A stretch of 38,850 nucleotides of DNA from Anaerolineae bacterium (lineage in GTDB: Bacteria > Chloroflexota > Anaerolineae > DRVO01). The position numbers and the translations under genes are program-made. The notes under the pieces are model-generated. The model worked only from the letters and a program-made list of their open reading frames with translations. It ran no database searches and had not been told where the DNA came from. This document shows positions 1 through 38,850 of this stretch, piece by piece (position 1 is the stretch's first letter; the number at the start of each line of letters is the position of its first letter). The stretch is from positions 1 through 38,850 of the forward strand of contig JABLXR010000038.1 in assembly GCA_013178015.1 (NCBI GenBank), written 5' to 3'.

Positions 1-246
1 TGGCGGCTCACCGCTCAAGCACAAGCGAGGAGTGCGCGCGCCCACGCGCGCTTTGCCCCCAGATGCCTGCTACCCCTGGCGGCTCACCGCTCAAGCACAA
101 GCGAGGAGTGCGCGCGCCCACGCGCGCCTTGTCCCAGGTGCCTGCCGCCCCTGGCGGCTCACCGCTCAAGCACAAGCGAGGAGTGCGCGCGCCCACGCGC
201 GCTTTGCCCCCAGATGCCTACTGCCTCCGGGGGCTCGGTCCTCAAG
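1..246. repeat. Tandem 75-76 bp GC-rich repeat, about 3.3 copies
   Basis: Units start at 1, 77 and 152, giving periods of 76 and 75 bp; a degenerate fourth start lies at about 226-246. The window edge may cut off more copies. Each unit holds an identical 27-bp core (25-51, 101-127, 176-202) that can form a 7-bp GC hairpin with loop CCCA (34-40 against 45-51). The rest of the unit varies slightly. The same core recurs at 17709, so this is a dispersed family. It lies just upstream of the molybdenum cofactor operon promoter. The short open frames through it are composition artefacts. Confidence 0.9.
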
Positions 247-367
247 GGAATGAGACGAGTGAACAAGGGGCCAGCGGAGGGGCTGGCTGTGTGGGCTCCA
301 GCTCCGAGCGGACCCACGGAGCGGATTCCCCCTGAAGACCCGTCCGCCACACCCTGAGCCCCCACGC

Positions 368-396
368 TTGCCCTGAATCCGCACCGGTGCGATACT
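368..396 (+). promoter_or_regulatory. Promoter of the molybdenum cofactor operon
   Basis: TTGCCC at 368-373 and GATACT at 391-396 are separated by exactly 17 bp, each matching the sigma-70 consensus at four of six positions. The predicted transcription start near 403 falls just before the Moco riboswitch. No other promoter-like pair was seen between the tandem repeats and the riboswitch. Confidence 0.5.
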
Positions 397-429
397 CTTT
401 GCAGTGTCTCCCGACCCCCCTGCGCGGAG

Positions 430-565
430 GGTAATGGGAGCGAGGTTCTCCGAATCGTCGGCCCTACCGGCTTGCGCCCACGGGCCGTCGGTCGCGGTCT
501 GCCCTCGGGCAGCCAAGGGTGGAGGGGGAAACGCCTCCGCCTCCCGTGTTTGGAAAGGAGAACGC
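430..565 (+). ncRNA. Moco (molybdenum cofactor) riboswitch aptamer
   Basis: The 3' part (511-560) closely matches the Moco RNA motif I recall from the leader of E. coli moaA. It has GCCA-A-GGG, a hairpin (519-525 with 534-540) and then the hallmark CGCCTCCCGT...TGGAAAGG. A closing helix P1 pairs 445-451 (GTTCTCC) with 557-563 (GGAGAAC), seven Watson-Crick pairs. An inner helix pairs 459-464 with 482-487. The element lies between a promoter and a Moco biosynthesis operon, which is where this class acts. In the known class Moco binding usually lowers expression of biosynthesis genes. Motif matching was by eye from memory; a covariance model search was not run. Confidence 0.85.
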
Positions 566-620
566 ATGGGCGTGTGTCGTCGTCGCCGGCGTTCTCAGAG
601 AGAACGCCGGTTTCTGTTGT
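557..620 (+). terminator. Riboswitch expression platform: terminator with competing antiterminator
   Basis: A hairpin with an 11-bp perfect stem (586-596 with 600-610, counting the C596-G600 pair) is followed by TTTCTGTTGT, a moderately U-rich tail typical of an intrinsic terminator. The 3' strand of aptamer helix P1, GAGAACGC at 558-565, is also perfectly complementary to 589-596, the left arm of the terminator. The RNA can thus form P1 plus terminator, or the antiterminator (558-565 with 589-596), but not both. Ligand binding should stabilise P1, free the terminator and switch the operon off. Confidence 0.75.
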
Positions 621-642
621 ATGTCTATCATGGGAGGGTACA

Positions 643-1146
643 GTGCCCATCCGTGCGGCAGTGGTCACCGTGAGCGACAAGGGCTACGCCGGCGTGCGCC
701 AGGATGCCAGCGGGCCCCTCCTGTCCCAGTTGTTGCGTTCAGCCCAGGTCGAAGTCCTTTACGAGATCATCGTCCCCGACGACCAGGACCGCGTCGCCGA
801 CACCCTCCGCGCCCTGGCCGACCGCGGAGACCTGGACCTGGTGCTGACCACCGGCGGTACCGGCCCTGCTCCCCGAGATTGGACCCCCGAGGCCACGCGG
901 CAGGTCGTGCACCGGGACTTTCCCGGCCTGGCGGAGCTTCTGCGCTGGGAGGGCTATAAGCGAACTCCCAGGGCCGTTCTATCGCGCGGCGTGGCGGGGC
1001 TTCGAGGCCGCTGCATCATCGTGAACCTTCCCGGAAGCCCGAGGGCCGTGCGCGAGGGCATGGAGGTTCTCGCTCCCCTCCTTGCCCACGCCGTGCAGAT
1101 GGCTCGAGGCGATAACCTGGAGCACCGAGAGAGCGCCCATGACTGA
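643..1146 (+). CDS. mog: Molybdopterin adenylyltransferase (MogA/MoaB family)
   Basis: This is a 167-residue protein of the MoCF-binding fold that adenylates molybdopterin before metal insertion. The N-terminus reads VPIRAAVVTVSDKG, the usual first strand of the family, and LVLTTGGTGPAPRDWTPEA is the conserved TGGTG motif with the downstream D-x-TPEA. The later NLPGSPRAV loop also fits. I chose the GTG at 643 because GGGAGGG lies five bases upstream and the resulting length matches the family. An upstream frame extension to 472 runs through the riboswitch and is rejected. It is the first gene of the Moco operon and overlaps the next gene at ATG/TGA. MogA and MoaB cannot be separated by eye. 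Confidence 0.88.
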   Translation: MPIRAAVVTVSDKGYAGVRQDASGPLLSQLLRSAQVEVLYEIIVPDDQDRVADTLRALADRGDLDLVLTTGGTGPAPRDWTPEATRQVVHRDFPGLAELLRWEGYKRTPRAVLSRGVAGLRGRCIIVNLPGSPRAVREGMEVLAPLLAHAVQMARGDNLEHRESAHD

Positions 1147-2362
1147 GCCCGACGCCTACCCCATCCTCAGTGTAGAAGAGGCCCGGGCACGCATCCTCGG
1201 CATGTGCGTCCCCTTGCCATCGGAGACCGTCCCCATTCTGGAGAGCCTGGACCGGGTGCTGGCCGAGGGCATCTGGGCCGACCGCGACGTGCCGCCCCAG
1301 GACAACTCCGCCATGGACGGGTACGCCGTCCGCGCCGCCGACCTCGTGGCAGAGCCACCCATCCGTCTGCGCGTCGTGGCCGAGGTGGCGGCCGGACATC
1401 CCACCGACGCTGTCATCGGGCCGGGCGAGGCGGCCCGTATCATGACCGGAGCCTTCGTGCCCGCTGGCGCCGATACGGTGGTGCGTTTCGAGGACACCAC
1501 CTCCGGCGATGGCTGGGTGGAGGTGCGACGCATTCCGGCGCCGGGCAGGAACGTACGCCATCGCGGCGAGGACGTCCAACAGGGTCAGTTGGTGCTGCCT
1601 CCGGGCACGCGCGTCCGGCCACAGGAGATCGGCATGATGGCCTCGCTGGGCCGCACTCGGGTGGCGGTGCACCGCCGTCCGCGTGTCGCCATCCTCGCCA
1701 CCGGCGATGAGATCGTGCCCGCCAGTGAGGAGCCGGGCCCGGGACAGATCCGCAACATCAACTCCTACAGCAACGCCGCTCAGGTGCTTCGCGCCGGCGG
1801 CCTTCCCATCCTCCTGGGAGTGGCTAGCGATCGCAGGGATGAGCTGAGCGCGGCGTTGCGTCGGGGGCTGGATGCGAGAGCCGATCTCTTCATCACCTCC
1901 GGCGGCGTGTCGGTGGGAGACTTCGACCTGGTGAAGCAGGTGCTCTCCGCCGAGGGTGAGATGAGCTTCTGGTGGGTGAACATGAAGCCGGGCAAGCCGG
2001 TGGCCTTCGGCACCCTGGCGGGGATTCCGTTGCTGGGCCTCCCCGGTAACCCCGTTTCCGCCATGATCGCCTTCGAGCTCTTCGCCCGCCCCGCCATCTG
2101 TCGCATGCTCGGCCTCTCAGTGGCCGATCCCCCCTCGGTGCGGGCCCGGTTGGTGTCCTCGATCGAGCGCAAGGACGGGCGGCGCCACTATCTGCGCGTC
2201 CGACTGCATCGACAGGGCGAAGACTGTCTCGCCGAGCTCACGGGCGATCAGGGCTCGGGCATCCTCAGCTCAATGGTAGCGGCGGACGGGTTGGCGGTCA
2301 TCCCGGAGGATTGCAGTTACCTTCCGGCCGGGTCCTTCGTGCAAGTGATACTGCTGGAGTAG
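1139..2362 (+). CDS. moeA: Molybdopterin molybdenumtransferase MoeA, copy 1
   Basis: This 407-residue protein inserts molybdate into adenylated molybdopterin. Visible family motifs in order are DNSAMDGYAVRA, RIMTGAFVPAGADTVV, the ATGDEIV segment starting the MoCF domain, TSGGVSVGDFDLVK, MKPGKPVAFG and GLPGNPVSAM. The C-terminal beta domain is complete. The ATG at 1139 overlaps the mog stop; an upstream in-frame GTG at 1082 lies inside mog and is unlikely. Length is normal for MoeA (about 400). It is followed five bases later by a second moeA paralogue, and this copy keeps the canonical PGNP motif. Confidence 0.93.
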   Translation: MTEPDAYPILSVEEARARILGMCVPLPSETVPILESLDRVLAEGIWADRDVPPQDNSAMDGYAVRAADLVAEPPIRLRVVAEVAAGHPTDAVIGPGEAARIMTGAFVPAGADTVVRFEDTTSGDGWVEVRRIPAPGRNVRHRGEDVQQGQLVLPPGTRVRPQEIGMMASLGRTRVAVHRRPRVAILATGDEIVPASEEPGPGQIRNINSYSNAAQVLRAGGLPILLGVASDRRDELSAALRRGLDARADLFITSGGVSVGDFDLVKQVLSAEGEMSFWWVNMKPGKPVAFGTLAGIPLLGLPGNPVSAMIAFELFARPAICRMLGLSVADPPSVRARLVSSIERKDGRRHYLRVRLHRQGEDCLAELTGDQGSGILSSMVAADGLAVIPEDCSYLPAGSFVQVILLE

Positions 2363-2366
2363 CAGC

Positions 2367-3596
2367 GTGAGGTCTTCCGACTATCCGATGATCGAGCCTG
2401 ACGAGGCCTGGCGGCGCATAGCGGCCGCGTTGAGCCCGCTGCCTCCCGTCCAGGTACCCCTGGGCGAAGCCCATGGGCTCATCCTGGCTGAGGAGGTGGT
2501 GGCGCGGGAGGACCTGCCTCCCTTCGCCGCCTCCGCCATGGACGGATACGCCGTCATCGCTGCCGATCCCGCACCCGAGCGGGAGGTGATCGCCCAGTGG
2601 GAAGCCGGGCAGAGCGGGGTGGGCACCGTCCGGCTGGGCACTGCAGTGCGCATCATGACCGGAGCGCCCCTGCCCCCAGGCGCGGACGCGGTCGTCCCCT
2701 TCGAGGACGCCGACGAGCGTAACGGCTTCGTTCGCCTGCGGACCCCCGTGCGCACCGGGCAGTACGTGCGGCCAGCCGGGCAGGACGTCGCCATCGGAGA
2801 CTCGCTGTTGAGGGCGGGCATGCGTCTGGGCCCGGCCGAGATCGGCCTCCTCGCTTCCCTGGGCCACACCGCCGTGTCGGTGCATCCGCGACCGCGCGTG
2901 GCCATTCTCACCACCGGGAGTGAGTTGGTACCGGCCGAAGCCACTCCCGGCCCGGGGCAGATACGGGACAGCAACGGCCCGGCGCTGACCGCGGCCGTGA
3001 TCGAGGCCGGCTGCAGCCCCCTGCCCCTGGGGCCGGTGGCCGACGACGCCCATGCCCTGCGGGCCGCCATCCTCGATGGAGCAGCCCGGGCCGACATGCT
3101 CCTCACCAGCGGCGGGGTGTCCATGGGCGTCAAGGACCTCGTCAAGCCCCTGCTGGCCGAGCTGGGCACCATCCACTTCGGTCGGGTGGCCATCAAACCC
3201 GGCAAACCGCTCACCTTCGCCCTGGTCGGCGGTGTACCCGTCTTCGGGCTGCCCGGATTCCCGGTGTCATCGCTAGTCTGCTTCGAGAACTTCGTCCGTC
3301 CGGCCTTGAGGCTCATGGCGGGGCACACCCGTCTGTGGCGGCCTGAGGTGCCCGTTCGCCTCACCCACGACCTGCACCACGACGCCGAGCGCACCGAGTT
3401 CCAGCGCTCCGTCGTCACCCAAAGGGAGGGAGTCCTCTGGGCCACCACCACCGGCTCCCAGGTGTCGGGCCGACTGAAGTCGCTCGTGGGCGCCAACGCG
3501 CTCCTGCGACTGCCCCGTGGCCTCGGCGACTTCTACGCTGGGGACGAGGTCATAGCCATCATGGTGGAACGGCCCGAGGTGGAGCGGCAGACATGA
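2367..3596 (+). CDS. moeA: Molybdopterin molybdenumtransferase MoeA, copy 2 (variant motif)
   Basis: This is a second full-length MoeA-like protein of 409 residues directly behind the first. It shows SAMDGYAVIA, RIMTGAPLPPGADAVVPFED, LTTGSELVP, TSGGVSMGVKDLVK, IKPGKPLTFA and GLPGFPVSSL. It differs from copy 1 at signature sites: PGFP replaces PGNP, TGSEL replaces TGDE, and SMGVKD replaces SVGDFD. GTG 2367 has GGAG ten bases upstream; ATG 2388 is an alternative giving MIEPDEAW. Some organisms carry two MoeA types thought to differ in metal (Mo or W) or partner, so functional divergence is plausible but not shown here. Confidence 0.9.
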   Translation: MRSSDYPMIEPDEAWRRIAAALSPLPPVQVPLGEAHGLILAEEVVAREDLPPFAASAMDGYAVIAADPAPEREVIAQWEAGQSGVGTVRLGTAVRIMTGAPLPPGADAVVPFEDADERNGFVRLRTPVRTGQYVRPAGQDVAIGDSLLRAGMRLGPAEIGLLASLGHTAVSVHPRPRVAILTTGSELVPAEATPGPGQIRDSNGPALTAAVIEAGCSPLPLGPVADDAHALRAAILDGAARADMLLTSGGVSMGVKDLVKPLLAELGTIHFGRVAIKPGKPLTFALVGGVPVFGLPGFPVSSLVCFENFVRPALRLMAGHTRLWRPEVPVRLTHDLHHDAERTEFQRSVVTQREGVLWATTTGSQVSGRLKSLVGANALLRLPRGLGDFYAGDEVIAIMVERPEVERQT

Positions 3597-4582
3597 CCGC
3601 CAGCCTGCGCGATGCCTTCGGGCGCTCTATCACCTACTTGCGCCTCTCCGTCACGGACCGCTGCAACCTGCGCTGTCTCTACTGCATGCCCGAGGAGGGC
3701 GTCCCGCTCAAGCGCCACGATCACATTCTGCGCTACGAGGAGATCGTTCGGCTGGTTCGGCTGGGAGCAGAGCTGGGAATCACCAAAGTGAGAGTCACCG
3801 GGGGCGAGCCCTTGGTGCGCCCTGGAGTGGTGCAGTTGGTCCGGATGCTGTCCGACATCCCCGGTCTGGCCGACATCGCCCTTACCACCAACGGCATCCT
3901 CCTGGCCCAGCACGCCCGGGGACTGGCAGAGGCGGGCCTTAAGCGCGTCAACGTCAGCCTCGACACTCTTCGGCCGGAGCGCTTCCAGCGCATCGCTCGG
4001 CGCGGTCGGCTGCAGGACGTCCTCGACGGACTTGAGGCCGCTCGCTCCGCCGGGCTCTCGCCCATCAAGGTCAACATGGTGGTCATCCGCGGCCTCAACG
4101 ACGACGAGGTGGTGGACTTCGCTCGCCTGAGCATCAGCGAGGGTTGGCACGTCCGCTTCATCGAGGTCATGCCTCTGGGGGAAGGGGAGCACTGGACCCA
4201 CGACGGGTTCGTCCCCGCCTCGGAGATGCGGGCCCGCATTGAGGCAGAGCTGGGCCCACTGGCACCCCTCCCCAGCGACCGGAGCGGTCCCGCCCGCACC
4301 TATCGCCTCCACGACGCGCCAGGGACGGTCGGCCTCATCACCCCGGTGACAGAGCATTTCTGCGGCACCTGCAACCGCCTGCGGCTCTCCGCTGATGGGC
4401 GCCTGGTAGCCTGTCTCCTCCGCGGGGGAGAGCTGGACGTGCGCGGTCCTCTGCGGCGCGGCGCTACCGATGACGAGTTGCGCGCCCTGCTCCTTCAAGC
4501 GGTGGCCTTGAAGCCGGCTGGGCATCGCCTGGCGCAAGGCGAGCCTCTGCCCGCCAGGAGCATGTCGGGCATCGGAGGGTAG
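3593..4582 (+). CDS. moaA: GTP 3',8-cyclase MoaA (radical SAM)
   Basis: MoaA carries out the first step of molybdopterin synthesis, converting GTP to 3',8-cyclo-dihydro-GTP together with MoaC. The radical-SAM cluster motif CNLRCLYC lies at residues 24-31. The second, C-terminal Fe-S cluster is marked by FCGTCNRLRLSADG and a later cysteine in LVACL. The protein ends in the Gly-Gly tail (SGIGG) needed by MoaA. Length is 329 residues, normal for the family. The ATG overlaps the stop of moeA copy 2 by four bases, indicating translational coupling. Confidence 0.96.
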   Translation: MTASLRDAFGRSITYLRLSVTDRCNLRCLYCMPEEGVPLKRHDHILRYEEIVRLVRLGAELGITKVRVTGGEPLVRPGVVQLVRMLSDIPGLADIALTTNGILLAQHARGLAEAGLKRVNVSLDTLRPERFQRIARRGRLQDVLDGLEAARSAGLSPIKVNMVVIRGLNDDEVVDFARLSISEGWHVRFIEVMPLGEGEHWTHDGFVPASEMRARIEAELGPLAPLPSDRSGPARTYRLHDAPGTVGLITPVTEHFCGTCNRLRLSADGRLVACLLRGGELDVRGPLRRGATDDELRALLLQAVALKPAGHRLAQGEPLPARSMSGIGG

Positions 4583-4585
4583 GCG

Positions 4586-5059
4586 ATGGAGCTGTCCCAT
4601 CTGGACGAACGGGGTCAAGCCCGGATGGTAGACGTGGGGGGGAAGCCGAACACTGTGCGCGAGGCCGTGGCCCGGGGCGAGGTGGCCATGTCCTCAGAGA
4701 CGCTGGCGCTCATCCGCGCCGGCCAGGTGCCCAAGGGAGACGTGCTGGCCCTGGCCCGCGTGGCCGGCATAATGGGGGCCAAGCGCACCCCCGACCTAGT
4801 GCCCCTGTGTCACCCGCTGCTCCTCTCGGCCGTGGAGGTGGACCTGAGCCTGGACGAGGAGCGCTCCGCGGTGGCGATCGAGGCGCGGGTGCGGTGCACC
4901 GGCCAGACCGGGGTGGAGATGGAAGCCCTCACGGCGGTGGCGGTGGCCGCCCTGACCGTGTATGACATGTGCAAGGCGGTGGACCCGGGCATGCGCATGC
5001 ACAACCTGCGGCTCGTGCGGAAAAGCGGCGGTCGCAGTGGGACCGTGGTGCTCGAATGA
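4586..5059 (+). CDS. moaC: Cyclic pyranopterin monophosphate synthase MoaC
   Basis: This 157-residue protein converts the MoaA product into cyclic pyranopterin monophosphate. It contains the hallmark segments [35 protein letters not shown] and [11 protein letters not shown]; the lysine in DMCKAVD belongs to the active site in this family. It starts three bases after moaA and its stop overlaps the ATG of the next gene. The pairing moaA-moaC is standard; no moaD or moaE follows, so molybdopterin synthase must be encoded elsewhere. Confidence 0.96.
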
Positions 5060-5532
5060 GTCACTCCGAGGGAGTGTGGACAGTGGATCGAAACAGGATC
5101 GGGCAGTTGGTGGCGGTGTGCCTCAGCGAGACCAAGGGCACCCCCAAGACGAATGTGGGATCAGGTCTCCTACGTGTGGATTGGGGGCTGGAGGGCGACG
5201 CCCACGCCGGCAAGTGGCACCGGCAGGTGAGCCTGCTGGCGCTGGAGAGCATCGAGAAGATGAAGGCCAAGGGCCTTAACGTCGCCCCAGGAAGCTTCGC
5301 CGAAAACCTCACCACCAGCGGCCTGGTCCTCCATACCCTTCCCGTGGGCACCCGCATGAGGATCGGCGGCGCCCTGGTCGAGGTAACCCAGATCGGCAAG
5401 GTGTGCCACGACCGCTGTGCCGTCTACGAACAGGCCGGCGACTGCGTCATGCCCCGCGAGGGCATCTTCGTCAAGGTCCTCGAGGGAGGGCGGGTGCGGG
5501 CCGGGGACCCGGTAGAGGTGCTGGAGCGATAG
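5056..5532 (+). CDS. MOSC-domain protein
   Basis: This 158-residue single-domain MOSC protein has the family pattern: [44 protein letters not shown], and the CHDRC segment with the cysteine typical of MOSC domains. MOSC domains are found in Moco sulfurases and in small proteins thought to handle Moco or sulfur. The start ATG overlaps the moaC stop (ATGA), making it the last member of the Moco operon. Its position supports a Moco-maturation or carrier role; the precise function is unknown. Confidence 0.85.
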
Positions 5533-5592
5533 GGTCGCCTCCCAGCCCGCTGGCGACGCAGGAGAGGGGACATGCGGCGCCGGCGGCCGCTG

Positions 5593-6774
5593 CTACCCCT
5601 CGCGGGACCGGCGGAGCCACACTGGCAAGAAGCACGCCCCAACTGCCGTCATGGCGCCCGCCAGTATCAGGAAGCCCGCACTCAGGCTGAGGACCTCGGC
5701 CACCCGTCCGACTACGGGCTGGAAAAGGAAGGTACCGGTAGCGGCCGTCATGCTGAGCAACCCGGTCACGACGCCGACTTGCCGGGGAAAGCGTCGGTTA
5801 GTGTAGATCATGACGTTCGGGTAGATGCCCCCAGCGGCCAGGCCGGCTACAGTCGCAGCCAGGTACGCCTCGCCCGAGGAGGACGAGAGGGCAAACCCAC
5901 CGATGGCCAGCCCCGAGATGAGGCCGCTGGCCATGACTACCGCTGGAAGGCTGAACCGCGACACCACGGCGCCCTGGAAGAGCCTCCCCACCAGGATGGC
6001 CCCCCAGAAGAGCGACAGAGCCACCCCCGCCTGCAGCGAGCCCACCCCGTACTGGCCCTCCATGAAGAGCACGGCCCAGGACGTCATCCCGTGCTCCCCG
6101 GCCACGTAGAACAGCAGCGCCAGCGCGCTCAGAACCACCAGGTAGTTCCGGGCCAGTCTGGAGAGTGGTTGGCTTGGGGATGCCTCCCGGTGCCGGCTGG
6201 GGGCCGACGGCATGCGAGACGCAGCCCCCAGAACCAGCAGTACCGCGGAGAGGGCGGCCACTGCGGCAAAGGCCGTCCGCCACCCCCGGCCCACCTGGAG
6301 CAGGGCCCCCGCCCCCATCGGAGCTGTCAGGGCTCCTACCCCGTAGCCCATGTGCACCAGGTTCATCATCCAGGCGCCGCCACCGATTTGTGCTGGCAGG
6401 ACGTTCAGGCCCGTCTCGATGAACCCGGAGCCCAGCCCGAACAGGAAGTACGACACCAGCAGCTCAGGATACCGGCTCGACAGAGCGCACCCGCCCAGCG
6501 ACAGCACCACCCCTAGCCAGGCTGCCAGCAAGGTCGGCTTCAGGCCGATCCGGTCCAGTACGAACCCGCCCAGCAGGCACCCACACATGAAGCCCAGTGA
6601 ACCCGCCGCCAGCAGAACGCCTACCGCCGTCTCTCGGATGCTCAGGTCAGCCATGACCCGAGGCAGGACCGGCCCCAGCACCGTCTGGCCCAGGCCGTGG
6701 CCCACCATCCCTAGTGTCGCCAGAACCGCCAGCCACCGCACCGAGCCGGGGACCGACCCCTCGCCAGCCAGCAC
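5593..6774 (-). CDS. Major facilitator superfamily transporter
   Basis: This is a polytopic membrane protein of about 393 residues whose hydrophobicity fits 12 helices. It starts at a helix with GMVGHGLGQTVLGPVLPRV and has an A-motif-like loop GGFVLDRIGLKP after helix 2. The start is uncertain: the open frame runs back into the preceding gene, but GTG 6774 or TTG 6792 (GGGAGG 12 bases upstream) fit the end of that gene at 6818. It is the last gene of a minus-strand group with the propeller/glycoside hydrolase and the fumarase-like lyase, so the substrate could be a sugar or organic acid; nothing in the sequence fixes it. Confidence 0.8.
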   Translation of the reverse strand: MLAGEGSVPGSVRWLAVLATLGMVGHGLGQTVLGPVLPRVMADLSIRETAVGVLLAAGSLGFMCGCLLGGFVLDRIGLKPTLLAAWLGVVLSLGGCALSSRYPELLVSYFLFGLGSGFIETGLNVLPAQIGGGAWMMNLVHMGYGVGALTAPMGAGALLQVGRGWRTAFAAVAALSAVLLVLGAASRMPSAPSRHREASPSQPLSRLARNYLVVLSALALLFYVAGEHGMTSWAVLFMEGQYGVGSLQAGVALSLFWGAILVGRLFQGAVVSRFSLPAVVMASGLISGLAIGGFALSSSSGEAYLAATVAGLAAGGIYPNVMIYTNRRFPRQVGVVTGLLSMTAATGTFLFQPVVGRVAEVLSLSAGFLILAGAMTAVGACFLPVWLRRSREG

Positions 6775-6817
6775 CGCTTCCGAAGGACGCAACCCTAGAC
6801 CAGACCTCCCGCAGATG

Positions 6818-8746
6818 TCACCGCCAAGGCACTCCCACTCCGCGCAGGCGCGTAAAGGCCAACCGCGGGCTGCCGTCGGCCTCGAGGAGGGCGTACCATC
6901 GCATCGGTTGCGCCGCCTCGTACCAGGGTACGGTGCTGAAGTCCAGGTTGAACGCGAACACCGCCTGTAGCCAGGGCCATGTCTGGGCCCCCTGTAGCAG
7001 CAGCTGCTGGTAGTAGAAGGCCTGCTCTGCCTCCGACACCACATAGTCGTCGTGCTCCCCCATGGTCCAGGCTGAGGCCAGGGGCCAGCCCACCTCGGTG
7101 GCCCAGATGGGGGTGTCGCCATCGGCGTATTCCAGCATCACCCGGTGCTGGGCCTCCAACCGGGACACCGCCAGCCCGTACTGGTGCCGGGCGAAGGGAG
7201 GCCGGCCGAACCCGTAGGGATGCGACCCCAGGGCGTCGAAGTACCCCTTGGCCCCGGCCTCGTAGAGGCCCCGGATGAAGTCGAGGTCCCCCACCGCGCC
7301 CTCCCCGCCGTCGCCGGTGGTGGCTACCCCGCCGGAGATCACCAGGGCCTCCGGATCCTCCGCCTTGATGGCCGTGTAGGCGACCCGCAGCATCTCGGCG
7401 TAAGCAGCCGGGTCGGGCGTCTGCTCCCCCCACTCGAACGCGAGGTTAGGCTCGTTGCCGATCTCGTAGGCCGCCACCCGACCCCGGTACCGGCGCGCCA
7501 CTGCCGCCACGAACCGGCCGTACGCCTCTAGGTCCGACGGCGGATGGGTGAGCGTGGTATTGGGCGGCCGAGCCCATGCCGGCGTGTCGTGTAGCCGCAA
7601 CAGAACTTTGAGGCCGTTCGACTCAGCCGCCTCGATCACATTGTCGGAGTCCTCCCAGTAGAACTGGTTCGGCTGGGGCTCGGCCCCAGCCCACGAGAGG
7701 TAGTTCTTGATCCACCCGAAGCCGAGCTGATGTAGCAGGTGGGCGTTGCTCAAGTCGGCAATGTTGGCCCCCAGAACCGGGGCCAGGCGCTTGGGGTAAG
7801 GCTCCCGCGTGGAGGGCAGGATCACCTGCGGGATCCGACCCTCGCCCGCCACCGAGGGGCAGTCGTCCCATCCCGCCGTGGATACCACCAGCTCGGGAGC
7901 TCCTCCCCTGACGGGCACGGCGTAGATGGATTGGCCCTGCGCCTCCGCCAGGCTGAGCAGGACGGCATCACCGACCCAGGTGAGGCTGCGTATAGGCCCG
8001 CGCGCTTCCCATAGCCATCGCACCTCGGCCCCATCTCGTCGCGCCAGGTACACGCCAGGCCGATCGTCCTCGTGCCAGCCGGCGAAAGCCAGCCGCTCGC
8101 CATCCGGGGACCAGGCAGGATAGCGGCCCTTGAGCGGCCACTGGGTGATCTGCGCCTCCCCGGAGGCGAAGTCCAGCACGTACACGTGCTCCACCCCATC
8201 GCGCACCGCCGAGTAGGCGATGGCTCCCCCGTCGGGGGCCCAGGCTGGGGAGCGGTATATCTCTCCCGGCCCCGAATGCGTCAGCCTCTCCACCGCCCCC
8301 CGCCTCCAGTCCAGCACGTACAGATCCCTGCCGCCGTCGCGCTCGGAGACGAATACCAGCCGAGTGCCGTCCGGCGACCAGTCGGGTTCGTAGTCGGCCG
8401 CCGGGTGATTGGTCACGTTGACCACGTTGCCCACCGCGGGGTTCAGAAGGTAGATCTCGGAGTTGCCGTCCCGCCGGGAGACGAAGGCCACCATCGTGCC
8501 CGTGGGCGACACCACTGGATCCCAGTCGGGCTCGCGGTTCAGGGTCAGGTTGCGCACCGACCCGTCGGGGAGAGCCAGGTAGATGTCACCGTCGCCGTCT
8601 CTGTCCGAGGCGAAGAACAGGTTGGCCGTCCGGGCAGCTCCCTGGACCTCAGCCGCCGCGCCGGCAGGCAGCCAGGCGGGTAGCCCGACCGCGACGGCGG
8701 TAATCAGGCGCGCTAACGCCGTCAGGACTGGCCGGAGCCCAGGCAT
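6818..8746 (-). CDS. Secreted TolB-type propeller fused to a clan-A glycoside hydrolase
   Basis: The protein has 642 residues. Residues 1-32 are a signal peptide. Residues about 40-290 hold repeated SPDG/WSPDG blades of a TolB/WD40-like beta-propeller (FASDRDGDGDIYL, PDWSPDGTRLVFVS, PAWSPDGERLAFAG). Residues about 320-642 form a TIM-barrel glycosidase related to GH39/GH5-type enzymes: EIGNEPN gives acid/base E432 and WATEVGW gives nucleophile E551. The protein is likely extracellular or periplasmic; the polysaccharide substrate is unknown. Its ATG directly abuts the stop of the lyase gene upstream, so they form an operon. The propeller-hydrolase fusion could bring substrate binding and cleavage together. 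Confidence 0.85.
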   Translation of the reverse strand: MPGLRPVLTALARLITAVAVGLPAWLPAGAAAEVQGAARTANLFFASDRDGDGDIYLALPDGSVRNLTLNREPDWDPVVSPTGTMVAFVSRRDGNSEIYLLNPAVGNVVNVTNHPAADYEPDWSPDGTRLVFVSERDGGRDLYVLDWRRGAVERLTHSGPGEIYRSPAWAPDGGAIAYSAVRDGVEHVYVLDFASGEAQITQWPLKGRYPAWSPDGERLAFAGWHEDDRPGVYLARRDGAEVRWLWEARGPIRSLTWVGDAVLLSLAEAQGQSIYAVPVRGGAPELVVSTAGWDDCPSVAGEGRIPQVILPSTREPYPKRLAPVLGANIADLSNAHLLHQLGFGWIKNYLSWAGAEPQPNQFYWEDSDNVIEAAESNGLKVLLRLHDTPAWARPPNTTLTHPPSDLEAYGRFVAAVARRYRGRVAAYEIGNEPNLAFEWGEQTPDPAAYAEMLRVAYTAIKAEDPEALVISGGVATTGDGGEGAVGDLDFIRGLYEAGAKGYFDALGSHPYGFGRPPFARHQYGLAVSRLEAQHRVMLEYADGDTPIWATEVGWPLASAWTMGEHDDYVVSEAEQAFYYQQLLLQGAQTWPWLQAVFAFNLDFSTVPWYEAAQPMRWYALLEADGSPRLAFTRLRGVGVPWR

Positions 8747-10150
8747 CTAGCCGGCGCCCTGAATGCCGCCGCGCGTCATCGCCTCCAGGTCGAGCGCCGC
8801 TTCTAGTTCCTCCTGGCCCAACAGGCCACGCTCCAGCACCACCTCCGCCACCCGGCGCCCGCTTCGGAGGGCCTCCAGGGCCACGCTGGCAGCCTGGCGG
8901 TAGCCGATGTAGGGGTTGAGGGCGGTGACGATGGCCAGGCTGCGCTCGGCCCAGTATCGGCACCGCTCCTCGTCGGCCTCGATGCCGCGGACGCACCGTT
9001 CGCTGAACGAGCGCAGGGCGTTCGTCATCACCTCGACAGACTGGCAGAGGCTGTAAGCCATGACCGGCATCATCACGTTAAGCTCGAGCTGCCCTGCCTG
9101 CGCGCCCAGAGCTACGCAGGCGTCGTTGCCTATGACGTGGTAGCAGACCATATTGAGCATCTCGGCCATCACGGGGTTGATCTTGCCCGGCATGATGCTC
9201 GAGCCTGGCTGCACCGCCGGCAGCCTGATCTCCGCTAGCCCCGTCATGGGGCCAGAGGCCAGCAGGCGCAGGTCGTTGGCGATGCGGGTCAGAGTCAGAG
9301 CGAGGGTCCGCAGTGCCCCGGAGTAGGCCGCCACATCGGCCTGGCTCTGCATGGCCTCGAACAGGTTCCCCATGGAGCGCAGCCTCAGGCCCGTGATGTT
9401 CTCCAGTTCCCGGATCATCCCCGCGTGGTAGTCGGGATGGGCGTTGAGGCCAGTGCCGGCGGCCGTCCCTCCGATGCCCAGCCGTGCCAGCGCGTCGGCG
9501 GCCTCATCCAACCGATCCCGGTCGTGCCCCAGGGCGTCAGCGTAGGCGCCGAATTCCTGGCCCAAAGTCACCGGCACCGCATCCTGCAGATGAGTGCGGC
9601 CCGCCTTGATCACCGGGTCGAACTCGATGGACTTCAGCCGGAAGGCTTCCTCGCAGTCGCGGAGGGCAGCGGCCAGCTCCTGGTGCAGGGAAAGGGCCGC
9701 CAGCCGCATGGCCGTGGGGATGACATCATTGGTGGACTGCCCCATATTGACGTGATCGTTGGGGTGCACGGGCCGGTACTGGCCCCTGGGCTGCCCCAGT
9801 ATCTCGTTGGCGCGGTTGGCGATGACCTCGTTGGCGTTCATGTTATGCGACGTGCCAGCACCCGCCTGGAACACGTCCACCACGAACTGGTCCTGCAGGC
9901 GTCCCTCGACTACCTCCAGCGCCGCTTGCTCGATGGCGCCGGCTAGCTCGGGCTCCAGCAGCCCCAACCGCCCGTTCACCCGGGCCGCCGCTAGCTTGAC
10001 CCAGCCGGTGGCCTTTACGAAGCGCCCGCTCGGACGCAGCCCGCTAATGGCGAAGTTCTCCACGGCCCTCTGCGTCTGCGCCCCGTAGTATGCCGAAGCC
10101 GGCACCTGAACCTCTCCCAGCGAATCCGTCTCGATGCGCCAACCTTCCAC
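8747..10150 (-). CDS. Class II fumarase/aspartase superfamily lyase
   Basis: This 467-residue lyase contains the superfamily signature GSSIMPGKINPV, the active-site TSHNMNANEVIANRA segment, the catalytic-region GQSTNDVIPTAM, and KAGRTHLQDAVPVTLGQEF. It would interconvert fumarate with malate (fumarase) or aspartate (aspartase). The N-terminus (IETDSLGEVQVPASAYYGAQTQRAVENF) and QAGAGTSHNMNANE mix features of both, so I do not choose a gene symbol. GTG 10150 was chosen because GGAGG lies seven bases upstream and a promoter sits at 10227-10255; a longer frame to 10255 overlaps that promoter. It is the first gene of the group ending in the MFS transporter. Confidence 0.88.
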   Translation of the reverse strand: MEGWRIETDSLGEVQVPASAYYGAQTQRAVENFAISGLRPSGRFVKATGWVKLAAARVNGRLGLLEPELAGAIEQAALEVVEGRLQDQFVVDVFQAGAGTSHNMNANEVIANRANEILGQPRGQYRPVHPNDHVNMGQSTNDVIPTAMRLAALSLHQELAAALRDCEEAFRLKSIEFDPVIKAGRTHLQDAVPVTLGQEFGAYADALGHDRDRLDEAADALARLGIGGTAAGTGLNAHPDYHAGMIRELENITGLRLRSMGNLFEAMQSQADVAAYSGALRTLALTLTRIANDLRLLASGPMTGLAEIRLPAVQPGSSIMPGKINPVMAEMLNMVCYHVIGNDACVALGAQAGQLELNVMMPVMAYSLCQSVEVMTNALRSFSERCVRGIEADEERCRYWAERSLAIVTALNPYIGYRQAASVALEALRSGRRVAEVVLERGLLGQEELEAALDLEAMTRGGIQGAG

Positions 10151-10226
10151 CGTGGCCCCTCCTTGTCTTTCCCCCGGTCTCGGCGCTCTCGGCAGTCGGA
10201 GTCCCCGAGCAGCAGGACGAACCGTG

Positions 10227-10255
10227 ATTCTATTGCGCCCCAGTGGGGCGCACAA
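10227..10255 (-). promoter_or_regulatory. Promoter of the lyase operon with palindromic spacer
   Basis: Read on the minus strand, TTGTGC (10255-10250) and TAGAAT (10232-10227) are spaced by 17 bp. The region 10234-10252 forms a palindrome with 8-bp arms TGCGCCCC/GGGGCGCA around AGT, lying between the -35 and -10 boxes. That is a classic location for a repressor or an activator of the spacer-distorting type. Confidence 0.6.
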
Positions 10256-10404
10256 GGCACTCGGCCATGAGCGGAAGGCCCTTGCCCGGCCTTGGGGGCC
10301 CAGCTACAATGGCTGCTAGCCTTGGTAGAGAGCACGGATTGGCCAAGAGAACAAGCAGCAGCAGTCGCCGCACTCCTAGAGCCCGAGCCACGAGGCGACC
10401 GGGA

Positions 10405-10644
10405 ATGAGCCGTCCTCCTTCGCCGCAACCCACGCGCTCCCAGCGATTCCTTCGGTGGCTAACCACCAGCAACTGGGTGCTGGTGGTGGGGTTAATCGTG
10501 TTAGTGGCCATCTTGGTAGCGATGTTCTTGCGCCTGACCACGCCCGCATCGGGAGAGGCGGGCCCGCCGGCCGCCCTGTCGGTGTCCGCATGGGCGCTGG
10601 CCTTGGCCGACCTGGCTGCCAGTCATGGCGGCATTCTTGGGTGA
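10405..10644 (+). CDS. Small hypothetical membrane protein
   Basis: This is a 79-residue frame with a basic, Pro/Ser-rich N-terminus and one strong membrane helix (about residues 24-42, WVLVVGLIVLVAILVAMFL), followed by a second weakly hydrophobic stretch. The ATG at 10405 is preceded by GAGG and GGGA; longer versions begin upstream at 10243 inside the promoter of the divergent lyase gene and are unlikely. Its end overlaps the start of the VTT-domain gene at 10625 by 20 bases. I do not recognise a family, and the frame could be spurious. Confidence 0.45.
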   Translation: MSRPPSPQPTRSQRFLRWLTTSNWVLVVGLIVLVAILVAMFLRLTTPASGEAGPPAALSVSAWALALADLAASHGGILG

Positions 10645-11272
10645 AGACCGTGGTGGCCGTGGCTATGAGAGCAACGAAGTGCAGACCAACACCGCCAGCC
10701 CCCCTCTAGCTGAAGCGGGGGCTACCGCTCCTCGACGCCAGGCGATTCTGCGGCTGGCACTGGTGGTGCTCCTCACCGCGGGCATCACCTTCCTGGCGAT
10801 CACATTCCGGCACCAGCTCGGAGGTCTGGAAGCCCTAGGCTATCCAGGCGTGTTTCTGGTCAGCCTCCTGGCCAACGCCACGGTCGTCCTCCCTGCTCCT
10901 GGCCTGGCCTTCACCTTCGCCATGGGTCCCGTCCTCAACCCACTGCTGGTTGGGCTCGTCGCCGGCGCTGGTGAGGCCCTGGGCGAGATGACCGGCTACC
11001 TGGCCGGACGGGCCGGGCGTACCGCCATCGGGCAGGATTCCCGCTACGAACGTTTGGAGCGGATCACCCGGCGCTACGGTGGCTGGGCCATCCTGGCTCT
11101 CTCGGCCATTCCGGCGGCCGTGTTCGACCTGGTGGGGCTGGCCGCGGGGGCCATGCGCATGCCCGTCCTTCGCTTCCTCCTCTTCACCCTGGTGGGAAAG
11201 ACTATCAAGACCATCGCGGTGGCCTACGCCGGCGCCTACTCCGTAACCTGGCTCCTCGACCTCATAAACTGA
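10625..11272 (+). CDS. VTT/DedA-like membrane protein
   Basis: This 215-residue membrane protein resembles the VTT (SNARE-associated/DedA/TVP38) superfamily. After a hydrophilic N-terminus of about 40 residues come a first helix (LALVVLLTAGITFLAIT) and the reentrant-like region YPGVFLVSLLANATVVLPAPGL. Next are a Gly-rich helix (LVGLVAGAGEALGEMTGYLAG), a loop with RITRRYGG, and C-terminal helices. In this superfamily some members translocate or flip lipids; no specific role can be assigned. The N-terminus is uncertain, as no strong ribosome site precedes the ATG. No close operon partner follows. Confidence 0.75.
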   Translation: MAAFLGEDRGGRGYESNEVQTNTASPPLAEAGATAPRRQAILRLALVVLLTAGITFLAITFRHQLGGLEALGYPGVFLVSLLANATVVLPAPGLAFTFAMGPVLNPLLVGLVAGAGEALGEMTGYLAGRAGRTAIGQDSRYERLERITRRYGGWAILALSAIPAAVFDLVGLAAGAMRMPVLRFLLFTLVGKTIKTIAVAYAGAYSVTWLLDLIN

Positions 11273-11285
11273 ACTCTCACCACGC

Positions 11286-11447
11286 ATTTCACCGCAGAGA
11301 TCGCTGAGACCGCAGAGGTCACGCAGAGAACGGCGTAGGCAGGAGACTCGGTGAGCATGCACACAGCCTCAGCCACAGACCTACCGTTCCCCTCCTGTCT
11401 CCTGTCTCCATTTCTCCTGTCTCCTTCTCTCAGCGATCTCTGCGGCA
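11286..11447. repeat. Inverted-repeat element with CGCAGAG motifs and pyrimidine tract
   Basis: A perfect 17-bp inverted repeat pairs 11292-11308 (CCGCAGAGATCGCTGAG) with 11429-11445. The left side carries three spaced CGCAGAG copies, and the right side has repeats of CTCCTGTCTC (11392-11424). The region has no coding frame worth calling. It could be a non-autonomous mobile or repetitive intergenic element. A similar layout, inverted repeats around about 50-120 bp with oligopurine tracts, occurs at 16184-16294. Confidence 0.6.
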
Positions 11448-11469
11448 AGATCTGAAAAGTCGGCGCGCG

Positions 11470-11498
11470 TTGACACCCACCCTTCCGGCGACTAGAAT
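11470..11498 (+). promoter_or_regulatory. Strong sigma-70 type promoter of the catabolic operon
   Basis: TTGACA (11470-11475) and TAGAAT (11493-11498) are spaced by 17 bp, matching the consensus at six of six and five of six positions. The predicted start near 11505 supports the ATG at 11536 rather than 11470 for the first gene. Confidence 0.8.
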
Positions 11499-11535
11499 CG
11501 CGGCGACTTCAGGCCGGTACGGGGGCGGAGGGTCC

Positions 11536-12834
11536 ATGCGCATCACCAAGCAACTCCTCCAGGACGAGCTCGCCCAGCGGCGCGAAGAGGGCGCGGATGT
11601 TGACCTCATCGAGCCCGAGGTTGCCACGGCCGATCCCGACGACGAGGGCGTCCTGGCGGCACTGTACTCCCGCCTGGAGGAGCTGGGCGGAGACGCCAAC
11701 CTGGCAGCGGCAGAGCCCTCCGAACTGGAGGCCATCCGGGAGCAGCGTGGCCCCGGGCCCCGCGCTTACGCTCAGGCCTTCTCCGAGACCCGGCTGGCCG
11801 ATCGCCTCTATGGCGCCTGGCTCGGCCGGGCGGCAGGGTGCCTCTTGGGCAAGCCCTGCGAGGGTTGGAGTCACGACCGCATCCGAGCCTACTTGGAGCC
11901 CGCCTTCGAGTACCCCCTCCGCGATTACTTCCCCCTGGTCATCCCCGATATCACCGGGAGCCTGTTGCAGCGGGCCCGCCCGGCTGACTGGTTCCGCGGG
12001 CGCATCGGCGCCGCTCCCCGGGACGATGATACCGACTACACCGTGCTGGGCTTGCACCTGATCGAGGAGCACGGCTTCGACTTCACCACCGAGGCCGTGG
12101 CTGAGGAATGGCTGTCCCATCTGCCCTTCTGGCAAGTGTACACAGCCGAGCGGGTGGCGTACGCCAACCTGGTGAACGGACTGAAGCCGCCGGACACTGC
12201 CCTCTATCTGAACCCGTACCGGGAGTGGATCGGGGCCCAGATCCGGGCTGACATCTTCGGATACGTCTGCCCGGGCCGCCCCGAAGCGGCCGCCGCCCTT
12301 GCCTACCGGGACGCCCGCCTCTCCCACGCCCGCAATGGCATCTACGGAGAGATGTGGGCCGCCGCCTGCTTGGCGGCGGCGTTCGTGGAGGATGATGCCC
12401 GCTCCGTCATCGAGGTCGGCCTGTCCGAGATACCGCGACACAGCCGGCTGGCCACTGCCCTGAGCCAGACTCTCGCCTGGTCGGACGAAGACGACGACTG
12501 GCAGCAGACCTGGGAGCGGGTGAATGCCTCCTACGGGCATTACCACGCGGTGCACACCATCAACAACGCCTGCGCCGTCGCCCTGGCCCTTCTCCATGCC
12601 GAAGGCGATTTCCAGAAGGCCATCACCATCGCCGTCATGTGCGGCTGGGACACCGACTGCAACGGCGCCACCGCCGGGTCCATCGCCGGGGCGATGCTGG
12701 GGGCGTCCTCACTCCCTGCCCGGTGGACCGCTCCCCTGAACGATACCCTGCACAGCGCCGTGCAGGGCTTCGAGGTCTCCCGCCTCTCCGATCTGGCTGA
12801 GCGCACCTTGGCGCTGGCCCGGAGGGCTTTATGA
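11536..12834 (+). CDS. ADP-ribosylglycohydrolase family protein
   Basis: The protein has 432 residues. After about 85 residues of helical N-terminus comes the ADP-ribosylglycohydrolase fold (RLADRLYGAWLGRAAGCLLGK). It has metal-binding DDDTDYT at residues 163-169 and the C-terminal GWDTDCNGATAGSIAG motif at about 370-385, the two Mg sites of this family. Family members cleave N-glycosidic bonds to ribose, for example in ADP-ribosylated protein or nucleoside-like compounds. ATG 11536 has GGCGGAGGG just upstream and follows a near-consensus promoter. A ribokinase-like gene overlaps its end by four bases, so release and phosphorylation of a sugar is the simplest role; the substrate is unknown. 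Confidence 0.85.
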   Translation: MRITKQLLQDELAQRREEGADVDLIEPEVATADPDDEGVLAALYSRLEELGGDANLAAAEPSELEAIREQRGPGPRAYAQAFSETRLADRLYGAWLGRAAGCLLGKPCEGWSHDRIRAYLEPAFEYPLRDYFPLVIPDITGSLLQRARPADWFRGRIGAAPRDDDTDYTVLGLHLIEEHGFDFTTEAVAEEWLSHLPFWQVYTAERVAYANLVNGLKPPDTALYLNPYREWIGAQIRADIFGYVCPGRPEAAAALAYRDARLSHARNGIYGEMWAAACLAAAFVEDDARSVIEVGLSEIPRHSRLATALSQTLAWSDEDDDWQQTWERVNASYGHYHAVHTINNACAVALALLHAEGDFQKAITIAVMCGWDTDCNGATAGSIAGAMLGASSLPARWTAPLNDTLHSAVQGFEVSRLSDLAERTLALARRAL

Positions 12835-13766
12835 CCGAGGCTCTGGTCGTGGGAAGCATCAACATGGACCTGGTGATGCGCACCCCGCGCCTGCCCCGGC
12901 CCGGGGAGACACTAGTGGGGGGGACCTTCCGCGTGGTGCCGGGAGGAAAGGGCGCCAATCAGGCCGCCTCCGCCTCGCGGCTGGGCCACCCGACTGCCAT
13001 GATCGGCGCCGTGGGCGACGACGACTTCGGCGCCGCTGCCCTCGACAACCTGCGGGCCCAGGCAGTGGACGTGACGGCGGTCCGGCGAGCGGCCGGAGAG
13101 GCCACCGGCGTGGCCATGATCTTGGTGGACGCCCAGGGACGCAATACCATCGTGGTAGCTTCGGGCGCCAATGCCTGCTTGACCCCAGCGGACGTCATTG
13201 CCCACCGCGGGCTCTTCCGGGCCGCCCGCGTGGTGACCCTGCAGTGCGAGATTCCATTGGATACGGTCTCGGCAGCCGTCGGCGCCGCTATGGAGGAGGG
13301 TGCCACCACCATACTGAACGCCGCCCCGGCGGTACCTGACCTCCCCGAGATCGCCCTAGCCGTGGACTTCCTGGTCGTCAACGAGCAGGAAGCGGAGTCG
13401 CTCACCGGCGTGCGCCCGGCCGCCCTGGCGGATGCGCTCTCCGCCGCCGAGCACCTGCAGCGCCGGGGCCCGAAGTGCGCCGTGGTCACGCTAGGCGCTC
13501 AGGGCTGCGTCTATGCCACCGCGTCATGCTCCGGGCACCTGCCCGCGCCGTCGGTGGAGGCGGTGGACACCACCGCGGCTGGAGACGCGTTCATCGGCGG
13601 TCTGATGGCTGCCGTCATCGAAAACCGACCGCTGGAGGAGGCGCTTCTTCTGGCCAACTGCGCCGGAGCCCTGGCCGTCACCCGGATGGGCGCTCAGTCA
13701 TCGCTGCCCGACCGAAAGGCCGTCGACGACCTCTTCACTCGGTTTCGCCAGGAGTTGACAGCTTAG
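12831..13766 (+). CDS. PfkB-family sugar kinase, ribokinase-like
   Basis: This 311-residue PfkB kinase begins with VVGSINMDLVMRTPRLPRPGETL and contains the first PfkB signature GGKGANQAASASRLG (38-52). The C-terminal signature DTTAAGDAFIGG lies at 246-257, with catalytic base D252. The N-terminal signature SINMDLV resembles ribokinase. It would phosphorylate ribose or a similar sugar released by its upstream partner, with which it overlaps by ATGA. The gene is complete and of normal length. Substrate specificity cannot be read by eye, so no symbol is given. Confidence 0.88.
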   Translation: MTEALVVGSINMDLVMRTPRLPRPGETLVGGTFRVVPGGKGANQAASASRLGHPTAMIGAVGDDDFGAAALDNLRAQAVDVTAVRRAAGEATGVAMILVDAQGRNTIVVASGANACLTPADVIAHRGLFRAARVVTLQCEIPLDTVSAAVGAAMEEGATTILNAAPAVPDLPEIALAVDFLVVNEQEAESLTGVRPAALADALSAAEHLQRRGPKCAVVTLGAQGCVYATASCSGHLPAPSVEAVDTTAAGDAFIGGLMAAVIENRPLEEALLLANCAGALAVTRMGAQSSLPDRKAVDDLFTRFRQELTA

Positions 13767-13797
13767 GTGGCAACTCGACCAAGGAGGGACATCCCCT

Positions 13798-14700
13798 ATG
13801 AAGATCGGTTTCCTCACCGCCTGCTTGAGAGGGGTTAGACTGGAGGAGATTATTGCCTGGGCCGGTGCCAACGGCTTTCAGACCCTCGAACTCACCGCCA
13901 CCCCCATCGCCGAGGGGCGCCCGCCGGAGAACGTGCTCGACGTCGCCAACCTGGACGGCGAAGGGGCTGCCCGCCTCAAGGAGTTGTGCGCCCAGGCGGG
14001 CATCGAGATCTCCTGCCTGACCTACTGCGACAACAACCTGGCTGCTGACCCCGAGAGGCGAGCCCAGATCCATGGCCACCTGCGCCGAGTCATGGACGCC
14101 GCGAACCTTCTGGGAGTGCGCGAGGTGAGCACCTTCGTGGGGCGCAACCACCTCACCACCATTCAGGAGAACATCGAGGAAGCGGTGCCCGTCTTCCGGG
14201 AGCTCCTTGGCTATGCGGCGGATCGGGGCGTGCGTCTGGGCATCGAGAACTGGCCTGGCATCAACGTTCAGTTCGAGGGCCTGATCGGTAACATCTTCAT
14301 GTCCCCTGCCATCTGGGAACCCCTCTTCGAGGCCCTGCCAGTGGACAACTTCGGCCTCAACTTCGACCCCAGCCACCTCTATTGGATGGGGATAGACTAT
14401 GTCCAGGCTGTCAAGGACTTCAGCGAACGCATCTTCCACGTGCACACCAAGGACACCGAAGTCTTGGAGGAAGTGGTGGCCACCGCCGGGATGTTCCTGC
14501 CTCGGCATCGCTGGTGGCGCTATCGCATCCCCGGCATGGGCGCGGTGGACTGGCCCGCCTTCATTTCCGCCCTGGCGGAGTACGGCTACGACGGACCCCT
14601 CAGCATCGAGCACGAGGACCCCGTCTGGAGTGGCAGCGAGCAGCGAGTGAAAGAGGGCCTGCTCTTGGCCCGGAAGTATCTTTCCACTTATGTCGTCTAA
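13798..14700 (+). CDS. Sugar phosphate isomerase/epimerase (AP endonuclease 2-like TIM barrel)
   Basis: The protein has 300 residues, the fold of xylose isomerase-like barrels. Metal ligands typical of the family are visible: E in LGIENWPG, D and H in NFDPSHLYW, H in FHVHTKD and E in LSIEHEDP. GGAGGG upstream of the ATG is a good ribosome site. It lies in the catabolic operon between the kinase and a VOC protein. Members of this family isomerise or epimerise sugars or cyclitols or, together with Gfo/Idh/MocA dehydrogenases, take part in deglycosylation by oxidation. Both partners are present here. Confidence 0.85.
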   Translation: MKIGFLTACLRGVRLEEIIAWAGANGFQTLELTATPIAEGRPPENVLDVANLDGEGAARLKELCAQAGIEISCLTYCDNNLAADPERRAQIHGHLRRVMDAANLLGVREVSTFVGRNHLTTIQENIEEAVPVFRELLGYAADRGVRLGIENWPGINVQFEGLIGNIFMSPAIWEPLFEALPVDNFGLNFDPSHLYWMGIDYVQAVKDFSERIFHVHTKDTEVLEEVVATAGMFLPRHRWWRYRIPGMGAVDWPAFISALAEYGYDGPLSIEHEDPVWSGSEQRVKEGLLLARKYLSTYVV

Positions 14701-14716
14701 GGGAGAGACACACAGG

Positions 14717-15106
14717 ATGGCTATTCTCAAATCGCATCACATCGCCGTATCGACCCCGGACCTGAAGCGTCTGGTGGACTTCTACACCAACACCCTGGGC
14801 TTCCCTGTCGCCGGCCACCTGGGCGACACCATCACGTTTGTGGACATAGGCGGCACCCGGCTGGAGTTAATCGAGAAGCCCGACGTGACCGAGCCCCAGG
14901 AAGAGGGGCGCAAGGGAATGCTGCACATCGCCTTCGAGGTCGACGATGTGCAGAAGACCTACGAGGAGTTCAGAGGCAAAGGGGTGGAGTTCCATATTCC
15001 GGCACGGGAGGCCCGACCCGGCCTCTGGGTGGCCTTCTTTCGCGACCCTGACGGCAACGTCCTCGAGTTCTTCCGCGCCACTCCCGAGGCGATGGGGCTA
15101 GCCTGA
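14717..15106 (+). CDS. VOC-family (glyoxalase/bleomycin resistance-like) protein
   Basis: The protein has 129 residues and one vicinal-oxygen-chelate module pair. It starts SHHIAVSTPDLKRLVDFYTN and contains LELIEKP, MLHIAFEVDDV and VAFFRDPDGNVLEFF. The metal ligands H (HHIAV), E (LELIE), H (LHIAFEV) and E (VLEFF) are in the expected places. ATG 14717 is preceded by GGGAGA. It could be an isomerase, epimerase or lyase for an intermediate of the operon; no specific activity can be assigned. Confidence 0.85.
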   Translation: MAILKSHHIAVSTPDLKRLVDFYTNTLGFPVAGHLGDTITFVDIGGTRLELIEKPDVTEPQEEGRKGMLHIAFEVDDVQKTYEEFRGKGVEFHIPAREARPGLWVAFFRDPDGNVLEFFRATPEAMGLA

Positions 15107-15155
15107 GGCGCCGGCACGCTACCCGACTGCCCCATGGCCGTGAAGGAGCGCTACG

Positions 15156-16205
15156 ATGCAGAGGCAGCCGCAGCCTGACTTCGAGCGACTACTCAAGGCC
15201 CTGCGACGAGAGGAACCCGACCGGGTTCCTCTGGCCGAGCTGCTCATGGACGCCGAGGCCAAGGAAGCCTTTCTGGGCCGGCCGGTCCGTTCCGTGGCCG
15301 ATGACGTGGACTTCTGGTACCGCGCCGGCTACGACTACATCTGCTTGCCGCCCCGCTTCTCCTTCGACTACTGGCGGGGTATCCCCGTCCAGGATGGGGT
15401 GGCGCGATATGAGCGCCACTGGGGGCGCGAGGACAGCGGGCTCATCCAGGGCTGGGCCGATCTGGAGAAGTACCCCATCCCCACTCTGGATCAGGTGGAC
15501 TTCAGCCCCTTTGACCAGGTAGGCCGCCACCTCCCCGACGGCATGAGGGTGGTGGCCCGCTTCGGCGACATCTTCACCACCGCCTGGCAGGCGATGGGAT
15601 TCACCCCCTTCTGCTACGCCATGTACGAGCAGGAGGACCTGGTCGCCCACCTCATGGAGGGCCTGGGGCGCCTGGTGTATGGCATCTTCGAGGTGATGTC
15701 GCAGTACGACGTGGTGGGGGCCATGTGGTACAGCGATGACATCGCCTATGCCACCGGCCTTATGGTGTCGCCAGGCTTCTACCGCCGGTACCTGTTCCCC
15801 TGGATGAAGAGGATCGGCGACCTCTGCCAGGAGCGAGGGTTCCCCTACATCTACCACACTGACGGCGTGCTCTGGGAGGTCATGGACGACCTGCTGGCCT
15901 GTGGCATACATGCCCTTCAGCCCATCGAGCCGGCAGCCATGGACATCCGCGAAGTCAAGCGCCGCTACGGGAACCGCCTGGCACTCATCGGCAACGTGGA
16001 AGTGGACCTGCTCGCCCGCGGAACCGAGGAACAGGTGCGCGCCGAGGTGCGCCGACTGCTAAGAGAAGTAGCGCCTGGCGGCGGTTACTGCCTCGGCTCC
16101 AGCAACACCATCGCCTACTACGTACGACCTGAGAACTACCGCGCCATGATAGACGAGACCCTAAGGGCAGGGAACCGGTCACAGGTTACAGGGGATAGGG
16201 GATAG
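15156..16205 (+). CDS. Uroporphyrinogen decarboxylase-family protein, catabolic type
   Basis: The protein has 349 residues and the UroD/MtaA fold ([18 protein letters not shown] at the N-terminus). In place of the usual H-x-CG metal site of cobalamin methyltransferases it reads [15 protein letters not shown], followed by [14 protein letters not shown] and [16 protein letters not shown]. Homologues of this type sit in sugar and cyclitol catabolic clusters rather than in haem synthesis; their reaction is mostly unknown. The last few residues (SQVTGDRG) are encoded by an intergenic repeat (16184-16213), suggesting that the repeat inserted into or extended the gene's end. Confidence 0.75.
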
Positions 16206-16294
16206 GGAGCCGGTCTTGGGGATGCAAGGCGTTGTCAGGGCGCACTGCCTCTATCCTCCGGAACCTGATCCCCGCGACCTACTCCCTGCAACCT
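16184..16294. repeat. Imperfect inverted-repeat element with GGGGATAG tract
   Basis: The left arm (16184-16213) carries GGTTACAGGGGATAGGGGAT and then AGGGAGCCGG. The right arm (16258-16294) is an imperfect reverse complement (CCGG..CCTGATCCCC..CCTACTCCCTGCAACC). The left arm overlaps the 3' end of the UroD-like gene. No coding frame explains the space between it and the next gene's ribosome site (16299-16305). Confidence 0.5.
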
Positions 16295-16309
16295 AGTAAG
16301 GAGGACAGC

Positions 16310-17473
16310 ATGGCTAGGACGATCGGAGTAGCTCTCATCGGCTATCAGTTCATGGGCCGGACGCACAGCAACGCCTACCGGCAGGTGAAGTACTTCTTCG
16401 ATCCGCCCCTGGTGCCGGAGATGGAAGTCCTGGTGGGGAGGAACCTCGATGGGGTGCGGGCCGCGGCGGACAAGTTGGGCTGGAAGGCATACGCCACCGA
16501 CTGGCACCAGGTCCTGGATCGGGATGACATCGGCATAGTGGACATCAGCTCGCCCGGAGATACGCATTACCCCATCGCCCTGGCAGCTGCTGAGGCTGGC
16601 AAGCACATCTTCTGCGAGAAGCCTCTGGCCAACACCTTGGACCAGGCAGTGCGCATGGCAGAAGCCGCCGAGCGGGCCGGGGTGAAAGCGATGACCAACT
16701 TCAACTATCGCTTCGTCCCCGCGGTGCAGCTGGCCAAGCGCCTCATTGACGAGGGCAAGATCGGGGAGATCCGCCACTACCGGGGGGTATACCTGCAGGA
16801 CTGGATCGTGGACCCGGAGTTCCCTCTGGTGTGGCGCCTACGCAAGGAGAGCGCCGGCAGCGGGGCCCTGGGAGACATCGCCGCCCACAACATAGACCTG
16901 GCCCGGTTCCTGGTCGGTGAGATTAAGGAGGTGGCGGCTGCCGACAAGACCTTCATCAAGGAGCGTCCTCTCCCCGCCACGGCCGAGGGCGCCTGGGGAG
17001 CAGCCGGCGGAGCCCAGCGGGGCGAGGTAACTGTGGACGATGCCGTCATTGCCCTGGGTCGATTCGAGGGGGGCGCCCTGGCCACCTTCGAGGCCACCCG
17101 CTTCGCTCCGGGACGGCGCAACTACAATGCCTTCGAAATAAGCGGCAGCAGGGGAAGCATCTCCTTCAACCTGGAGCGGATGAACGAACTGGAGTACTTC
17201 TCCCTCGACGACCCACCGTATGCCCAGGGCTTCCGCACCATCAACGTGTCCGGGGGGGACTTCGGGGAGTACGCCGCCGCTTGGTGGCCTCCCGGTCACA
17301 TCATCGGCTACGAGCATACCTTCGTGCACTCGATCTTCGAGTTCCTCAGGGCCATCGGGGAAGACCGCCAGCCGGTCCCCAACTTCCGCGAGGGCGCCCG
17401 CACTCAAGCGGTGCTCGACGCGGTGGCCATGGCTGCCGCTTCCCGCAAGTGGGAAGCTGTACCTCAAGTGTAG
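16310..17473 (+). CDS. Gfo/Idh/MocA-family NAD(P)-dependent dehydrogenase
   Basis: This 387-residue protein has an N-terminal Rossmann domain ([20 protein letters not shown]) and the family motif CEKPLANT in the region [17 protein letters not shown]. The C-terminal alpha/beta domain contains [19 protein letters not shown], a typical ligand loop. ATG 16310 is preceded by AAGGAGGAC, an excellent ribosome site. It would oxidise a hydroxyl of a sugar, cyclitol or glycoside. It is the last gene of the catabolic operon and is followed by a strong hairpin at 17480-17517. Confidence 0.92.
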
Positions 17474-17479
17474 ATTGCC

Positions 17480-17517
17480 CGGACACCCCTCGGACCCCAC
17501 TGCCGCAGGGGTGTCCG
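17480..17517 (+). terminator. Hairpin terminator of the catabolic operon
   Basis: Perfect 11-bp arms CGGACACCCCT (17480-17490) and AGGGGTGTCCG (17507-17517) enclose a 16-base loop six bases after the dehydrogenase stop. The tail is only mildly T-rich (CCGCTGTTCTCTG), so this may act with Rho or as a 3'-end stabiliser. Confidence 0.6.
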
Positions 17518-18070
17518 CCGCTGTTCTCTGCGCGGAGCGGCTCAGCATCGGGGGACCGATTCTGACCAACACCCCGCTCAGGTCCTTGCTCCGCTCAGAC
17601 TGCGAGATCAAGCCCCGACTGCATTCCAGGTACGCCTTGCCTCGAGCATGCCAGGGACTCCTCGTCTGTCAAAGCAGATCTCGGTCGGCCATCTCTACTA
17701 CCTATCATGCGAGGAGTGCGCGCGCCCACGCGCGCCCTGTCTCCACGTGCCTGCCGCGCCTGGGGGCGCTGACTCCTCAGAAGTGGCTGGAACCTACCCG
17801 GATGCCACCGCGCGCGAGGACGTCGCGACGTCCCTCCCGCTGGACCAACGCCGAAGTTGAGCCCGATCCTCAACCACAGCGGAGTCGTCCAAGCCGTGCT
17901 CGACGGCATTGCCCCGGCCTCCACCTCCAGGGCCTGGGGGCAGTGCCTCCAGTTCCACCGTTTCGGTCCGCGCGGTCCGCTCCGCGCGCGCTGCCGACGG
18001 CGCCGCCTGGACCCCCACGCGCATCAAGCTAGCCGTCACCAGGGCCGCCAAGGCTGTCGCGATTGTCGGC
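17518..18070. other. Noncoding stretch between the dehydrogenase and the surface-protein gene
   Basis: This is about 550 bp between convergent genes. The only recognisable object is the dispersed GC repeat copy at 17709. Open frames here are short, mutually overlapping and lack ribosome sites. No RNA gene or mobile element was recognised. Confidence 0.6.
17709..17770. repeat. Dispersed copy of the 75-bp GC repeat
   Basis: Bases 17709-17735 are identical over 27 bp to the core of the tandem repeats at 25, 101 and 176. The following roughly 35 bp align to the copy at 128 with one gap and a handful of mismatches (shared GTGCCTGCCG...CCTGG). This single copy lies in the space downstream of the catabolic operon and shows that the element is a genome-dispersed family. 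Confidence 0.85.
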
Positions 18071-20215
18071 CTATTGGGTCGCCGTTGGCTGCTCGGGCAG
18101 ACTGGTGACCGTGGCAGTGGGTTCTTGCGTGGGCCCTGGGGTGTCGGTGGGAGGCTCGGGCGTCGGCTCTGGGGGCATCGGCGTCGCGGTGGGAGGCTCC
18201 GGCGTATCGGTGGCGAGTAGAGGGGTCTCGGTTGGGGCGGGCGTCGCCGTGGGCGGTTCAGGCGTTGGGGTAGGCGGTTCGGGTGTATCGGTGGGCTCTG
18301 GGGTGCTGCTCGGCCAAGGCGTACTGGTAGGCTGTGGGGTGCTGCTCGGCTCAGGAGTGTTCGTGGGCTGCGGGGTGCTCGTGGGCTCGACCGTCGCAGT
18401 CGGCGGGGCGGGCGTTTCCGTCGGCAGCTCCGGCGTATTCGTCGGCCACGGTGACGGCTCGGGCGTCTGTGTGGGCCTCTGAGTTGCTGTGGGCACCGGC
18501 GATGGCGTCGGTCCGGTGGTAGGATGCGACGTGGGTGCCACCCATGGGGTTGCGGTACTGGTTGGCGGCACTGGCGTGGGCGAGTCAGTAGGCGTCGGGT
18601 GCGGTGTCTCCGTAGCGAAGGGGCTGCTCGTGGCCGTAGGCGCGACAGGCGTCCAGGTGCTGGAAGAAGTGGCTGTGAGCGCGGGGTTGGCCGTGGAAGT
18701 CAGCGTGCTCGTCGGCGTCTGAGGCACCACCGTGGCCGTGGACGACGGCCAGGGAGTGGCGGTAGCAGTGGCGGCGCTAGTCGGCGCCGGCGCCACCGTG
18801 ACGAATCGAGTGGGAGCGTCGGCGGGGGGCACGGAGGTGGGAGACGCGGGCAGCGGTGGCGCCGGTGTGGGCGTACTGGTCGGCCGCGGTGCCAGCACGG
18901 CGGTACCGGTATCTGCCGGACTTCGCGCAGGCACGGGAGTACGGGTCTCGGCGGGTCCTGCGACCGGAGAAGCACCGCTACCGGGCTCAGAGGACTTGCG
19001 GGTAGCTGTGGGCGACACCAGCCACGTGCGGGTGGCGATCACCGTCGGCCGCTGCGTCAGGGTGGGTAGAGGCACCACCGTGGCCCCGGCCCGGCGCGCA
19101 GCCACAGCGAGCGGGACGTCGTAGAGCTCGAAGGAGTACGGCCCCAGCAGGTTGTTCACCCGGTTCGATTCCTCCAACGCGGAGCTGCCTCCGCGATCCG
19201 GGTTGACCCACACCCACGCGCTGTGCTCTCCCGGCGCCAAGGTGACGTTGCCGGCCCCTTCGGCCTGAGCCAGCCGCCATGCAACTCGCTTCCCCGCTTC
19301 CAGCGGACCGACCTCCCACTCCACCGCCGGCTCGTCGCTCGCCGACGGCTGGCCGGCCAGGTCAAAGTACACCGCCACCAGGAACCGGTCCGCAGTCTGG
19401 GAGCCCGCGTTGACCACGGTCACCTCGAGGTCCAACGTCCACCCTTCCGGGGAGGGCAACACAGGTACAACTCCAAGCCGATCCACCATGAGGTCGGCAA
19501 GCGAGCCGCCCAGAGAGGGAGCAATGCCCACGAGCTCGGATCTTCCGGCTGTGTCCGGCGAAGCGACACCGGGGGGTAGGGCTGGAGAGGCTGCGGCCGA
19601 CATCGAGGCAGGCGCCGCGAACAAGGATCCGCCTGAAGGGGTAGCAGGTGCCGGCGGCGAAGTCCTCTGCCCCCGCCCGAAAGTCACATACGCATCCACG
19701 TGGCTGCCCACATCGGCCGCCCTTCCCCCGCCCGCGAGGGTCAGCGCCCATAGGATACGGATCTCGGTCTCCGGGCCTGCTGCCTCCCATGCCGGCCGCA
19801 TTTCAGCCCGGAAAGGAATGGCGAAGCCAGCCGCTGACGGAATTGCACCCAAGAGAAGGTAGTGGGTGGAACCGGTGCCGGATACCTCCCACAACTCGCC
19901 CTCCATCGCGCCCGAGAAGGTGACGCGATCGAGGTACTCCCCTCCCTCAAGCACTCGCAGCCACACTCCGACACCGGCCTGAGTTCCCTCGGAGGCGGCG
20001 CCATGGACGGTGAGAGCACCCCATAGGGGGCTCGGTCCCTCGATCCGCAGCTCATCTGGGCTGAGCGTCAGTTGAGGCAGGCCAAGCGCGCTCCTCGAGC
20101 GCACGACGGTCACGATCGCCCCCGCACCCATCGCCGAAATGGCTCCCGCCAGCGCGAGGGCCACGATCGCAAGCGATGTCACTACCGCCCAGGATGCTCT
20201 CCTGAACGCTGCCAT
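18071..20215 (-). CDS. Large cell-surface protein with CARDB-like domain and Thr/Pro-rich tail
   Basis: The protein has 714 residues. Residues about 9-35 are a hydrophobic signal or anchor segment. An N-terminal beta domain of about 150 residues is followed by a low-complexity linker. A CARDB-like beta-sandwich (about 265-375: LDLEVTVVNAGSQTADRFLVAVYFD, APGEHSAWVWVNPD, ESNRVNNL) comes next. Roughly the last 310 residues are almost pure Thr/Pro/Ser/Ala/Glu with irregular TPEPPT and PTxTP repeats, like extracellular stalks or O-glycosylated mucin-like tails. There is no C-terminal anchor. GGAGG eight bases before ATG 20215 supports the start. Function is unknown; adhesion or display at the surface is likely. 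A promoter candidate lies at 20450-20478. Confidence 0.8.
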   Translation of the reverse strand: MAAFRRASWAVVTSLAIVALALAGAISAMGAGAIVTVVRSRSALGLPQLTLSPDELRIEGPSPLWGALTVHGAASEGTQAGVGVWLRVLEGGEYLDRVTFSGAMEGELWEVSGTGSTHYLLLGAIPSAAGFAIPFRAEMRPAWEAAGPETEIRILWALTLAGGGRAADVGSHVDAYVTFGRGQRTSPPAPATPSGGSLFAAPASMSAAASPALPPGVASPDTAGRSELVGIAPSLGGSLADLMVDRLGVVPVLPSPEGWTLDLEVTVVNAGSQTADRFLVAVYFDLAGQPSASDEPAVEWEVGPLEAGKRVAWRLAQAEGAGNVTLAPGEHSAWVWVNPDRGGSSALEESNRVNNLLGPYSFELYDVPLAVAARRAGATVVPLPTLTQRPTVIATRTWLVSPTATRKSSEPGSGASPVAGPAETRTPVPARSPADTGTAVLAPRPTSTPTPAPPLPASPTSVPPADAPTRFVTVAPAPTSAATATATPWPSSTATVVPQTPTSTLTSTANPALTATSSSTWTPVAPTATSSPFATETPHPTPTDSPTPVPPTSTATPWVAPTSHPTTGPTPSPVPTATQRPTQTPEPSPWPTNTPELPTETPAPPTATVEPTSTPQPTNTPEPSSTPQPTSTPWPSSTPEPTDTPEPPTPTPEPPTATPAPTETPLLATDTPEPPTATPMPPEPTPEPPTDTPGPTQEPTATVTSLPEQPTATQ

Positions 20216-20449
20216 GCCACGGACCTCCCTGAAGTCGGATCACCGCGACGGAGGCTAGCCGTGGAGCAGGCCAGAAGTGGTAGCACCGGTAGGCGCTCGC
20301 GGGCCAATCAGGCAAGAGGCTGCCGGCATGCGCCGGTAACCTCACTCGGCCGCTACAGCAACGATGAAGAGCACCGCCACGCTAACGGCGATCCGGCCGC
20401 GGTTTGGTCAGCCAATCACCTGCCCCCGCGGTGCGAGCAGGCATAGAGA

Positions 20450-20478
20450 ACACTAGCCTCGGCCGCGTCCTCTGTCAA
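20450..20478 (-). promoter_or_regulatory. Candidate promoter for the surface-protein gene
   Basis: On the minus strand a perfect TTGACA (20478-20473) is followed after 17 bp by TAGTGT (20455-20450), a weak -10. It would give an untranslated leader of about 230 bases before ATG 20215. The rest of the noncoding stretch 20216-20798 shows no gene I can support. Confidence 0.35.
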
Positions 20479-20798
20479 GGTAGGGGCTGAGAATCGGGAG
20501 GCGAGTGGGCTCAGGCGGCAGTGGCACAGGGTAGACCCGCATGCTAGGGGATGCCAAGCCGCCGCCTTCACTTCGCTCAGGGCAGGTTCTGCGGCAGACT
20601 GGGAGGAGTCTTGGCCCACGGCGGCGGGCATTGTCTTGTCCTAGCCATACCGTTCATGGTCGAGCGGAGCCCCGGGGGCGGCCGGCCCCCTCGACCCTGG
20701 ACTCATGCCGGTCAGTGGGAGAGATAGGCTCCGGGCAGAGCACCCTCAGCCCAATGCAGCCATCCCCTCACCGGGGAGATCGTCGGCGCCTGGCGGCC

Positions 20799-21194
20799 TC
20801 AGTCAGCGAGCCAGGTGCCCAGACCGGCTACGTCACACCTGAACAGCACGAGTAGAAGAGCAAGACTCCCAAGGTAGATGACCAAGTCCCGCTTCCTCAC
20901 GGTCAGGCGAAATCGGGACGAGAGGGCGAGGATAGACCAGACCGGAACGGAGGCGATGACGCCAATCAGCATTAAGATCACCGGATAGTAAAGGACGCCC
21001 GCAGCGCCAGCACGCTTAGGGTCAGGGTCGCCGTAGGCCACCAGCCGGCCCTGCTGAGCGCTGGTCCAGGCGACGAAGCTGAGGAACAGCAGCAGCCAAG
21101 CTGCTGGGAGATAGCCTACCAGGCGGAACAGACGAGTCAGGGCATCAATCTCACTCCCAGCAGGAGTGGTACGGTCCTTCGAGGGGTGTTCCAC
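20799..21194 (-). CDS. Hypothetical membrane protein, three helices
   Basis: This 131-residue protein has three predicted helices (YLPAAWLLLFLSFVAW, YYPVILMLIGVIASVPVWSIL, VIYLGSLALLLVLF) and a short basic loop (RFRLTVRKRD). I chose GTG 21194 because AGGAGG lies six bases upstream; the longer open frame to 21338 lacks a ribosome site. No family was recognised. It is followed by about 580 bp of noncoding DNA before the surface-protein gene on the same strand, so they are probably separate units. Confidence 0.6.
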   Translation of the reverse strand: MEHPSKDRTTPAGSEIDALTRLFRLVGYLPAAWLLLFLSFVAWTSAQQGRLVAYGDPDPKRAGAAGVLYYPVILMLIGVIASVPVWSILALSSRFRLTVRKRDLVIYLGSLALLLVLFRCDVAGLGTWLAD

Positions 21195-21417
21195 AGCATT
21201 CCTCCTCACGTGTAGTCGGGCATGCTTCGCTTCGTTGAGCACGACGCTGGCCACAGCAGCGCCACGCCTGCGTGTCAGCACGGCGTCCGTTGTGGCAGGG
21301 CCACACCGCGAGTGACGCCGTGGAGCCCGTGCCTGCACGGTCGCCTCGGAACCCGTGGCGGCACCGCCCCGACGAGCCTCACTCGCCCTGCCACGGCTGG
21401 GTCGGAGACGGATCGCC

Positions 21418-23424
21418 TCAGGGCACCAGCGCCGCCAGCGTCTGCACTCGCCTCACCGCGCCGGGAGCGCCCAGGCGGGCGTACAGGTCCTCCGCCCACT
21501 GGTACGACTCGGGCCTGACCGCCGCCGAGCGCTCCCACTCGGCCGGCTGCAGGAACACCAGCTCGGCAGGCCACAGCAGGCCGGCCGCGTACGGCAAGTC
21601 GGTCACCTGGAGCACGTTCAGCATCTCCAGCGCTGGCCCAGTTCCATCCGGCTCGCCGGGCGCGTCCTGAGTGGCAGGGGGAGCGCTCAGGACCACTCCT
21701 GCCAGCCCGCCGTCCAGCAGGGCGGCGTATACCGCCACGGCCGCCATCTCGCCGCTCCCACTTATGTAGAGGCGGGAACCGTCCACCTCCGGCAGCTCCC
21801 GCGCCATCTGTAGCGCGCGCAGGGCATCCAGTACCCGCATGGAGGCCACCGTGCGCCCGATGAGAGCGCTGCCCCGGCGCACGTGCCAGGCCAGATCGTC
21901 GCCCCAGGAGGTCTCGTCCACCCCTCTCGTCGCCACCGCCAACCGCGCCCAGGCCGGGTCCATCTCTGACATGCCCGGCGGCAGGCGCTGCATAAGCGGC
22001 CGGACGGCCCCGTCCGCCGTCGTCCGTGGGCTCACCAAGTGCACCAGGCAGGGACCGGCTCCCTCGGGCCTGTCCTTCCGCACCGCGAGGTGAGCCCTGA
22101 GCCGCCAGCCCTCCTCCGGGGTGAACTCGAGGCGAGATAGACGCTCCTCTTGGCTCTCCCAGCGGAACGTCACCTCCAGTTGCAGATCGGCCGGGGGGTC
22201 GGGGAAGTGGCGGAAGGTCCTCTCCCTCAGCCACGCCACCGTCTGCCGGCGCACCCCCGACAAGTCCTCGACCGTGTGCACCGACGGCGGCTTCGCCTTG
22301 GGCACGAAGAAGTCTTGCACCACAGTGGTGCGCTCGTCAGGCGGAAGCCGACCGTCGGGGAACACCAGCAGGTTGGCATCCGGCTCCTGTGCCTCCGGCC
22401 GCAGGTCCACATCCTCGATCTGGTTCGGTGGGACTTCCCTGCCCATCAGGTGACGCATGAACCAGGAGAAGATGGCCCGCCGCGAGGTACTGTGGTAGGA
22501 ATGCGGCCCGGGCGTCTCCACTAGAGCCAGGTTATCCGCCGCCCCCAGCAACCGGTAGACCTCGGCGATCTTGCCGTAGGTCCCCCTCACCGCCTCGATG
22601 GAGTAGAGGGCGTCCCGGTCGGCGGCGGCAATGAGCAGGGGCCGAGGAGCGATGAGGGCACCTACGTCCGCCAGGTCCCATAGGTAGGTGTTCTGCATGA
22701 ACATGCACTCGCAGTGCCCGTCCCAGGTACGGTCGTCTAGATGCGAGGCGAGCGTGCCGGTGCCGCAGACCGGCGCCACCACCTTTACCCGTTCGTCCGC
22801 GGCTCCCAGCCAGTAAGACACTCCCCCACCGCCCGAGATGCCGGTCACCCCGATGGCGTCGGCGTCTACCTCCGGTCGTTCCTGAAGCAGGTCAACGGCC
22901 CTCAGCGCCGCCCACATCTCCACCCCTGCCGGCGTGTAGCCGCGGCTCAGCCACTGGAACTGCCCGTGCGCATAGTGGCCGTGATGGGTACCGTAGAGCT
23001 CCTGGTATTCGATGGTATCCAGAATGATGCTAACGAACCCCAACTGGGCGAAGCGCCTGGGGTAGGGCTGGTAGTGCAGCTTCTGTCTCAGTGAGTGCCC
23101 GCAGGCGTAGACCACTCCCGGTGCCCTGCCGTCCAGAGGCGAGGGCAGATACAGGCTGGCGGTTATGTAGACCCGGGGCAGGGCCTCGAAGTAGAGCCTC
23201 TCCACCCGATAGCCTTCGCGCTCCAGCACCCCCGTCACCTGCACGTTGAGGGGCGGGCGCTCGGGGCGCGCCGGTAGCTCCGTGATGCCCATCATCTCCA
23301 CAAACCGCCGCCACCCTTCCGGCCGCTGAGACCACCACTTCTCGGCTGTGTCCGGCAGATCCCGCACCGAGGCGGCCGTCATGCGCTCGGCCTCCCGCAC
23401 CAAGTACTCCCTGATCTGATTCAT
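21418..23424 (-). CDS. Tandem alpha/beta hydrolase (acetyl xylan esterase-like)
   Basis: The protein has 668 residues. The N-terminal domain (about 60-330) is a complete alpha/beta hydrolase of the acetyl-xylan-esterase/dienelactone hydrolase type: nucleophile elbow VTGISGGGG (S197), acid in LLIAAADRDALY (D269 or D271) and GPHSYH (H308). The C-terminal part (about 400-668) looks like a second, degenerate hydrolase domain with ISGSGEMA (S557 as pseudo-nucleophile, final elbow Gly replaced by Glu). No signal peptide was seen, so it is probably cytoplasmic. Its ATG overlaps the stop of the aldolase gene upstream. It may deacylate oligosaccharides taken up by the cell. The second domain could be inactive and structural. 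Confidence 0.8.
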   Translation of the reverse strand: MNQIREYLVREAERMTAASVRDLPDTAEKWWSQRPEGWRRFVEMMGITELPARPERPPLNVQVTGVLEREGYRVERLYFEALPRVYITASLYLPSPLDGRAPGVVYACGHSLRQKLHYQPYPRRFAQLGFVSIILDTIEYQELYGTHHGHYAHGQFQWLSRGYTPAGVEMWAALRAVDLLQERPEVDADAIGVTGISGGGGVSYWLGAADERVKVVAPVCGTGTLASHLDDRTWDGHCECMFMQNTYLWDLADVGALIAPRPLLIAAADRDALYSIEAVRGTYGKIAEVYRLLGAADNLALVETPGPHSYHSTSRRAIFSWFMRHLMGREVPPNQIEDVDLRPEAQEPDANLLVFPDGRLPPDERTTVVQDFFVPKAKPPSVHTVEDLSGVRRQTVAWLRERTFRHFPDPPADLQLEVTFRWESQEERLSRLEFTPEEGWRLRAHLAVRKDRPEGAGPCLVHLVSPRTTADGAVRPLMQRLPPGMSEMDPAWARLAVATRGVDETSWGDDLAWHVRRGSALIGRTVASMRVLDALRALQMARELPEVDGSRLYISGSGEMAAVAVYAALLDGGLAGVVLSAPPATQDAPGEPDGTGPALEMLNVLQVTDLPYAAGLLWPAELVFLQPAEWERSAAVRPESYQWAEDLYARLGAPGAVRRVQTLAALVP

Positions 23425-24302
23425 CGTTCTTCCCCCGTCCCGCTGGGATCCAGCTGCTGAGTAGCGTCGCTGTTTCCGCCCAGCCCCGCTCTTGCTATCG
23501 CCTGCTCCGGCGTGGCTCCGTCATGCACCACCGCCAGGAACGCCCGCAGCGTTGCCGTCACCCTCGCTTGGCCCCAGATGTTGCGCCCCACCGTCGTTCC
23601 CCTGGCCCCGGCTTGCATGGCTTCCCGAGTCATCTGCAGGGCACCGGCCAAGCTGCCCTGCTGAGGCCCACCGGCGATCACCACCGGCCGCGGACACGTC
23701 TCCACTATCTGACGGAAGCTCTGGCGGTCGCCGCAGTAGGGCACCTTCACCACGTCCGCGCCCACCTCCACCGCACAGCGAACCGCCCAGGCGACGTCCT
23801 CCGGGGCAGTGCTGATGGACACCCCGCCGGTGAACCCCTCCACCCCTTGATGCCCCGCTACTCTGGGGTACACGTGTGCCACCACCGGCATGTCGAACCG
23901 GCCCGCCTCCCGCACCAGCTCCGCCAAGGCCCGTAGACGGGCACCCTCTGTTGCTCCCCGGATGAACGCGGCCGCCGCCACAGCATCGGCTCCCAGCCTT
24001 ACGGCCTCCTCTACGTCCAGCACCGACTCGCAGGCCGTGTCGTCGGGCCTGGCTATGATGGTCTGCAGGATGAGCGGTATGCCGCTGCCACAGCGTTCCC
24101 ACAGGGCCTCAGCCATTCCCTTGTGCATGGTCACCGCGTCCGGCCTTCCGGCGGCTATCGCCGTCAGGGTCCGCGCCATACGTGCAAGGCCCGGGTGCAT
24201 GCCCTCGTGGTAGTTGATGTAGTGGTCCACCGCCACCGAGCACAGTCTGCCCGAAGGATGCGCGAACAGCCGCCGGAGGCGAATGGCCTTGCCCAGTCCC
24301 AT
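23421..24302 (-). CDS. DhnA/DeoC-like class I aldolase
   Basis: This 293-residue TIM barrel resembles class I fructose-bisphosphate aldolase of the DhnA type. Seen are SVAVDHYINYHEGM near the N-terminus, ADVVKVPYCGD with the Schiff-base lysine candidate, RPVVIAGGP as phosphate-binding loop, and GTTVGRNIWGQ. It would cleave a ketose (phosphate) to two carbonyl fragments or condense them; LacD-type tagatose aldolases are another possibility. ATG 24302 has GGAGG five bases upstream; GTG 24314 is a longer alternative. It is the first gene of a two-gene leftward operon that is divergent from the large glycoside hydrolase. Confidence 0.82.
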   Translation of the reverse strand: MGLGKAIRLRRLFAHPSGRLCSVAVDHYINYHEGMHPGLARMARTLTAIAAGRPDAVTMHKGMAEALWERCGSGIPLILQTIIARPDDTACESVLDVEEAVRLGADAVAAAAFIRGATEGARLRALAELVREAGRFDMPVVAHVYPRVAGHQGVEGFTGGVSISTAPEDVAWAVRCAVEVGADVVKVPYCGDRQSFRQIVETCPRPVVIAGGPQQGSLAGALQMTREAMQAGARGTTVGRNIWGQARVTATLRAFLAVVHDGATPEQAIARAGLGGNSDATQQLDPSGTGEER

Positions 24303-24318
24303 CTGTTCCTCCACACGC

Positions 24319-24346
24319 GTCCGAGCCCATGCCTCCGGGCTCGGAC
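24319..24346. promoter_or_regulatory. Palindromic operator candidate between divergent genes
   Basis: Perfect 10-bp arms GTCCGAGCCC (24319-24328) and GGGCTCGGAC (24337-24346) are separated by 8 bases. The palindrome ends four bases before the -35 box of the rightward promoter and lies in the untranslated leader of the leftward aldolase gene, so one regulator could control both units. Confidence 0.55.
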
Positions 24347-24350
24347 GTTC

Positions 24351-24379
24351 TTGACATGGTGATGGCTTTCTCTATTCTA
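24351..24379 (+). promoter_or_regulatory. Promoter for the large glycoside hydrolase
   Basis: TTGACA (24351-24356) and TATTCT (24373-24378) are spaced by 16 bp. The same stretch read leftward gives TAGAAT (24379-24374), a possible -10 for the aldolase operon, though no good -35 for it was seen. Confidence 0.65.
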
Positions 24380-24434
24380 GCCCGAACCGAGCCAGCTTTT
24401 CGAGCCTCGCGGGTACTTTTGGGCCGACGTCCGC

Positions 24435-27400
24435 GTGCGCTCGCAGGAGATGCCCTCAGTGCCCCGAACTGTGATCCTATGGCAAGATGACTTCCCCTTC
24501 TATGACGCTCTTCCTCTGTCCGAGGCCATGCTGAGCGCCGCCTTCTCTGGGGCCGTCTGCGTTCCCGTGGAGGAGCTGCCCGCCGCTCTGGGCAGCGCCG
24601 AGACGAGCCTGCTCGTACTACCGCATGGTTCAGCGTTCCCCTTCGAGGCGTGGGACGCCATCCGCCGACACCTGGCCTCCGGCGGGCACCTTCTCACCAT
24701 CGGAGGAGCGCCCTTCTCGGTACCGGTCTACCGCCAGCGACACGGATTCGCGCCCGGCCGGGCCACCGTCGCCTACCTCCGGTCCCTCAGCATCAACGAA
24801 GCCGTTGCCCTCGACACCAGGCACCTCGACCTGGTCTCCGCACACGCTTCCTTCTCCACCATCGGAGGGGGGTGGCGGGCCCGCCGTTCCTGGGCCTTGC
24901 AGGCGAAGCTGTCCGATGAGCAGCACTACAACCGCCTGGGCAGCATGGGCGTGGTAGGCGCCCGCCTGGAACCGCTGCTCCAAGCGGTTGATGCCGAGGG
25001 CCGCGTGCTGGCGACCCCGGCGGTTCTGCTGGATCACTTCCACGGTCCTTTCGCCGGTTCTCGCTGGGTGATGCTCAACTTCGAGGCCGAGGATGGCTTC
25101 AACAGCAGCGAGGAGGCCGTGCGCCTGTACTCCGCCGCTCAGCGAGTGGCCCTGCGGGGACCGCTTCGCTTTGGAGCTCGGCCTGCCCTAGCGGTCTTGG
25201 CCCAGGGCGAGGTTCCCACCCTCATCCTGCACGCTCTCTCCTGGCAGGAACACCCGGACGCAGTGCTGCGCCTGACGGTAGAGGGGCCCGATGGCGCTTC
25301 ACTCCGCGAAGACATCCCTTTTCCCGTGGGCCGTGTCCCCCAGCACCAGGCCCTGGCCTTGCCCGCCCCCCTGCACCCGGGGCTGCATCGCGTGCACCTG
25401 CGTCTCCGGTCCGGCGCCGGCTTCCTCACCCAGTACACCACCGGGTACTGGTGCCGCGATCCCGAGCTGCTGTCCTCGGGCCCTCGGCTCTCCGCCGGGC
25501 AGAGCTTCCTGGAGCGCGACGGTCGGCCCCTGCCCATCGCCGGCACCACCTACATGTCCCGCGACGCCCACCGGCAGTTCCTCCTCCGGCCCAACCCGGC
25601 CCACTGGCACGATGACTTCGCCGTCATGGCCGCTGCCGGCATCAACTTCGTGCGCACCGGGATCTGGAGCGGGCAGGATCAGATCATGCTGGAGCCAGGC
25701 GTCGCCCGCGAGGACACCCTGAGGGCGTTCGAGGCCTATCTGCACTGCGCTCGCGCTCACGGCCTGGCCGTCCAGTTCTGCCTCTTCGCCTTCCAGCCCG
25801 ACGCCTTCGGCGGGGGCAACCCCTATCTCGACCCAGACGCTCGCGCCCGCCAACGCGACTTCGTGGCTGCGTTCGTCCGCCGCTTCCGCCACGTGCCCGA
25901 CCTGAGCTGGGACCTGATCAACGAGCCCAGTCAGTTCGACCCTGAGCATCTGTTCCAGCAGCGGCCCCACTACGACCCCCACGAGCGCCGAGCCTGGAAC
26001 CAGTGGCTGCAGCGCCGATACCGGACCCACGAGGAGCTCCTGCAGGCCTGGAACGCAACCCCCGCCGACGTAGGGCCCTGGGGCGATGTCCGCCCGCCTC
26101 ACCTGGCAGAGCTGTCTCATCACCAGCGCTGGGGGACGGCCAAGCCGCTGATGGCGGTCGACTGGCACCTGTTCTCCCAGGACGCCTTCAGCGATTGGGC
26201 CCGCGACCTGGTGGAGACGATCCGAGCCTGCGGCAGCGATCAGATGGTGACCGTCGGTCAGGATGAGGGAGCGCTGACCGGTCGCCCCTCTCCCTTCTTC
26301 CATGGCGACGCCTTGTCCCACACCTGTATCCACACCTGGTGGCTCAATGACGCCCTGCTGTGCGACCACCTGTGCGCCGCCCTGCCGGGCAAGCCTCTCC
26401 TGGTCCAGGAGACCGGGGTGATGCACTACGAGCGGCTGGACCAGACGTCCCGCCGCACGGAGCAGAACCGCGCCCACTTGCTGGAGCGGAAGCTGGCCCT
26501 GGCCCTGGGAGCCGGGGCGGGTTTCGTGCAGTGGCTGTGGAACACCAACACCGACATGGTGGACGACAACGAGGTCGCCATCGGCGCCCTCCGGGCCGAC
26601 GGCAGTGAGAAGCCAGAGATGGATGTCATGCGCCGGATGGCCGCCTTCGCCGGAGCTCTCGCCCGTTACGTTGGCCCCTGGGAGCCAGAGCCGGTCCTGG
26701 TGGTGCAGCCTCAGGCAGGCCTCTACTCCACCGACCACGACCTGGTGCTGCGCGCCACGCAGCAGGCAGTGCGGGCCCTTGCGCACGGGCTCGGTCTGCC
26801 CTGCCGTGTCCTGGGCGAGAACGCCCTCGCCCAGGCAGGCAACCCCGACCTGGTGCTGGTGCCGTACCCGCGCGCCTTTGGCGAGGCCGGCTGGCAGCGC
26901 CTGCTCGACCTTGCCCGCCGGGGCAGCACCATCGCCCTGAGCGGGCCCATGGGCGACGAGCACTTCCACCTCACCGAGCGCCTGGCACCGTACGGCCTCA
27001 GCGCCGTCATCGCTCCCGTGACCTCGCGACACTGTTGGCAGGACTCCCCTTCCGGGCCGATACCCCTGACCTACGCCGGCGAGAGCCTCAACCGCCTAGA
27101 CCGGTGGCTGTTCCCGGGCTCAGACGACACTTGGTGGCAGGCGGACCTGGGAGCGGGGCGTCTCCTAACCTGCGCCTACCCGGCGGAACTGAGCCAGGAT
27201 GAGGGCGGCGTGCGGGCAGTATACAGCGCTATGGTGCAGGCCAGTCGCCGGCCGGTGCGGCCGTGGCACACGGTCCAGGGCCGGCCCGAAGGTGCCCTGA
27301 TCTGGCCTCGGCGATTCCCCGGAGCTACTCTCTACACGTGCCTCTCGGAATCGGATCGGGCCAGCGCCGTGACGTTCCGCGACGAGCGGGGAGGAGCTGA

Positions 27401-27617
27401 GCTGACCCTGGAACTGGCCAGCGAGCGAGCTGCTTTGGTCCTGCTCAGCCCGCAGGGCGCTCCCCTGGAAGCGTGCGTACATGGTCGTCTGGTAGTGGGT
27501 GGCCAGGAGGTGTGGACAGGCGGTGATGCCGTCCTGCACTGGGACGAGCCCCACGCGGTAAATGGGGCCAACACGAGCCTGCCCCGGGTCACCTTCCCGC
27601 ACCGACGAGCTCGGTGA
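24435..27617 (+). CDS. Large clan-A glycoside hydrolase (beta-galactosidase/mannosidase-like)
   Basis: The protein has 1060 residues and no signal peptide. An N-terminal Rossmann-like domain of about 240 residues resembles the trimerisation or class I amidotransferase-like module of GH42 enzymes. A beta domain (about 250-350) and then a TIM barrel (about 355-700) follow. The barrel carries WDLINEPSQ (acid/base E497) and LLVQETGVM (nucleophile E659). Another amidotransferase-like domain (about 715-880) and a C-terminal beta domain follow. It should hydrolyse a beta-linked oligosaccharide in the cytoplasm. Start is uncertain: GTG 24435, ATG 24450 (AGGAG directly adjoining), or GTG 24459 with AGGAG nine bases upstream. 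It is divergent from the aldolase/esterase pair. Confidence 0.82.
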   Translation: MRSQEMPSVPRTVILWQDDFPFYDALPLSEAMLSAAFSGAVCVPVEELPAALGSAETSLLVLPHGSAFPFEAWDAIRRHLASGGHLLTIGGAPFSVPVYRQRHGFAPGRATVAYLRSLSINEAVALDTRHLDLVSAHASFSTIGGGWRARRSWALQAKLSDEQHYNRLGSMGVVGARLEPLLQAVDAEGRVLATPAVLLDHFHGPFAGSRWVMLNFEAEDGFNSSEEAVRLYSAAQRVALRGPLRFGARPALAVLAQGEVPTLILHALSWQEHPDAVLRLTVEGPDGASLREDIPFPVGRVPQHQALALPAPLHPGLHRVHLRLRSGAGFLTQYTTGYWCRDPELLSSGPRLSAGQSFLERDGRPLPIAGTTYMSRDAHRQFLLRPNPAHWHDDFAVMAAAGINFVRTGIWSGQDQIMLEPGVAREDTLRAFEAYLHCARAHGLAVQFCLFAFQPDAFGGGNPYLDPDARARQRDFVAAFVRRFRHVPDLSWDLINEPSQFDPEHLFQQRPHYDPHERRAWNQWLQRRYRTHEELLQAWNATPADVGPWGDVRPPHLAELSHHQRWGTAKPLMAVDWHLFSQDAFSDWARDLVETIRACGSDQMVTVGQDEGALTGRPSPFFHGDALSHTCIHTWWLNDALLCDHLCAALPGKPLLVQETGVMHYERLDQTSRRTEQNRAHLLERKLALALGAGAGFVQWLWNTNTDMVDDNEVAIGALRADGSEKPEMDVMRRMAAFAGALARYVGPWEPEPVLVVQPQAGLYSTDHDLVLRATQQAVRALAHGLGLPCRVLGENALAQAGNPDLVLVPYPRAFGEAGWQRLLDLARRGSTIALSGPMGDEHFHLTERLAPYGLSAVIAPVTSRHCWQDSPSGPIPLTYAGESLNRLDRWLFPGSDDTWWQADLGAGRLLTCAYPAELSQDEGGVRAVYSAMVQASRRPVRPWHTVQGRPEGALIWPRRFPGATLYTCLSESDRASAVTFRDERGGAELTLELASERAALVLLSPQGAPLEACVHGRLVVGGQEVWTGGDAVLHWDEPHAVNGANTSLPRVTFPHRRAR

Positions 27618-27742
27618 CAGCCAGGTGGCCCCGGTGGGTCGCCCAGTCGGCTGCCTAGTGTCACCTCCAGTCGATGCCCCAGGGAAGCCTGCATTTCCGC
27701 CACATGCCGGCGCACTGCGCCTGGGCGTTTCCAGGCCAGGAG

Positions 27743-27751
27743 TGCTAGAAT
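27743..27751 (+). promoter_or_regulatory. Candidate extended -10 promoter of the Lgt-like gene
   Basis: TGCTAGAAT at 27743-27751 is an extended -10 element (TGn plus TAGAAT). No good -35 is present. It lies 38 bases before the ATG at 27789. Confidence 0.4.
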
Positions 27752-27788
27752 CGCCCCACGCCATAGCCCCGAGGGCGCCAACCAGCTC

Positions 27789-28571
27789 ATGCACAGTGTA
27801 GCACTCGGACCCCTGAGCCTATCCTCATACAGCCTTAGCGTGGCCGTGGCCCTGGCCGGGGGCCTGGGCATGCTCTGGCGCCTGGCCCGTGATCGGGGGC
27901 TCGACGCGGGGCTGGCGCTAGATGCCGCCCTGGTTGGCCTCCTCGTGGGGCTGCTGGCCGCTCGGGTGGAGACGGTGCTCACCAATCTGGAGTACTTCCG
28001 CGAGCGGCCCGCCCTGATTCTATCGCTCGGGCGAGGGGGCTTCGGCTTTCGCTCGCTGACGGTAGTGGGGGTAGCTGCGTACTCCCTGGTCGTTCGTCAT
28101 CGAGCTAGGCGCTGGCAGCTGTACCTCTCCGTCCTGACGCCCGCTCTGGCCTTGGGTGCGGCCGCGCTCTGGGCCGGAGCGCTCTTCTGGGGAGGGTTCG
28201 CAGGAGTGCCCTGGTCGGGGCCGGGAGCTCTCGCCCTTCCCGACCGGTACGGCATAATCGTGCCCCGGCTCCCCCTGCAGGCGACCATGGCCGTCGCCCA
28301 CTCCGGCTTTGCGGTGGCGGCACTCACTGTGCTGAGGAGAGCCCTGCCGGCCGGGCCGTGCTTGAGCCTCTGGGGGGCCTCGACGTCCGCCCTGGCGGCC
28401 TTCCTGGCCAACTTCCGAGCCGAACAGGCTCTCATGCTCGGGCTGTTGCCCCGCTCGCTGGTGGCCGACCTGGCGCTGTCGGCCGCTTGGCTCATCGCTG
28501 CGTTGCTGCTCTTCGGCCAGCGAGGCAGCACTCCCGCCTCGACCGAGCCGGATGGCGGGCCAGCGGTCTAG
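27789..28571 (+). CDS. Lgt-like membrane protein lacking canonical catalytic residues
   Basis: This 260-residue polytopic membrane protein aligns by eye with prolipoprotein diacylglyceryl transferase. Matching regions are SSYSLSVAVALAGGLGMLWRLARDRGLD at the N-terminus, the GARxxYVL-like LLAARVETVLTNLEYF, a GG-rich loop, and ANFRAEQALMLG near the end. The Lgt signature (GRxGNFxNGE-type in E. coli) is replaced by GAAALWAGALFWGG, so the essential Arg and Asn are gone. The usual H-GGL is replaced by GFGFRSLTVVG. It is either a very divergent Lgt or a family member that lost transferase activity. It is convergent with mgtE, 17 bp apart. Confidence 0.6.
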   Translation: MHSVALGPLSLSSYSLSVAVALAGGLGMLWRLARDRGLDAGLALDAALVGLLVGLLAARVETVLTNLEYFRERPALILSLGRGGFGFRSLTVVGVAAYSLVVRHRARRWQLYLSVLTPALALGAAALWAGALFWGGFAGVPWSGPGALALPDRYGIIVPRLPLQATMAVAHSGFAVAALTVLRRALPAGPCLSLWGASTSALAAFLANFRAEQALMLGLLPRSLVADLALSAAWLIAALLLFGQRGSTPASTEPDGGPAV

Positions 28572-28588
28572 ACCGGCGGGCCGCGGCT

Positions 28589-29950
28589 CTAGATCTGCTC
28601 CAGCACCAGCACGGCCACCGTCAGGTAGATGAGCAGGCCCGTGGCATCCACCAGCGTGGAGATCAGGGGGGCCGACATCACCGTAGGGTCTATGCCGATG
28701 ACGTCAGCCAAGATGGGCACCAGGGCCCCCACAGTGTTGGCCCAGATGCAGACGAACAGCACCGTGACCGATACCACCACTGCCAGCTCCAGAGGCACGC
28801 TCCACAGAGCCACGCGCACGAGAGCCACCACCGCCAACAGAAGCCCCAGCAGCGCCCCTGACGCCAACTCCCGGTGCAGCACCCGGAGCGCATCGCGCCG
28901 ACGCACCTCCTTGAGCGCCAGGGCGCGAATGACCGCCGTGACCGTCTGCGAGCCGGCGTTCCCTCCGGTCCCTATGAGCAGCGGGATGAAGAAGGTAAGC
29001 TCCACCACCGCCTGTAACTCCGACTGGAAGTAGTGCAGCACCGTCCCAGTCAGCGTCTGAGCTACGAACAAGACCAGCAACCAGGTGAACCGTGAGCGGA
29101 CTACCTCGGTGATCCGCTGGGACCAGTAGGGCTTGTCCGCGATCGGCCCCGATTCGATGCCGCCCAGGTGCAGCAGGTCCTCAGTGGCCTCGTCCTGGAG
29201 CACGTCTATGATGTCGTCGTGAGTGATCACGCCCTGCATCACGCCGTTGGCGTCCACCACTGGCAGCGCCGCCAAGTTGTGACGGGCCATTTGCCGCGCC
29301 GCCTCTTCCTGGTCCACATCCGTTTGCACCCGGATGACGTTTGGGTTCATGATGTCGCCGATCCGAGCGCTTGGGTCTGCCAAGATCAGTTCCCTCAAAC
29401 CGACGACGCCCACCAGTCGCGAGTCCTTATCCACCACATACAGGTAATAGGGAGTGCCCCCGTCGGGCCTGGTGCGCCGCAGGAACTCGATGGCTTGACT
29501 CGCCGTGGTGCGGGGGCGTAGGGCAATGAACGCGGTGGTCATGAGACCACCGGCCGTCTCGTCCGCGTGGCGGAGCAAGGGGATCACCTCGTCGGCATCC
29601 TCCATGGCCGCCAGGGCCTCGGAGGCTTGCTGAGGGGGCAGGTCGCCCAGCAGGTCGGCCGCTTCGTCCGGTTCCATCTCGTCCAGAACGTCGGCCAGCA
29701 CTTCTGAGGACAGCCCCTCGGCCACGTCGGCTGCTTCTTCCTCCTCCATCTCCTCCAGCAGGTCAGCTGCCGTGGCCAGGTCCATCTCCGGGAGGAGCGC
29801 GGCCTGCTCACCGTCGTCGAGGACCTCGAAGGCATCGGCGCGGTCGGCCGGGTGCAGCCGGTTCAGGAGGCTGATGGCTTCATCAATGCGACCGGCCTCA
29901 AGGGCGGCCTGGATCTCCTCGATAATGCCACTACGGGCGAGCTCTCCCAT
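28589..29950 (-). CDS. mgtE: Magnesium transporter MgtE
   Basis: The protein has 453 residues and the full MgtE architecture: an acidic helical N domain (ALLPEMDLATAADLLEEMEEEEAADV), two CBS domains (about 135-260; MTTAFIALRPRTTASQAI and IMNPNVIRVQTDVDQEEAARQM), the connecting helix, and five membrane helices with GTGGNAGSQT in the pore region. It conducts Mg2+ into the cell and is closed by Mg2+ binding to the N/CBS domains. GAGGAGAGG precedes ATG 29950. I looked for an M-box riboswitch in the upstream region and saw none. Confidence 0.95.
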   Translation of the reverse strand: MGELARSGIIEEIQAALEAGRIDEAISLLNRLHPADRADAFEVLDDGEQAALLPEMDLATAADLLEEMEEEEAADVAEGLSSEVLADVLDEMEPDEAADLLGDLPPQQASEALAAMEDADEVIPLLRHADETAGGLMTTAFIALRPRTTASQAIEFLRRTRPDGGTPYYLYVVDKDSRLVGVVGLRELILADPSARIGDIMNPNVIRVQTDVDQEEAARQMARHNLAALPVVDANGVMQGVITHDDIIDVLQDEATEDLLHLGGIESGPIADKPYWSQRITEVVRSRFTWLLVLFVAQTLTGTVLHYFQSELQAVVELTFFIPLLIGTGGNAGSQTVTAVIRALALKEVRRRDALRVLHRELASGALLGLLLAVVALVRVALWSVPLELAVVVSVTVLFVCIWANTVGALVPILADVIGIDPTVMSAPLISTLVDATGLLIYLTVAVLVLEQI

Positions 29951-30417
29951 CGCCTCTCCTCGACCTGGTTCAACTGGCTTGCGGCCCGGCGAAGGCCGTC
30001 AGTTGCGGCAGAGCGATCGGCCAAACGCGCGACTACTACACGGGCCACGCAAACAGAATCAGGAACCCAACAGCGTCTCTTTGGGTGGGGTCGCCGGCAC
30101 CGGCAGCGAGTGGAGGGCCGCAAGGCCACACCCAGATGGGACCGGGATACCCCCCACGGGCCTGATTCCCTAGGGACGTGGCAGCACCACCCACTGGCCC
30201 ATTCTGACGCAGGTACGGCCACGCCGGCAAACGCTATGCCGACGCCAGGCTGGTGCTCCTCAGTGCGATACTGTGGGCACGATCCGCCAGGCCGGTGGCA
30301 CAGGCCTCTGTGACCCCTGGATCGGCGGCCAAGCGACGCCTGCGGAAGGCTGCGTTGCGCGTGGTACGGTTCCGCCACTAGCCTCCGCTGGGGGTACGCG
30401 CGTGTAAGGCAGATCAG
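29951..30417. other. Noncoding divergent region between mgtE and the ABC operon
   Basis: This is about 470 bp without a supportable gene. Frames such as that across 29863-30711 overlap mgtE and the ABC permease start. No riboswitch motif (M-box, THI-box) was recognised. Confidence 0.5.
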
Positions 30418-30446
30418 TTGTGTGGGCAGAGGTGGTTGGGCATAAT
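30418..30446 (+). promoter_or_regulatory. Candidate promoter of the ABC transporter operon
   Basis: TTGTGT (30418-30423), 17 bp and CATAAT (30441-30446, five of six matches) form a plausible sigma-70 promoter. It implies that the ABC permease starts at ATG 30517 and not at 30418. Confidence 0.5.
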
Positions 30447-30516
30447 GGGTCGGCCCGAGAAGCTCCAGACCAGAGCCGAGGTAGGAACAGTTTGGGTTAC
30501 CAGGAGATTCACGCAG

Positions 30517-32271
30517 ATGCCACCGTGGCTTTGGTCTAGAAGGCAGCAGACAGCGGCGCTCGAGCGCGGCTACGCACCGGGGCAGCCCCACCGCCCAGTG
30601 GGATGGGCGGACGTCATCGTCATTCTGGCCGTGGCCGTAATCGTATACGCCGGCGTGCGGCTCGCGTTCCAAGCGCCTGATGTCATCCGCGGTCCCAGCA
30701 TCTCCCTGCAACCGCAGGCCTTGCCCTGGTATGCCCTCCTATCCCTGGGGCGCATGCTGTCCGCCTACGTTCTGTCCCTGCTCTTCGCCCTCGTCTACGG
30801 TCGCGCTGCAGCTCGCAACCGACTGGCGGAGACGGTGCTGATGCCGGCCCTGGATGTGCTGCAGAGTGTGCCCATCCTCTCTTTTCTGCCCGTGGTTTTG
30901 TTGAGCCTGAGTGCCGTTCTGCCCATCGCCATCGCCACCGAGCTTGCCTCCATCGTCCTGATCTTCACCAGCCAGGCGTGGAACCTCATCTTCGCCTGGT
31001 ATCAGTCCTTGACCACCATTCCCAGAGAGCTCGACGAGGCCAGCTCAGTGTTCCGCTTGAGTACCTGGCAGCGAATCAAGACGCTGGAGCTTCCCTTCTC
31101 CGCTCCCGCGCTCATCTGGAACAGCATGATGAGTTGGGCCGGAGGCTGGTTCTTCCTCATGGCCGCTGAGATCCTCACCGTGGGCCAGCGCGACTTCCGC
31201 CTGCCCGGCCTGGGAGCCTATCTCCAGGAGGCAGCCCACCAGGGCGATCTCGTCGCCATCGCCTGGGGAGTGGCCACATTGGTCCTCCTCATCGTCGCCC
31301 TCGACCAACTGGTGTGGCGCCCGCTGCTAGCGTGGGCGGACAAGTTTGGGCTCGAGACTGTGACCGGAGAGACGAGGCCGTCCTCGTGGTTCCTGCACAG
31401 CCTGCATCGGTCACGCATTGCTGCCTGGGCCGCCCGAACCGTGCTGCGTCCTTTGATCGCCCGCGTCGACTCACGCCTGGAGAGGCTTTTCCCTCACCCC
31501 GACCAGCCGGCTACCGTAGAGCGTCCCCGCACGATCTTGGTGTACGGCCTGACCGCCCTGGCGGGAGCAGTGCTCGCGTATGGCGTCTTCCGGTCCGGCC
31601 AGGTACTCGTGTCAGTGCCGGCACACCAGTGGGCTGGAATAGGCATCGGCGCTGTCTCAACGCTTGCCCGGGTCAGCGCCGCCCTGGTCATCGCCCTGCT
31701 GTGGACGGTGCCACTGGGGGTGGCCATCGGGACCAACCGCTCCGTCGCCACCTTCCTTCAGCCCGTGGTTCAGATCGCTGCGTCCATCCCCGCCACCGCT
31801 CTGTTCCCGGCGGTCCTGCTCCTGCTCCTGCGAGTGCCGTCCGGGCTCGAGTTCGCCGCCATCCTGCTCATGCTCGCGGGCAGCCAATGGTACCTCCTCT
31901 TCAACATCGTGGCCGGTGCCAGCGCCATCCCGGAGGATCTGAGGTATACTGCCTCCCTGCTCCAACTGCGGGGAGCGGACCGCTGGCGCACACTGGTGCT
32001 CCCGGCCCTCTTCCCCTACATCATCACCGGGGCCATCACCGCCACCGGTGGAGCGTGGAACGCGAGCATAGTGGCCGAGTATGTGACCTTTGCCGGCCAG
32101 ACCGCTGAGATAGGCGGTATAGGCGCCGTCATCGCCGGGGCGACGTCTCAGGGAGACTACCCACTACTGCTGGCTGGCACCATGAGCATGATAGTGACAG
32201 TGGTCCTGATAAACCGGCTCTTGTGGCGCCGCCTGTACCGGCTAGCCGAAGAGCGTTACCGCATGGAGTGA
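30517..32271 (+). CDS. ABC transporter permease, two fused NitT/TauT-type domains
   Basis: The protein has 584 residues, twice the size of SsuC/TauC permeases. The first half (about 30-260) holds helices and an EAA-like loop with IPRELDEASSVFRLSTWQRIKTLELP. The second half (about 340-580) holds IPEDLRYTASLLQLRGADRWRTLVLP, the matching cytoplasmic loop. Such double permeases pair with an ATPase carrying an AAA-associated C-terminal domain, as found directly downstream. ATG 30517 has AGGAG ten bases upstream and follows a promoter-like pair. No substrate-binding protein is nearby; nitrate, sulfonate, bicarbonate or another anion are possible substrates but not indicated. Confidence 0.85.
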   Translation: MPPWLWSRRQQTAALERGYAPGQPHRPVGWADVIVILAVAVIVYAGVRLAFQAPDVIRGPSISLQPQALPWYALLSLGRMLSAYVLSLLFALVYGRAAARNRLAETVLMPALDVLQSVPILSFLPVVLLSLSAVLPIAIATELASIVLIFTSQAWNLIFAWYQSLTTIPRELDEASSVFRLSTWQRIKTLELPFSAPALIWNSMMSWAGGWFFLMAAEILTVGQRDFRLPGLGAYLQEAAHQGDLVAIAWGVATLVLLIVALDQLVWRPLLAWADKFGLETVTGETRPSSWFLHSLHRSRIAAWAARTVLRPLIARVDSRLERLFPHPDQPATVERPRTILVYGLTALAGAVLAYGVFRSGQVLVSVPAHQWAGIGIGAVSTLARVSAALVIALLWTVPLGVAIGTNRSVATFLQPVVQIAASIPATALFPAVLLLLLRVPSGLEFAAILLMLAGSQWYLLFNIVAGASAIPEDLRYTASLLQLRGADRWRTLVLPALFPYIITGAITATGGAWNASIVAEYVTFAGQTAEIGGIGAVIAGATSQGDYPLLLAGTMSMIVTVVLINRLLWRRLYRLAEERYRME

Positions 32272-32276
32272 TGTAG

Positions 32277-33587
32277 TTGAGCCGCAACGTCCCTCTGGCG
32301 GAGCTTAGGAGCATAAGTCAAGTCTATGGCAGCGACGGGCGCCGCTTCGTCGCCATAGACAACGTCAGTCTCACCATCGCCGAGGGCGAGTTCGTGGCCC
32401 TCATCGGCCCGTCCGGCTGCGGGAAGAGCACCCTACTGCGCATCATCACTGGTCTGCAGCGGGCTACCGAAGGAGAGGTGCTATATCGGGGCGAGGCCCT
32501 GCGGGGCGTCAACCCGCGATCCAGCATCGTGTTCCAGACCTTCGCCCTATTTCCATGGCTCACGGTTCAGGAGAACGTCGAGGTGGCCTTGAAGGCTCGG
32601 GGAGTTCCGGAGAAGCTGCGCACGGCGCGAGCGCTCGACCTGATAGATCGGGTCGGCCTGGATGGCTTCGAGACTGCCTACCCCAGGGAGCTCTCCGGCG
32701 GCATGCGGCAGAAGGTGGGATTCGCCCGTGCCATGGCAGTGGAGCCGGAGCTGCTCTGTCTGGATGAGCCTTTCTCCGCCCTGGACGTCCTCAGCGCCGA
32801 GGCCCTGCGCGGCGAGCTCCTGGAGCTGTGGACTAGCGGCAGCATACCCACCAAAGCCATCCTCATGGTTACCCACAACATCGAGGAGGCCGTGTTCATG
32901 GCCAACCGGGTGGTAGCCATGCAGAAGGACCCGGGCAGGATCATCGCCCAGCTCGAGGTGCCTTTGGAGCACCCCCGTGACCCCAAGTCGCGCCCTTTCA
33001 TCGAGATCCTCGATCGCGTCTACGCCATCCTGGCCGGGCAGACCCAGCCCGAGGCGGTGGAGCTGGGGTCGGCCCCGGGCGAGCCCGGGCCCACTAGGCC
33101 GCTGATGAACGTAGGCGTGAGTGAGCTCTCCGGCCTGCTGGAGCATCTGTCTGCCGCTCCCGACAACTCCGCCGACATCTACCAGCTATCGGAGCAGCTC
33201 AAGATCGGTTCGGACCCGCTCCTGGCCCTGAGCGAAGCGGCTGAGCTGCTTGGGTTCGCCACCGTGTCTCAAGGCGACATCAGGCTGACACCGCTGGGCG
33301 AAACCTTCGCCGAAGCCAGCATCCAGACCCGAAAGGAGATCTTCGCCACGCGCGCCCGCCGAGTTCCTCTCATCCGTTGGCTTCTGGCGCTACTGGCAGC
33401 GGCTGAGGGCAGGAGGCTGCCTCGTGACCTGGTACTCACCGCCCTCGAATTGGAGTTCCCTCCCGACCAGGCCGAGGAACAGCTTGACACGGCCATCAGC
33501 TGGGGTCGCTACGCTGAGCTCCTCGCCTACGACGTCCGGGACGGGGTGCTCTACCTTGAGCCCGCTGGAGCCCAGATAGCGGCCTAA
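32277..33587 (+). CDS. ABC transporter ATPase, NitT/TauT type with AAA-associated C-terminal domain
   Basis: This 436-residue ATPase has Walker A GPSGCGKST (44-52), signature LSGGMRQ (139-145) and Walker B LLCLDEP (159-165). The switch histidine is in MVTHNIEEAVFMA. From about 275 onward comes a helical C-terminal domain (VSELSGLLEHLSA...TPLGETFAEASI...) of the type called AAA_assoc_C, probably regulatory. The start is TTG 32277, five bases after the permease stop, with GGAG ahead of it. It energises the fused permease of the preceding gene. Confidence 0.9.
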   Translation: MSRNVPLAELRSISQVYGSDGRRFVAIDNVSLTIAEGEFVALIGPSGCGKSTLLRIITGLQRATEGEVLYRGEALRGVNPRSSIVFQTFALFPWLTVQENVEVALKARGVPEKLRTARALDLIDRVGLDGFETAYPRELSGGMRQKVGFARAMAVEPELLCLDEPFSALDVLSAEALRGELLELWTSGSIPTKAILMVTHNIEEAVFMANRVVAMQKDPGRIIAQLEVPLEHPRDPKSRPFIEILDRVYAILAGQTQPEAVELGSAPGEPGPTRPLMNVGVSELSGLLEHLSAAPDNSADIYQLSEQLKIGSDPLLALSEAAELLGFATVSQGDIRLTPLGETFAEASIQTRKEIFATRARRVPLIRWLLALLAAAEGRRLPRDLVLTALELEFPPDQAEEQLDTAISWGRYAELLAYDVRDGVLYLEPAGAQIAA

Positions 33588-33638
33588 CCGGGCTGTCCCG
33601 CTATCGCCCGGACATCTGCGCCGCCCTCGGGAGGAGAT

Positions 33639-34430
33639 GTGGATCGCTGCACCGAACTCAGCCTGAACCCGTCGGCAGTACGCACTCGCCTGTGCCGCTT
33701 CATCCGCCGGGGTTGCGCCAGTGCCGGCCGCCGACGGGCCGTCCTCGGCCTCTCCGGCGGCCTGGATTCCGCCGTCGTCTGCTACCTGGCCGCGGAGGCT
33801 CTGGGGCCCGAGAACGTGCTAGCGGTGACCATGCCCTACGCTACTTCGTCCCCCGCCTCGCTGGCAGACGCCCTGGAGGTGGTAGCGAGGACGGGTGTGC
33901 AGCGACAGCACGTGGACATCACGCCGTTCGTGGATCCCCTCTTCGCCGCCCTCCCCGACATGGACCGCCGGCGCAAGGGGAACGCCATGGCCCGGGCTCG
34001 CATGATCGTGCTCTACGACCGCAGCGAAGCCTTCCAGGGGCTGGTCCTGGGCACGGGCAACAAGACCGAAATCCTGCTAGGATACTCCACTCTCTACGGC
34101 GACAGCGCCTGTGCCCTTGCCCCCATCGGCGATCTGTACAAGACCCAAGTCCGGCAATTGGCCGCCGCCCTGAATGTGCCGGAGTCCATACTGGCCAAAC
34201 CCCCCACGGCCGACCTGTGGCCCGGCCAGACCGACGAGGACGACCTGGGCCTAACCTACGCTGAGGCCGACGCCATCCTGCATCTGCTGTTCGACGCCCG
34301 GCTCTCCCCCGCCCAGGTCCAGAACCGGGGCTATCGGGAAGAGGCGGTGAGGCGCGTCTGTGACTTAGTGCGGAAGAATCGGTTCAAGCGTCGGCTCCCC
34401 CGCGTGGCCAGAATCGGCGCTGGTGCCTAA
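33639..34430 (+). CDS. nadE: NH3-dependent NAD+ synthetase
   Basis: This 263-residue enzyme of the ATP pyrophosphatase fold amidates deamido-NAD using ammonia, the last step of NAD synthesis. The P-loop LGLSGGLDSAV is at about 37-46, and the substrate region reads VLGTGNKTEILLGYSTLYGDSACALAPIGDLYKTQVRQL. LAKPPTADLWPGQTDEDDLG is characteristic of NadE. There is no glutaminase domain, so it belongs to the ammonia-dependent class. GTG 33639 has GGGAGGAG upstream. It is the last gene of the rightward unit and is convergent with the ribosomal operon. Confidence 0.93.
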   Translation: MDRCTELSLNPSAVRTRLCRFIRRGCASAGRRRAVLGLSGGLDSAVVCYLAAEALGPENVLAVTMPYATSSPASLADALEVVARTGVQRQHVDITPFVDPLFAALPDMDRRRKGNAMARARMIVLYDRSEAFQGLVLGTGNKTEILLGYSTLYGDSACALAPIGDLYKTQVRQLAAALNVPESILAKPPTADLWPGQTDEDDLGLTYAEADAILHLLFDARLSPAQVQNRGYREEAVRRVCDLVRKNRFKRRLPRVARIGAGA

Positions 34431-34434
34431 CCCA

Positions 34435-34469
34435 CCGAGGCGGGAGCCGACGAGGCGCCCCCGCCTCGG
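34435..34469 (+). terminator. Hairpin after nadE
   Basis: Arms CCGAGGCGGG (34435-34444) and CCCGCCTCGG (34460-34469) are perfectly complementary, with a 15-base loop starting four bases after the nadE stop. No T-tract follows. Confidence 0.5.
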
Positions 34470-34548
34470 GACTAGCGGCTCCGATAGTACCGCGGCGTAG
34501 CGGTTGGGTTCTTGCGCGCCTGGAAAGGGCGAGCCGTTAACGAGCGAA

Positions 34549-34573
34549 GGGGGCAGCATCTGCTGCTGCCCCC
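34549..34573 (-). terminator. Terminator hairpin of the rplJ-rplL operon
   Basis: A perfect 10-bp stem (GGGGGCAGCA with TGCTGCCCCC) and a 5-base loop lie 19 bases downstream of the rplL stop. The tail in the direction of transcription is CTTCGCTCG, only weakly T-rich. It can act for both strands, so convergent nadE and rplL transcription may share it. Confidence 0.7.
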
Positions 34574-34591
34574 TGGCGATGACGTCGTCTG

Positions 34592-34963
34592 CTACTGCAG
34601 CACGACCTTGGCTCCCTCGGCCTGGAGCGCTTCTTGCGCCTTCTGCGCTTCCTCCTTGGTGACGGCCTCGAGCACCTTGGCCGGAGCGCTCTCTACCAGC
34701 TCCTTGGCTTCCTTCAGCCCCAGACTGGTGAGCTGACGCACCACCTTGATCACCTGGATCTTCTTGTCGCCCACTTCCTGGAGAACGACGTCGAACTCGG
34801 TCTTCTCCTCTTCCTCCTCGGGCTGTACCACGGCCGGACCGGCCGCCACTGCCACGGGAGCCGCTGCCGTCACCCCGAAGCGCTCCTCCAGGGCCTTGAC
34901 CAGTTCCGCCAGCTCCAAAACACTCATCTGCTCCACGGCGTGGATGAGTTCTTCCTTCGTCAT
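34592..34963 (-). CDS. rplL: 50S ribosomal protein L7/L12
   Basis: This 123-residue stalk protein of the large subunit recruits translation GTPases. The N-terminal dimerisation segment ([19 protein letters not shown]), Ala/Val-rich acidic hinge ([14 protein letters not shown]) and C-terminal domain ([28 protein letters not shown]) are all present and of normal length. It follows rplJ by 37 bases, as usual, and ends at a strong hairpin. Confidence 0.97.
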
Positions 34964-35000
34964 CTCTCTGCCCTCCGCACTCTGATACTGGGCCGGCCCG

Positions 35001-35534
35001 CTATGAAGCCTGCCCCTCCAGCTGATCTATCCGCGCCTGCAGGACGTACAACATGCTTCGTAGCACCCCGCCGAGCACGCTTACCAAACCGTAGATGGGA
35101 GCCTGCAGCCCTCCCACCACCTTGGCCAGCAACTCCTCCCGGCTGGGGAGGCCGGCCAGTTGCTGGAACTCCTCCGCTCCCAGGACGGCCTGTCCCAGCA
35201 GCCCGCCGTAGACGGACAGCCCTTCCATATCCCGAGCAAACCCAGACAAGGTCTTGGCAGGCGACGTCGGGTCGCCCAGGCAGAACACGGCCAGCGTGGG
35301 TCCGTCCAGGATCTGACCTACCGCCTCCTTGCCCGCCCGCTGGGCCGCGATCAGGAAGAGCCGGTTTCGCAGCACCTCGACCCGTGTCTCCTCGCGAGCC
35401 ATGGCCTCCCGCACGCGCTCCATCTCGCCTACCGTCAGGCCAGTGTAGTGAGCGAGGAAGAAGGCGCGGCTGGAGTCAAGGTTCTCCTCGTACTCCTTGA
35501 CCAGAGCCTGCTTCTCCTGTCTACTGATCGCCAC
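35001..35534 (-). CDS. rplJ: 50S ribosomal protein L10
   Basis: The protein has 177 residues. L10 anchors the L7/L12 stalk to 23S rRNA. It shows the N-terminal [32 protein letters not shown], the central [18 protein letters not shown] and a C-terminal L7/L12-binding helix region. The start is GTG 35534 with GGAGGT eight bases upstream. It is preceded by a recognisable L10 leader RNA, through which L10 (with L12) represses its own synthesis. Confidence 0.95.
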
Positions 35535-35599
35535 CGATAGCTACCTCCACATTCCCGCCGACAGAAACAGGCCCTGGCGCCAACGACGCAAGGGCCCGC

Positions 35600-35690
35600 G
35601 TGTACCCACTTCGGGACCTCGCCTCGGCAGGCGTCCATTAAGCATCGCTCGATGCGCCGGCTGTCTTCGGCAAGGTGCTATTGCTTTGGC
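35600..35690 (-). ncRNA. L10 leader (autoregulatory mRNA structure)
   Basis: On the minus strand the leader shows the conserved kink-turn pattern of the ribosomal L10 leader: CCTTGCCGAAGACAGCCGG, then CTTAATGGACG and CCTGCCGAGGCGAG. It lies between rplA and rplJ, the normal site for this element, where L10-L12 binding represses the rplJL operon. Recognition is by motif memory; boundaries are approximate. Confidence 0.8.
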
Positions 35691-35725
35691 CGGCCTTCTA
35701 CCGATAGGCCGGTACGATGTTCATA

Positions 35726-36433
35726 CTACACCAGAGCTTGGGCCTCGGCCACATCCACCTTCACGCCGGGGCCCATGGTGCTGGTCACCGTGATACGGCG
35801 AATGAACTGGCCCCGAGCGGCCGGAGGGCGGGACCGGATCACCTCGGCCATGAGCGCCGCGAAGTTCTCTCGCAACTTCTCCACCTCGAACGAGGTGTTG
35901 CCGATGGCCACGTGCAGGTTGGCACCCCGGTCCACCCGAAACTCGACTCGCCCCCGCTTGGCCTCCGACACCACACGCACGAGGTCCTCCGGCTGCACCA
36001 CTGTGCCCACCCGAGGGTTGGGCATCAGGCCCCTGGGGCCCAGGATGCGGCCCAGACGGCCTACTTTGCCCATCATCTGCGGCACAGCGATGGCCAGGTC
36101 GAAGTCCAGCCAACCGCCCTGAATCCGCTCCACCAGATCGTCTCCACCGACGTAATCGGCCCCGGCCTCCTCCGCGATGCGCTGAGCCTCGCCCTCGGCG
36201 AAGACCAGCACCCTCACCTCCTTGCCCGTTCCGTGGGGGAGCACCACGGTGCCTCGCACCTGCTGATCGGCGTGTCTCGGGTCCACGCCCAGGCGCATGT
36301 GCACCTCAACCGTCCCGTCGAACTTGGTGAAGCTGGTATCCTTCACCAGTTGGAGCGCCTCGGTTACTCCGTAGGCTCGCCGGCCGTCTACTTTGGCCGC
36401 GGCCTCCAAGTACTTCCTGCCTCTGCTACTCAA
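35726..36433 (-). CDS. rplA: 50S ribosomal protein L1
   Basis: This 235-residue protein forms the L1 stalk at the E site and in many bacteria represses its own operon. Seen are [22 protein letters not shown], the [15 protein letters not shown] loop and MGPGVKVDV at the end. I chose the rare start TTG 36433 because GGGAGG lies five bases upstream and the protein then begins [10 protein letters not shown] like other L1 proteins; the longer frame from GTG 36463 adds ten unconserved residues. The gene follows rplK by about 54 bases. Confidence 0.93.
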
Positions 36434-36487
36434 TGCCACCTCCCGTGGTATTGACGAGCTCACGCTCTCCCACTGCTGATGCGCGCC

Positions 36488-36916
36488 CTAATCCTCTTCT
36501 ATCCGGAAGCCCATGCTACGGGCGCTCCCCTCGATCTGGCGCATGGCCGCTTCGAGGTCACGAGCATTCAGATCGCGCATCTTGGCCTCTGCGATCTCGC
36601 GGATCTGCTGCCGCGTCACCGTAGCCACCCGCTGCCCCCCCGGGTCTCCCGAGCCCTTCTCCACTCCGGCCGCGCGCTTGAGCAGGTCACTCGCCGGAGG
36701 GCTCTTGGTCTCAAAGGTGAAAGACCGGTCCTGATACACGGTAATCTCGGCCGGGACGATGGCCCCCGCCATGGAGGCCGTCCTAGCGTTGTATTCCTTG
36801 CAGAACGCCATGATGTTCACGCCGTGCTGCCCCAGAGCCGGCCCAACCGGCGGAGCCGGCGTCGCCTTGCCAGCGGGGATCTGCAGTTTGACCACCGCCA
36901 TCACTTTCTTCGCCAT
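36488..36916 (-). CDS. rplK: 50S ribosomal protein L11
   Basis: This 142-residue protein of the GTPase-associated centre has [27 protein letters not shown], the most conserved region of L11. The C-terminal rRNA-binding domain reads [26 protein letters not shown]. Length and motifs are normal. It follows nusG by about 37 bases. Confidence 0.97.
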
Positions 36917-36953
36917 CTATGCCCCCTAGACTGCCGCTACAAGAAGCGGGCGG

Positions 36954-37631
36954 TCAGATCTCCTCCACCTGCAGGAAGTCCAGCTCGATGGGGGTATCTC
37001 GACCGAAGAAGTTGACCATGACCCGCACCTTGCGCCGGTCGTTGTCAATGGTGTCCACCGTCCCGATGAAGTCGGCAAACGGCCCATCGGTGATACGGAC
37101 CTTGGACCCGGGCTGGAAGGACACTCGCACCCGCGGGGCGCCCGCCTCCATGCGCTGCATGATCTTGGCGACCTCGTCCTCCAAGAGCGGTGTCGGGTCC
37201 TTGCCGCTGCCCACGAAACCCGTCACTCCGGGCGTGTTGCGGACGACCGTCCACGAGTGATCGTTCAGGATCATGTTGACCAGAACGTATCCGGGGAAGA
37301 TACGCCGCTCTACCGTTCGCCTCTGGCCCTGGTGCAGCTCCACCACCTCCTCCGTGGGCACGACCACGTCGAAGATGAGGTCTCCGGCGGCCATGGATTC
37401 CACACGGTGGAGCAGATTCTGCCGCACCTTGTTCTCGTACCCGGAGTAGGTATGCACCACGTACCAGTGGCTAGCCGGTCTTTCCTCGGCCTCTCCTTCG
37501 GCTTCTGGCCCAGCCTCAGCCTCAGCCTCGGCTTCAGCCTCGGCCGCGACAGGTGCAGCCGCGTCGGCCCCATTGCCTTCCTCTGGCGCCCCCAACTCGT
37601 CCCAGCCGTCCTCTCTGTTCTTGTCTTCCAT
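36954..37631 (-). CDS. nusG: Transcription termination/antitermination factor NusG, with acidic N-terminal extension
   Basis: The protein has 225 residues against about 180 in E. coli. Residues 1-55 are a low-complexity acidic extension with Ala-Glu repeats (AEAEAEAEAEA). From about residue 56 it is a normal NusG: HWYVVHTYSGYENKV, FPGYVLVNMILNDHSW, then a KOW domain with PGSKVRITDGPFADFIGTV. It binds RNA polymerase and links it to Rho or the ribosome. Extended acidic tails occur in some bacterial NusG proteins. The gene sits between secE and rplK as usual. Confidence 0.95.
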   Translation of the reverse strand: MEDKNREDGWDELGAPEEGNGADAAAPVAAEAEAEAEAEAGPEAEGEAEERPASHWYVVHTYSGYENKVRQNLLHRVESMAAGDLIFDVVVPTEEVVELHQGQRRTVERRIFPGYVLVNMILNDHSWTVVRNTPGVTGFVGSGKDPTPLLEDEVAKIMQRMEAGAPRVRVSFQPGSKVRITDGPFADFIGTVDTIDNDRRKVRVMVNFFGRDTPIELDFLQVEEI

Positions 37632-37663
37632 AACACCAACCGCAGTCAGTCAATACTCCCCGA

Positions 37664-37969
37664 TCATCGGCGGCGGCCGACGGTCACCCACCAGACGCCC
37701 CCGGCGATCGCCAGCACCAATGACACTCCAATGGCTATGACATCGAGCGCCAATACCCGGCTGACGTACCAGGCAAAGATGTAGTCCACCAGCGCCAGGA
37801 AGGCGGCGAGGGCCGTCGTCACCGCGAGCACGATCCCCGTTAGGCGCAGCGCCTGCTCGCGCGTAGGCCAGGTCACCCGCCCGATCTCTGCTCGCGTCTC
37901 CTTTATATAGTCCCGTGCTCGGCTGATCAGGCCGTCGCCGCGCTTGGTTCGCACCGCAGTCTTGCTCAC
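37664..37969 (-). CDS. secE: Preprotein translocase subunit SecE
   Basis: The protein has 101 residues. The conserved cytoplasmic amphipathic segment IKETRAEIGRVTWPTREQALRLTG is followed by the core membrane helix (IVLAVTTALAAFLALVDYIFAW). A further hydrophobic segment follows (VIAIGVSLVLAIAGGVWW), which short bacterial SecE proteins lack. The start is GTG 37969. It belongs to the SecYEG channel. Position between tRNA-Trp and nusG is standard. Confidence 0.92.
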   Translation of the reverse strand: MSKTAVRTKRGDGLISRARDYIKETRAEIGRVTWPTREQALRLTGIVLAVTTALAAFLALVDYIFAWYVSRVLALDVIAIGVSLVLAIAGGVWWVTVGRRR

Positions 37970-38025
37970 GTGTTCACCCGACCACAGAGATAGCCCTTGC
38001 TCGCCGTGCCGGTGCCCTTCACAGA

Positions 38026-38049
38026 GACACCGCCTTGTACGGCGGTGTC
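38026..38049 (-). terminator. Hairpin downstream of tRNA-Trp
   Basis: A perfect 9-bp stem (38026-38034 with 38041-38049, GACACCGCC/GGCGGTGTC) has a 6-base loop and lies between tRNA-Trp and secE. It may attenuate or process the transcript after the tRNA. The tail in the direction of transcription is TCTGTGAAGG, not a T-tract. Confidence 0.45.
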
Positions 38050-38075
38050 AAGTGTTCCGACTGAGGGTATCCAGG

Positions 38076-38148
38076 CAGGCCAGGCAGGACTTGAACCCGC
38101 AACCTACGGTTTTGGAGACCGTTGCTCTGCCAATTGAGCTACTGGCCT
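38076..38148 (-). tRNA. trnW: tRNA-Trp (CCA)
   Basis: The molecule is 73 nt. The acceptor stem AGGCCAG/CTGGCCT is fully paired, the D-loop reads AGCTCAATTGGCAGAGC, and the anticodon loop CTCCAAA has anticodon CCA. The T-loop is TTCAAGT within the GCGGG/CCTGC stem. The discriminator is G and no CCA tail is encoded. The location between rpmG and secE is conserved in many bacteria. Confidence 0.97.
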
Positions 38149-38159
38149 GCGCGGGAGAC

Positions 38160-38324
38160 CTATCTAGTCTCCCGATGCAACCGATGCGTCTTGCAGCGAG
38201 GGCAGTACTTCATGAGTTCCAGGCGGGAGGGATCGTTACGGCGGTTCTTCTCCGTCGTGTAAGTCCGCTCCTTGCAGCCCTCGCACTCCAGGGTCACGAT
38301 GACCCGTACAGCTCTCTTAGCCAT
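38160..38324 (-). CDS. rpmG: 50S ribosomal protein L33
   Basis: This is a short gene of 54 residues: it begins [20 protein letters not shown], contains the zinc-ribbon pairs CEGC and CPRC ([15 protein letters not shown]), and ends at a TAG twelve bases before tRNA-Trp. It is the zinc-binding form of L33. It lies between tuf and tRNA-Trp, a known order. Confidence 0.95.
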
Positions 38325-38371
38325 TATTCATGCTCCCGAGCCGGAAGGCAAATCCCGGCAGTTCCGGTGGC

Positions 38372-38850
38372 CTAATCGAGCACTTCGGTGATGGCGCCGG
38401 CACCCACGGTGCGTCCACCCTCACGGATGGCAAACCGGCTCCCCGCCTCCAGCGCTACTGGCGTGATCAGCTCCACCGTCATCTCTATGTTGTCCCCAGG
38501 CATCACCATCTCTACCCCCTCAGGCAGCAAGATGGTCCCCGTTACGTCCAACGTCCGCATGTAAAACTGCGGCCGATACCCAGGCAAGAACGGCGTGTGC
38601 CGCCCACCTTCCTCCGCCCGTAGTACATATACCTGCGCCCGGAAACGATCGTGCGCCCGTATGCTCCCAGGCTGGGCTAATACCTGCCCCCGCTCTACCT
38701 CATCCCGCTCTATCCCCCGCAGTAAACACCCTACATTGTCCCCCGCTATCCCCTCATCTAGAGTCTTGCGAAACATCTCTACCCCAGTCACTACCGTCCG
38801 CCGCGTCTCCCGTAACCCTACTATCTCTACCTCGTCCCCTACCTTCACCC
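38372..38850 (-). CDS. tuf: Elongation factor Tu, C-terminal part (cut by window edge)
   Basis: The visible 158 residues are domains II and III of EF-Tu: [85 protein letters not shown] and the final [17 protein letters not shown]. The 5' part lies beyond base 38850. Codon use is odd for a highly expressed gene: 13 of 19 Val are GTA, 5 of 9 Ile are ATA and about 15 of 20 Gly are GGG, while the last roughly 17 codons use GTG, ATC and GGT/GGC. Confidence 0.95.

Follow-up and report, generated by a model that had tools for sequence, protein, structure and literature searches.

The window, a stretch of 38,850 nucleotides from an Anaerolineae bacterium, carries a Moco riboswitch aptamer and, directly downstream on the same (forward) strand, an operon whose genes overlap or are separated by short gaps. 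These are mog (643-1146, molybdopterin binding, GTG start, MoCF_biosynth, PF00994, E 6.5e-34), two copies of moeA (1139-2362 and 2388-3596, each with MoeA_N, MoCF_biosynth and MoeA_C domains), moaA (3593-4582, Radical_SAM and Mob_synth_C), moaC (4586-5059, PF01967, E 6.3e-59), and a gene for a MOSC-domain protein (5056-5532, PF03473, E 3.8e-15), the start of which overlaps the moaC stop. Pfam gene calls agreed with the order mog-moeA-moeA-moaA-moaC-MOSC given in the earlier note on this DNA, and this content is consistent with end-product feedback. The Shine-Dalgarno sequence of mog, GGGAGG (632-637, + strand), lies outside the switch, and its local pairing differs little between the two folds described below. 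A leader ORF at 566-673 was considered as a conserved part of the region and rejected, its ATG being lost within the genus and barely enriched class-wide.

A candidate promoter on the + strand was recognised by eye at 368-396, comprising TTGCCC (368-373), a 17-nt spacer and an extended -10 element, TGC-GATACT (391-396), with a predicted transcription start near 403. The string TGCGATACT recurs at a similar distance in the leader of a same-genus relative (L027). A consensus promoter scan did not report the 368-396 site, and the assignment is therefore tentative. Between promoter and aptamer lies a 5' leader stem-loop (403-444, + strand, -17.5 kcal/mol), possibly a 5' stabiliser; stem-loops of unrelated sequence hold the same place in L027 (-27.5 kcal/mol) and in a same-family leader, L031 (-13.0 kcal/mol). 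Upstream of the leader, at the contig end, positions 1-219 comprise nearly three tandem copies of a GC-rich 75-bp unit (93% match), and a tRNA gene, likely Trp (CCA) from its anticodon loop, is found on the minus strand at 38076-38148.

Aptamer, competing strands and their conservation

The earlier note had placed a Moco riboswitch at 430-620, and the Infernal search of Rfam that it proposed returned RF01055, the Moco riboswitch, at 446-563 on the + strand with 73.6 bits (E 4.2e-16), well over the curated cut-off of 36 bits. A genome search found no other Moco RNA. Of the eight closest relatives of Mog, seven are labelled Chloroflexi, Anaerolineae or Anaerolineales and one Thermoflexia, in support of the placement in Chloroflexota that the earlier note thought probable. 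P3 is present, both as aligned in the cmscan output and as a CUGCC...GGCAG hairpin in the predicted folds, and the long stem 3' of P3 carries a GNRA (GAAA) tetraloop, where GGGGAAACGCC aligns with the GAAA loop of the model. P3 assigns the aptamer to the Moco type as that was defined in 2008, and by analogy its ligand would be Moco, as was inferred from E. coli genetics in that work (PMC2408646).

Four segments of the leader can exchange partners: the P1 5' arm (segment A, 445-451, GTTCTCC), the P1 3' arm, which is also the antiterminator 5' arm (B, 557-565, GGAGAACGC), and two segments, C (589-596, GCGTTCTC) and D (600-608, GAGAACGCC), held in the arms of an intrinsic terminator hairpin (585-611, -21.4 kcal/mol). 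Pair by pair, P1 (445-451:557-563) has 7 bp, the antiterminator (558-565:589-596) 8 bp and the terminator 11 bp, all Watson-Crick; the sequence and the Rfam alignment also support the P1 5' arm. P1 and terminator can form together, while the antiterminator shares bases with each and so is mutually exclusive with both. The four segments and their compatibilities thus stand as originally read, in position and in every claimed pair.

A terminator scan reported one site, 585-611, against 0.2 expected. The U-rich tail (TTTCTGTTGT, 611-620, + strand) has T at seven of ten positions, the first of them within the last pair of the hairpin; this tract is broken and imperfect, as are the tails of the same-genus and same-family leaders. 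When 566-642 was shuffled with its dinucleotides preserved, 41 of 5,000 sequences offered 8 bp or more of antiterminator pairing, 0 of 5,000 an 11-bp hairpin, and 0 of 5,000 the two jointly, so that the terminator and its overlapping antiterminator are not a product of chance.

A further pairing, beyond those listed previously, is available in the antiterminated fold, where 445-450 captures 600-605 (-11.0 kcal/mol in the window) and so completes a partner swap among all four strands. The same pairing of P1 5' arm and terminator 3' arm is weak in L027 and L031 (about -5.3 kcal/mol), placing it outside the conserved core of the mechanism, and it is marginal across the class (12 of 300 swaps reached the cis value in the test described below). 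Of the clean overlap of P1 and terminator arm emphasised in the earlier note, the part that involves the terminator 3' arm is species-specific.

The antiterminator itself is kept in both near relatives. In L027, GGAGAACGC faces GCGTTCCTCC in the terminator 5' arm, with one bulge, and in L031 the same GGAGAACGC faces a perfect GCGTTCTCC within a terminator of otherwise different sequence. Moco RNAs were found in 56 of 100 class relatives searched. In all, 108 leaders were collected (L001-L108, including that of the window), and terminators were called in them mechanically. For the 61 leaders with a downstream terminator, each pairing in cis was compared with partners exchanged between loci, and none of 300 swaps reached the cis value for P1, for the whole antiterminator, or for its variable part taken by itself; the control pairings A:C and B:D were matched or exceeded in 242 and 299 of 300 swaps, respectively. 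The result for P1 and antiterminator held in a dereplicated set of 45 loci (0/1000 swaps), such swaps and the removal of similar loci reducing the contribution of shared ancestry and not eliminating it. Antiterminator runs of at least 8 bp occurred at 39% of loci, compared with 4% after shuffling. Lack of a significant Moco model hit and loss of complementarity in homologous leaders had been named as outcomes that would count against the proposal; the hit is strong, and complementarity is retained in L027, in L031, and class-wide by the swaps.

A terminator after the P1 arm was called at all mog (7), moaA (6), fmdE (7) and moeA (2) loci. One mog leader of the class, L044, showed no clear antiterminator (-5.4 kcal/mol), and the mog leaders of several of the closest Mog relatives (L109-L112) had no Moco RNA, so that the distribution of the riboswitch is patchy. 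Tandem Moco RNAs on the same strand were seen at L023/L050, L077/L025, L040/L006 and L012/L038, where an OFF-type terminator follows the first copy and, in most cases, no clear one follows the second. In an actinomycete MAG, a ZMP/ZTP riboswitch lies just 3' of mog (L118:2104-2197), recalling the tandem ZTP switch reported at moeA (PMC9481103).

Predicted action of the switch

The fold preferred by predicted energy changes as the transcript grows. For RNA ending at 598, the antiterminator ensemble (-97.1 kcal/mol) is better than that with P1 (-95.0) by 2.1 kcal/mol, while for RNA ending at 612, P1 plus terminator (-111.8) is better than the antiterminator fold (-105.7) by about 6 kcal/mol; these values omit tertiary contacts and co-transcriptional kinetics. 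Because the antiterminator is only slightly preferred early, a ligand that stabilised P1 would tip the early choice to termination, and the predicted profile is that of a poised, ligand-triggered kinetic OFF switch. By the same reasoning, an advantage of just ~2 kcal/mol over ligand-free P1 means that the ligand-free state may be leaky.

Given the match to the aptamer model, the conserved alternative pairings and the balance of predicted energies, the element is very probably a cis-acting Moco riboswitch that would shut down the Moco biosynthesis operon by transcription attenuation, presumably acting co-transcriptionally. With little Moco available, the 3' arm of P1 (557-565) would pair with the terminator 5' arm (589-596) as the latter emerges, delaying the hairpin and allowing polymerase to read through into mog-moeA-moeA-moaA-moaC-MOSC; without ligand, the antiterminator would have to hold kinetically until polymerase is past. 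The 5' arm of P1, then unpaired, may in this species also capture the terminator 3' arm (445-450:600-605). When Moco is bound, P1 would be locked and 589-596 left free to pair with 600-607, so that transcription would be expected to stop at the hairpin, in the U-rich tract near 611-620. The earlier proposal of an OFF switch working by attenuation thus fits both the predicted energies and the conservation of pairing.

Control at the level of translation is very unlikely, although the sequence offers some material for it. AAAGGAG in the P1 3' arm could serve as a ribosome binding site, as at E. coli moaA, where a Moco RNA hides such a site in P1 (PMC2408646). It would drive the leader ORF (566-673), an open frame of 35 codons that overlaps the mog start and begins with an ATG at suitable spacing, and at one locus of the class (L093) a gene does appear to start straight from the P1 arm. 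Against this, the ATG is absent from the same-genus leader, which reads GCCAGG, and is there at 15 of 92 class loci compared with a 9% background; in the window, AAAGGAG is base-paired whichever state the switch is in; and mog is served by a separate ribosome binding site (632-637).

Still less likely is a constitutive attenuator, in which the aptamer would be degenerate or uncoupled from the terminator. The full-length fold does prefer the terminator even without ligand, and the imperfect U-tract could be read the same way, but the aptamer scores far over the cut-off, and the P1 and antiterminator pairings, which a decoupled element would not need, are kept across genera. An ON switch, in which ligand binding promotes read-through, is the wiring predicted upstream of tungsto-/molybdoenzyme genes elsewhere in the class, but it is highly improbable here, since P1 and terminator coexist, the P1 arm lies outside the terminator, and a scan of the window locus for an ON-type hairpin found none.

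Opposite wiring in the same class

The leader survey, which covered Chloroflexota, also gave an unplanned result. At 24 of the 26 Moco-RNA loci that precede genes for aldehyde ferredoxin oxidoreductases (AORs) or Fe-S/molybdoenzyme genes, the 3' arm of P1 doubles as the terminator 5' arm, so that ligand-bound P1 would block termination, a predicted ON switch. These ON-type loci are L010, L020, L043, L058, L076, L078, L081-L083, L086, L088, L090-L092, L095-L099, L101-L103, L105 and L107. In L081, for example, the hairpin GAGGCAACAGT...ACTGTTGCCTT is followed by TTGTC, and in L020, AGGAGATC...GATCTCCT is followed by TTTTTT. Outside the AOR/Fe-S group, with genes grouped by BLAST clusters and the Pfam domains of representatives, there were 8 ON and 66 OFF calls (Fisher p about 4e-15, a value that overstates the evidence because the loci are related); some of those ON calls (e.g., L013 and L035) are doubtful, being based on long hairpins. 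At L074 and L075, an ON-type Moco RNA was also seen upstream of a gene that would not be expected as a target, for a short-chain dehydrogenase.

Aptamers without P3, as judged approximately by a rough pattern call, were found under either wiring, the OFF form upstream of moaA included. In other Chloroflexota classes, 32 loci were called OFF and 4 ON, with 6 uncalled, OFF thus making up 32 of the 36 with a terminator call, and the next genes that could be recognised were mostly for uptake or synthesis. The sole AOR-like locus among them (L156) had no terminator call, and so these classes provide no test of the ON half of the pattern.

It appears probable from these predicted structures that two opposite wirings exist in the class, OFF at genes for cofactor synthesis and metal uptake and ON at genes for cofactor-using enzymes (AORs and the Fe-S partners of molybdoenzymes), and that polarity would track gene role more than the presence of P3. 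Under the ON reading, cofactor would be sensed such that the tungsten or molybdenum apo-enzyme is made only when its cofactor is present. This two-way wiring may be the part that is new: no ON-type Moco or tungsten-cofactor switch is described in the largely open-access literature searched.

Relation to known systems

The Moco RNA class was defined by Regulski et al. in 2008, who ascribed the OFF control that they showed in E. coli to a ribosome binding site within P1 and noted intrinsic terminators downstream of other members, some organisms having both types of platform (PMC2408646). Tandem Moco and tungsten-cofactor switches were described in a 2022 review (PMC9481103), and a 2025 RNA-seq analysis reported that transcription terminates at the Moco locus of E. 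coli (PMC12121620). The window RNA resembles the Moco RNAs of the 2008 study in its aptamer core with P3, its Moco biosynthesis targets and its predicted OFF logic. It differs from the E. coli example in its platform, an exchange of terminator and antiterminator in place of a ribosome binding site hidden in P1, and the accessible text of that study makes no mention of Chloroflexota (PMC2408646). Terminator-type platforms of Moco RNAs receive brief mention in the accessible literature.

From the tungsten-cofactor (Tuco) variant, which lacks P3, the window RNA is distinguished by having this element, while sharing with it the family model and the P1 architecture. With its compact and conserved terminator/antiterminator pair, the window leader could allow ligand binding to be read out in a simple transcription assay, which would be useful given that free Moco is hard to handle. 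The organism of the window belongs to the same phylum as Dehalogenimonas. In that genus, Moco riboswitches have been reported upstream of moaA-moaC, the same aptamer class with the same kind of target, and the accessible account gives their presence without an expression-platform mechanism (PMC13390414). Set beside these systems, the window element is a well-supported new example of a class which, together with its terminator platforms, has been known since 2008.
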